Shown here one piece after another: positions 1-64,000 of a stretch of 64,000 bases of DNA. The stretch lies in assembly GCF_009905375.1 (NCBI RefSeq), contig NC_133650.1, positions 142,615,296 through 142,679,295 on the forward strand. The letters run 5' to 3'. Made by a program: the position numbers and the translations under genes. Under the pieces are notes generated by a model, which was not told the origin of the DNA, ran no database searches, and worked only from the letters and a program-made list of their open reading frames with translations. Source of the DNA: Apium graveolens. Taxonomy: Eukaryota; Streptophyta; Magnoliopsida; Apiales; Apiaceae. How positions within the stretch are numbered: the stretch's first letter is position 1; every line of letters starts with the position of its first letter.

Positions 1-2336
1 GTGATGGAGAAAATAATGTTGAATCTAATATTAATGTCCAATTAGATCCTGATGAAGATCTTGATGAGATTATCTTTCCTGAAGAAATGACAGATAGAGA
101 GAAGTAGTTGAAGTTAGCTGAGGTGGATGCTAAAAATAGTAAAGAGTTTCTTGATGCATAATAGGATTCTAAATAGAAGGATTTTTCATATCCTATCTCT
201 GTTGCTAATGCTTATAGACATTTGGAGAAAGCAGAGAAGCAAATTGCAAATCCTGACATCCTTACTCATCTCAAAGCTTCTACATTATCGAGTAAATCTG
301 TTCAAAACACCCAGTCTAATGCCAACTCTCAGATTGACAAACTCAAGGAATCTTTCTTAGAATCAAACTTACCTCTGCACATGAGATGACCAAGCAATTG
401 AAGCATATCATTGCTAGACAAGACAAACTAGAAGCCAATAAAACTAAGTTGGAGGCAACTCAACAGAAAATATATGGGCAATTGGATGAGGTATAGCAGT
501 CTTTGGAGCTCATTGTTTCCCTCATGCTTGGTGATGATGCCAAAAAGGGGGAGAAAGTGTTGAAATTTAAATGAAAATAGCTCCAACTAAAAGATGTTGA
601 TGATATAGATGATGGTCCTGATGGAGGGAGTATAGAAGGCAGAAAGGAGATTCTTGTGAAGAAATGTGGAGAACTAGTTGGAACTAGTGGTACTTCTAAA
701 ACCACTAGTAGCCAAACTAGAAAAGATGGAGAGAGAGGAAGAAGTGGAAGACAACAAAAGCTAATTGTGACTACAAATCAAACTCTGACAGTCACAAATG
801 ATAATAAAGACCAAGGTATTCTGGAGATAAAAGCTGGAGCTGAAGCAAGTCAGTTCTTACAGACATTGAAGTTCAAGGGAAAGAAGACAACTATGTTCTA
901 CAAGATCCTAAAATACAAGCATTTGATTCTGAGGTGAGTAGGAGGATTTTTGAAAGGGAAAATCCAGGAGTTGATCTTGAAAAGCTAAGGCTTATGGAAG
1001 AGTTATTCAAATCTTTGAGACCAGTAACTGCTGATACTGTCTCACCATATGAAGATATTCCTGGACAGAGACCAACCAAAGGTGTAGTAATCAAGAAAAT
1101 CAGCCAAACTGGAGTTAAAAGACATTTCCTAAGGTCTCAATAAATATTAAATGTTAATAGGAGTTATTAAGGAAAGGAGAAGATTGGTGAGAAGTCCAAG
1201 TCCAAGCCTAAGTCAAAATCCCAGAAGAAATTAACATGTACTAAAACTCAAATACTGTTAGATCCGGTCTATTCAGTAAGCCAGGCTCATGATGATGCTA
1301 ATGAAGGGAAGATTTTTGAAGAATAAGCTAATCAGGTTCACAAAAGGAGAAAAATTATTCCTGGATCTGATTGGGCTAAGAAATTACAAATCATTCCAAC
1401 CCGTGATAATGCTCAAGTTGGAGAAACAACTGCTGAAATTTAACCAGTCACTACCACTTATACTACTCAAGTTGTTGATTCAAGAAATAAAAGATGATCT
1501 TTCAAATCCTGACATAAATTTTAACTCTAATTCAGAAGGCTCAGACTTTGATAAGCCAGAGTTAACTCTTGAAGAAAAGAAGAAGCTGTTATGGGGAAGC
1601 AAAACACATGCACCTAAAAGAGACTATTCTAAGAATATCAATAAAATTTATAGTGGTAACTCACAAGATAGAAGAGCTGGAAGAAGAGGTGGATTTGGAC
1701 TTCCAAATGTTGATACTTACACTAGAAATGTTTTGATTTTAAGAGAGCCTGGAAATCTGACAGGGATATGAGAGAATGCACAGCTTGAAGATTTATAGAA
1801 GATCCTGTATGTTCAAACAGTGCTTGATTTGTATGACACGAGTAAGCCTAAGGAAAAGATGGTATATTTTTCTGGAATCTAGAGAAAGGTTGAAGATTTC
1901 ACCAGAACAAATGAGTTATAAACCATGGCAAGAGTTGGAATATATTATCACATTACTTAAGGTAATCAACTCTACTTCTGTTAGATGGTCTGCTAATCTG
2001 AAGGACCTAGTATACAAGAAGCAGAGATAAATGACATATAAGTCAAAGTACACTCCAAAATATATTGATGAATCTGGAAATACTGTTGATATGTCTATTA
2101 GAGGAGCCAAGGTAATCGTTTCTATAGGTGTAAAAGTTCTCACTTTCAACCCTAATGGTAAGAAAGTTGGTTTCTTGGAACTAGATGACTTGTCACTTTG
2201 AAGATCTAATCTACATGACCTCAGAGCTGCTATCTATCAGAATGATGAATCTATAGAAAAGCTCAAGGATATCAAATAGAAAATGGAGATGTATTTGAAT
2301 GTTCTTGAAGAAAATTTACTCAAAAAAATTATCTAA
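1..2336 (+). pseudogene. Copia copy D: 3' portion of decayed accessory ORF
   Basis: Broken coding sequence, open only in short pieces, with many in-frame stops (many look like CAA/CAG or Trp codons turned to stops). It aligns by eye with the C-terminal half of the intact-frame accessory protein of copy B (minus strand, 23612-27364). Shared landmarks in order are the VSLMLGDDAKKGEKVLK block near 500-570, the KGVVIKK block near 1080, and the terminal helical block with LHDLRAAIYQ near 2210-2330. It is followed by the same polypurine tract and LTR as in B, so it is the element's last ORF. The 5' part lies outside the window. The protein family has no function I recognise; the C-terminus looks helical or coiled-coil. 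It is more diverged from B than the other copies are, so D is probably older or from another subfamily. Confidence 0.75.
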
Positions 2337-2480
2337 TGATGCTACTGGGTTTACTAGAGTTCAAGACTGAAGTTAAAGTCTGAAAGCACTGAATGTAGGT
2401 TAGTTTATTTGTTTATATTTCTGCATTTAGATAGTTTTAGCATCATCAATTGGGAACTTGTACATATTTACATAATGCAC

Positions 2481-2494
2481 AAGTTGGGGGAGAT
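2481..2494 (+). other. Polypurine tract of copia copy D
   Basis: AAGTTGGGGGAGAT directly precedes the LTR start TGTTAG. The same tract sits at the 3' LTR of copy B (minus strand, 19214-19227). This is the expected plus-strand DNA primer site of an LTR retrotransposon and fixes the orientation of D. Confidence 0.8.
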
Positions 2495-2910
2495 TGTTAG
2501 AAGAAATTGATGATATCAGTATTTAAACTATCAGAGTTTATTGATCAGAATTTGATATCAATATATAATAGAGATGACGTCATCAGCATTTACAATCAAT
2601 ATTTGCTGATTAGCTTTTGTCATCAGGATTTATTCATATCAGTATTTGTCGAGCTGGAAATCAGGAGATATCAAAGGAATAAATATTTGCAGAATAAATG
2701 TCGGTATAGGACTTTACTTATTGTAGTAATCAATAGATGGATATGTTATAGGTTTTTTTTATTATATTATAATAGGATTCCTTATTGATTGTATAACTGT
2801 GTTGTATATAAGCACCGATTAGGTTTACACTTTAGGTGTTACGAACATTGTCATATTATTCTTATAACCTAACAGCTCTCAAGGATATTTGTTCATCCTT
2901 TGAGAGAGTA
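2495..2910 (+). repeat. Copia copy D 3' LTR, truncated
   Basis: It begins TGTTAG after the polypurine tract and follows the copia LTRs at 44210 and 10162: dispersed ATCAG motifs, TATA-like TATATAAG at 2805-2812, and the R-region text AACAGCTCTC...GATATTTGTTCATC at 2868-2900. Homology stops near 2905-2910, and the usual U5 end (CCTAACA) is missing, so the LTR was cut by the DNA that follows. The exact break is uncertain by some tens of bases. Confidence 0.65.
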
Positions 2911-4009
2911 TTATATCGGGGAGAAATACTTGCCTCAATTGAGCAACTCTTTGATCTTTAACCATCTACTACATAAATCAATTCTGGTCTATCTGTATTT
3001 CAATCGATAGACTATCTGACCTTTACTCGCCAGTCACCATGATATGCTCATAGTGTCCACCTGATACTACTTTCTCATGTGAACATACTTTAATCTGATG
3101 CTCTTATTCTGTCTTTGAACGCCTTGAACTATGTGTACCTATCATAAAAAGTACTATTTTAATCAACCAACAATATATAATTGTCTAGTCTATACATCTA
3201 TCCTTATCGTCTACCCACCCGATGATAATAGATAAGGATCACATTTAATTATATAAATTTTAAGAGACACGGGGACACACAATTCACATAGCACGTAAAT
3301 ACATAAGGCACGTATCATATAATTCGTATAACACATGATTCAGTTCATAACCACATTCGACTCAGTATGTTTAAAATTGAAATTGAGTCAAAATAGGACT
3401 TTTCGATAAATACGAGACTTGGAAACATTTACGAAACAAGCGACCCTTCGAAACGAAAGAATTTTATGTCTCGAAAGTATTTTAATAGAAACGGAATATT
3501 TTTTTGAGTCTAGACGTGTTCGTTTCGTATTATAAGAATGAAAGGTGTAATTACTACAAATAAAATAAGAATAATTTAATTAATAATAATATCAATTGAA
3601 TATTCCAAACCTTTATATATTTTTAAAAGCTTAAAAAAAATTAGAATATTATTTGGCTTAATTATAAATAATTATATTTCATCTAACTATTTATAGATAA
3701 CATTAATTGATTAATTGAAATAATCAATTAATTAAATCCAAAAATAAATATTTAAAATAAATTATAAATAATTAAATAAAATTATGATTTTTGAAAATAA
3801 AAATAAAATTGGAATTATAATAATTCGGTTAATTATTTAAAATAATTAACCAAATTAAATTTTGAATTAAAAATTAATTTTAGAATTACAATAACAATTT
3901 TGAATTATTTTTGAAATAAAAAATGCACAAACGGTTTTCAGAAATAGATTTGGGGAAATGAAGATTAAAAGCGAGTTGGAATTCGGGTCGAGATAATGGG
4001 TTAACGGGT

Positions 4010-4720
4010 CACCAAGAACACGAAGAACATCATATGATAATCAAACATTCATTTATACATGTTATTGAAATCAGAATTCAACATATAATATATGAAATCG
4101 ATCAGGAAAACGTTAACTATATCGTGGTATCATGAAAATACACGAATTATGAAGGTTTGGATTTTTTTTTCGAAAATTAAAAAATTCATTCGAAATAAAT
4201 AAAAAATCCGAATTTTTGATTTTGTTTATGCACCAATTCTAATGATGGGTTTGGAAAGGTGGTGATTAGAGCTTCGATTTGATTTAAAGGGTGTTTCAAA
4301 CGGAGCCCGGTAATGCCTCCAAATTCCAATCTGATTTTGAAGAACACGAATAATGCAAACAACATTCAAGAACTCAATTCGAAAATCAAACAGCTTTTTG
4401 AGCATGTTATTGAACTCCAAATTCGACATATGATATATGAAATTGATCTGAAAAAAATAATCTACAACATGAAAGCATCGAATCACTAAAATAACTTCAA
4501 TTACGAAAATTCATATTTTAACCATAATTAAATTCGAATTTTGAAAATTTATAATAATTAACGGATGATACCTGCACTTGATTTGATTGTACAGGGATGA
4601 GGTAATGGCCTATAGCTTCGATTCGACTATTTGTATGTCTCAATCGGATTCTAGTAACATATTCAAATCTTCGTTTGATTATGAAGAACACGAAGAACAC
4701 CGATCATTTTTCTAGATAAT
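4010..4720. repeat. Diverged tandem repeats of about 330 bp
   Basis: The text GAAGAACACGAA recurs near 4021 (first copy, within AAGAACACGAAGAACATC), 4338 and 4683. The first two are followed by related text containing CATGTTATTGAA and ATATATGAAATCGATC or ATATATGAAATTGATC. Spacing is roughly 320-345 bp. The copies are imperfect and AT-rich, and lie inside the LTR-like segment. Confidence 0.5.
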
Positions 4721-4782
4721 TACACAATTTAACTGTATATAATGTTTTACTGTACTAGACAAGCTACAAAAAAGGCTATTTA

Positions 4783-5012
4783 GCCCGCAAGGGTTGGCTC
4801 AGTTGGTTAAAGAGGGGATAACAATCCTCTTGGTCACAGGTTCGAATCCCACGGGAGGAGAATTTATGATTATGTCTCCTGAGTCAGAGCATGTCGCTTA
4901 AATGCGGTTTACCTTGGTTCACGTGGTTTGCAGGCTATTGCGTGAGAACGTGGGGTTTACCCAATGCGCACCCGAAGGGTAGCGACTGCGGGTTCCCTAT
5001 GATAAAAAAAAT
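4783..5012 (+). mobile_element. tRNA-derived SINE with A-rich tail
   Basis: A tRNA-like head carries an RNA polymerase III box A (TGGCTCAGTTGG, 4795-4806) and box B (GGTTCGAATCC, 4839-4849). It is followed by about 150 bp of unrelated body ending GCGGGTTCCCTATGAT and a run of A. The 7-bp direct repeat CTATTTA flanks it at 4776-4782 and 5013-5019, consistent with a target-site duplication. The head resembles a tRNA gene, but the body and tail identify a SINE. It would be mobilised by an autonomous LINE, which is not in the window. Confidence 0.75.
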
Positions 5013-5720
5013 CTATTTATATTTACAAGAAATTAAGACCCCGTTGGATCATACCGGTTAGAAAATCCAATACTTAATAGCTAAGTATTAGTAAAACTGA
5101 TCAGACCCCGTTTTCGAGATTAACATTAAAACCTGACAATTTAATAAAGATTTGGGGTTCCGAGCTTTTATTTACTCGTAATATGAGAAAATATAATAGT
5201 TAAATCAAAATAGCTCGTATATCGAACATATCTAGCTTGCAAGTGTACGGGGATGATTAAATAATATTTATATAATCATTAAATCACACCGGATTTTATA
5301 CAGACAAATCCTTACTCCGGAACGAAAAAGTTAAAACATGAAAAATGCTCGGAATATCCAAATTAGGGTAAAACACATTTTCTTATAACTTTTGGGTATA
5401 AGAAATGCTTTAACAGTCATGGTTGGCAGATTTTCAAATAATCAAAGTAATTACCAATTAGTTAAAAAATTGTCAAATAAATCCGTAAAATATTTATAGA
5501 ATCATATAACAACATATAAATTACTAGAAAAATATCTAAGAATCTACACCTCATTCTAAGAATGTAAATACTAAAATCTCACAAATTCTAACACATATGA
5601 ACCACAAACACATGAAACCAATTAACTCATGATTCCCAAAATTCTCTTAATAATCACATAACATTCATATAATATCCATTTATCACTTAAATAATTACAC
5701 GGAAAATCCCGGATATTACA

Positions 5721-6875
5721 TAGGTGTATTCTCCCAACAGAATGTAATCTATTGAAATTCGCGTATCAGCCAGGGCATCTGAATGAGAGTCACTACACCT
5801 TGATCTAAATATTTCATATGTACACACAAGAAAGTTATTACCATAGAATTGTTGTTACACCATATTAAGGTCACTAACAATAGTTGGATTTTAATCCTTA
5901 GATCTTGGCCTTGAAAGCCCTACACTTGAATCTTTGGATTGGATTAAGATTCTGGACCTCTAATTTACTTCTAGGATCATGATCTCTGATAAAGGTAAGA
6001 TTCTTGGATCATTCCACTGTTCATTATCTCTGATTTTGAATTTGGGTTCACATTTCTGGATCATTATCTCTGATAAGTATTCATAGACTTTAGAAGAAAT
6101 CTTTGATCATATCATTGATCATTTATTATCTTCCCAGAATTTAAATTTGGAAATGATTTTGACTATAGTTAAAATTGCAACTTGTAAATGAGGACTCAGA
6201 TATTATCTGACGAGTTTATGAGGTATACTTCATCATGGAATTTGAGGAATATCATATTTTCTTCCACTTAAAAGAATTCTAATTTCCCCTCTCAGAAGGA
6301 ACATTTCTGAATCTCTCGACTGAGAGTGTCTATCCTTGAAGGTGGAAGGGAACTTTTCTATGAAAAGGATTTTCTTGCACACACTTGGATGTTTGGAGTT
6401 TTGGGTGAATGGCACACTGTGAGACTGAGTGACAAACACTTGAGTATAGAGTGGAGTGAAACACATTATGAGATTACCAAACAAGAATCACACATTTGCA
6501 TTATGAGGGGAGGGGGGAGATTATAGAAGATTATATAGAGATTATACAGAAAAATAGTCTTTCTTATATTAAGAAGAAAAGTTTTCACCTTTATTTGATA
6601 AAAGAGGGGCCTTATACCATACATCCTGCTAAGGGGAGGTTATTCATCTTGAGGGGGGAGATTATTGGTTTTGAGTTCCAACATGTTTTTTATCTACTAT
6701 ATGGGAAGATTTTAAGATTACAGACAAATTTGGAAGATACTAATATGTATCTATCTGCAACATTACATTAGGGAGAGAAGAACCAGTTCTCTACCGAAGC
6801 TGAAGGTTTATAGAAGATAAAATAGGTATAAGATCGTATTATTGTTATATACTAATAATCAATATATGAGTAATT
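5721..6875. other. Non-coding region with polypurine-rich tracts
   Basis: No credible gene is seen. ORFs here (longest about 90 codons) overlap on both strands and match nothing recognised. The phrase GGATCATTATCTCTGAT recurs in variants between 5960 and 6080. G-rich purine tracts of the form GGGGGGAGATTAT occur near 6508-6525 and 6653-6663. These look like retroelement 3'-end remnants but cannot be assigned. Confidence 0.4.
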
Positions 6876-7829
6876 TGTAGAAGAGGGGGGTTGAATAAAA
6901 ATTATGCTTTTCAACTTTTTTAACTTGAAAAAATTCTAAGTAAGAATAAGAACACAAGACATCAAAATTTCAAGTGGTCTGTTTTTGACTTGCCACCTGA
7001 GTTATATATTGAAGAAATAATCTATGTAAATTACAAGAATTTCATAACTGCATTTTACAGTGTTTTTCTAAGAGATAGTGCTCTCGATTAAGCTCTGTTA
7101 AAAACCCTTGTTCTTATTTCTTAGATATTACACTGCTACTACTTGGTTTATATATCACCAAGTTACAAATTTTGCTAAATAATACATATCACAGTCTTCG
7201 AGGTTAGGTAATGTAAGATTGATTATTCATTCTCTTTCCCATGAGCCATGACAAATTAGGTTAGATTTTATCTTGATATGTTGCTTCGAATATCCCTCCA
7301 ATTTGTCATGCATGGAAATGAAATATTTCTTCTTCTTCACTATCCAAGATCACATGCTCGTTTTGTCTTGGCTCCCATTTTTTAAACTGAGATCTTCTAC
7401 CAACCCATATACTCTGTCATATTTGGTATATGTGCTCTATTAGGTCACTGTCAATTGCTATTTGCTACACTAGCCATTGACAGTGTACATTCCTTAGCCA
7501 TTGATGAGCTGATTCTATAACCATTGAAAGTATTCTTCTTTAGCCATTAATTGTCTCACTTCATTTAAACAGAATTACATGGCATCGAATATTTACAATT
7601 CACCACCTTATTCTATTTATTCATTGAGTTGGAGATGACTATGGAAAGAATAGTTATAATTTTGACTATCATATGAGATCTATGAAAAATGTTATGCATT
7701 CTTATTACAGATAAGTTACTCCACTAATGGCTATTGAACTACAGCTTAGCCATTGGTAGCTACGCCTACTTAATAAAATATTGTGCCATATGTTTTATTC
7801 ATCATCAAATATGCACATGATTCCTAACA
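6876..7829 (-). repeat. LTR of an unassigned copia-like element
   Basis: On the minus strand it starts TGTTAGGAATC at 7829 and ends CCTCTTCTACA at 6876, so it has TG...CA termini. It holds a TATA-like box (GATATATAAACC, near 7145-7156). Upstream on the minus strand, 7830-7842 (AATTGGAAGATAT) could serve as a purine-rich tract, suggesting a 3' LTR. No matching second LTR is in the window; the LTR-like DNA at 9470-10152 is different. Confidence 0.55.
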
Positions 7830-8017
7830 ATATCTTCCAATTTATTACTGATAGAATAAAAGTCATAAATTACCTTCTTGATGATAACAAAACATACAAT
7901 GAGTAAAATTACTTTGAAGAGAGCACAAATAAATTTATTAAGCTACTGGATCTTTTGAGGAACAGAAAATATAATTAAAATGACCGAATATTACTTTGCT
8001 CATTTGGTCTGAGCTGA

Positions 8018-9425
8018 TCATTTTGCTTTTTTCTGCCTTAGTTGGTTGTAACCATATTGCCTTTGAAAAAGTCTGTGGAATAGGAATTCTTCTTCATTCT
8101 TGGTATTCAGCATTCCCATGAGGTATTGTAGATAATCATTGCTGGTAATTTTCAGCTGATCCTTTAGGCTTAAAAATCTTCTGCAGCCATCCAGATCTCT
8201 AAGTTCCATCAAGTGATCATGTTTATGATGAATCCTCTTGCCAATGAAAGGAATAGACAGTATTCTATCTAGTGCATCTTTGTCACTCCAGTTGTTCCTT
8301 ATTTGAATAATTCTTTTCAGAACTATCTTCCTGGCAGTGGGAGTGAATCCACCAGTTCTTTTCATGTGAGGAAATATCCATATCAAGGTCTTGTACCTTT
8401 CATTAAGAACTTTTTCAAGAGGCCATATCCTACTGAAACCTCCTCTGTAATCAAATACAAGCCTTTTAGGTATTCTGGGAGTAGCATCCTATCCTTTGAC
8501 TTTTTAGATTTCATCAAGATGCAGATTGATGTATGATTTTTCCTCAATGTCTGCAATGCAGATGAAAGGTTCTTTGTCTTCAGGTTTATTCACTTGGCTT
8601 GCAACTGGTGGCTTGAATGCATTTCTCTTTAACTTCTTCTTCTCTTGAGCTTCCTTCTCCATAAGAAATATGGGCAACTTGATATTTTCCATCTTAATGA
8701 GTTCTTCCTTTGGCACTAATGGTTTACCATGAATATTGAATTCAGGTTTCACTACTACATGTTCCTGAAGTTGAACTGTAGGATGTTGAGGGGTAGTAGT
8801 GGTGACCACTGGTTCAATAGGTTACTATCTTCTTTTAGCTCTGGATTTTGATATTCCACTTTCCTTCGATGTCACTTTTCTGGGCTTTTCGACTCCTTCT
8901 GTTTTAGCCATAACCTCAATTTCTTCATCCGGTTCTTCCTCTAGCTCCCTGACTAGCTTCAACTGGTGTACTGTGAACACATTCTCTATTTCACATTCCT
9001 TTCCACCTTCAGCCATTTCAAGAGCCATTCATGCAAATTCTTCATTTTTGGCTTCTCTTTAACCCTCATGACCAGGAAAAATATGAACATCGATTCTCAC
9101 CCTTTGTATATGCATGCTCGTATTTGCTTAAGATTAGAATTTAAAGAAGTTTTGAAGTTCCTAATCTGTTCATATATAATCTTTTTATCATCAGGATTGG
9201 GCCTAGCAAAATGCACATTTCCTGAAGGTTTCTTTCCTTTAATATCATTTTTCCTAGAAGAAGATCTAGCTTCAGATAAATTAAATTCCAAGAAGAATTC
9301 ATTTTTAGATGAAGGATATCCTTTTTGAATTAGTTTGTTTATTGATATGTCAAGAATGATGATTTTTATAATGCTGGTTGAGGTTGGGATATCTGTTGGC
9401 TTTTGCTTGGGGGCTTGGAAGACAT
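8018..9425 (-). pseudogene. Broken ORF of unknown family between LTR-like segments
   Basis: The minus-strand reading starts with an ATG at 9425 (MSSKPPSKSQQ...) and is open in four main blocks (9291-9097, 9028-8825, 8809-8504, 8386-8018) separated by stops and frame changes. The visible blocks are basic and Lys/Glu-rich; no zinc knuckle, protease, RT or integrase motif is seen. A 187-bp piece of the same sequence recurs at 44023-44209, joined to copia accessory DNA, so this is a repeated, transposon-borne gene rather than a host gene. A TATA-like box about 270 bp upstream lies in an LTR-like segment. I do not recognise the family. Confidence 0.5.
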
Positions 9426-9469
9426 ATTCCAGTCTTCCTGATATATATTTTCTATGTAGATCAGATCTA

Positions 9470-10152
9470 TTACGGAAAAAATAACTTTAGATTGCTTCTA
9501 TAAAGAATTTAATCACCAAGCAACAAAACTAAAGGATTGATTTGTTTAGGTTGCTTAAAGAATTGAATCACCCACAAACTAAACAAAATCTGCATAAGAA
9601 AGTATAAAGGAATTAACCACCAATTTTCAAAGGTTTGCAAGTATAAACTCATGATTTTAATCTCATCAAATTCTCTGTCTCAAAAGATTACAATATAAGG
9701 GTATATATAGGCTAGGAAAATAACCTAAGCTTATTAGGAATCCCAATCAGATTCAAAATCAGTTACCTAGCTAATATTTGAGTCCAACTTGAAAACCCAT
9801 AAAAATCCTAATCCATATAGAAAATTACATAATAACCTTCTCTGAATAGAAAATTACATAAAAACCAAATTCAACTAGAAAATGGAATCCTAGGTGCTTG
9901 AAACAAGAAAACCCCTTTCAAGTGAAAGGTAAAAACTTATAAGCCAAAATCTACTTAATATATAATAATCAGCCCAATCCAATAGATCGGCCCATATTGG
10001 TAATGAAAATTACTATTGGTCTTGTAATGTTGTCCAACCGGTTCTCACAAATATTAAAGAATGTAGATCAGTCCAAAGCCATATTTGTCTTTATGAGAAC
10101 AAGTACATCAGCACATGATGCTCATGCATCATTCTCCGCTTCTTTGAAAACA
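9470..10152 (-). repeat. LTR-like promoter segment upstream of the 9425 ORF
   Basis: On the minus strand it could begin TGTTTTC at 10152. It contains a TATA-like CTATATATACCC near 9697-9708, then an AT-rich leader that reaches the ATG at 9425. The layout resembles a copia U3-R-U5, but no clear 3' terminus or primer-binding site can be read. It could also be an ordinary promoter captured by an element. Confidence 0.35.
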
Positions 10153-10161
10153 ATTATCCTC

Positions 10162-10711
10162 TGTAGATATATTTGAGATGTCATGTCTAATATGTTTCAT
10201 GTTTAGTTTTCAGATCTTAACAAACAGGAAATATCAGGACTTACTGGAATCAGTACTTACTGGAAGTCAGAAGATAGATATCAGAACTTAAGTGCGGGAG
10301 GACTTATAGTTAAGGAAGGAAGCTGATTTACAGGATAGAAGATCGACACTAAAACAAAAGAAGATATGCATGGAAAGAGTTAGAAGATAAGAAAACTTGT
10401 ATAAGATATCTGATTGATATATTTTAGGAGACATAATTATATTCCATATCAATTAGAAGTTATCTTGTAACTGTGTACTATATAAACACAGACATAGGTT
10501 TACACTATATGTGTTATCATTATCGAGAAGATCATACACTGTAACCTAGCAGCTCTTAGTGATATTTGTTCATCACTGAGAAACAACAGTTCCATTGTAA
10601 CAGATTTTATTATATTGAATATATCTGTTTACTGTTACTTGTGTTCGAAATCGATTTGATTGTAATAAACAATGTATTCAACCCCCTTTGACAGTATTGT
10701 GTGACGTAACA
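10162..10711 (+). repeat. 5' LTR of copia copy C
   Basis: It starts TGTAGATATATTTG (family start TGTTAGATATATTTG with one T lost) and ends TAACA just before the primer-binding site. TATA box TATATAAA is at 10479-10486. It is close in sequence to the LTR of copy A (42379-42973). Confidence 0.85.
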
Positions 10712-10713
10712 AT

Positions 10714-10725
10714 TGGTATCCGAGC
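10714..10725 (+). other. Primer-binding site of copy C (initiator tRNA-Met type)
   Basis: TGGTATCCGAGC lies 2 nt after the LTR. It differs by one base from TGGTATCAGAGC, the complement of the plant initiator tRNA-Met 3' end that is used by copies B and E. Confidence 0.8.
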
Positions 10726-10764
10726 TTATCTGTTAACACACATACAGTAAAGATCCAAACAATC

Positions 10765-13113
10765 ATGTTTGAAGAAGTAGAAACTCCAACCAAGCCCGCC
10801 AAAACTGAAGAAACTAAAAACACTCAAATCCACAGTCGATATGAGACTATTAGGGTTCCCATACTGAGACCTTCTGAGTATCCCATATGGAAAGTGAAGA
10901 TGGCTATGTTTCTGGAAGCTACAGATCCAGAATACCTTGACAGGATTAATGAAGGACCACATAAGCCAACCAAGCTCTCTGTTGTAGTTGCAGATCAGCC
11001 AGCAAAGACCATACCAAAGGAGAAAAATGAGTATACAGCTGAAGATATCTCATCGATTACCAAGGATGCAAAGGTAAGGCATTTGCTGCATAGTGCCATT
11101 GATAATGTCATGTCAAATAGGGTAATTCATTGCAAGACTGCACAGGAGATATGGAATGCTTTGGAGACAAGATGCCAGGGAACTGATGCAATCAAGAAGA
11201 ACAGGAGGAGTATACTCACTCAAGAGTATGAGCACTTTGACACAAAAGCTGATGAGTCATTAACTGACTTATATGACAGGTTTGTCAAACTCTTGAATGA
11301 TCTGTCACTGGTGGACAAGGAATATGATCTTGAAGATTCAAATCTAAAATTCCTTTTAGCTCTTCCTAAAAGTTTGGATTTGAAGTCTACTACTATAAGA
11401 GATAACTATGCTCTTGATGAAACTACCCTTGATGAAATTTATGGTATTCTCAAGACTTATGAACTTGAGATGGATCAAAGGAGCAAGAGGCATGGGAGAA
11501 AGTCAAGGACAATTGCTCTTAAAACTGAGGAGGAATCCCCCAAAGTGGTTGTCTCAAAGAAAGGCAAAGGAAAGGCTCTCATCATAAAGTCTGATTCAGA
11601 ATCATCAAGTTCTGATGATGATGATTCGGAAACTGAAAGTTTACCTGAAATAGATGCTGATGAAGAGATGATGAAATTATGTGCTCTTATGGTGAAGGGT
11701 ATCACAAAGATAGCCTACAGGAAATTTAGAAGGGGAAAGAAGTTTTCCAAGAAAGGTGGAAGTTCTGATAAGAAAGGATTCAGAAAGTATGAAGGAAAAA
11801 AAGCAAAGTCTGGCAGAGGAGACAACTCAAATGTCAAATGCTACAATTATGGTGAAAGATGCCACATATCTCCTGACTGCAAGAAAGGAAAGAGTGACAA
11901 AGGCAAGGCATTTGTCACAAAGAAGAAAATCTGGACAGACTCTTCAGATTCTGAAGATGAGGTGAATTATGCTTTAATGAAAAATGCTGATGGCAGCCCT
12001 GAAACTGCTGAATTGAAGGTACCTTAAACAACTTATGCTTTTCATACTGATGATATTACTGAGTTGAGATTATATCTTAAAACCATGTTTATTAGCTACA
12101 AAGATCAAAATTTAACATGTGAAAGATTAACTTCTAAAAATCTTTTTTATAAGAAAAGGAATGACTATTTAGAAAAGGAGTTAGTTATGTTCCATCAAAC
12201 TCAGAAAGAAAGAGATGATGCTTTTTATATCAGAGATGAAGTGTTAAAATTGAATCAATCTCTAAAAACTGAGTTAGAAAAAGAAAGAGAGATTATCAGG
12301 ACTTGGACTAACTCTTGCTGAATAACTCGGAATTTATTAATTAGTGGAAACTGGAAAGAGGGCTTAGGTTTTGGAGATGATAAAAGTGAAAAAGGAACTG
12401 AACAAATTGAGCCAAGTGTTGTTAAACAGACTGCTAAGCCAAGTTTGAATCCTGTTAAGTTTGTAGCTAAAACTGTAAAGTCTGATTCTGAAACGATGAA
12501 AGAGTGTTTAGCAGAAGTTAAGGAAAAGTCAACTTCTGATAAATTAGAACATGATAAACCAGCTGAAGTTAACATATGCTTAATGACAAACAAGCAACTT
12601 AAGCATAAGCTGAAAGAAATAAGCAATGTCAACAAGGTAAAGGCATCTAGGAAAAATAGGAATGGAAAGGAAGGTGTGAATAAAAGCAATAATTATATGC
12701 TTGTTCCTAATGCTCCTAGAAAGAAATGTTATAATTATGGAAACTCTAACCATCTTGCTTCTTTTTGCAGGAAGAATAAGAATATAAACTTATTATCTCC
12801 GAAGTCAGGAGATAAGAGTCAGTCTATTAGGTTTAAGCCACAAAATCCTTGTTTTCATTGTGGTAGTTTATGGCATTCCATTTATACTTGTAAGGAATAT
12901 CATAGTTTGTACTATGATTATTATCAAATAAAACCCTCTTTGAAGAAAATTACTTTAATTCCTTCTAGTGTAAAGTCTGATGCAAATTCTGATATAAGTT
13001 CTGATAAACAGCATGTTAGCATAAACTCTGATATTACATCCGCTGCAAATGCTAACAAACTTAAAAAGGCCAAAAGATCCAAGCAAGTCTGGGTCCATAA
13101 AACTAACCATTAG
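10765..13113 (+). pseudogene. gag: Copy C gag polyprotein, with internal stops
   Basis: This structural gag would form the cytoplasmic particle that packages element RNA. The frame starts at ATG 10765 and runs 420 codons to a TAA at 12025-12027, continues in the same frame to a TGA at 12319-12321, and again to a TAG at 13111-13113. In order it shows the copia gag core (RYETIRVPILRPSEY..W), an acidic Ser/Asp linker, one CCHC knuckle with a damaged Cys (CYNYGERCHISPDC), a Lys/Glu-rich coiled region, and two more knuckle-like motifs (CYNYGNSNHLASFC, CFHCGSLWHSIYTC). The terminal TAG is shared by all four copies that reach it, so it may be the natural gag end; the inner TAA and TGA are lesions. 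Confidence 0.8.
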
Positions 13114-13131
13114 TGGTCTTTGTGATTGCAG
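13103..13131 (+). promoter_or_regulatory. Conserved double stop with 3'-splice-site-like signal at gag/pol boundary
   Basis: The sequence holds CTAAC (13103-13107, a plant branch-point match), in-frame TAG (13111-13113) and TGA (13123-13125), then TTGCAG|GG with the AG at 13130-13131. The same arrangement is present in the inserted copy (21776-21804), in A (17646-17674, minus) and in B (32673-32705, minus, CTAAT). Reading resumes in the same frame after the AG. Confidence 0.55.
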
Positions 13132-15264
13132 GGAAACATGAAAAACATCCTAGTACTGGATAGTGGATGTTCAGGACATATGACTGGAAAAGCCCTGCTC
13201 TCAAACTTTGTGGAGAAAGCTAGCCCAGGAGTTTCTTATGGAGATGGCAACATGGGAAACACTCTGGGATATGGCAATATTAATCTTTGGAATGTCATCA
13301 TTGAAATAATAGCTCTAATTTCAGGACTTAAACACAATCTGTTGAGTGTGAGTCAAATCTGTGACAGAAGTTATAATGTGGATTTCTTTGAAGAACACTG
13401 TGAAGTTGTAAGAAATTCTCCAGGAAAAGTGGTTCTGAAAGGATACAGGCATGGTAACATTTATGAAGCCAAACTTTCAACAAGTTCTGATGGTTCTGCA
13501 ATCTGTCTATTGAGTAGAGCATCAATTGAAGAAAGTTGGAATTGGCACAAAAGAAGAAAGCTGGAATTGACATAAAAGAATCTCTCATTTAAACTTTAAC
13601 AACATAAATGAGCTTGTAAAGAAAGATCTTGTGAGAGGATTGCAAAAATCAGTATTTGCTCCTGATGGCCTTTGTGATTCATGTCAAAAGGCAAAACAAA
13701 GAAAATCTTCTTTCAAGAGCAAAACTGAGTCATCAATTCTTGAGCCTTATCACCTACTACATGTTGATCTATCTGGTCCAGTCAATGTCATCTCTATTGC
13801 AAAGAAGAAATATGCTATGGTTATAGTGGATGAGTTCACAAGGTACACTTGGGTGTACTTCTTGCACAAGAAGAATGAAACTGCATTTACTTTAACTGAT
13901 CATGTCAGACAGCTGGATAAGTTGGTCAAAGATTCTATTAAAATTATAATAAGTGATAATGGCACTGAGTTCAAGAATTCAATCATGGAAGAGTTCTGCA
14001 AAGAGCATGGAGTTATACAGGAATTTTCTGCACCTGGAACTCCATATCAAAATGGAGTTGTAGAAAGAAAGAACAGGACTCTCATTGAAGCTGCACGAAC
14101 TATGCTTGATGAAGCAAAGCTGCCAACCTACTTTTGGGTTGAAGCTGTGCAGAGTGCTTGTTTTACACAGAATGCAACACTCATAAACAAGCAAGGAAAA
14201 ACACCATATGAGATGGTGAAGAAAAAGAAGCCAAATATGAAATACTTTCATGTATTTGGTTGCAAGTGTTTTGTTCTTAAGACTCATCCTCAGCAACTGT
14301 CAAAATTTGATCTAAAAGCTGATGAAGGAATCTTTGTTGGATATCCACTTTCCATAAAAGACTTCAGAGTCTACAATTTAAGAACAAGGATTGTCATGGA
14401 ATCTATCAATGTATATTTTGATGATAAGAAGATTACTGGACTTGAAGATTTCAATGATCACGATCAGCTGAGATTTGAAAATGAAGACTTAAATTCTGAT
14501 TCTGTAAATTCTGATGACTTCAACTCTAAACCTGTAAGTACTGATGTCATTGAATCTGTGGTAACAACTCCAATGGAAAATGCACCTGTCTAGGGGGAGC
14601 AAGCTGAAGATCCTACCACATCTTAAGACTCTCAAGAAGCATCAGGAACCTCTGATTCACCTAGTACTGATGAGCCAAATTCTGATAATTTTGGAATCTC
14701 TGATACTTTAAATTCTGAAGTTTCAGAGAGCATAACTACAGGGGGCATCAGAAAATGCTGATGGAGACAACATGGATCATGGGGGAGGATCCAGTTGTAG
14801 AAGTCAACATCAATCTGCAAGGAAGTGGACCAAATCACATACACCTGACTTAATTATTAGAGATCCTGAAGCAGGTGTCAGAACTAGAACTGCAACATCA
14901 AATGAATGTCTCTATCATTCCTTTCTATCTCATTCTGAACCAAAAAAAGTGGAAGAAACTTTTCAAGAAGTTGATTGGTTGCAAGCAATGGAGGAAGAGT
15001 TAAATGAATTTGAAAGAAATAAAGTATGGACCCTAGTGCCAAGACCAAAGAACAGATCAATTGTTGGCACAAAATGGGTGTTCAGAAACAAAACTGATAG
15101 TGATGGCATAATTACAAGAACTAAAGCAAGGCTGGTTGCTAAAGGCTACTCTCAATTGGAGGGTATTGATTATGATGAAACATTTGCGCCAGTTGCTAGA
15201 TTAGAAGCCATAAGGATCTTTTTGGCATATACTGCTCACAAAAAGTTTAATGTCTTTCAAATGG
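13126..15264 (+). pseudogene. pol: Copy C pol: protease, integrase, partial RT, frameshifted
   Basis: The protease active-site motif is LDSGCSGHMTG near 13153-13185. Then come the pre-integrase zinc region, broken by a short tandem duplication at about 13536-13575 (stop at 13573-13575), and an integrase core open at 13631-14593 with HVDLSGP, IISDNGTEF and NGVVERKNRT carrying the D, D and E residues (RSD is ISD here). A TAG at 14591-14593 ends that frame. RT resumes at 14772 and ends at VFQM, before the catalytic YVDD. It is therefore dead for replication. The duplication and several other lesions are shared with the inserted copy at 19588-23275. Confidence 0.85.
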
Positions 15265-15512
15265 AACATCATCTAAGTGTCATTTTTGACACTAGATTAC
15301 AGAAAAAGATATTCACTACTAGATTACATAGTGGTGATTAAGTTATTTTTGACAAATAGTTAAGTGTCATTTGCATAAATTCTGAGGACACGTTCTGATG
15401 GAAGTTCTGATGATTAAACTCTGAAGAAAACAAGTCAGTATTTATATGAAGAATCACAGAACAAGATATTCACTTTTTGAGTTCAGAAGCCATATTCTGA
15501 TGACTGTATAAG
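15265..15512. other. Loop between inverted copies C and A
   Basis: Non-coding. Most of it (about 15361-15500) resembles the 3' non-coding region of copy E near 55790-55930 in plus orientation, including AAATTCTGAGGACA. A 12-bp direct repeat (TAAGTGTCATTT, 15274-15285 and 15361-15372) brackets 75 bp that copy E appears to lack. It separates CAAATGG (15258-15264) from its inverse CCATTTG (15513-15519). Confidence 0.6.
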
Positions 15513-17651
15513 CCATTTGAAAGACTTTAAACTTTTTGTGAGCAGTATAAGCCAAAAAGATCCTTATGGCTTCTAATCTAGCAACTGGTGCAAATGTTTC
15601 ATCATAATCAATACCCTCCTGTTGAGAGTAGCCTTTAGCAACCAGCCTTGCTTTATTTCTTGTAATTATGCCATCACTATCATTTTTGTTTCTGAACACC
15701 CATTTTGTGCCAACAACTGATCTGTTCTTTGGTCTTGGCACTAGGGTCCAGACTTTATTTCTTTCAAATTCATTTAACTCTTCCTCCATTACTTGCACCC
15801 AATCAGCATCTTGAAGAGCTTCTTCAACTTTCTTTGGTTCAGACTGAGATAGAAAGGAATGATAGAGACATTCACTTGATATTGCAGTTCTAGTTCTGAC
15901 ACCTGCTTCAGGATCTCCAATAATTAAGTCAGGTGTATGTGATTTGGTCCACTTCCTTGCAGATTGATGTTGACTTCTAGAACTGGATCCTCCTCCATGA
16001 TCCATGTTGTCTACATCAGCATTTTCTGATGCTCCCCCTTTAGTTATGCTCTCTGAGACTTCAGAATTTGACTTGGATCCTTCAGGATTTGAAGTATCAG
16101 AGATTCCAGAATTATCAGAATTTGGCTCATCAGTACTAGGTGAATCAGAGCTTCCTGATGCTTCTTGAGAGTCTTAAAATGTGGTAGGATCTTCAGCTGG
16201 CTCCCCCTGGACATGTGCATTTTCCTTTGGAGTTCTTACCACAGATTCAATGCATCAGTACTTACATGTTCAGAGTTTAAGTCATCAGAATTTACAGAAT
16301 CAGAATTTAAGTATTCATTTTCAAATCTTAGCTGATCGTGATCATTGAAATCTTCAAGTCCAGTAATCTTCTTATCATCAAAAGATACATTGATAGATTC
16401 CATGACAACCCTTTTTCTTAAATTGTAGACTCTGAAGGCTTTTGTGAAAAGTGGATATCCAACAAAGATTCCTTCATCAGCTTTTAGATCAAATTTTGAC
16501 AGCTGCTCAGGATGAGTCTTAAGAACAAAACACTTGCAACCAAATACATGAAAGTATTTCAGATTTGGCTTCTTTTTATTCACCATCTCATATGGTGTTT
16601 TTCCTTGCTTGTTTATGAGTGTTGCATTCTGTGTAAAACAAGTAGTCTGCACAGCTTGAGCCCAAAAGTAGGTTGGCAGCTTTGCTTCATCAAGCATAGT
16701 CCGTACAGCTTCAATGAGAGTCATGTTCTTTCTTTCTATAACTCCATTTTGCTGTGGAGTTCCAGGTGCAGAAAATTCCTGTTTAATTCCATGTTCTTTG
16801 CAGAACTCTTCCATGATTGAATTCTTGAACTCAGTGCCATTATCACTTCTTATAATTTTAACAGAATCTTTGACCAACTTATCCAGCTGTCTGACATGAT
16901 CAGTTAAAGTAAATGCAGTTTCATTCTTCTTGTGCAAGAAGTACACCCAAGTGTACCTTATGAACTCATCCACTATAACCATAACATATTTCTTCTTTGC
17001 AATAGACATGACATTGACTGGACCAAATAGATCAACATGCAGTAAGTGATAAGGCTCAAGAATTGATGACTCAATTTTGCTCTTGAAAGAAGATTTTCTT
17101 TGTTTTGTCTTTTAACATGAATCACAAAGGCCATCAGGAGCATATATTGATTAAGGAAATCCTCTCACAAGATCTTTCTTTACAAGCTCATTTATGTTGT
17201 TGAAGTTTAAATGAGAGAGTCTTTTGTACCAATTCCAGCTTTCTTCAATTGAAGCTCTACTCAATAGATAGATTGCAGAACCATCAGAACTTGTTGAAAG
17301 TCTGGCTTCATAAATGTTACCATGTCTGTATCCTTTCAGAACCACTTTGCCTGTAGAATTTCTTACAACTTCACAGTGTTCTTAAAAGAAATCCACATGA
17401 TAACCTCTGTCACAGATTCAACTCACACTCAGTAGATTGTGTTTAAGTCCTGAGACAAGAGCTACTGTTTCAATGATGACATTCCCAAGATTAATATTGC
17501 CATATCCCAGAGTTTTTCCCATGTTGCCATCTCCATAAGAAACTCCTGGGCTAGCTTTCTCCACAAAGTCTGAGAGCAGGGCTTTATTTCCAGTCATATG
17601 TCCTGAACATCCACTATCCCGTACTAGGATGTTTTTCCTGTTGCCCTGCAA
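15513..17651 (-). pseudogene. pol: Copy A pol: protease, integrase, partial RT
   Basis: The minus-strand reading from 17651 shows the protease motif DSGCSGHMTG, a pre-integrase zinc region with several Gln-to-stop changes, an integrase core (17009-16236) with VDEF, RSDNGTEF and NGVIERKN, then RT from 16005 ([38 protein letters not shown]) ending VFQM. The catalytic YVDD and RNase H are absent. Nearly every block matches copy C at high identity but without C's frame-breaking duplication, so A and C are sister copies with separate later lesions. Confidence 0.8.
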
Positions 17652-17663
17652 TCACAAAGACCA

Positions 17664-18617
17664 CTAATGGTTAGTTTTAAGGACCCAGACTTGCTTGGAT
17701 CCTTTGGCCTTTTTAAGTTTGTTAGCATTTGCAGCGGATTTAATATCAGAGTTTATGCTAACATGATTTTTATCAGAACTTATATCAGACTTTGCATCAG
17801 ACTTTACACTAGAAGGAATTAAGGCAACTTTCTTCAAAGAAGGTTTTATTTGATAATAATCATAGTACAAACTATGATATTCCTTACAAGTATAAATGGA
17901 ATGCCATAAACTACCACAATGAAAATAAGGATTTTGTGGCTTAAACCTAATAGACTGGCTCTTAACTCCTGACTTAGGAGGTAAAGAGTTTATATTCTTA
18001 TTCTTCCTGCAAAAAGAAGGAAGATGGTTAGAGTTTCCACTGTTACAACATTTCTTTCTAGGAGCATTAGGAACAGGCATATATTTATTGCTTTTATTCA
18101 TACCTTTCTTTCCATTCCTATTTTTCCTAGCTGCCTTAACCTTGTTGACATTCCTTATTTCTTTCAGCTTATGCTTAAGCTCCTTCTTAGTCATTAAGCC
18201 TATATTGACTTCAGCTGGTTTATCCTATTCTAATTTGTCAGAAGTTGACTTCTCCTTAACTTTTGTCACAGATTCTTTCATCTTTTCAGAATCAGACTTT
18301 ATAGTTTTAGCTACAAACTTAACATGATTTACCTTTGGCTTAACAGTTTGTTTAACAACAATTGGCTCAATTTGTTCAGTTCCTTTTTCACTTTTGTCAT
18401 CTCCATAACCTAAACCCTCTTTCCAGTTTGCACTACTTCATAAATTCTGAGTTGTTCTGCCAGAGTTAGTCCAAGTCCTGATAATCTCTTTTTCTTTTTC
18501 TAACTCAGTTTTGAGAGATTTATTCAATTTTAGCAATTCATCTCTAACATAAAAAGCATCATCTTTCTCTCTCTGAGTTTGATGGAACATAACTAACTCT
18601 TTTTCTAAATACTCATT
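17664..18617 (-). pseudogene. gag: Copy A gag, C-terminal part
   Basis: It continues the A gag after copy B: the coiled Lys/Glu block, then knuckles CCNSGNSNHLPSFC (damaged) and CFHCGSLWHSIYTC-like (first Cys changed to Tyr), ending at the conserved TAG (17664-17666). The upstream half is at 35666-36746. The 5-bp TCATT at 18613-18617 is the left copy of B's target-site duplication. Confidence 0.75.
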
Positions 18618-19213
18618 TGTTAGGTCACACACACACACTGTAGAGGGGTTGAATACAGTGTATAGTACAATCAAATCGAACTTTAATAACTCAAGTAACA
18701 AAAAAGAAACTTTATTGAAATAATAAACTCTGTTACAGTATGGAACTGTTACCTTTCAGTGATGAACAAATATCACGAGAGCTGCTAGGGTTACAATGAA
18801 TAATCTTCTCGAATATGATAACACTTTTAGTGTAAATCCTATGTCTGTGTTTATATACTACACAGTTACAAGATAATCGCTAATTGATATGGAATATAAT
18901 TCTGCTTCCTAAAATATATCAATCAGATATCTTTTCTTCCAAGTATTCTATTCTTCATAGAATTCCTTCTTCATGCATATCTCTTCTTATATTTATCTCG
19001 ATCTTCTTTCCTTTAATCAGCTGTTGTCCTTATCTGAACGTCCTTCAGTACTTAAGTTCTGATATCCATCTTCTGATGATTATCTCCTGATAATATAAGT
19101 ACTGATATCCTTAAGTCCTGACTTCCAGTAAGTACTGATTTATCCTGTTTAAATAAGATCTGAAAACTAAACATAAATCATCTTAGCCATGACATTATTA
19201 AATATATCTAACA
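18618..19213 (-). repeat. 3' LTR of copia copy B
   Basis: TG...CA termini, 596 bp. It is nearly identical to the 5' LTR (576 bp). The visible length differences are an 18-bp block present here near 18747-18764 and one extra CA unit pair in the terminal (CA)n run. It contains several AAGT(A/T/C)CTGAT repeats. Confidence 0.9.
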
Positions 19214-19586
19214 ATCTCCCCCAACTTGTAAATTAGCATAATATACAAGTTTAACAGATATTTGATGATGTCAAAAACATTAAGTACAAATGCATGAGAA
19301 TTAGACTAGATAACTACAACTTACAGTCCTTAAAGCTTTACCAGTCTTTAACTTCTGATAACAACTTCAGTCTGTATTCATATCAAAATTTAAGTAGTTG
19401 TAGATCTTGACTTGGCTTCATCTTCTGATCTTTTTGATGCCAGGAGTTGTTCTGAGATAGTTCTTCAACAAACATCTCTCAGCATATCTAAGTTCATCAA
19501 TCATCCTCCTTTTAGCATCTTTCAGTTCTGCAGTATCTTCACCAATTTGAAATATTGCAGCCCGGAGATCATTAATTCTAGCTTTT
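19088..19586 (-). repeat. 499-bp direct duplication, copy 1 (LTR end, PPT, accessory ORF tail)
   Basis: It matches 23282-23780 over exactly 499 bp without length change, with scattered substitutions. It includes the LTR edge, the polypurine tract and the last codons of the accessory ORF (stop at 19418). It brackets the inverted filler on the left. Confidence 0.8.
19214..19227 (-). other. Polypurine tract of copy B
   Basis: On the minus strand, AAGTTGGGGGAGAT abuts the 3' LTR. A duplicated copy lies at 23408-23421 beside a partial LTR. Confidence 0.85.
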
Positions 19587-19587
19587 A

Positions 19588-22500
19588 TGGAAGCTACAGA
19601 TCCAGAATACCTTGACAGAATTAATGAAGGACCACATAAGCCAACCAATCTCTCTGTTGTAGTTGTAGATCAGCCAGCAAAGACCATACCAAAGGAGAAA
19701 AGAAGTATACAGCTGAAGATATCTCATCGATTGCCAAGGATGCAAAGGTAAGTCATTTGCAGCATAGTGCCATTGATAATGTCATGTCAAATAGGGTAAT
19801 TCATTGCAAGACTACAGAGGAGATATGGAATGCTTTGGAGACAAGATGCCAGGGAACTGATGCAATCAAGAAGAACAGGAGGACTATACTCACTCAAGAG
19901 TATGAGCACTTTGACTCAAAAGCTGATGAGTCATTAACTGACTTATATGATAGGTTTGTCAAACTCTTGAATGATCTGCCACTGGTGGACAAGGAATATG
20001 ATCTTGAAGATTCAAATCTAAAATTCCTTTTAGCTCTTCCTAAAAGTTAGAATTTGAAGTCTACTACTATAAGAGATAACTATGCTCTTGATGAAACTAC
20101 TCTTGATGAAATTTATGGTATGCTCAAGACTTATGAACTTGAGATGGATTAAAGGAGCAAGAGGCATGGGAGAAAGTCAAGGACAATTGCTCTTAAAGCT
20201 GAGGAGGAACCCCCAAAGTGGCTGTCTCAAATAAAGGCAAAGGAAAGGCTCTCATCATAAAGTCTGATTCAGAATCATCAAGTTCCGATGATGATGATTC
20301 GGAAACTGAAAGTTTACTTGAAATAGATGCTGATGAAGAGATGATGAAATTATGTGCTCTTATGGTGAAGGGTATCACAAAGATAGCCTACAGGAAATTT
20401 AGAAGGGGAAAGAAGTTTTCCAAGAAAGGTGCAAGTTCTGATAAGAAAGGATTCAGAAAGTATGAAGGCAAAAATGCAAAGTCTGGCAGAGGAGACAACT
20501 CAAATGTCAAATGCTACAATTGTGGTGAAAGAGGCCACATATCTCCTGACTGCAAGAAAGGAAAGAGTGACAAAGGCAAGGCACTTGTCATAAAGAAGAA
20601 AAGATGGACAGACTCTTCAGATTTTGAAGATGAGGTGAAATATGCTTTAATGGAAAATGCTGATGGCAGCCCTGAAACTGCTGAATTGAAGGTAACTTAA
20701 ACAACTTATGCTTTTCATACTGATGATATTACTGAGTTGAGATTATATCTTAAAACCATGTTTATTACCTACAAAGATCAAACTTTAACATGTGAAAGAT
20801 TAACTTCTGAAAATCTTGTTTATAAGAAAAGGAATGACTATTTAGAAAAGGAGTTAGTTATGTTCCATCAAACTCAGAAAGAAAGAGATGATGCTTTTTA
20901 TGTCAGAGATGAAGTGTTAAAATTAAATCAATCTCTAAAAACTGAGTTAGAAAAAGAAAGAGAGATTATCATGACTTGGACTAACTTTGGCTGAACAAGT
21001 CAGAATTTATTAATTAGTGGAAACTGGAAAGAGGGCTTAGGTTATGGAGATGATAAAAGTGAAAAAGGAACTGAACAAATTGAGCCAAGTGTTGTTAAAC
21101 AGACTGCTAAGCCAAAGTTGAATCCTGTTAAGTTTGTAGCTAAAACTGTAAAGTCTGATTCTGAAAAGATGAAAGAGTCTGTAGCAGAAGTTAAGGAAAA
21201 GTCAACTTCTGATAAATTAGAATAGGATAAACCAGCTGAAGTTAACATATGCTTAATGACAAACAAGCAACTTAAGCATAAGCTGAAAGAAATAAGCAAT
21301 GTCAACAAGGTAAAGGCAGCTAGGAAAAATAGGAATGGAAAGGAAGGTTTGAATAAAAGCAATAATTATATGCTTGTTCCTAATGCTCCTAGAAAGAAAT
21401 GTTATAATTGTGGAAACTCTAACCATCTTGCTTCTTTTTGTAGGAAGAATAAGAATATAAACTCATTATCTCCGAAGTCAGGAGTTAAGAGTCAGTCTAT
21501 TAGGTTTAAGCCACAAAATCCTTGTTTTCATTATGGTAGTTTATGGCATTCCATTTATACTTGTAAGGAATATCATAGTTTGTACTATGATTATTATCCA
21601 ATAAAACCCTCTTTGAAGAAAATTACTTTAATTCCTTCTAGTGTAAAGTCTGATGCAAATTCTGATATAAGTTCTGATAAACAGCATGTTAGCATAAACT
21701 CTGATATTACATCCGCTGCAAATGCTAACAAACTTAAAAAGGCCAAAGGATCCAAGCAAGTCTGGGTTCATAAAACTAACCATTAGTGGTCTTTGTGATT
21801 GCAGGGAAATAAGAAAAACATCCTAGTACTGGATAGTGGATGTTCAGGACATATGACTGGAAAGAAAGCTGGCCCAGGAGTTTCTTATGGAGATGGGAAC
21901 ATGGGAAACACTCTATGATATGGTAATATTAATCTTTGGAATGTCATCATTGAAATAATAGCTCTTATCTCAGGACTTAAACACAATCTGCTGAGTGTGA
22001 GTCAAATCTGTGACAGAAGTTATAATGTGGATTTCTTTGAAGAACACTGTGAAGTTGTAAGAAATTCTACAGGAAAACTGGTTTCGAAAGGATACAGGCA
22101 TTGTAACATTTATGAAGCCAAACTTTCAACAAGTTCTGATGGTTCTGCAATCTATCTGTTGAGTAGAGCATCAATTGAAGAAAGTTGGAATTGGCACAAA
22201 AGAAGAAAGCTGGAATTGACCTAAAAGAATCTCTCATTTAAACTTCAACAACATAAATGAGCTTGTAAAGAAAGATCTTATGAGAGGATTGCAAAAATCA
22301 GTATTTGCTTCTGATGGCCTTTGTGATTCATGTCAAAAGGCAAAACAAAGAAAATCTTCTTTCAAGAGCAAAACTGAGTCATCAATTCTTGAGCCTTATC
22401 ACCTACTGCATGTTGATCTATCTGGTCCAGTCAATGTCATCTCTATTGCAAAGAAGAAATATGCTATGGTTATAGTGGATGAGTTCACAAGGTACACTTG

Positions 22501-23275
22501 GGTGTACTTCTTGTACAAGAAGAATGAAACTGCATTTACTTTAACTGATCATGTCAGACAGCTGGATAAGTTGGTCAAAGATTCTATTAAAATTATAAGA
22601 AGTGATAATGGCACTGAGTTCAAGAATTCAATCATGGAAGAGTTCTGCAAAGAGCATGGAATTATACAGGAATTTTCTGCACCTGGAACTCCATATCAAA
22701 ATGGAGTTGTAGAAAGAAAGAACATGACTCTCATTGAAGCTGCACGAACTATGTTTGATGAAGCAAAGCTGCCAACCTACTTTTGGGTTGAAGCTGTGCA
22801 GAGTGCTTTTTTTACACATAATGCAACACTCATAAACAAGCAAGGAAAAACACCATATGAGATGGTGAAGAAAAAGAAGCCAAATATGAAATACTTTCAT
22901 GTATTTGGTTGCAAGTGTTTTGTTCTTAAGACTCATCCTAAGCAACTGTCAAAATTTGATCTAAAAGCTGATGAAGGAATCTTTGTTGGATATCCACTTT
23001 CCACAGAAGACTTCAGAGTCTACAATTTAAGAACAAGGATTGTCATGGAATCTATCAATGTATATTTTGATGATAAGAAGATTACTGGACTTGAAGATTT
23101 CAATGATCATGATCAGCTGAGATTTGAAAATGAAGACTTAAATTCTGATTCTGTAAATTCTGATGACTTAAACTCTGAACCTGTAAGTACTGATGTCATT
23201 GAATCTGTGGTAACAACTCCAAAGGAAAATGCACCTGTCCAGGGGGAGCAAGCTGAAGATCCTACCACATCTTAA
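19588..23275 (+). pseudogene. Inverted filler: C-like gag-pol fragment inside copy B
   Basis: This plus-strand piece corresponds to copy C 10911-14627. It starts in the middle of gag (GGAAGCTACAGATCC) with no LTR, runs through gag (knuckle CYNCGERGHISPDC intact), the gag/pol double stop, a protease region with a deletion (MTGKKAGPG), and an integrase core (22280-23275, 331 codons, with RSDNGTEF and NGVVERKN), and ends abruptly after GATCCTACCACATCTTAA. It shares with C the TAA after LKV(P/T), the TGA replacing an Arg codon after NSG/NFG, and the KRRKLELT duplication. It is not an insertion by the element's own machinery, because it has no LTRs or TSD. Confidence 0.8.
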
Positions 23276-23281
23276 TGTTTT

Positions 23282-23780
23282 TGATAATATAAGTACTGAT
23301 ATCCTTAAGTCCTGACTTCCAGTAAGTACTAATTTATCCTGTTTAAATAAGATCTGAAAACTAAACATAAATCATGTTAGCCATGACATTATCAAATATA
23401 TCTAACAATCTCCCCCAACTTGTAAATTAGCATAATATACAAGTTTAACAGATATTTTATGATGTCAAAAACATTAAGTACAAATGCATGAGAATTAGAC
23501 TAGATAACTACAACTTACAGTCCTTAAAGCTTTACCAGTCTTTAACTTCTGATAACAACTTCAGTCTGTATTCATATCAGAATTTAAGTAGTTGTAGATC
23601 TTGACTTGGCTTCATCTTCTGATCTCTCTGATGTCAGGAGTTGTTCTGAGATAGTTCTTCAACAAACATCTCTCAGCATATCTAAGTTTATCAATCATCC
23701 TCCTTTTAGCATCTTTAAGTTCTGCAATATCTTCACCAATTTGAAAGATTGCAGCCCTGAGATCATTAATTCTAGCTTTT
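23282..23780 (-). repeat. 499-bp direct duplication, copy 2
   Basis: It is the right-hand copy of 19088-19586: a partial LTR (23282-23407), polypurine tract (23408-23421), and accessory ORF tail with stop at 23612. Beyond 23780 the accessory ORF continues, whereas copy 1 is cut at 19586. Confidence 0.8.
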
Positions 23781-26700
23781 CTTATATCATGATCCAGTAT
23801 GATCAAATATGCCTTATCAGACTCAAGATTGAATTCCACAGCCCTGTAACCCAGAAAGGTAGTTATAATCTTGGCAGTGTTGGGCTTTATTTCAACTATA
23901 TCACCCTTGTGATCTCTGTACTTTGGAAGATATGTGCTGTCAGACTTAACAGAATAAAGCCTTTTCTGTCTCTGAATCTGATTCTTCAAATAGTTTGCAG
24001 CACTTTCTGTTATTTTGTCATTCACTTGAAGTAAGAATAATACATGCTCCAGATCTTCAAAATACTTCAATGGAAATGCATTTTCCCTTATATGATAAAC
24101 CTTACCATCTGTCATGAAGTACAATAAGATGTGTTCTTTCAAGTAGGTATGGTAAACCATTTGTACAGATTCCAGTTGATTCAATCTCTCAGGTGTTGCT
24201 CCAATACCTGGTTCACTTAAGGAAGTTGGATCATTGGTAGTGTTCTGTATTCTTCTTGCATCAGCACTTCCCAATCCAGTTTTATCTCTTGCTTCCTTTC
24301 CAGTAACCACTCTTGCTTCAAAACCACTTGCAGCGATCTTCAAAGGTTGAGTCTTTTTTGCTTTAGTGAATCCTGGTAGGAGTGTCTTTGATTTATCTTC
24401 TGATATCAAGTTAACTTGAGCTATGTCAGAGGTTACTTGCTTCTTTGAAATATTAGAACTTATTATCTCTTGACTCTGAACAACTTGAGCCATGTCAGAG
24501 GTTGTCTTAAAAACTTTTCTTGAAGTCAGAATAAGATCATCATCTTCATCAGTAATTTCTTCATTCACAGGAGGCACATAAACCTTGATAGGTTCACCAA
24601 CTTTTTCTTTGCCCTTAGACCTTGGATCTATCTGCGGTTGTGATTTAGCCATGGTTGCTTCAGTATTTGTCCTTTCTTTTATCACAATGCCTTTGAGTTT
24701 TGGAAGTTTCTTTTTACCAGAAGCTTCAGATTTAGACTTGACTTTTTCTAATTTAAGTCTGGCTTCTTCTTCCATTAAACTCTCCAAGTCCATTCCTGGA
24801 TTTTCTTGAAGAAATAACTGTCTTGACATTTCTTCATCAATATCTAAAAGTTCATCAGAACTTATCCTTTTACCAGTAGCAGAAGTGATTCTTTTTCCAG
24901 TATCAGAACTTGTCATGTGACTTGTGATTTCAGATTTTTTTGATGAGAAACCTTTACCTTGACTATGACCTCTACCCATTCCAGAGTTTCCATGGTCATC
25001 TTTTTCATCATCCTTCCCCTTCAGTGTCTTATCAGTTTTGCATTTGGACTTAATTACTTTCTCCCCCTTTTTGGTATCAGCAGGTAAGAGAAGAGAGACA
25101 AGCAATTCCACTGAGGCTTGAATTTCATTAAGTTGAGATTGCTGAGAAGCTTGATTTTTCAGAATATCATCAATCTGAGCTTGTTGTTTCTCTTGAGTCT
25201 TCTCAATATAAGCAACTCTGTCAAAGGTAGGTTGGAAGAATTTTTTCTTATCAATCTTCTAAATTTTTTCTTGCTTCATTAATTCTTCCTGAATCTTATG
25301 AATCTCTGCATGAGTAGTTGAATGGAGACCTTGTAGATGTTTAGTACTCAATGCAGTGACTCTAAGCTGTGTTTTGAAATCATCAGTAATTAACATCTCA
25401 TCAGCTTTAATCAAGTGCTCAGCAAGATGTTGTGCAGATGGAACACAGGTAACTGAGTTCCATTCCTTAGTCCACTCCTGTCCTGCAGGAGTTTCACTCC
25501 AAGGCACTGGTGCTTCTCTGGTAACAAACTTCTTAACGAGTTCAGATTTTAGAATAGTTTGTTGAGGTGCATGTCCTGAAGGACCTGCTTCATCAGCATC
25601 TGCATTTGGAGCAGCATCACCAGTATCTCCAGCATTTGTAGCATCAGAACTTTCAGAATCAGAATCTTCTGATAAAACAACAGTATGAGAAGCAATTGAG
25701 GCTTCAGCATCATCCTCTAAGTGCTGGTCTGGATCCAAGTTCGGATCAACAGCCATATCCTGATGCTCACCTTTATTCTGATCATCATCATCCAGATGCA
25801 GAGAAGGTGTAGTAGATAATTCTGGAGTTTGAGCAGCATCAGTAACAGGTGTTGTTGATGGATTAGTTGTTGTTGGAGCTTCTAAGTAAAGTACCTCAGG
25901 CACAACCAGGTTCTGAATATCAATTTCAGGACTTGTGCCTGGATCAACAGGAGATACAGTCTTGTGAACAAGAGACACAGATGGTGTGTTAGCCATTTCA
26001 GTAGCTGCTTCATTAGTTGGAGTTAATGGAGAAGCAGGGGCTTGAGCAAATTCCTTTTCTTGTGAGATCAGAGATTCCTGATCTCCTTCCTTAGGTGTTG
26101 CTTCCTCATCATCTAAAACTGGTCCTTTTGCTCTCTGTTTCTTGTATCTCTTTGAAGATGAGGATTCCTTGGGAGGTTCAACAGAAGTCATTCTTCTAAG
26201 CCTTTTAAGAAGCTTAGATTCCCCATTTCCAGAATCCTTCGGAGAAGAAACTTTCTCAGCTACTTTGACAACAGGTTCTGATGTAGAAACCTGTTCCTCA
26301 CCATCAGACTCATCTCTCAAAACAATCCTCCTTCTCTTTTGAGGTGTTTGAGGAACAGTCTTTGTCCTCTTGGGCTTGGAAGATGAAGGCTTCACAGTAG
26401 GTCCTGAGGATGAAGGTTGGGCTGTCTGTGAAGTTGAGAGATATGATTTGAGATATGTTCTGAGTGTAGGTTGAGTAGTATGAGTGGTATGTTTTGATGG
26501 TTGCTGTGGTGTTTGGGAGGTGGTGGTTGGTTGGATATCAGAATAAACAGATCTATAGGTTTCAGGATCAGCATTTACCAAGATCTGTTTTACAGACTGA
26601 GGAATCTGTAAAGGTCTAACCACCTTTTTCTTTGTGTCAGCATTTACTAGGTCATTAAAGGCTCATTTTATAATTTTGAAAGGTGGAGTTAAGGTACTGG

Positions 26701-27364
26701 TAGGTTGGGGTTCATCAGCACAACAGAAACTATATATAAGCTGACAGAATCTAGCAAAGTAAACTATATTCCTATCCTCTGTCATCCTATCCCCAATAAA
26801 ACCTATCACAGCATTTGCAAAATCGAAATGAGTTTGGTTAATGATAGCATACCCGATGTGCTGACTCATTATAGGGATGGCATCAAAGTTGGAACACTTA
26901 TTCCCAAAAGCTTTAGTGATGCAGTCGAAGAAGAAGCTCCATTCCTTTCTGATATGAGCCCGTTTCAACTGCCCAAGCTTAGCCAAACTCTGCTCATACC
27001 CCAAACTGGCCATTAACTCTTGAAGAGCTGATTCCTCCGGGGTTGAAAAAGTACATCCTTCTGGTAAATGTAGGGCCTTGCGAATTGTACCAGGAGTCAC
27101 CACATATGTAGAATCATCCGCTTTGAAAACAATACTGGGAGTACCATGTGTACCGCCATTATCAAAGTGCCAAGTCCGCCAAAACGTCAGAACTTGTTGG
27201 CTCGAAAAGGTTAAAGGCTGGGTCAATGCATACCCAATTTCACTGTGTGCAAGAAGATCTTGCACAAAATGCAACTCAGACGGAGCTTCAGCATGATCAA
27301 GAATTGCAGCATAGTTATTTGGAACAAATTTAGCTCCATCAATGATCAAATCCTTAGGTGCCAT
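23612..27364 (-). pseudogene. Copy B accessory protein (1,250-codon frame, two in-frame stops)
   Basis: One frame runs from ATG 27364 to the stop at 23612, interrupted only by TGA (26663-26665) and TAG (25259-25261); a related fragment at 42973-44022 has AGA where B has the TGA. Residues 1-230 are a compact domain rich in Trp/Phe (FWRTWHF, EWSFFFDC, GDRMTEDR). Residues about 230-700 are a Ser/Thr/Pro/acidic low-complexity linker. The remainder is Lys/Glu-rich and ends in a helical segment (INDLRAAIFQ...AERCLLKNYL). No transmembrane segment, signal peptide or enzyme motif is seen. Sireviruses carry extra, env-like ORFs in this position, but similarity to an envelope is not visible here. Function unknown. 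Confidence 0.75.
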
Positions 27365-28081
27365 GAGAATAATTGAGATTCAAGAGTGCCTATTAGGTGT
27401 TTGATAAAATGTCTGTATGAAAAACCAACGTCAGGAGATGAGAGAGAGTAAAAGCAAAGAAAGGGAGATAAAGTTTAAAAGTAAATAAAAGATTCTATAA
27501 TCTTCTTTCTCTTTTACTTATACTTGGTAAAAAAAATTTAACCGTTGGACACCTGTCAGACATGCAGTAATAATGAATAGTTAATGGGCACGGGAAAATA
27601 GTAATCATGACTTACCCACTTGCAGTTTTTCAAGGAAAAATCGTTCCACTTACTCAGTAATTCCATTAATCGAGGTAAATCAGTTTTAATTCAAAATTTA
27701 AACTGTTCCCACATATTCAATTATTTATCACTGCAACACCAATATTCTGGAAAAAAATTCAAGTGAGAATGACCAAAATAAATCAAGTAAACAAGTACTG
27801 ATATTGTAAGATCAGAACTTAATTTAAATCAAAATAGATATGGTCATCAGAATATGAATATTTATCAGGATTTATCATTGCATTACAAAACATCTCAGAG
27901 ACAAGAACTTGCAAAAAACGATTTCATTAATATATTAAGAGAATACATTCATGAAATTTAAATTATATCAGAACTTTACAAGATTGTCCTAAGCTGCTAA
28001 ACCTAACATCAACAGCCTTTGTCCTAGCTCAAGAAGCAGGGCAAGGCTGGCGATGAAGAAAAACAGGAAGAAGAAAATAAA
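27365..28081. other. Non-coding spacer between the two accessory ORFs of copy B
   Basis: AT-rich and without ORFs of note. It contains several ATCAGAA/TTCTGATA-type motifs. On the minus strand it would be intergenic or leader sequence for the large accessory ORF. Confidence 0.5.
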
Positions 28082-28351
28082 TTATTTCTTCTTCCTACTC
28101 TCGACAAACAGAATAGCGAGTCTGATGATTCGCTCTTGCTGGCGGAGAGCTTCCATCCTTTCCTCCTCCAATCGCTCCAGATGGCGATGGTAGTCCATAT
28201 AGAAGAACAGGAGGTGGGTGAGTACCTCTTGGGGAACTGAGTCCCATATCTCATCAGGAATGGCAGTGACGTGCCATTCCTGCTGCCAGGCTTCACAGCT
28301 TAACTCCATGTTGAAGGTTTCATAGTTTAAAAACATATTGTAGTTAACCAT
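28082..28351 (-). CDS. Small accessory ORF of copy B, 89 aa
   Basis: An intact frame runs from ATG 28351 to the stop at 28082-28084. The protein starts MVNYNMFLNYETFNMEL, has a Trp-rich middle (EAWQQEWHVTAIPDEIWD), and ends in a charged helix with a basic tail (LEEERMEALRQQERIIR...ESRKKK). No known family is recognised. It lies about 75 bp downstream of a TATA-like box on the minus strand, with a pyrimidine-rich leader between, so it is the first ORF of a possible separate accessory transcript. The corresponding part of copy E is lost to the GypsyII insertion. It could be a chance ORF, but intactness in an otherwise decayed element favours a real one. Confidence 0.5.
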   Translation of the reverse strand: MVNYNMFLNYETFNMELSCEAWQQEWHVTAIPDEIWDSVPQEVLTHLLFFYMDYHRHLERLEEERMEALRQQERIIRLAILFVESRKKK

Positions 28352-28426
28352 GATGTTGTGTATATGAGGGAAAAGAGAGTAAGTGTTTGAGGAAGGAATT
28401 GATGTATAGGCTGATGTGAAGTGTTC

Positions 28427-28497
28427 GTTTATATAGGCAAGGGAATGCCATAAGATGCAAAGAAATTTAATGCTGACAGGTAGAATTAATTCTACCT
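28427..28497 (-). promoter_or_regulatory. Candidate internal promoter: palindrome plus TATA box
   Basis: On the minus strand a perfect 20-bp palindrome (28478-28497, AGGTAGAATT and its inverse) is followed about 40 bp later by CTATATAAA (28428-28436) and then the small ORF's ATG at 28351. Copy E keeps the same palindrome (56173-56192), spacing and TATA (56234-56242). Confidence 0.6.
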
Positions 28498-29828
28498 CGT
28501 CTCCCTAGACTTGGGATGACGAAAAACAGTCATTGGAAGTGTAAGTCAGGGTTAAATGCGCACAAGTAACAAGTAAAAAATTACTGTGCATTACGTGTAC
28601 CACTATCCCTAATGTTATGGACTGTTAATATTCTACCCAAACATATTCTGATTTAAAATGAGACTGTTTTTAGATTTTATCCACTAATAAGTCAAGTAAA
28701 GGATCAGAGTTTAATATCAGAACTTAGACTTATATCAGAACTTAACAGTCATCAGAACATAATTTCTTAACTCGAAAAAATGAATGCCTATCTTTGTAAT
28801 TCCTGACACAAATTCGGATATAGATTCTATAGAACTTAATCATCAGAACGTTCAATCAGAACTTGTCCTCAGAATATATGCAATTTGATACATAACCTGT
28901 TCATCTAAAATAACATAGATCACCACAGGAATTTTCATCATTTATATGGAGTGTTTATTGTGTGCATTAAGCTAAATATCATACAAAGAGTAAAGTCTGA
29001 TTCACTTCAGGACATCTTAGAAATAAGGCATAACTAAAACTTTACTAAAAACATGTCATTATTCTGAGGCCTACTATTGAATGAGTTCATACTTGAGTCC
29101 ACCTCACTTGTTTTGTGCTAATTTTGTGCATCTTTTTAAATTCCATTGTACAGTGGCTTCTCAGTGTAAGTGAGTCACGACTGCTTATCGGAATTTATGC
29201 ATTATCAGAGTATTTCTCCAGTAATCATAGAGTGTGAAAAGTCACCAAGAAAATATTTTACTTTTCTGATGCATATTTACTTAATACTAGCAATGCACTT
29301 GGGTCGTCCCTTCCACATTTTTACTCTAGATCTCAAAGGAGTACCTCATCTTAATCCTTGATTCCTTTTCTTTTTCTTTTGATAAGTGAGGTTTATCAGC
29401 AGTTAGTACATTCAACAGATTTACTAGCATCAAAACTTAACAGATGAGAAACATTATTATAGTTTGTGACTTAGTAATAATATAGACAAAGTAAACTCAA
29501 CTAAGCTCAATATCAGAATTTGCTTGTGTTAATAGATTTCCACAGAAATAATTACTTCTAACATGGGATCTTTAGTATATTGAAGATTACTAGGTTAGCA
29601 TCTAGCACATGTATCCTCATAGGATTGAATAGTTACACAAACAGACATATCATTATCAGAGTTTAGAGAGTCACATCAGACAATAGTCAGTACTTAAGCA
29701 ATTTTCATTTAAGCACAGAATACACAAAGAGAGTAATTTCTGTAAATACTGATTATAAAGTCTGATGCATCAGAACAAAACTAAGCAGATTTAGAGAAAG
29801 AACCTGAAACCATTCCAAGTTCATTTAC
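28498..29828 (-). other. Conserved 3' non-coding region of copy B between pol and accessory ORFs
   Basis: No gene is seen. It is alignable by eye with copy E 54884-56170, for example the block around 29290-29330 against 55345-55380. It is studded with ATCAGAACTT-type motifs, for example six between 28700 and 28870. Confidence 0.65.
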
Positions 29829-32678
29829 CAATCTTGTAAAAGTAGCTTCACACAGTGGTTTTGTGAAGATACTTGAATATTCTTTTCACAGTTGTTAAGT
29901 GAGGTTCTCTTGGATCTGCTTGAAATCTTGCACAAAGACAGGTAGCATACATGATATCAGGTCTACTAGCAGTTAGATAGAGTAGAGAGCCAATCATTCC
30001 TCTGTAATCAGTAATATCTACTGATTTACCAGTATCCTTGTCCAGTTTTGTTGCAGTGGCCATGAGAGTGGATGCACTTGAACAATCTTGCATTCCAAAT
30101 TTCTTCCGCAAGTTTCTGGTGTACTTAGTTTGACAAATAAAAGTGCCTTCTTCATTCTGCTTGACTTGAAGGCCCAGAAAATAGCTAAGTCCCCCCATCA
30201 TACTCATCTGATACCTTGACTGCATCAGTTTGGCAAACTTCTTGCAAAGTCTGTCAATTGTAGAACCAAAAATAATATCATCAACATATATCTGGACCAG
30301 AAGTAAGTCCTTTCCATGGTTGAGGTAGAACAGTGTTTTGTCTGTAGCTCCTCTGTTAAATCCACTTTCCAGAAGAAACTGAGCTAAAGTCTCATATCAT
30401 GCTCTTGGAGCTTGCTTAAGTCCATAAAGTGCTTTATCAAGCCTGTAGACATAATCTGGATATTTGGAATCTACAAAGCCTGGAGGTTGTTCGACATATA
30501 CTTCTTCCTCCAATTCTCCATTGAGAAAAGCACTTTTCACATCCATTTGAAAGACAGTAAACTTTTTGTGAGCAGCATAAGCCAAAAATATCCTTATGGC
30601 TTCTAATCTAGCAACTGGTGCAAATGTTTCATCATAATCAATTCCCTCATGTTGAGAATATCCTTTTGCAACCAGCCTTGCCTTATTCCTTGTAATTATG
30701 CCATCACTATTAGTTTTGTTTCTGAATACCCATTTTGTACCAACAGATCTGTTCTTTGGTCTTGGTACTAGGGTCCAGAATTTATTTCTTTCAAATTCAT
30801 TTAACTCTTCCTGCATTGCTTGCACCCAATCAGCATCTTGAAGAGCTTCTTCCACTTTCTTTGGCTCAGTCTGAGAAAGAAAAGAATTGTAAAGACATTC
30901 ATTTGAAGTACCTGTTCTAGTTCTGACACCTGCATCAGGATTTCCATTTATCAAATCAGGTGTATGTGATTTAGTCCACTTCCTTGCAGATGGAAGGTTT
31001 TCTCTAGAACTGGATGATCCCCCATGATCCATGCTGTCTTTATTTTCATTTTCTGATCCTCCCCTGAAACTATGCTCTCTGAGTTAAATTCTTCAGAATT
31101 TAGATTTTCAGACCTATCAGAACTTGGCTTATCAGAACTTGACGAATCAGAACTTGAAGAGCCAGATGTATGTTCTGATGCTTCTTGAGATGTGGTAAGA
31201 TCTTGAGTATGCTCCCCCTGCATAGGTGCATCTTCCTTTGGCGTAGTCACCACAGTTTCAATAACATCAGAGTTTAATCCATCAGAGTTTGCAGTATCAG
31301 GACTTAGATTGTCAGGATTATCAGTATCAGAATTTGAGTCTTCATTTTTAAATCTCAGCTGATCATGATCAATAAAATCTTCAAGTCCAGTAATCTTCTT
31401 ATCATCAAAAGAGGCATTGATAGATTCCATGACCACTCTTGTTCTCAAGTTATAGACTCTGAAGGCTTTTGTGGAAAGTGGATATCCAACAAAAATTCCT
31501 TCATCAGCTTTTAAATCAAATTTAGATAGCTGTTCAGGATGAGTCTTAAGAACAAAACACTTGCATCCAAATACATGAAAATACTTCAGATTTGGCTTCT
31601 TTCTCTTCACCATCTCATATGGTGTCTTTCCTTGCTTGTTGATAAGTGTTGCATTCTGAGTAAAACAAGCAGTCTGCACAGCTTCAGCCCAGTGGTAGGT
31701 TGGAAGCTTTGCTTCATCAAGCATTATACGTGCAGCTTCAATGAGAGTTCTATTCTTCCTTTCAACAACTCCATTTTGCTGTGGAGTTCCAGGAGCTGAA
31801 AATTCTTGCTTGATTCCATGGTTTTTGCAGAACTCTTCCATTATCAAATTCTTGAACTCAGTACCATTATCACTTCTTATTATCTTTACTGAGTCTTTGA
31901 CCAATTTATCCAGGTGCCTGGCATGATCAATCAAGATAGATGCAGTTTCACTTTTTGCGTGCAAGAAATACACCCATGTGTATCTGGTGAACTCATCCAC
32001 TATGACCAACGCATATTTCTTCTTTGCAATAGACATGACATTTAATGGACCAAATAGATCAACATGTAGTAGGTGATAAGGCTCAAGAATTAATGATTCA
32101 GTCTTGCTCTTGAATGAGGATTTTCTTTGTTTATCCTTCTGACAAGAATCACAAAGGCCATCAGGAGCAAATACTGACTTTGGCAGTCCTCTCACAAGAT
32201 CTTTCTTGACTAGTTCATTTATATTGTTGAAATTTAAATGAGAGAGTTTCTTGTGCCAATTCCAGCTTTCTTCAATTGATGCTCTACTCATCAGACAGAT
32301 TGCAGAACCATCAGTACTTGTTGAAAGCTTAGCTTCATAAATGTTACCACGCCTGAATCCTTTCAGAACAACTTTTCCTGTAGATTTACTTACAACTTCA
32401 CAGTGTTCTTCAAAGAAATCAACATGATAACCTCTATCACAGATTTGACTTATACTCAGCAGATTATGTTTAAGTCCTGAGACCAGAGCTACTTCCTTAA
32501 TGATGACATTCCCAAGATTGATATTGCCATATCCCAATATTTTTCCAATGTTGTCATCTCCATAAGAAACACTTGGGTCAGCTTTCTCCACAAAGTTTGA
32601 TAGCAGGGCTTTATTTCCAGTCATATGTCCTGAACATCCAATGTCCAGAACTAGGATGTTTTTCCTGTTACCCTGCAA
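29829..32678 (-). pseudogene. pol: Copy B pol: protease, integrase, RT, deleted RNase H
   Basis: The frame from 32678 gives a protease motif with a changed active site (LDIGCSGHMTG instead of DSG), a pre-integrase zinc region, an integrase core with HVDLFGP, RSDNGTEF and NGVVERKNRT, then a Ser/Asp-rich linker and a frameshift near 31040. RT continues at 31032-30397 up to a TGA in place of Trp (APRA*YETL), then LVQIYVDD (YVDD at 30277-30288) and [19 protein letters not shown]. At AAGATA (29866-29871) the sequence jumps from FKYL to the C-terminal IFTKPL, deleting the RNase H core (449 bp relative to copy E). Not functional. Confidence 0.85.
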
Positions 32679-32690
32679 TCACAAAGACCA

Positions 32691-35028
32691 CTAATGATTA
32701 GTTTTAAGGATCCAGACTTGCTTGGATCCTTTGGCCTTATTAAGTTTGTTAACATTTGCAACGGATTTAGCATCAAAGTTTATGTTAACATTTTTCTTAT
32801 CAGAATTTACACTATCAGACTTTGAATCATAACTTACACTAGAAGGAACAATGGAAACTTTCTTTAAAGAAGGTTTTATTTGATAATAATCATAGTACAA
32901 ACTATGATATTCCTTACAAGTATAAATGGAATGCCATAAACTACCACAATGAAAACAAGGATTTTGTGGCTTATATCTAACAGACTGACTCTTAACTCCT
33001 GACTTTGAAGGTAAGGAGTTTATGTTCTTATTCTTCCTGCAAAAAGAAGCCAGATGGTTAGAACTTCCACAGTTATGACACGTTTTCCTAGGAGCTTCAG
33101 GAACAGACTTATAATCATTGCTTTTATTCACACCTTCCTTTCCATTCCTATTTTTCTAGGTGATTTTACCTTGTTTGCATTCTTAACATCTTTCAGCTTA
33201 TGATTAAGCTGCTTCTTAGTCATTAAGCCTATGTTTACATCAGCTGTCTTTTCCTGTTTTAGTTTGTCAGAAGTTAATTCCTTTTTAACTTCTGATTTCT
33301 CATTATCAGACTTTACAGCTACAAACTTAACAGGTCTTAACTTTGGCTTTTGTTTAACAACTACAGGCTTAATATCTTCAGTTCCTTATCATTCTTATCC
33401 TCTCCATAACCTAAGCCCTCTTTCCAGTTTTCACTACTTAACAAATTCTGAGTTGTTCTGCCAGAGTTAGTCCAAGTCCTGATAACCTCTCTTTCCTTTT
33501 CTAACTCAGTTTTTAGAGATTCATTCATTTTTAGCACTTCATCCCTAACATAAAAAGCATCATCTCTATCTTTCTGAGTTTGATGGAACATAAATTACAC
33601 CTTTTCTAAGAAATCATTTCTTTTCTTAAAAATAAGATTTTCAGAAGTTAATCTTTCACATGTTAAAGTTTGTTCTCTATAACTAACAAACATGGTTTTA
33701 AGATATCTTCTCAACTCATTTATATCATCAGTATTAAAGGCATAAGTAGTTTAAGGTACCTTTGATTCAGCAGCTTCAGGACTGCTTTCAGCACTTGTCT
33801 TATCAGCATTTACCATCAAGGCATAATTCTCCTCACTTTCAGAATCTGAGGTGTCTGTCCAGCTTTTCTTCTTTGTGACAAGAGCCTTGCCTTTGTCACT
33901 CTTCACTTTCTTGCAATCAGGAGATATGTGGCCTTTCTCACCACAGTTGTAGCATTTGACATTTGTATAATCTCCTCTGTCAGACTTTCCTCCTCTGCTT
34001 TCAGATCTTCTGAAATTCTTCTTATCAGAACTTGTGCCTTTCCTGGAAAACTTCTTTCCCTTCCTGAACTTCCTGTATGCAATCTTTGTGATCCCTTTCA
34101 CGATAAGAGCACACAGCTTCATCATCTCCTCATCAGCATCCATCTCAGGCAAGCTTTCAGATTTTGAGTCATCATCACTTTCAGAACTTGATAACTCAGT
34201 ATCAGACTTTGTGAAGAGAGCTTTACCCTTGTCTTTCCTTGAGGTAGCTGCCTTGGGGGATTCTTCTTCAGCCTTAAGAGCAACTGTCCTTGACTTTCCA
34301 CCTTTTCTCTTGCTTCTTTGTTCCATCTCAAGTTTATGAGTCTTGAGCATTCCATAAATTTCATCAAGAGTTGTTTCATCAAGATTGTAATTATCTCTTA
34401 TTGTTGTTGCCTTCAAATCCCAGCATTCAGGAAGAGCTAACAGGAATTTAAGGTTTGAATCTTCAAGATCATACTCCTTATCAACCAGTGACAAATCATT
34501 CAAGAGCTTGACAAATCTATCATATAAATCAGTCAATAACTCATTAGCCTTTGAGTCAAAGTGTTCATACTCCTGAGTGAGTATTGTCTTCCTATTCTTC
34601 TTAATCGTATCAGTTCCCTGACACCTTGTTTCTAGAGCATCCCATATCTCCTTTGGAGTCTTGCAGTTTATTACCATGTTTGACATTACATTATCAATGG
34701 CACTATGCAGTAAGTGTCGTACCTTAGCATCCTTAGCAATTGATGCGATATCTTCAGCAGTGTAATCACTCTTCTCCTTTGGTACAGTCTTTGCTCCTTC
34801 ACCTGCAACTATAACAGCGAGCTTGGTTGGTTTGTGAGGCCCTTCCTTGATTCTATCAAGATATTCTGGATCTGTAGCTTCCAGAAACATGGTCATCCTC
34901 ACCTTCCATATGGCATATTCAGATGGTCTTAATATGGGAACTCTGATAGTCTCATATCGGCTTTGAATTTGTGTTTTAGGAGGTTCTTCAGTTTTAGTGG
35001 GCTTAGTTGGAGTTTCTGTTTCAGACAT
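32691..35028 (-). pseudogene. gag: Copy B gag polyprotein
   Basis: It begins at ATG 35028 (MSETETPTKPTKTEEPPK) and is open for 425 codons to a TAA at 33751-33753, where copy A has CAA and copy E has CAG. It shows the gag core, an acidic Ser/Asp linker and an intact CCHC knuckle (CYNCGEKGHISPDC). Beyond the stop, the coiled region (33591-33361) and two further knuckles (CHNCGSSNHLASFC, CFHCGSLWHSIYTC; 33131-32691) follow after small frame changes. It ends at the conserved TAG 32691-32693. It is closer to copy E than to A or C. Confidence 0.8.
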
Positions 35029-35070
35029 GATTGTGTTTGGATCTTAAACTGTTTTTGCGTTAACAGATAA

Positions 35071-35082
35071 GCTCTGATACCA
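35071..35082 (-). other. Primer-binding site of copy B
   Basis: On the minus strand, TGGTATCAGAGC lies two bases after the 5' LTR and is complementary to the initiator tRNA-Met 3' end. Confidence 0.9.
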
Positions 35083-35084
35083 CT

Positions 35085-35660
35085 TGTTAGGTCACACACA
35101 CACTGTAGAGGGGGTGAATACAGTGTATAGTACAATCAAATCGAACTTTAATAACTCAAGTAACAGAAAACAAACTTTATTGAAACAATAAACTCTGTTA
35201 CAGTATGGATGAACAAATATCACGAGAGCTGCTAGGGTTACAATGAATAATCTTCTCGAATATGATAACACTTATAGTGTAAACCCTATGTCTTTGTTTA
35301 TATACTACACAGTTACAAGATAATCGCTAATTGATATGGAATATAATTTTGCTTCCCAAAATATATCAATTAGATATCTTTTCTTCCAACTATTCTATTC
35401 TTCATAGAATTCCTTATTCATGCATACCTCTTCTTATGTTTGTCTCGATCTTCTTTCCTTTAATCAGCTGCTGTCCTTATCTGAACGTCCTTCAGTACTT
35501 AAGTACTGATATCCATCTTTTGATGATTATCTCCTGATAATATAAGTACTGATATCCTTAAGTCCTGACTTCCAGTAAGTACTGATTTATCCTGTTTAAA
35601 TAAGATCTGAAAACTAAACATAAATCATATTAGCCATGATATTATCAAATATATCTAACA
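35085..35660 (-). repeat. 5' LTR of copia copy B
   Basis: TGTTAG...CTAACA, 576 bp, followed by TSD TCATT (35661-35665). Compared with the 3' LTR it lacks 18 bp (junction near 35207) and one CA pair, both later than insertion. Confidence 0.9.
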
Positions 35661-35665
35661 TCATT

Positions 35666-36746
35666 CCTTTTCTTATAAGCAAGATTTTCAGAAGTTAATC
35701 TTTCACATGTTAAAGTTTGATCTCTATAGCTAATAAACATGGTTTTAAGATATAATTTCAACTCAGTAATATCATCAGTATTAAAGGCATAAGTTGTTTG
35801 AGGTACCTTTAATTCAGCAGTTTCAGGGCTGCCATCAATATTTGCTATCAAGGCATAGTTCTCCTCATCTTCAGAATCTGAAGTGTCTGTCCATCTTTTC
35901 TTCTTTGTGACAAGTGCTTTGCCTTTGTCACTTTTTCCTTTCTTGCAGTCAGGAGATATGTGGCCTTTCTCACCACAATTGTAGCATTTGACATTTGAGT
36001 AATCTCCTCTGTCAGACTTTCCTCCTCTGCCTTCAGATTTTCTGAAACTCTTCTTATCAGTACTCACCCCTTTCCTGGAAAATTTCTTTCCCCTTCCGAG
36101 TTTTCTGTAGGCAATCTTTATAATACCCTTCACCATAAAAGCACACAATTTTATCATCTACTTCAGATAAACTTTCAGTTTCTGAATCATCATCATCAGA
36201 ACTTAATGATTCTGAATCAGACTTTATGATGAAAGCCTTTCCTTTGCCTTTCTTTGAGACAACCACTTTGGGGAATTCCTCCTCAGCCTTAAGAGCAATT
36301 GTCCTTGACTTTCTCCCTTGTCTTTTGCTTCTTTGATCCATCTCAAGTTCATAAGTCTTGAGCATACCATAAATTTCATCAAGAGTGGTTTCATCAAGAG
36401 CATAGTTGTCTCTTATAATAGTAGCCTTCAAATCCCAACTTTCAGGAAGAGCTAAAAGGAATTTTAGATTTGAATCTTCAAGATCATATTCCTTGTCCAC
36501 CAGTGACATATCATTCAAGAGTTTGACAAACCTGTCATATAAGTCAGTTAATGACTCATTACTTTTTAAGTCAAAGTGCTCATACTCTTGAGTGAGTATA
36601 GTCCTCTTGTTCTTCTTGATTACATCAGTTCCCTGGCATCTTGTCTCCAAAGCATTCCATATCTCCTCTGCAGTCTTGCAATGAATTACCCTATTTGACA
36701 TGACATTATCAATGGCACTATGCAGCAAATGCCTTACCTTTGCATC
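35666..36746 (-). pseudogene. gag: Copy A gag, central part
   Basis: The minus-strand reading from 36746 covers the gag core (DAKVRHLLHSAIDNVMSNRV, TQEYEHFD), the acidic linker, a frame change near 36150, the intact knuckle CYNCGEKGHISPDC, and the coiled region up to the B insertion. It joins 42025-42324 upstream (across the CACTA element) and 17664-18617 downstream (across copy B). Confidence 0.8.
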
Positions 36747-37429
36747 CACTACACCATATATGGCCTATCGCAACCCCCTCCCTAAAGAATGTTACCTAAA
36801 ATGTTACCTTAGATAGGATAGTTATGAGCTAATTTAACATTGTTTTTTTATGTTACCTTAGCCAAAGGCAAGGCGGTACATTAGCTACAAAGTGTTACAG
36901 CTTCAAACATATTTGTGAAAGTGTTACCTTAGAGTATTAAAATATAAATATAATATTTCCTTAAGAGATTAAATATTAATTTAAATTTGAATAGGGAGAT
37001 ACATGATACATGAATATTTTATGTAGATTTTTTAAAAAAAAATCAAAATAATAATTTCAAAAGTAATATATTTTAAATATATATATGTAATATGAATTGA
37101 AAGTAAAAATAAAATAACTAGTGTAGATATTAACATGAGGACTACACTCAAATTTTCGAAATAAAAAATATTACAAATGTGACAGGAATTTATATAAAAA
37201 ATAAAATATAAAAAGAGTATAACCATTTAAATATTATTTATTACAAAATATTTTTGTTTTGCTCCCAGATAGTCCAAATTATGGGCTTGGGCTTGTAATT
37301 TTCAGACTCGGGCTTCTAATTTTCAGACCGGGGAATTTTTGGGAAAAAGCCGCCCAAAATTTTCCAGAGAGTTCAAAAATTTGGCTAAGGCCGCTAAACA
37401 CTCCCTCTTATTCTTTCTACCCAGACTGC

Positions 37430-37640
37430 TGAACACCCCCTCCTCTAAACAATCTCTCTTCCCACATTATCTCTCTCACTCTCTCTCTCTCTCACCACTC
37501 GCTACCACCATCTCTTGGTGTCACATACTCTCCTTAGTAAGTAATTAAGGTTTCATTTCAAATTAGGGTTAATTGGGTTTCATCTCAAATTAGGGCTAAT
37601 TGGGTTTCATCTCAAATTAGGGCTTCTTCATTTTATTTCG
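37430..37640 (+). repeat. CT-rich leader-like DNA and 27-bp tandem repeats
   Basis: A CT-dinucleotide-rich stretch (37465-37497) is followed by three AATTAGGG-containing units with a 27-bp period (37561, 37588, 37615). It resembles a plant 5' untranslated leader with its first intron, perhaps captured; no ORF of substance follows. Confidence 0.4.
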
Positions 37641-38590
37641 GGTCTTCTTCATTTTCAGCCTTTGATTTAAGGTATTTTCGATTTATGATTCTCTCTATAG
37701 TTTCGTTATTTAGTGGATAAATGTTGTTTGTTTATTTTTATTTTTTTATTTTTTAATTTTATTTTAAATTTTGTTGTGAGAATTTATATATGTCGGTTTT
37801 AAATCTATTTTGTTGTGATATTTTCAATTTTGTTGTGATATCTTTTTTATAATTGTGTTTATGTATTGCTTATGTGCCTCACTGCTACTCTGTTTTCTAA
37901 TTCATATATAATGTGTGTGTTTTTTTTAATCAGAACAAAGCAGGAGAGATGATTTAGAATCACTTGGATATGTTCTCATGTATTTCTAAGAGGAAGGTAG
38001 CTATGTTTTTTTGTTGATTACACCTATAACTGCAACAATACTTATCTTTTTGTTAAGCATATGTTTTTGTGTATTCTGTAGACTCCCTTGGCAGGGACTC
38101 AAGGCAGGAAACAAGAAACAAAAGTATGAAAAGATTAGTTGGTTATATTTGGATCGAGTTAGTACCTAAAACTTCATTATAAGTTGATGTTTATTTTATT
38201 TCATGTTCTGATTTTGAAAAGTTTACCAAAACTAAGCAAGTCAGATTAAACTGAGTGTTTATCAGAACTTGTAGCATATAAAATATAGATACTATTAGGA
38301 GCCGCATAATTTGCAATTATTTTGAACATAACTAATTTATTAAACAAAGAATATTTTAGGTAAAAACATTAATATATTTAGAAAATTCCCCATTTATCGA
38401 AAGCAAGTGCTTAAGATGTAGCACTATGCCGATAGCTACAAGATTTATACTATTCACAAAGTTTGAACTAAACCAATCTTTACAATATTACCCAAAGGAT
38501 ACTCTCTACAGTTTTATAGATAACACAAAAATCAGCTATAGCTGCTTGCTGCCTGAATCTGAAGCTTTTTATCAAACTCTGTTTCCGGAA

Positions 38591-38671
38591 TTACGTCTTG
38601 TTCAGAACAAGAGCAAGATTCCGTAGCTCCTTAAATGCATGCATTGTTTCTGCATCAAATCCTCCAGCAAA
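38591..38671 (-). pseudogene. CHUP1-like gene fragment, last exon
   Basis: The minus-strand reading is FAGGFDAETMHAFKELR followed by nine residues and a TAA. This matches the C-terminal motif of CHUP1 (chloroplast unusual positioning 1), which links chloroplasts to actin. The preceding bases are GCAA where the family intron would end in GCAG, so the splice acceptor looks mutated. Captured by the CACTA element; not a functional gene. Confidence 0.7.
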
Positions 38672-38884
38672 TTGCATCAAGAGGGAATATAAACATGAAC
38701 AGAATATCACGTAGTTGATTACCTTAACCTAAAATTTGCTTAGGAAAAACTTCAGATCATCTATACTCTGACCTGGTATTACTTTTCTATATTATTTTTA
38801 CAGTTCTGGTTTTACTGTTAAATCATTCATTTACTGTATTATGAGGCTTGTCTATAATAATATTATCATTGATAATTGACCAAC

Positions 38885-39028
38885 CTGATAAATTCGGAAA
38901 GCAAATCTCACACCCTGAAGAAGCATATAGTCCATAGAAGAATCTTTCTCTGATGTTCCTTTAGTGTGGAGTTCTGTTGCGACCCTCTTCATGTATTTCT
39001 TTGCAAGCTTAACGGATCCAAATTTTAT
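38885..39028 (-). pseudogene. CHUP1-like gene fragment, penultimate exon
   Basis: A 48-codon block runs from an intact acceptor (CTGCAG, 39029-39034) to a donor (CAG|GT at 38885-38883). It contains FGSVKLAKKYMKRV and MLLQGVRFAFRIYQ, the conserved C-terminal region of CHUP1-type proteins. The spacing of about 210 bp to the last exon fits an intron. Upstream CHUP1 exons (actin-binding, Pro-rich, N-terminal chloroplast anchor) are not found in the element, so only the 3' end of the gene was captured, antisense to the other exon-like pieces. Confidence 0.75.
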
Positions 39029-39801
39029 CTGCAGTGACAGACATTTAGATATCAGCAAGAGTGTAAGACTGGGGTTAATAAAAAATTGTCCTAACAAGTT
39101 ACAACAGGGAGTTTTTAAGCTAAAATTTTGACATGGCATATCTATGGATTCCCCTGCTCCTTGTTGCTTAATATATGTCAATGAACTTCTAACAGCTGTG
39201 CTCCAGGAGAATGAATAAAGTATTTATATACAGTTCTTTTATGAAACTTCCTTTGCATAAATATATAAAATATTAATGATAAATGATGATCAACACAACT
39301 ATATTACCTAGATTATATGAAAACCCGTTAACAGACAGGAGACATGAATGGAGGAAAAAATCCGGTCAAAATCCCCCAAATTCCGTTAATACTAAAAAGC
39401 CTAAATAATTTATTGGTATGCAATATATAGAAAACCAAACCACTTAGAAATAAACTGCAACAAAATGAAGTTTCTACTCTATTGTATTTTATAACTCTGT
39501 TCCTGTCACTCGGAGTTCTTATAAACAAAGACTTTCGTTACTCTAGATATCAACTTGTGCTCAAGTTGCAGTTAGTCTTCAATCTAAAATAGAAGAGACT
39601 TCTATCTATATTAGGAGGTGGATAGCACAGGGGTAGGGAGGATGATAGCAAGCTAGGCTATGCTCGGGAAATACATCATCTAGTTTCTCATGGGTGGAAA
39701 TCATGTGACTGGCTAACAACCAGCTACAGAATGAAAGCTAAATGTTTTCTAATTTACCAGGTATCTGGTCTTACACACATGTGTTTTGATTTATTTTGTA
39801 G

Positions 39802-40226
39802 CATTATCAATGGCTTCTAGATTAGTTGGTTGTCATCATGAGGAGCTGAAGTTAGATTTGTCTACGAGTGAAATCCAGACTGAAAAGGCTAGTGTAACTA
39901 AAAAATTGATATTGCAGCAGGTACACCCATACATCCCTTCCATAAACTGTCTCTTTATTACATATGTTTGAGAGATGCTAGTGCATACTCTGTGCTAGCA
40001 ATCATAAGTGTACTGTACTAAGTACCACCATATCGTACCTACATCTGGTGAATGTTTAAAATCCTAGTCCGGTCATTATAACATAGCCATATCAGTGCAT
40101 TTTGTTAGGCAATTGATAAGAGTGATGTATTGGTGAAATCTATATATGCATGCCTATTTAACTGGCTTGTAGAGAAAATCAAAGGATCGATTGGGAAGGG
40201 TGAATGACAAGATGGGAGATCCATAA
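39802..40226 (+). pseudogene. Possible two-exon small ORF within CACTA element
   Basis: Exon 1 (39802-39920) follows TTTTGTAG, has an ATG at 39810 and 37 codons (MASRLVGCHHEELKLDLST...), and ends CAG|GTACAC. Exon 2 (40173-40226) follows GGCTTGTAG and continues in phase for 17 codons to TAA. The phase match and splice borders suggest a real spliced gene piece, captured or CACTA-encoded. No family is recognised, and the real gene may extend upstream. Confidence 0.4.
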
Positions 40227-42024
40227 GCACTCTAGATATATATGGATTCGAGTCAGTTCAGGTATATGATACTCCATATGTAATATTATGCTGAAAACAA
40301 CTCTTCTTGTATGTACGATCTCATCTATATTTATTTCAGAAGAATACATTTGAACAGTTGTGTATAAACTATGCAACTATATTATGCTGAAAACAACTCT
40401 TCTTGTATGTGCAACGTTTAAATTTATCTTAAACCTAATAAATTTATGTAGGAACTTTGTTAAGTAAATTAGTATCAGTTTTATTGACTAAGTTAAATAA
40501 TTTTTTTTATTCAAGGCTTTGAATTATAGTTGACTGCACTGTAATCAAGTTACAACTATCTTAGCGAAACTTTTAAGGTGCAGAAAGATATAAACCAACA
40601 GGCTCAACACAGGAGATTCCCCCTGAGCTTGGAAAGTATAACTAATAGACAATTATATGCCATGTAGGTTGGGGAAAGGAAAAGAGGTGATGTAACCATA
40701 TTGCCAACCCTTGTTGTCAATAATCGGCAGTTAGAGGTCAGTTGTGTAATTCTCTATATCCTTTCAATCATTTCAGCAATTATACTCTCTAATATTATTG
40801 TGTTCTTGCATATGTAAAATATAACTATACTGATCATGCCCTATGGTGCTTGATTTTCCTATTTTGATCTCCTTGTCATTGAATATATATTTGACATAAA
40901 GTAGATAAATTTTCTCTTTTTCACTTCCGATATATCAAAGAACTATTTATTCTGTATCTGGTTGAATATGTATGAGTTTACTATCACTATTTTTTATAAT
41001 GAAGTTCAAAAATAAGTGCCCAAAATGAAGGAGTTACAATACTAATAGTGTCATTTCAAAAACCTGTAAATCAGTTATGTTCTTGCATATAATTTTCAAT
41101 TTAGGACACTGTCTTATAGCAGTAGAGATATTCAAATAACAATGATCAGAGAATAATTTTTTAATAAGCATTTTCTACAGGCCTTTTGATATGGTATTCA
41201 AAATTTGTTGGTTCTATTTCTTTCTTGCAAATAACTTAGTTAATATTTCAGAGAACAAAGTAGACTTACAAGAGAAAGATTCACGTGTATAAAAAGGGAA
41301 ACGCCCAGATGGTGGAGTCGAGGAGAAAGTGAAGCAAATTAAAGTATTAGCTTCTAGTAGTACTTTTTAAAATTTATAATTTTGGGTTGTTAAGTAAAAA
41401 ATGTGAACTATTTTATAGTTAGTTTGGACGTTTAATTTGGTTGTATATTTGGATGTTTATTGTTTGAGTTGGATGCATTATTTTGTAGTTATGAAATTGT
41501 ATAATTGGGATTCTTCAGTTTACAAAATAAGCATTTTAATTTGTTTGTGCTAAAGTGTTACACTAGCCTCCTAAACTGTTACCATATTATGTTTAAAATG
41601 TTTTATTAGGCTAGTTATAATGTTACAACAGCTTCTCAAAGTGTTACATTAGGTTCTATGGGCCTACTTTCCACGTCATCAAGACAACTCAACACTGTGG
41701 GCCCCATACTTGCCATGTCAGCTAGTGTCCCACCGTGGGGCCCACTTTTTAAAAACATTTTAAAACTCTAAGGTAATATAAAAAACAAGTTACAACTGAT
41801 CTCTCTTTCTGTTGCATTAGCAAGCTACAGCAACATATAAACAAGTTAAAACACGATGTTGCCTTAGGCACCAAAGATGTTACCTTAGACCCCTAAGGCA
41901 ACATGGAAAAACCTATCTTTAAGAAAATGTTACCTTAGCTTAAAATTGGGGCGAAAGCAACATATTTAACCCCTAATGCAACGTTTTTTTGGTGTTACAG
42001 TAGCTATTTTATGGTGTAGTGATC

Positions 42025-42324
42025 CTTGGCAATCGATGAGATAACTTCAGCTGTATACTCATTTTTCTCCTTTGGTATGGTCTTTGCTGGCTGATCTGCA
42101 ACTACAACAGAGAGCTTGGTTGGCTTATGGGGTCCTTCATTAATTCTGTCAAGGTATTCTGGATCTATAGCTTCCAGAAACATAGCCATCTTCACTTTCC
42201 ATATGGAGTACTCAGAAGGTCTCAGTATGGGAACCCTAATAGTCTCATATCGACTGTGGATTTAAGTCTTTTGAGTTTCTTCAATTTTGGCGGGCTTGGT
42301 TGGATTTTCTTCTTCTTCAGACAT
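42025..42324 (-). pseudogene. gag: Copy A gag, N-terminal part
   Basis: It starts at ATG 42324 (MSEEEENPTKPAK), carries a TAA in place of a Gln codon before IHSRYETIRVPILRPSEY, and runs to the CACTA insertion. The sequence resumes at 36746 in the same gag. Confidence 0.8.
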
Positions 42325-42364
42325 GATTATTTTGGATCTTTACTGTATGTGTGTTAACAAATAG

Positions 42365-42376
42365 GCTTTGATACCA
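42365..42376 (-). other. Primer-binding site of copy A
   Basis: On the minus strand, TGGTATCAAAGC has one mismatch to the initiator tRNA-Met type site and sits two bases from the LTR. Confidence 0.8.
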
Positions 42377-42378
42377 CT

Positions 42379-42973
42379 TGTTAGGTCACACAACACTATA
42401 GAAGGGGGTTGAATACAGTGTAGAATACAATCAAATCGATTTCAAACACAAGTAACAGTAAACAGATATATTCAATATAATAAACTCTGTTATAATGGAA
42501 CTGTTCTCTCTCAGTGATGAACAAATATCACGAGAGCTGCTAGGTTATAATGCATGATCTTTTCGATAATGATAACACATATAGTGTAAACCTATGTATG
42601 TGTTTATATAGTACACAGTTATAAGATAACTTCTAATTGATATGGAATATAATTATGTCTCCCAAAATATATCAATCAGATATCTTATACAATTCTTTAA
42701 GTCCTCTAACTCTTTCCATGCATATCTTCTTTTTGTATTAGTCTCGATCTTCTTTCCTGTAAATCAGTTTCCTTTCTTAACTGTTAGTCCTCCAGTACAT
42801 AAGTTCTGATATCCATCTTCTGATATTATCTTCTGATAATCTAAGTCCTGATATCCTTAAGTTCTGACTTCTAGTAAGTAATGATTTCAGTAAGTACTAA
42901 TATTTCCTGTTTGTTAAGATCTGAAAACTAAACATGAAACATATTAGACATGACATCTCAAATATATCTAACA
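42379..42973 (-). repeat. 5' LTR of copia copy A
   Basis: TGTTAGATATATTTG...CCTAACA read on the minus strand, 595 bp, with TATATAAA like copy C. It is followed on the right directly by accessory-ORF DNA (TGGCCAGTC...). The 5 bp beyond it (TGGCC) do not match the 5 bp before C's LTR (TCCTC). Confidence 0.85.
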
Positions 42974-44022
42974 TGGCCAGTCTGGGGTATGAAAAGACAT
43001 TGGCAAAGCTGGGTCAATTGAAGAGATCCAACATAAGGAGGGAATGGAGTTTCTTCTTTGACTGCATTATAAAGGCCTTCGCCAACAAATGTTCTAATTT
43101 CGATGCAATCCCTATACTCAGTCAACAAATCGGGTATGCTCTCATTAATCAAACTGATTTTGATTATGAAAATGTTGTTTTAGGCTTTTTTGGGGATAGG
43201 ATGACAGAAGATAGGAATACTGTCTAATTTGCTAGATTCTGTCAGCTTATTTATAATTTTTGTTGTGCTGATAAGCCCCAGTTAGCTAGTGAATTAATTC
43301 CACCATTTAGACCAGCTAAAAGAGCTTTTAATGACTTATTATCTACTGATAATAAGAGGGCTGTGTTGAGACCCCTCCAAATTCCTATATCTGTCAAACA
43401 AGCCTTAATAAACTATGATCCAGTTACATACATTGCACTATATCCTGATGTTCAACCTTCTGAACCTCAACCTTCAACTCCTACCACCACTACAAAAACA
43501 CCTCAAACTTCTCAACAACAACAACAACCAACCATCATGACATATTTCAAACCAACACAATCATCTCAACCTGAACCATCAGCACATACCATCAGACCTT
43601 CATCTTCTAGGCCAAAGAGGGCAAAGTCTGTTCTTCAACCTCCACAAAAGAGAAGAAAGATATTTCTCAGAGATGAATCTGATAGTGAAGAGGAAGCACA
43701 GGTTCATGCTTCAGAACCTGTGACAGTTGAAGCTGAGAATGTTACTTTTCAGAAAGAGACTGCAGCTCAAAGTCCTGATACTTTGAAGAGGAAATCTGTA
43801 AGCTCTGATGCTGCAACAGCAACTCCTTCATTGGCAAGGAGATTGAAGAAAATGAGAGAAAAGAGGTATAATGCTAAGCTTCCATCAGAAGATACTGAAG
43901 AAGCTGAGGAACGGGATCAGGATTCTCTGATCTCAAAATAGCCAATTATTATTGAGGCCCTTCCAGCTAAAGCCCAAGACAATGTTCCTAATACATTGAT
44001 CACTCCTACTATTTCTCCAATC
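42973..44022 (+). pseudogene. Orphan fragment of the copia large accessory ORF
   Basis: The plus-strand frame matches copy B's accessory protein from about residue 123 (MASLGYEKTLAKLGQL) through EWSFFFDC and GDRMTEDR, with a stop at 43225-43227, then RPLQIPISVKQ and the Gln/Pro/Ser-rich linker to a TAG at 43939-43941. It starts exactly at A's LTR edge and ends by abrupt joining to the unrelated fragment at 44023. It shows the same frame continuity as B, with Arg where B has an in-frame TGA. Confidence 0.8.
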
Positions 44023-44209
44023 ATATCCTACTGAAACCTCCTCTGTAATCAAATACAAGCCTTTCAGATATTCTGGGAGTAGCATCCTAGCCTTTGACTT
44101 TTTAGATTTCATCAAGATGTAGATTGATGTATGATTTTTTCTCAATGTCTGCAATGCAGATGAAAGGTTCTTTGTCTTCAGGTTTATTCACTTGGCTTGC
44201 AACTGGTGG
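44023..44209 (-). pseudogene. Fragment of the unknown ORF seen at 8018-9425
   Basis: The 187 bp match 8425-8611 in the same orientation with few differences, so the coding sense is minus. It is cut on the right by the LTR of copy E (ACTGGTGG|TGTTAG, against an uninterrupted ACTGGTGGCTTG near 8604). Confidence 0.8.
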
Positions 44210-44820
44210 TGTTAGATATATTTGATAATGTCATGGATAATATGATTTATGTTTAGTTTTCAGATCTTACTTAACAGGGCAAATCAGTACTTAACTGAGA
44301 ATCAGTACTTATACTGGAAGTCAGGACTTAAGGATATCAGTACTTATATTATCAGGAGATAATCATCAGAAGTTGAATATCAGAACTTAAGTGCTGAAGG
44401 ACAATCAGATAAGGATAGTAGCTGATTAAAGGAAAGAAGATCGAGATAAACATAAGAAGAGATATGCATGAAGAAGGAGTTCTGTGAAGAATGGAATACT
44501 TGGAAGAAAAGATATCTGATTGATATATTTTAGGAAGCAGAATTATATTCCATATCAATTAGCGATTATCTTGTAACTGTGTAATATATAAACACAGACA
44601 TAGGGTTTACACTATAAGTGTTATCATATTCGAGAAGATTATTCATTGTAACCCTAGCAGCTCTCGTGATATTTGTTCATCACTGAGAGGTAACAGTTCC
44701 ATACTGTAACAGAGTTTATTGTTTCAATAAAGTTTGTTTTCTGTTACTTAAGATATTAAAGTTCGATTTGATTGTATTTTACACTGTATTCACCCCCTCT
44801 ACAGTGTGTGTGACCTAACA
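44210..44820 (+). repeat. 5' LTR of copia copy E
   Basis: TGTTAG...CCTAACA, 611 bp, with perfect 6-bp inverted termini. TATA box is near 44585-44593. The U3 part has at least six ATCAG(A/T)ACTT-type motifs in 130 bp. Confidence 0.9.
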
Positions 44821-44822
44821 AG

Positions 44823-44834
44823 TGGTATCAGAGC
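44823..44834 (+). other. Primer-binding site of copy E
   Basis: TGGTATCAGAGC, two bases after the LTR, complementary to the initiator tRNA-Met 3' end. Confidence 0.9.
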
Positions 44835-44876
44835 CTATCTGTTAACACACATACAGTTAAAGATCCAAACACAATC

Positions 44877-46968
44877 ATGTCTGACACAAAAACTCCAACT
44901 AAGCCTACCAAAACTGATGAACCTCCAAAGACACAAATCCAAAGTCGGTATGAAACCATCAGAGTTCCCATACTGAGACCATCTGAATATACCATATGGA
45001 AGGTGAGGATGACCATGTTTCTGGAAGCTACAGATCTAGAATATCTTGATAGAATCAAGGAAGGGCCTCACAAACCAACCAAGCTCGCAGTTGCAGTTGC
45101 ATGTGAGGCAGCAAAGACTGTACCAAAGGAAAAGAGTGATTATACAGCGGAAGATATCGCATCAATTGCTAAGGATGCTAAGGTACGACACTTACTGCAT
45201 AGTGCCATTAATAATGTAATGTCAAACAGGGTAATTAACTGCAAGACTGCTAAGGAGATATGGGATGCTCTGGAAACAAGGTGTCAGGGAACTGATACAA
45301 TTAAGAAGAACATGAAGACAATACTCACTCAAGAGTATGAACACTTTGACTCAAAGGCTAATGAATCATTGACTGATTTATATGATAGATTTGTCAAACT
45401 CTTGAATGATCTGTCACTGGTTAATAAGGAGTATGATCTTGAAGATTCAAACCTTAAATTCCTGTTAGCTCTTCCTGAATGGTGGGATTTGAAGGCAACA
45501 ACAATAAGAGACAATTACAATCTTGACGAAACAACTCTTGATGAAATTTATGGAATGCTCAAGACTCATAAACTTGAGATGGAACAAAGAAGCAAGAGGA
45601 AAGGAGGAAAGTCAAGGACAGTTGCTCTTAAGGCTGAAGAAGAATCCCCCAAGACAGCTACCTCAAGGAAAGACAAGGGTAAAGCTCTGTTCACAAAGTC
45701 TAAAACTGAGTCATCAAGTTCTGAAAGTGATGATGACTCAGATTCTGAAAGCTTGCCTGAGACTGATGCTGATGAGGAGATGATGAAGCTGTGTGCTCTT
45801 ATGGTGAAAGGGATCACAAAGATTGCATACAGGAAGTTCAGGAAGGAAAATAAGTTTTCCAGGAAAGGCATAAGTTCTGATAAGAAGAATTTCAGAAGCT
45901 CTGAAGGCAGAGGAGGAAATTCTGATAGAGGAGATTATACCAATGTCAAATGCTATAACTGTGGTGAGAAACGCCACATATCTCCTGATTTCAAGAAGGT
46001 AAAGGGTGACAAAGGCAAGGCTCTTGTCATAAAGTAGAAAAGCTAGACAGACACCTCAGACTCTGAAAGTGAGGAGAACTATGCGTTGATGGCAAATGCT
46101 GATAAAGAAAGTGTTGAGAGCAGTTCTGAAGCTGCTGAAACAAAGGTACCTCAGACTACTTATGCTTTTCATACTGATGATATTAATGAGTTGAGAAGAT
46201 ATCTTAAAACCATGTTTGTTAGTTATAGAAATCAAACTTTAACATGTGAAAGATTAACTTCTGAAAATCTTGCTTTTAAGAAAAGAAATGATTTCTTAGA
46301 AAAAGAGTTAGTTATGTTCTATCAAACTCAGAAGGATAGAGATGATGCTTTTTATGTTAGGGATGAAGTGCTAAAAATGAATGAATCTCTAAAAACTGAG
46401 TTAGAAAAGGAAAGAGAGATAATCAGGACTTGGACTAACTCTGGCAGAACAACTCAAAATTTGCTAAGTAGTGAAAATTGGAAAGAGGACTTAGGTTATG
46501 GAGAGGATAAGAATGATAAAGGAACTGTAGAAATTAAGCATGTTGTTAAGCAAAAGCCAAAGTTAAAACCTGTTAAGTTTGTAACTGTAAAGTCTGATAA
46601 TGATAAATCAGAAGTTAGAGAGGGATTAACTTCTGACAAACTAAAACAGGAAAAGACAGCTGAAGTAAACATAGACTTAATGACTAAGAAGCAGCTTAAG
46701 CATAAGCTGAAAGATGTTAAGAATGTAAACAAGGTAAAATCACCTAGGAAAAATAGGAATGAAAAGGAAGGTGTGAATAAAAGTAATGATTATAAACCTG
46801 TTCCTGATGCTCCTAGGAAAACATGTCATAACTGTGGGTGTTCTAACCATCTGGCTTCTTTTTGCAGGAAGAATAAGAACATTAACTCCTTACCTTCAAA
46901 ATCAGGAGTTAAGAGTCAGTCTGTTAGATATAAACCACATAATTCTTGTTTTCATTGTGGTAGTTTAT
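44877..46968 (+). pseudogene. gag: Copy E gag, cut by GypsyI insertion
   Basis: It starts at ATG 44877 (MSDTKTPTKPTKTDEPPK). It is open for 386 codons to a TAG (46035-46037), with the gag core, acidic linker and a knuckle with changed residues (CYNCGEKRHISPDF). It continues in another frame at 46086-46968 with the coiled region, the knuckle CHNCGCSNHLASFC and the start of the third knuckle (CFHCGSL), where the GypsyI LTR begins at 46969. It is of the B/E subfamily (shared wording PPKTQIQSRYETIRV). Confidence 0.85.
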
Positions 46969-49900
46969 TGTTACGACCGGCATTTTATGTAATATTATTT
47001 GTGGATTGGGTATAATATTAAAGTCAAATGAAAATATATTCAATGATTGTACGCTAATGTGAGTGAAAATTTCTGCATTATAAATTTGCTTTGTGTAGTA
47101 TATGATTTTTCAAAGCAAGAGTTTATTTAATTTCTTTATTTTTGATTTATAAGGAATATTCTAAGCTTTGGAAAAAATTTCTTTTAAAAGGTATTTTGTT
47201 CACAAATTTTGAAAATGATTTTATAAAGTCTCTAAAAATCCAAGTTATTTTATGGTATAAATTTTATAATTTCTGACCTTGTATTTTATTTTATAAAAAT
47301 AAATCATTATAAATTTTAGTTGTCATATTTATCAAATTACATAAGAGACCATACATGCAAATCACCCATCTATTCTCTCAAAGGGCAAACAATACTTTTC
47401 CAACTCCACTAACTCATTTGATTATTACCAAATTACTACCTTAGCCTTGCATGCAAAATGGCCTAACTTTAACCAAGGGACATTTTTGTAAGTTCTCACT
47501 TCCACTCATTATTTGTAAACCAAATAGCATAAAATAAAGAAATCAAATTGGGAGAAGTCATTCCACTCATTCCACACTCCAACACACCACAAATTTCTCT
47601 CCTTTTCCCCCTCCCACCTTGCTCTCGGCCGAAGGCCAAAATCCCCCACCCCCTTCCATTTTTCAATTCATTATTCATCTTCCCAAGTGTAAATCTTCTA
47701 CCTACATTCATCTTATATACTTTCCAAGTGTTTTGTGACTTGGAAGTTGAAGTTCCATGGATGCATGTGTAGTTCTTATGTGATCTCCAAAGATAAACTC
47801 TTGATTCTTGTGAATTCAAGAGCTCTCTATGAGATATATTATGTATATGTGCTAACTAAGTGTTTTATGGAGATATCATGCTTTAAAATCCTTTGCATGC
47901 TACTGAAATTTCATTATATATTTATGTTTAGCCATGCATGCTAGTTTTAAGACATTAAAATGATGATCAACCATGTTTTGCATGCTACTCTTTTCGAAAT
48001 CATGTAGTTATGTTTAAAACTCTATAAATTCGAAATATGTGTGTTTAAAATAGATTGTTTCCATGATAAATTTCTTATTAATACTTAAAAGAAGTTATAT
48101 TTCATGATTATTAAGGATGAGTATTAGGTGCAAGTCAATTTTGCAAGCATTTAAAACTTTATGCCTAGCTGAAATCTTGTTATGTGCTTTCCATGAGTTG
48201 CATGTTATATATTTGGTTGCATGTTGTTGTTTTTGAGCATGGATGATCTCACCCAAGTTTATTTTGAGAATAAGGGAGTTATTTCAGTAGATCACCATGT
48301 ATAAGTCTTGGTTTAAGTATTGAGTTTTTGTTAGTTGAGTTTGTCAAGTCAAAACCTTGGAAAATGAGAGTTATAGTTTCTGCAGAAAAATCAGTATAGC
48401 ACCCTGAGGTTTAGAGTGAGTTTTGACCATGTCATTGGTGTGCACTTTGAGGCCCAAACTACCAGAAGTTAGTATTGGGAGTATATAAAAGGTTTTAGGA
48501 GTTGGTTGGAGGTTTGCATGTCATTTGGTTAGGTGCACAAGTAGAATCACAAAATCTGTCCAGCAGGGGACAGTTTTGTTGCAACTTAGAAATAGGGAGA
48601 TTTGACCATGTCATGGGTAGGCCCTCATTAGGCCCAATTGGGCCTTAGTTAGAGGGTATGTCAGAGAAGTCTTTCCAACCATAGTTCATAGGATATGAGT
48701 TAGAACCATGTGTCACAAGTTAATTCAAGTCAGGGCATTTTCTGCCCAGAAAAAAACAGGGGAACCTTGGACTTTTAGCTTAGGCCCAAGAAGGCCCAAG
48801 CCAGGCCCTTGAGCCACATCAAGTTTGTGAGATGCCCTTAGGTCAGTAGAGTCTTGTGTAAAAGTTTTGAAGGAAAACTTATAGTTTAAGAGTGTCTAAT
48901 GTACTCAAGAAACCATAGTTGTCATTCTGAAATTTGCACCAGTGAGCACTATCACTTATCACATAGTTTTAGAACACTTAGAAGTGAGTATTAGGTCGAC
49001 CACCATAGTTGTAAGATAGTATAAGGTCAGTAGAGCAAAAGGCACAAGTGAGGGTCAATAGGTTTTGGATAATTTAGGAAAGGCACATCGAGTTAGGAAG
49101 CTAAAATATGAAGACCTTGTCTAGTTTAGCGACCAAGTGACTTAAGTTGTGAGTCGAGATCATCCAAGCCTAGTGTTGCATTATGGTATATATGGTGTTA
49201 TTTGGTGTTAATATATGATATGTGAATATATGGCTATGTGTGTGCAATTGTAATTTAAAAGTGAATATAAATTAAGTGCATATAGGCCTAAGTGCCATCC
49301 GTATTTAATTTCGGGTTGTAAATAGGTTAAGTTGGTGAGAATATATTATAATGAGGATTATTATTAATTATGTAGGATCTCGAGACGAGGGAAAACTTGC
49401 CATAAAAGTCGAGTGAAGCTCCAGTTTTTGCTCCTACCAGTCAGACCAGACCAGCCTATCTCAAGGCAAGTGATTCAACTTGACCTTCGTATTTACTATA
49501 AACAGTTCATATATATATCGATGCAATCATCCTGAGTCATTTTGATATGTTTAAATCAAGCGTATCTCTCACTTATCTTTGAATTATATAGAAATGCCAA
49601 GAACCCTCGAGTATGTATTGTAAGTAGTTCAAAAGTCTTTCATGATAGTTTAATGCCATGATAAAATAAAGAGTTGATATATTACTTGATTGATCCTCTT
49701 GATTACCATGTTGATGTTTCCTATGTATTGATATCTCATCCTGATACTTGAATCCCTATAGAACCTTAATTTAAACCCTGCAAGTCAGAAACTTATCAAC
49801 ATGAACCCTCAACGATTGATACCCCTCTTTCTTATCCTAAAGCTTGTCAATTCTGATATATCCTGAGCTAAAAATCATTCTTCATACCTTAACACCCTTA

Positions 49901-50844
49901 GTATTCATAAAGCTTACATTCTTGATGATCCAGCACTTGAACCTTGATGAGAAACCATTGCTTTAAGCCTAATTTGGCACTTCCTTTCATGATATCCAAT
50001 AGCCTCACTAAATTCCCTTGTCCAAACTTTGATACATGAAAACCATTCAGTTACCCTAATAGAGTTTAGTTTTTTGAATCATGGCTCTGAGATTTAGTAC
50101 CATATTTCCCTTGTTTCGAGTTGATCTATAATCCCTTAATAAAAATATTTACTGTTAAAAGAGATTTTGTTACAATTCGGCATCAGCTTTTGAAATAAAT
50201 AAAATGTGGGTTTTCAGTCCCAAAGGGGGATAAATGTTTTCTTGAATAGTGGATCTGGACTGAGACGCGAGTCCTTTCCACACTTATATTAGGCTTAAAA
50301 GTTTCCTAGGGATTCCCGTTAATGTTTTAGAACCCAGCGAGGTTCGGGATTACTTCGCGGCTGATCACCGGCTGTAATCCGTAGCGTCATAAAATGATTT
50401 TGATTAAGACATGATTTTTAAAATTGTTTTGATACGAGGAAAATGATGCCATCTCACATAGTTTTTATCTCTCGTTATCATTAGTTATGTCTTTCCATTG
50501 ACATTCTTAAAAGTATATCTCAATTTATGTTTTGTGTCGTACTGTTAGCACTTGTTGAGCATTTGGCTCACTTCTTGCTTTACCCTGATATTACAGCTAG
50601 CAGCTATGGTTAGATTCAAGCAGACTGCCCGTAAGACCTGTGATGCTGATGCTTATGTTCGAGCTCAGGTAGAATATGTAATAATAGTTGTGTGAGGACT
50701 CGGTATTTGTAATCTGATGTAATAGTTGGTAGTGTTGGGCTGTTCCAAACCCTAAATTGTATGATCTTGGATTTGGTTGTGTATTCTTCATTAAAATGAT
50801 GTAATAGCTATATTTATTTTGCTGTTTAAGTTGGGGGTGTGACA
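46969..50844 (+). repeat. 5' LTR of GypsyI
   Basis: Termini are TGTTACGACC and GGGGGTGTGACA, 3,876 bp. It includes the motif TTGCTCTCGGC (near 47620), also found in the GypsyII LTR, and near its 3' end the first exon of ORF0 (50606-50668). ORFs elsewhere in it are short and unconvincing. Confidence 0.85.
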
Positions 50845-51338
50845 GGTTTTGGTATCAGAGCTACGGTTTAGAGTCCCTGGACAGCCCAAATAGGTTATAG
50901 GATTTGTGTGTAGGTTATAGATATTATGTGAGAGAGTAGGTTAAGTAAATTATTATTAATACTCCTCTTATTTATTTTCAGCAAAGGGCGCATTCCTCGT
51001 CATCCTCTGGGTCGGACGACACTATTGCTTTCTCCGTGTATGCTGAGTTGAGGCGCGAGTTCGACATGCTTCAGGGCAAGTACGACCGACTGATAGACCG
51101 ACTGAAGAACGTGTATCCGGACAGCCGAAACTACGAAGGGAAGCCCAAGGAGCAGATGACTGCGAGACTTGAGACCTTGGTTCAGTACGTCAACACTAAG
51201 CTTGAGGAGATGCCAGCACACCGGGACCGTACCAGCCAGTATGTCATTCAGATGGTGGCGGATGAGCTCCAGAGCATTGTGAAGACGCTTCGAGAGGAAA
51301 AGACTACCAAGCCCCGTTCAGATGGAGTAGAGCCTTAG
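50606..51338 (+). CDS. GypsyI ORF0: predicted spliced accessory gene with exon 1 in the LTR
   Basis: Exon 1 (50606-50668, 21 codons) starts with ATG inside the LTR and ends CTCAG|GTAGAA. Exon 2 (50982-51338) follows TTTATTTTCAG and stays in phase to TAG. The 313-bp intron contains the LTR end and primer-binding site. The product is about 139 aa: MVRFKQTARKT (H3-tail-like), a Ser-rich stretch, then a charged helical region (LRREFDMLQGKYDRLIDRL, LREEKTTKPRS). Exon 2 has GC-rich codons and no stops, unlike its surroundings, which supports selection. GypsyII shows the same layout. No known domain is recognised; splicing is inferred from sequence only. The alternative is an unspliced ORF starting at the ATG at 51066. 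Confidence 0.6.
50850..50861 (+). other. Primer-binding site of GypsyI
   Basis: TGGTATCAGAGC, 5 nt after the LTR, initiator tRNA-Met type. It lies inside the predicted ORF0 intron. Confidence 0.9.
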
Positions 51339-51649
51339 TTCTTTCCATTTACCTTTCATGTTGTTGTACTATCAGACTCTATGGAATCCCCAGTTGTTTC
51401 CGTTTTTCCTTTAAATAAGCCTGTTATTCCTAGAATCAGACTATGTCCCAATCCTATGTACTGTGACCTTTAAAATTTCAATAATTATGTGCTATTATTC
51501 CATTTGCTCTCAACTGTTATTTTATGTTTTTATCATCATATCTGCTTAATTTGGAAACTTGACCCCATATGAAAATGAGAATGCCATGCGATACCCTCGA
51601 ATCATTTTATCATTCATATCTGTTTTGACACAACTCTTATTTCAGGATC
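51339..51649 (+). other. Intron-like spacer between ORF0 and gag, with 3' splice site
   Basis: No ORF of note. It is T-rich and ends CTCTTATTTCAG (AG at 51644-51645) only four bases before the gag ATG at 51650, a good 3' splice site that could bring gag close to a spliced LTR leader. Confidence 0.5.
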
Positions 51650-53518
51650 ATGCCTCCCAAAAAGAAGAACCCAACAACCACCTTCACCACAGACCCAAAT
51701 ATTCTTCGACTACTGGAAACCTTGCAACAGCAAACCAATGCTATAGCTCAACAACAACTAACTCTTCAACAACGAATTGAAAACCAAGATAACCGTGAGC
51801 CACACCAACCACCTGAACCACCAGTACCACCTAGACAAATTGTCACTTTCAAGGCTTTTCAGAATGTGAATCCACCTATATTTCATGATACTACTGATCC
51901 AGTGATAGCTAACACATGGATCAAGGAGATGGAAAGGGCTTTTGAGTTGGTACAGTTAGGAGACGATCAGAAGACGCCATATGCTACTTACTTCTTGAAA
52001 GGAGAAATTATCTATTGGTGGGAATCAGTAAAGGCTATGGAAGTCACTCAACAGGTTTCTTGGGAGAGATTTAAGAAGTTATTTCTGGACAAGTATTACC
52101 CTAAGTACATGCAGAATCGGATGGAGCTAAAATTTCTGGAGTTGAAGCAAGGGAACATGACTGTATTGGAGTATGAGAAGAAGTTCACTGAGTTGTCAAG
52201 GTTTGTGACAAAGTATACCAGCACTGAGGAGGAAAAAGCAAAGAAATTTCAGCAAGGATTGGAGCCTTGGATCAGAGATAGGGTGGCTATGTTTGAGCTT
52301 GAAACTTATGCGGGAGTAGTACAGAAAGCTGCTCTGATTGAGAATAATGGGATGCAGTCAAGGAAAGAGAGGGATAACAAGAAGAGGAAGGTTCCATTTT
52401 ATGGAGAAAAGTCTGAAGCTGGAAGTTCGCAAGATCGGAATATAAAGAGGATTGGTTTCCAGAAGGGCAGAAATTTTCAAAAGAAGGGAAATTTGGGCAA
52501 AAGGCAAGAATCAAAAGGGAACAACCAGGCAAGCCAAGGGCAAGTTGGAGAAAACAGGTTCCAGAGACTGGAATGCAAGCACTGTGGAAGAAGGCACCCC
52601 GGAGTATGCAATAAGTTGAGCATGACCTGTTATAGGTGCAATAAGAAGGGACATTTGGCGAATGAGTGCAAGATGGCGAAGCCAGCAGTTACGTGCTACA
52701 AGTGTGGGAAGACTGGACACATGGCTAGGGAGTGTAAGGCAACAGGACCAGCCAAAGCTCTGATGAACGTGGCAAGTACCAGTGCAAGCGTGCCAGCTGA
52801 GGTATTGGCATTACCTCCACCACCCGCACCAACCCCGCAAGCAACAGCAAGGATATTTGATCTAAAGATGAAGGATGCTGTTCAGAATTCTGAGGTGATA
52901 GCAGGTACACTTTTACTCAATAATATCAAAGCTAAAGTATTGATTAATTCAGGAGCAACAAGATCTTTCATATCAGAATCTTTTGTTGATAAGTATCAAT
53001 GTGATAAAATGGTTATAAGTGAGGTAGTAAATGTGGTAATTGCGAACCAAGAGAAGATTCCTGTGAATCAATTTTGTCCAAAGTGTGAGATCGATATTTC
53101 GGGGTATAAGTTCTCAGCCGACTTGATACTCTTCAAGTTGGGAGAGTTTGATATAATTTTAGGAATGGATTGGTTACGAGAGAATAGCGCTCAGATAAAT
53201 TGTAAGACCAAGAGAGTGTATTTAAAGACGAAGAGTGGAGAGAAGGTAGTATTTAAGGGGCAGAGGCAAGAGCAACTATTTCTTACAATCGTTCAGGCTA
53301 AGAAGTTGCTTAGAAAAGGTTGTGAGTCGTTCCTGGCATATATAGTGGATTCAGAGAGAGGCAGCCTCAGCATGGAAGATATTCCTGTAGTTAACGAGTT
53401 CCCCGATGTGTTTCCCGACGAACTACCAGGCTTACCACCAGATCGACAAATTGAGTTTGAGATCAACCTTGCTCCAGGCACGGAACCAGTTTCAAAGGCC
53501 CCATATAGGATGGCATAA
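51650..53518 (+). pseudogene. gag-pol: GypsyI gag-protease, fused to copia at its end
   Basis: The 622-codon frame has an N-terminal Gln/Pro-rich region, a retrotransposon gag domain (residues about 85-235, with WW and the FKKLFLDKYYPKYM block), and knuckles CKHCGRRHPGVC (partial), CYRCNKKGHLANEC and CYKCGKTGHMAREC. The aspartic protease has INSGATRSFIS, with the catalytic Asp replaced by Asn (codon AAT, 52946-52948), and the flap-side LGMDWL. Then comes the linker to RT ([18 protein letters not shown]). The frame ends three bases into copia sequence. The gag frame is intact, which suggests recent insertion, but the protease would be inactive. Confidence 0.85.
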
Positions 53519-54883
53519 TTACAAGGAATAAGGCAAGGCTGGTTGCAAAAGGATATTTTCAACATGAGGGAATTGATTATGATGAAACATTTGCACCAGT
53601 TGCTAGGTTAGAAGCCATAAGGATATTTTTTGGCTTATGCTGCTCACAAAAAGTTTACTGTCTTTCAAATAGATGTGAAAAGTGCTTTTCTCAATGGAGA
53701 ATTAGAGGAGGAAGTATATGTTGAACAACCTCCAGGCTTTGTAGATTCCAAACATCCAGATTATGTATACAGGCTTGATAAAGCACTTTATGGACTTAAG
53801 CAAGCTCCTAGAGGATGGTATGAGACTTTAGCTCAGTTTCTTCTGGAAAGTGGATTCAATAGAGGAATAATAGACAAAACATTGTTCTACCTCAACCATG
53901 GAAAGGACTTACTTCTGGTCCAGATTTATGTTGATGATATCATTTTTGGGTCTACAAATGACAGACTTTGCAAGAAGTTTGCCAAACTGATGCAGTCAAG
54001 GTATCAGATGAGTATGATGGGGGAACTTAGCTATTTTCTGGGCCTTGAAGTCAAGCAGAATGAAGAAGGCACTTTTATTTGTCAAAGTAAGTACACCAGA
54101 AACTTGCTGAAGAAATTTGGAATGCAAGATTGTTCAAGTGCATCCACTCCCATGGCCACTGCAACAAAACTGGATAAGGATACTGGTAAATCAGTAGGTG
54201 TTACTGATTACAGAGGTATGATTGGCTCTCTACTCTATCTAACTGCTAGTAGACCTGATATCATGTATGCTACCTGTCTTTGTGCAAGATTTCAAGCAGA
54301 TCCAAGAGAACCTCACTTAACAGCTGTGAAAAGAATTTTCAAGTATCTTAAAGGAACATCTGATCTGGGATTGTGGTATCCTAGAGAATCAGATTTTAAA
54401 CTAATAGGTTACTCAGATGCAGATTTTGCAGGTTGCAAAATTGACAGGAAAAGCACAAGTGGAAGCTGCCAATTTCTTGGAGGCAGATTAGTTTCTTGGT
54501 TCAGCAAGAAACAAAAGTCAATTTCCACATCAACTGCAGAAGCAGAGTATATTGCTGCAGGAAGCTGTTGTGCACAGATTCTTTGGATGAAAAATCAGTT
54601 ATTGGATTATGGGTTAACATATTTCAAAATCCCTATTTACTGTGATAATCAAAGTGCTATTGCTATGACAGGTAATCCAGTTCAACACTCTATGACAAAG
54701 CACATCAGCATCAGGTATCACTTCATCAGGGAACATGTGGATGAAGGTACAGTGGAATTGCACTTTGTTCCAACAGATCAACAACTAGCAGATATCTTCA
54801 CAAAACCATTGTGTGAAGCCACTTTTACAAGATTGGTAAATGAACTTGGAATGGTTTCAGGCTCTTTCTCTAAATATGCTTAG
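53516..54883 (+). pseudogene. pol: Copy E RT and RNase H, resumed after the deletion
   Basis: It resumes at [14 protein letters not shown], with a one-base insertion near 53626-53631, then an open frame (53630-54883, 417 codons): [34 protein letters not shown] (53927-53938), [11 protein letters not shown], then RNase H with [18 protein letters not shown] and CDNQSAIAM carrying the D, E, D residues, and the terminal [14 protein letters not shown]. It is the best-preserved copia RT/RNase H in the window. The protease-integrase part of E is missing (deleted with GypsyI's 3' half). Confidence 0.85.
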
Positions 54884-56253
54884 TTTTGTTCTGTTATATC
54901 AGACTTTATGATCAGTATTTACAGAATTTAATCTCTTTGTGTATTCTGTGCTTAATTGACAAATGTGTTTAAATACTGACTGTTGTCTGATATATGTTTC
55001 TAAACTCTGATAAGTGATATGTTTGTTTAAGTAACTATTCAATCCTATGAGGATAACTGTGCTAGATGCTGACCTAGTAGTCTTCAATAAACAAAGGATC
55101 CCATATAAGAAGTAATTATTTCTGTGGAAATCTATTGACACAAGCAAATTCTGATAATTGAGCTTAGTTGAGTTTACTTTGTCTATCTTATTACTAAGTC
55201 ACAAATTAGAATAATGCTACTCATCTGTTAAATTCTGATACTAGTAAATCTGCTGAATGCACTAAGTGCTGATAAACCTCACTTATCAAAAGAAAAAGCA
55301 AAAGGATCAAAGAATAAAATCAGGTACTCCTTTGAGATCTAGAGTAAAAATGTGGAAGGAACGACCCAAGTGCATTGCTGGTATTAAGTAATATGCATCA
55401 GAAAATCAACCAAAATATTTTCTTGGTGACTTTTCACACTCTATGATTACTGGAGAAATACTCTGATAATAGCATAAATTCTGATAAGCAGTCGTGACTC
55501 ACTTACACTGAGAAGCCACTGTGAAATGGACTTTAAAAAGATGCATAAAATTAGCACAAAATAGTTGAGGTGGACTCAAGCATGAACTCATTCATCAGTA
55601 GGTTTCAGGATAATGACAGCTCTTTAGCAAAGTTTTAGTTATGCCTTATTTCTAAGATGTACTGAAGTGAATCAGACTTTACTCTATGTCTGATATTTAG
55701 CTTAATGCACACACTAATCACTCCATATGAATGATGAAAATTATTGTGGTGATCTATGTTGTTTTAGATGAACAGTCATTGTGTTTCATTGCACAAATTC
55801 TGAGGACAAGTTCTGATTACATATTCTGATGATTAAGTTCTGAAGAATATAAATCAGAATTTGTGTGAGGACTTCCTAAGATAGGCATTCCTTTTTCGAG
55901 TTAAGAAATTATGTTCTGATTACTGTTAAGTTCTGATATAAGTCTAAGTTCTGATATTACAGTCTAATTCTTTACTTGACTTATCTGTGGATAAAATTTA
56001 ATAACAGTCTCGGTTCAAACTAAAATATGTGAAGTGGAAGATTAATAGTCACTATGGTTAGGGTTAGTGATATTCGTACTTGAACAGTCAACTTTTACTT
56101 GCTTCTTGTGCGCATTAAACCATGTTTTCTCTTTCCAATGACTGTTTTTCTTTTTCCAAGTCTGGGGAGACGAGGTAGAATTAATTCTACCTGTCAACAT
56201 TAAATTTCTTTGCGTCTTCTGGCATTCTCATGCCTATATAAGCAACCACTTCA
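54884..56253 (+). other. Conserved 3' non-coding region of copy E
   Basis: No gene. It aligns by eye with copy B 28400-29828 (reverse strand). It is rich in TTCTGATA motifs (for example 55798-55960) and ends with the palindrome and TATA box before GypsyII interrupts it. Confidence 0.65.
56173..56242 (+). promoter_or_regulatory. Candidate internal promoter of copy E
   Basis: The 20-bp perfect palindrome (56173-56192) and CTATATAAG (56234-56242) have the same spacing as in copy B (28427-28497). The DNA between and around them is also conserved. The ORF it would drive is displaced by GypsyII, inserted 12 bp further on. Confidence 0.6.
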
Positions 56254-58379
56254 TGTAATAACCCCAATTTTTGGAAAATTTTGAAACCCTTATGAATAGT
56301 GTTTTTGCTGAATGAGAAAACTTTTCATGCCACACTATGTAGGGGTTCTGTTATGGATATTCTGAGATTTTATTAGTACTCTATATGGTATATAAGTGTA
56401 TGTAAAGATCGTCAGAATCCAATTCCGAACACTTTGATTTTTCCCGGAAATCCACTAGATACGAAAAGAATTGAGTATAAGGTAACAAGATAAGAAGGAT
56501 TTAAATTAAAGGATTATAAGAGAGGATCATAAAAGGAATATAATATATTGAGAAAAGTTAAGGGAACCTAAGTAATAAGATCCCGGGTATGATCCCTCAA
56601 ACGATAAACGAAAACGAAAGTTAAGCGAACCGTATAACAGATCAGCGGTCATCAGCAAACAATTAGGAAGTTAATCAAAGAGATTAGAGGGGATGATGTC
56701 ATCCAACCAATGGGAAGAGGACAAAGAGGGAAGGATGACACCACATGATGACATAAGCATGACATAGGAGGGAAGGAGGTGTGGTTGGCTATTAACCACA
56801 CAATTTGCAAGGTTAATAAAGTAATTAACCAAAATCTAAACAAAAACAACCAACCAAAAGCAAAACACAAAAATCATTTCATCTTCTTCAAGCCTTTGCT
56901 CTCGGCTTTTCTTGTTTTCAAAGAGAAGAATTTCAAAGATCCAAGCTTCCTAAATTGGTGAGTTAATTCTCTAGTCTTCCTTATGCATAGTTATGGCTAC
57001 CTTATGAGTTTAAGCCTCTAATTCTTTCTCAATCTTCTTCATTAAATGAATGAAGAAGACAATGAATAGTGTTTTCAAGTTTTTAACTTGAAATTTTTCT
57101 TGTTTTCCTTTAAGATCCAAGCATCCCTAAGACTTTTCAAAGCTTCTTAAGGCTTCCTAGCTACTCCCACCACTTCAAGGAAGGTATATCATCTCCAAAC
57201 CCTAGATTCCTATGTTTAATAAGATGATTTTGATTATTATGGTGATATTGTAGCTTAATGTTTGTGGTTTAGAGTTTGGGTTGAAGTGGTATTGAAATGG
57301 AATGGTAAATCTTGTTGTTTTGGTTAAAAGAATGTAGTATAGTTAAATTCAAGCTTAGGCAATAGAGTGAATGTTAAAATTGAGTTTATTTGGGGCCGTT
57401 GTAATGTAATTTAGATGGAGGTTGATTGGGTTGTGAATTGGAGTTGAAATTGTGGTTGTTTGAATTGGTTTAAATTTGGGAAATCGCGTAAACATAGCCG
57501 TCGTAACGTCCGATTTTCTTTAGACTGTTTTTGTGCATAACATTAAGACCCGAGAACCCCCTGCTAGATTATGACCATTGCCATGTCTAGATAGCTCGTG
57601 TTACGAGCTTCGTTTTGATATGTAGTTCGTTCGATTCCGATGCACGGTTTAGGAGAAACGACCGTTTCAAGTAACGGCGTTTTCCGAACGAACCCTTACC
57701 CCTCGCCTTACTTTGAAGCATCGGTTAAGACCTTAAAGGGTTAATTAATGTATGAAACAATTATTTTAAGTGTGTTAGGCAGTTGGTAAGACACTCGCGA
57801 AGGAATCGCCTTAAAACTCGTAATGGTTAATTTATTAAAAATGGTGGAGCCGAGGGTACTCGAGTGACTTAAGAGAATCAGTAAGCGCAAAACGAGCGTC
57901 AGAGTCTAAGTTGGTTAGAGTATAGATTTACAAGTGACTTTGGTTTAATTCCAACTTACTTGTTGTTTATAGGTTACCAGACTCGTCCCGAGCTATTCGT
58001 AACCTCAAGTCGCTCAAGCAAGTTTTCTACCCGTTATACTGTTGTTGTTATGTATATATGTATATGCATTATCTTGTGATAGATGCATGTTGGTTAATTA
58101 GCAAATTTTGCGATATATTGAAGCATGCTGATATGGTATATATATATATGCATGCCTGTTTTGTATTCTTGCCATATATATCTGTTGGTTCAGTTGATAA
58201 TACATATGCTAGAGAATAGCGGTAATTTGCATATACCCTTAGTATAGGGACCCAAAGGTGAAAACATTCTCTAAAACCGGGAGTCGAGGATCCCGAGTTG
58301 ATTTTATATATATATATATTTTTTTTTTTATATATATATGGTTATAGTTTTCAAAACTATTAATCGAATAAGGTTTATT

Positions 58380-58735
58380 CGATAACTTTAACTTTATTTT
58401 ATTATTGAATATTATTTCAAATATTCATCCGAGGACTTATGACTCCTTTATTTTATTATTGAATATTATTTCAAATATTCATTCGAGGGCTTATGACTTC
58501 TTTATTTTATTAAATGAATATTATTTTGAATATTCATTCGAGGACTTATGACTCCTTTTATTTTATTATTTGAATATTATTTGAATATTCATTCGAGGGC
58601 TTATGACTCCTTTATATTATTTATTGAATATTATTTGAATATTCATTCGAGGGCTTATGACTCAGTTTATATTATTTAATGAATATTATTTGAATATTCA
58701 TTTGAGGATCTATGACTCCGATTATTTGCTGAGAT
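58380..58735 (+). repeat. Minisatellite of 54-55 bp, six copies, inside GypsyII LTR
   Basis: The phrase GAGG(A/G)CTTATGACT (last copy GAGGATCTATGACT) recurs at 58431, 58485, 58540, 58595, 58649 and 58704. Each unit carries GAATATTATTT(C/G)AA and its near inverse AATATTC, so each can fold into a short hairpin. Confidence 0.85.
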
Positions 58736-59234
58736 ATATTCTTTATTTTATTAAAGAATAAGGTGTCAATAATCAAACTTATCTTTGATTATTCAAATAA
58801 AGATAGTACTTTCGTATAAGTATATCTTTGGTTATTTAATACTCATTTCAAGTATAAGTTTTAAAACTTCTACTTCAATTATTTTTATAAAGATTATTCT
58901 TTATGGGAATATTATTTAAATAATAATATTCAGATATTTTCTAATATATTGGGACTGATTTATTTCATTAAATCAGCATGACTCCAAACACTCCTTAAAG
59001 TGTTTTCGAGTCTTCAAAATGATTTTTAAAAGTTAGAGCGGATCCCAAAACTCATTTTTATATTTAAGATCTTACTTTTTAAAGGGGATTTAAATACTCG
59101 TTCAAAACTTGAGGGATCCGGCTCAGTGGTGTATTTTACATTCGCAACGAGGTTGCTGTTTTGAGAAAACATCTTGATTACTTGCCCATCGTTCGGGAAG
59201 TAAGTTCATCTATTTGAGTCGGCATAAGCAACAT

Positions 59235-59312
59235 GGGCTCAGTGGGCGTCCATGAAAGTGTAAGTGGCTCAGTGGGAGTCCATCAAATGCGTAAGTGGTT
59301 GAGTGGCAGTCC
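59235..59312 (+). repeat. Three imperfect 30-31-bp repeats in GypsyII LTR
   Basis: Units of the type GGCTCAGTGGG(C/A)GTCCAT start at 59235, 59266 and, more diverged, 59297. Confidence 0.7.
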
Positions 59313-60089
59313 AACATAAGGTCCTATTGCGGCCAGGGTGATGACCAGTGGGGAATTCGTCCATCTACTAGTAGAAAAGGTTACTTATTGGTATCTTTGC
59401 CTGATCAGCAAGATATCAGCTTTATGCCAAAATTCTTTCCTTTCCAAATTTATTGGATATTGCAATTTTGTTCATACTTTACATGACAGAGGTTTTCAGG
59501 AAATGTATGTATATATATAGGTGTATATATATATCGGGACTTAATGAAGTATATCATAACTTCATTTCCTTCAAAATATTTCAAAGATTGAATCTATTCA
59601 AGTCTTATCTTGTAGTCTCATCAGTGTGATGAACTTTTGAAACTAATTATAACTTGAACGGTGGTGGTTCAAGTAGTATTCGGAAAAGATATAAGTATAT
59701 TGGAGTATCTTATAACTTCATCTTTTAAACTTATATCTAGTAAATGATTATCTTATGCATGACAAAGATTTTCAGAAAAACGTTGAGACAAGGTTAGATA
59801 TATGAGATCACCTTGCAACGATATTTTTATACAGTTATACACTGGAACTCTGTGTGTATTATGCATGGAAGAGGACTTCCCATATTTTGAAAAGTATATA
59901 TGTATATATACTGAATATTTTGCGACTTCATCGCATTAAGATATCAAACTTGGTTCATTTCTTTTGACCAAGACTATCATGAGTACTATGAGAAGGCTCA
60001 TATATTGTTAATCATTATACATATTATTTTGGTGGGCTTGCTGCTCACCCTTGCTTTCTTTTTTCATCACACAACAATAGATAGAAAAG

Positions 60090-61517
60090 ATGAACATGAC
60101 TAAGCTCCCAATTCGCAGGCGGATAGGAAACATTCCGCAGTTTCCTGTAGGCGTGGATGTCGCTGTAGCCGAGGTAGGAACTACCAATAGGCTAGGTTTT
60201 CAACTTATGATGTACCATACTTATGTATAAATATGAATTGTAATAATGGCAAAGAAATGTAAATTTATTCAGAAACCTTTTTAAGGTGTATTGACATATA
60301 ATTGTGGAATAAAACGACTTGTGATTATTTTTGGATATTCATCTCTGAGACTATAACTTGTGGTGTGTGTGTTTATTGTGGGGTCACAGTACAGAGTAGT
60401 TGATTAATTATTAAGATTGGGTGTTATTAAGGGAAATGGAACTCGTGACAACCCGGATCCCCGACCCCGGATTTGGGGGTGTTACAGAAGTGGTATCAGA
60501 GCGAAGCGTTATAAACCTCAGAGATGATGTGACGTTAAGATAATAACTAAGATAATAAGAACTCTTGCCAAGTTCATAGTCGGGCTACCTAACGTAGTAT
60601 TGACAGTTAAAACCCTTACGGGAACCCTTATAAATATCGTGATAGTAACATAGTTCATTCTCGTATAGGGCAGCGGGGCACCGAACCCTGAGGTTTAGGA
60701 GCATCAGCATGAGGATGTTTTATTACAAGTTGGAGATCAAATTGTGAATCCGATGGAGTACCCTAATGAGGGACCGGATGAAATTCATATTGAGAATGTT
60801 GCGGTTGAGGATGTTATTCCGGAAAGGATTGTGGCTGAGGAGGATCTTATGGAGGATCCTGATGAGAATGAAGAGAGGACCGCTGAGGAATTGATGACCG
60901 TAGTCAGGGCGACTACCAGAGCAAGAATGGCCGCGAGGGTGGCACTAGAGGATGAAGAGTTACCAAGGGCATTAAAGTTAATGAGGGCAGAAGGAGTGGG
61001 GCCTTCCACGACCCCAATTATACCAGTATCAGACCCTCTTTCAGAGGTTCCTGTAGACATCCATGAGGTTCCACCAATTCCTGTTCCATCCCCGGTACAG
61101 AGCCCAGCACCTACTGAGGAAATGCCACATTTATCTCCTGCACCATTGTCACCTGATACCGTGTTTGGTTATCCATTTGGATCTCCTGGGTCTGCACCAC
61201 CTGCACCCCATGGACTGCTAGATGCTACCACTCAGGCTTCTCTTATCGCTGATTATCAGATGACCCTGGGTGGCCTGTCCGAGGCCCGTAATGTTAGGAG
61301 TGATCTGTTGGATCGACTTACTGCACCAAGGATTGAGGGCGGGGTACTTCCGGCAGGATTAGCTCATAGCATGGAAAGGATTGAGGCTACCACCCGTGTT
61401 ACAGCTAGAGGCCATCTTGAGGGTCAGATTGATCCAGCTCTACTTGCAACTATCTTAGACCTCATCACCTCTGTGATGGAGCAGGTTAGGGATGTCGTGC
61501 GTGCTCGCATTTCTTGA
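60090..61517 (+). pseudogene. GypsyII ORF0: predicted spliced accessory gene with exon 1 in the LTR
   Basis: Exon 1 (60090-60173, 28 codons, MNMTKLPIRRRIGNIPQF...) ends GCCGAG|GTAGGA. Exon 2 most simply begins at 60669 after CTCGTATAG and is in phase with the long frame to 61517, with one TAG (60696-60698, probably a former CAG). An alternative acceptor TTTAG|GAG at 60698 avoids that stop and is also in phase. The intron holds the LTR end and primer site. Exon 2 encodes an acidic N-terminus, an Ala/Arg-rich helix, a Pro-rich stretch (PVPSPVQSPAP) and a C-terminal helical region (ATILDLITSVMEQVRDVVRARIS). No known domain is recognised. Length and sequence differ from GypsyI ORF0; position and structure agree. 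Confidence 0.5.
60491..60502 (+). other. Primer-binding site of GypsyII
   Basis: TGGTATCAGAGC, 4 nt after the LTR, initiator tRNA-Met type, inside the predicted ORF0 intron. Confidence 0.9.
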
Positions 61518-62230
61518 TCCATGGTAGTGTGCAGAGCCAGAGCAATCAGACAAGGGTTTCATGTAGCACCGCTTTTGGAAGGATTAGCCTAAGTTATGAA
61601 TGATTAGTTTTAATGACTAGATGATTATCTATGGTAGTACTTTTGGGATAGAAACGATCAGATCAAATGATGTAATTCTCTTTAATATGTTCAGTTGTTG
61701 TACCCTCGAACCAATGGTTATGTATATATTCATTAATTTCAGTTCAGATCAGTTCGTGGTGATAAGTTCATATTGTTAATTGCACTATTAACACTTAAGA
61801 GGGTGCCATGAAGTTTATAGAACTTGAGAATTCATAATTTGCAATCGTGCAAGGACTGAACGAGGGAAAGACTTAATCAAAGTAAGTAAGACAAATATCC
61901 AAAGATTCTCAAAATTTTTCCAAGTAATATGCCCCCACAAGGAATAAGATTAGGGGCAAACCTTGAATGTGATAATCAGGGAGGTCGCAATTAAGATATA
62001 AGGAACCCAAAATATAATGAAGTGGAAAATAAAGATTTTAAATTAAAAAGATGACCCCAATTATGGGGAGTAGGAAGAAATATTTAGACTGAGAAAGCAG
62101 AAGTCGAGCAAGATAGGAAGAACCGGAATGGTACTCCTATTGGGCAATCCATAGACCTGCCTAAAACAAAACTTATACTTTTACCCCTAACCACCACCTT
62201 GAGGAAACAATGTGGTGTGAAATTCTTTCA
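61518..62230 (+). other. Spacer between GypsyII ORF0 and decayed gag
   Basis: No open frame is supported. It contains T-rich DNA followed by purine-rich decayed sequence and may include the leader and N-terminus of gag. Confidence 0.4.
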
Positions 62231-62239
62231 GGACCTTTA

Positions 62240-64000
62240 AGTCGCTAAGCTCTCAGAGTTTCAAGGAACAAGCTGACCCAGTCGAGGCAAGAGCCTGGCT
62301 AAAGGAAATACAGGAATCATTTGAGATTCCAAATGATTGACGAATCACAAAAGAGTGTTTTTGTCACTTACCCTCCTAAGAGTGAGACCACCCGCTGGTA
62401 AAAGGCCAAGGAAGGCACGAAGCCAGAGGTTATGATAAACTGATTTAAGTTCAGTAAGTTGTTTTCGGGAAAGTACTTCCCAAGGTTATGGAAATAGTGT
62501 AAAAGCTTTAGAGCCAGAACAAAGGCAGACGAGTATGATGAATTATGAATCTAAGTTGTAAAAGTTATCAAGATTCGTTCTGAGGACACGAATCCAGAAT
62601 GATGGGATGTTTAAAATCGATGCTTATGTTGGGTTGGTTCATGAAATAATGATAAGAGAAAGGAAAATAAAAAGAAACTGAAGTGGAAAGGAATATAAAG
62701 GCAAGAGAGTTTGAGGAATGATAAGGGAGTTGGGTATGAGGAAACCCTAAGGACTCGTAGTAATAGAAATAGAAAAGTATGTGATCGTCAGGACGAGGGT
62801 GATTCACCATGAGTTAAATTGATGGTTGAAAGTATAAGAGATACATATATTTTATCCCCTGTAATTTGGGAGGATTCGAGGAAACCTTGAGATAATTCGA
62901 AGAATAAATAATGAGACGCGGATAGACTGAGGAGTAAAGAAAGTAAGAAATTAAGAAAATTGGATGAAGGAAGTAACCTTCAAGAAGGTGAAGTGTAAGA
63001 CCGGTGGCATGATACCCAGAAAGGGAGACGCCATATATGAAAGATATCCCAACATTGAGGTGACTGTTGAGATAAACAACAAAAGTAAATAAGGATTTAT
63101 TAAGAAGAAGTTCACGTTGAACACGACCAATATCTTCCAGAACATCCATGTGATCATTACCAAATCAGGAAAGAAAAGGGGATAACCGTTGTTATCTTTT
63201 GGAGGCCATATTGATTGTCCTCATTTTGTATACAGATGTTATTGTGAAATTAGGCATCTACTATCGAGGTGGGAATGATTGAATAAGACACCCTTATCAG
63301 GGATATATGACTTGATTTATCCATGGAAGGATGCAGGTACCTTTTAAAGGTGGAATTAAGGATAAAACATCGGTAACTTAAAATGAATCCTAGGGGAATG
63401 CATAAAGGTTGGCATTTCACCCTTAATAGGGACAGTATGAGTTTTGACAGTATGATTGGAAAGGGTTAAGGTAACAATAACCTTTAAGAATCAGTGGAGA
63501 AATTTTTCAGAGGTATATAGACAATGGTTTTAGTATTAGTAAATGGTATTTTGATATGCCCTGTATATAGGGAATACAGGAGGAACGATTGAAGGATAAT
63601 CTTAGAGGTTTTACAAGGAGAAAGGTAATATTCAAAATTCTCAAGAATAGAAATGTTGATAAAGGAAATATGATGTAATTATAATGATGCCAAGTGGGGC
63701 ACGTGTTAAACCACAAGAAAGTATGGATCGAACCAGTAAAGGTCGAAATTGTTCAGGGCAATTAGGACCTAAGATAAAAGATGTTCTAAGTACGATCGAG
63801 AGTCAGTCGCTATAGTGATTAACCTCTCAAGACTGAGGCAATAACTTATGGAAAAATGGTGATAATTTTTTTTTATTTTTACTCATCAGACTTTAAGGAA
63901 AATATCTTCACATAAGCTGTGATTGAAATGAGATAGAATTTTTTTTGGAGGTGGTTAAAATGACATTGACTGTAAGGAAATTTTACTATCAGGAAAGGCC
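62240..64000 (+). pseudogene. gag-pol: GypsyII decayed gag-pol
   Basis: Frame-by-frame reading shows the gag core near 62255-62480 (ADPVEARAWLKEIQESFEI; then TTRW and a stop replacing the second Trp, KAKEGTKPEVM). RT lies about 63250-63690 (KDAGTF near 63335; VLVLVNGILIC near 63527-63560, where the catalytic Asp pair reads Asn-Gly), followed by the EVLQGER block. RNase H text is near 63800-63990 (YDRESVAIVI, then YSSDFKENIFT). The distance from gag to RT is only about 1 kb, so protease and nearby sequence are partly deleted. Stops are frequent; most fit G-to-A changes. The domain order is of the gypsy type. Confidence 0.65.

Follow-up and report, generated by a model that had tools for sequence, protein, structure and literature searches.

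The SNAG domain of Snail and GFI1 resembles the histone H3 tail, its sequence departing from that of H3 beyond R2; the H3-like mimic of influenza A NS1 is shorter than the celery tail described below; and the splicing known from the retrotransposon Ogre takes place inside pol. In PMC7649360 the SNAG domain is an N-terminal peptide that engages LSD1, and the celery peptide is likewise N-terminal and in one clade (MPRFKQTARKN) also begins MPR, whereas the celery KQTARK is literally that of H3. NS1, in passages of PMC12937675, is a viral protein that reproduces the H3 N-terminal tail in a short segment; that segment sits at the C-terminus of a protein of an animal virus, whereas the celery copy sits at the N-terminus, in H3 register, and belongs to a plant retrotransposon. 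Ogre, EVADE and BARE1 share with the celery element the principle that splicing gives a second product from one element (passages of PMC12786077), yet splicing in EVADE takes out the protease region (same passages), whereas the predicted celery intron spans the end of the long terminal repeat (LTR) and the primer-binding site (PBS), and its removal would join an LTR exon to an accessory ORF. The celery element has the TG...CA LTRs, the TGGTATCAGAGC PBS, gag/protease, RNase H, integrase and C-terminal chromodomain of Tekay (Del) chromoviruses and differs from them in having, ahead of gag, a split gene with an H3-mimicking first exon in the LTR; such an extra gene goes unmentioned in the Tekay and chromovirus literature passages compared. 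No H3 mimic in a transposable element was among the matches listed by searches of open-licence literature texts, which included the literal peptides, and within those texts VRTKQTARK occurred only in an ATRX peptide study (PMC7181051).

The stretch of celery (Apium graveolens) DNA analysed here, 64,000 nucleotides in length (the window), carries a copy of this element in which a gene, ORF0, is divided between the 5' LTR and the sequence beyond the PBS (Table 1). We interpret ORF0 as a genuine spliced accessory gene whose product would mimic the H3 tail and engage proteins that read or write it, most likely weakening silencing, and we put the probability of this interpretation at roughly 0.6. 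An earlier note on this DNA had proposed the split gene with its ATG, donor, acceptor, phase and 21 + 118 codons, and every one of these coordinates agrees with the window sequence; what it overlooked is the H3 tail in exon 1. Its description of exon 2 as GC-rich and stop-free also holds, with 54% GC compared with 34% in the LTR and with 118 codons staying open by chance in ~0.3% of 20,000 simulations that used exon 2's own dinucleotides. The celery annotated protein AgCh_012955 is 99% identical across all 139 ORF0 residues.

Table 1. Features of the element and of ORF0 in the window (positions count from the first letter of the window).
Feature	Position	Strand	Details
5' LTR	46969..50844	+	3,876 bp, TGTTACGACC...GGTGTGACA, TG...CA
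Possible 3' splice site upstream of exon 1	50555..50596	+	TTGAGCATTTGGCTCACTTCTTGCTTTACCCTGATATTACAG; motif again in L071 and L080, partly in L069
ORF0 exon 1	50606..50668	+	63 nt, MVRFKQTARKTCDADAYVRAQ, inside the LTR; start codon ATG at 50606, 21 open codons, donor CAG/GTAGAA with boundary 50668/50669; length and donor GT in 24/24 distinct close copies
H3 tail-like segment VRFKQTARKT	50609..50638	+	H3 residues 1-10 are ARTKQTARKS; relatives VRTKQTARKS
ORF0 intron	50669..50981	+	313 nt, GTAGAA...TTTTCAG; acceptor TTTATTTTCAG ends at 50981; holds LTR end and PBS
PBS TGGTATCAGAGC	50850..50861	+	after the 5' LTR, absent after the 3' LTR, in three pairs
ORF0 exon 2	50982..51338	+	118 codons in the phase of exon 1, plus TAG ending at 51338
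Possible second acceptor AG before gag ATG	51644..51645	+	CTCTTATTTCAG/GATCATG
gag-protease ORF, Ty3/gypsy	51650..53518	+	Retrotrans_gag, RVP_2, CCHC knuckles; element sequence stops at 53515

Matches to close copies begin exactly at 46969, where the sequence reads TGTTACG, in 13/20 close copies (2-4 bases earlier in four, later in three), and the LTR end was fixed from three LTR pairs whose exon-1 sites lie ~9.49 kb apart within each copy. The paired LTRs are identical or one base different through exon 1 and its donor to GGTGTGACA, past which the upstream LTR runs on into GGTTTTGGTATCAGAGC and the downstream LTR into unrelated flanking DNA. These pair comparisons and match starts give the LTR and PBS boundaries of Table 1 and thus set exon 1 inside the LTR, with the intron lying across the LTR end and the PBS, just as had been proposed; the further proposal of a spliced RNA without a PBS stands as a prediction from an intron that covers it. 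The PBS is presumably of the initiator-Met tRNA type. Among 73 plus-strand exon-1 sites, which were typed from the first 100 places listed, 20 of the 72 gaps between successive sites measure 9.3-9.6 kb, as expected if many elements have exon 1 in both LTRs. There are two LTR subtypes, 47508-48241 being unmatched in 8/20 close copies with both sides matching.

The element fits a Tekay-type chromovirus, a clade placement made from general features: its TG...CA LTRs and PBS are joined by a Ty3-type gag and protease, seen in the window, and by RNase H, integrase and an integrase C-terminal chromodomain, seen in other copies. When five pieces of other copies were scanned, RNase H was found in one (L016), a Tf2-1-like SH3 domain in four, an integrase core in four (L013, L016, L022, L026) and a Chromo match in three, at E 5.2e-4 to 2.9e-3 and under Pfam's cut-off; the C-terminus of L022 (KVLWRNPKVEESTWELESDMRSRHPHL) gave six weak PDB matches, four of them to chromodomain proteins and the best at E 0.095. 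The window copy is without RNase H and integrase since the element is cut at 53515, where the match ends exactly in 16/20 close copies (earlier in four), and because Ty1/copia sequence begins at 53516 it has neither a pol nor a 3' LTR of its own. That adjoining region (53516-54883) encodes a Ty1/copia reverse transcriptase, with RVT_2 in a frame from 53621, and at its other end the window copy starts inside a frame (46047-47015) with a CCHC-like motif that by eye resembles Ty1/copia gag. The AG of the possible second acceptor ahead of gag is kept in 18 of the 19 copies whose gag ATG could be placed (20 tried), and spliced RNA may be another source of gag through this site. Joining exon 1 itself to this acceptor was considered and dropped, the product being out of frame with gag by eye.

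A chromodomain in the integrase pieces of other copies makes it conceivable that the ORF0 tail targets the element's own integrase chromodomain or particles, steering or holding back integration, and does not address host factors. Passages of PMC6317226 and PMC12786077 describe the partner of plant type II chromodomains as not yet identified, which leaves room for such a pairing, but they also describe these chromodomains as having no cage residues for methylated H3K9, and we consider an internal target of this kind improbable.

The view of ORF0 as a genuine gene draws on its conservation. The earlier note had suggested comparing splice sites and phase among other copies, and these are kept: the GT, the AG, the 63-nt exon 1 and the 357-nt exon 2 recur in 24/24 distinct close copies (a set counting the window and 28 further loci, less five duplicates; those listed share 98-99% identity with the window), and stops occur in exon 1 of 1/24 and in exon 2 of 4/24. 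For diverged copies the celery genome was searched with Heracleum exon 2, 150 places (54-68% identical) of 6,800 candidates were scored, and 40 of the 150 were taken by exon 2 alone, stop-free frames being favoured and 900 nt of upstream sequence added. An H3-like exon 1 lies upstream in 35/40, beginning 450-478 nt into the piece in 34 and at 654 in one, and relatives of ORF0 upstream of gag, which the note had proposed to seek, are found in related copies. A strict script credited 28 of those 35 with an in-frame donor, 24 with the acceptor AG and 27 with an open exon 1, but no more than 13 with the full set; the copies are old and decayed, and such losses might be expected of them. By eye, the L079 copy has no AG at the expected acceptor. 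Between exon 2 of the window and those of 36 other celery copies (the members of the 40 with at least 105 open codons), pS was 0.70-0.81 and pN 0.30-0.37; because synonymous sites are near saturation while about a third of nonsynonymous sites have changed, exon 2 has long been under purifying selection at the protein level. Among eight other copies, dN/dS was 0.14-0.61 in 28 pairs, and 0.14-0.27 in the pairs involving L031, which have the largest dS.

Annotated proteins offer a second view of the gene. Exons 1 and 2 are joined in celery P0001 and P0005 and in Heracleum P0008, P0010 and P0012, which together with the conserved splice sites and phase supports the spliced protein of ~139 residues that had been predicted from the letters of the window, and we infer that such splicing takes place in vivo. 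P0015 and P0024 instead read into exon 2 from sequence that follows the PBS, and P0002, P0009 and P0023 have their start at an ATG inside the intron. Were the RNA left unspliced, translation from exon 1 would carry on past the donor and give a short ORF (MVRFKQTARKTCDADAYVRAQVEYVIIVV), acting as a micropeptide or a gag-tuning uORF, and exon 2 would be made on its own. This short frame does end soon past the donor in the window and in diverged copies, and the three models with an intron ATG begin exon 2 as this alternative has it, but the earliest possible in-frame ATG in exon 2 of the window is codon 29, and in 28/40 diverged copies the exon-2 frame is closed by a stop no more than about four codons upstream. 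Given this late ATG and the upstream stops, exon 1 is the natural source of a start for exon 2, and we hold the unspliced alternative to be highly improbable. In some copies (L073) the intron ATG (MRESR...) heads a frame that opens into exon 2 without an H3 tail, as in P0002, P0009 and P0023; in the window the same ATG is, by eye, directly followed by TGA.

Other coding sequence is placed ahead of exon 1 in P0001, P0005, P0025 and P0026, and these upstream fusions may be gene-prediction artefacts. Exon 1 may also be an internal exon, given the possible 3' splice site ahead of it: P0005 joins ...VNV to LAAMV, as if spliced at CAG/CTAGCAGCTATGG, and P0026 reads straight through this stretch. The anatomy required for an exon trap, in which LTRs would splice exon 1 into neighbouring genes as the earlier note envisaged, is present in that the 3' LTR has exon 1 and its donor, but no instance in which a host exon receives exon 1 by splicing was found. 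A ubiquitin-conjugating-enzyme-like sequence is joined to ORF0 in P0024 and a GDSL-lipase-like sequence in P0025, and these two fusions may be artefacts or real exonisation.

Exon 1 encodes MVRFKQTARKT in the window family and MVRTKQTARKS(TGG) in other celery families and in Heracleum, where H3 has MARTKQTARKSTGG. The Heracleum proteins P0008 (from a cluster of 13), P0010 and P0012, available as proteins only, begin MVRTKQTARKSSNG and run AQ-Q-x-AHSSSS where the celery intron sits, and the celery copies L034 (MVRTKQTARKSTGRQ) and L071 (MVRTKQTARKSTGGD) compare with MARTKQTARKSTGGKAPRK in H3, so that up to 12 consecutive residues are the same as in H3. When compared with PDB sequences, the exon-1 peptide of P0008 gave 128 matches at E ≤ 10 (best E 0.0052) and that of L071 gave 134 at E ≤ 1 (best 3.4e-4), and the best 60 of the 128 and the best 60 of the 134 were all histone H3 or Cse4; the match of the relatives to the H3 tail lies beyond chance. 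The window's own 21-residue exon 1, which departs from H3 by T3F and S10T, matched nothing in PDB at E ≤ 10, and because this shorter variant had no match, the case for an H3 tail in the window comes from its relatives. Likeness to H3 ends at G12/G13. In the celery genome MVRFKQTARKT occurs at 7,751 sites, MVRTKQTARK[S/T] at 137 and the host H3 type MARTKQTARK[S/T] at 68, and reversed-pattern controls occur at 0 sites; the patterns admit Ser at Arg, as at 2 of 100 listed MVRTKQTARK[S/T] places and 4 of the 68 host-type sites. Host H3-type starts are strongly clustered, at G000:C7:180081413-180479362 and on contigs C684, C685, C1422 and C2988. In a deeper clade whose exon 2 has diverged strongly (L079, L082-L091), exon 1 reads MVRFKQTARKT, MPRFKQTARKN or MARLKQTARKT; of ten pieces of this clade taken by exon-2 position, eight have an H3-like exon 1, none being found in L088 and L090.

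The H3-like residues appear to be kept by selection. Across 53 exon-1 sequences (50 celery loci, window included, and three Heracleum sequences, which are not independent; celery loci other than the window had to match 7 of 11 residues to enter the set), the H3 residue is kept at K4 in 53, T6 in 53, K9 in 52, R2 in 49, A7 in 47, R8 in 47 and Q5 in 46. Scores among the 40 loci selected by exon 2 were either ≥7 or ≤5 of 11. Codon comparisons point the same way, with five synonymous and no nonsynonymous differences among 10 codons both between L030 and L071 and between the window and L072, and amino-acid differences among seven representatives are confined to H3 positions 3 and 10. Pairwise comparison of nine representatives gave 83% identity for the H3-like core and 31% for the remainder of exon 1, and the core scored higher in 35/36 pairs. 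Residue 1 after Met is V, P or A in 51/53, and these residues permit removal of the initiator Met; we infer that it is removed, which would place the tail in H3 numbering.

This pattern bears on two alternatives to a mimic. Exon 1 could derive from a host H3 gene by capture, possibly together with the promoter, its coding likeness being a functionless relic; over their first 32 nt, seven element exon-1 sequences agree with four host H3 genes at 19-28 positions, a likeness that argues neither way on capture, but synonymous divergence between families without amino-acid change and a core conserved above the rest of exon 1 are unexpected for a relic, and we give this account little credence. Alternatively, ORF0 is real and its basic N-terminus is a nuclear-localisation, RNA-binding or particle-assembly tail whose H3 likeness is ignored by H3-binding proteins. 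That the segment is short and basic, and that positions 3 and 10 differ among clades so that some H3 contacts are lost, would suit such a tail, yet a generic tail need not keep Q5, T6 and A7, nor sit in H3 register behind a small residue, and we regard this account as unlikely.

An AlphaFold2 model of the annotated Heracleum protein P0008 with 20 relatives has residues 1-34 disordered and helices at 40-73, 78-99, 106-128 and 141-154, at a mean pLDDT of 62.8, and suggests that in the ORF0 protein a flexible H3-like tail precedes a helical domain, which may dimerise. This alignment-based model had no Foldseek match at E ≤ 0.001, and a single-sequence structure model reached pLDDT 50. Exon 2 gave two matches to PDB sequences (best E 0.41), and Pfam returned only matches below its cut-offs for exon 2 and none for P0008 or P0012. 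Two profile searches, which covered predicted proteins sharing short words, returned 23 matches (E ≤ 0.01) and 18 matches (E ≤ 10), and the named homologues among them were from Apium or Heracleum (Apiaceae) only; transposons are masked in many annotations.

Under the mimic interpretation, the LTR-encoded exon would supply the H3 N-terminal tail at the exact N-terminus once M is removed, the mature tail reading V/P/A-R-x-K-Q-T-A-R-K-S/T/N in register with H3 residues 1-10, and splicing would couple it to the helical domain encoded downstream of the PBS. The disordered tail, with its K4 and K9 equivalents, would be offered to readers and modifiers of the H3 tail, for which it would compete with nucleosomes, and the element's own silencing, for example through H3K9 methylation or the Pol IV/RdDM loop, would most likely be weakened. 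SHH1 reads unmethylated K4 together with methylated K9 and recruits Pol IV, and we take SHH1, KYP/SUVH4, CMT3 and LDL1-type demethylases to be candidate plant targets of the tail. We think that anti-silencing by competition is the most likely role, its main rivals being the chromodomain target and the plain basic tail. More tentatively, and at somewhat less than even odds, the product may be a decoy of the H3 N-terminus that is encoded in every LTR, is itself a K9-equivalent substrate and lets a family of thousands of copies escape H3K9me and RdDM. Points against a mimic are T3F and S10T in the most numerous family, P1, F3 and N10 in the deeper clade, the weak structure model, the gene models without exon 1 and the modest share of diverged copies that are fully intact.

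Peptide measurements in passages of PMC7181051 bear on whether H3-tail proteins could accept this N-terminus. VRTKQTARK(me3)ST competed for the ATRX ADD domain with an IC50 of 4.3 uM, compared with 7.6 uM for ARTKQTARK(me3)ST (wild-type 1-11) and 86-95 uM for unmethylated H3 1-16 and 1-10, and, its methyl groups aside, the first of these is what families such as L034 are predicted to have as their mature N-terminus. Because the A1V K9me3 peptide was bound, Val at position 1 is acceptable to one H3 N-terminus reader at least, and since binding in these passages leaned on K9me3, a decoy for such a reader would itself need methylation.

Viruses, influenza among them, are known to mimic histones, and ORF0, if the interpretation is true, would be a case of a transposable element that encodes a histone mimic directed against silencing, its anti-silencing (or self-targeting) acting at the same H3 tail that the host uses against transposons. 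It would also supply a possible clue to the partner of plant type II chromodomains, a directly testable peptide and a reason for the upkeep of an odd split gene with an LTR exon, and it would make the evolution of a host mimic visible over thousands of copies. Elsewhere in the window, 58339-58719 holds a tandem array of several copies of ~55-bp units, and 60699-61517 is a 272-codon open frame.
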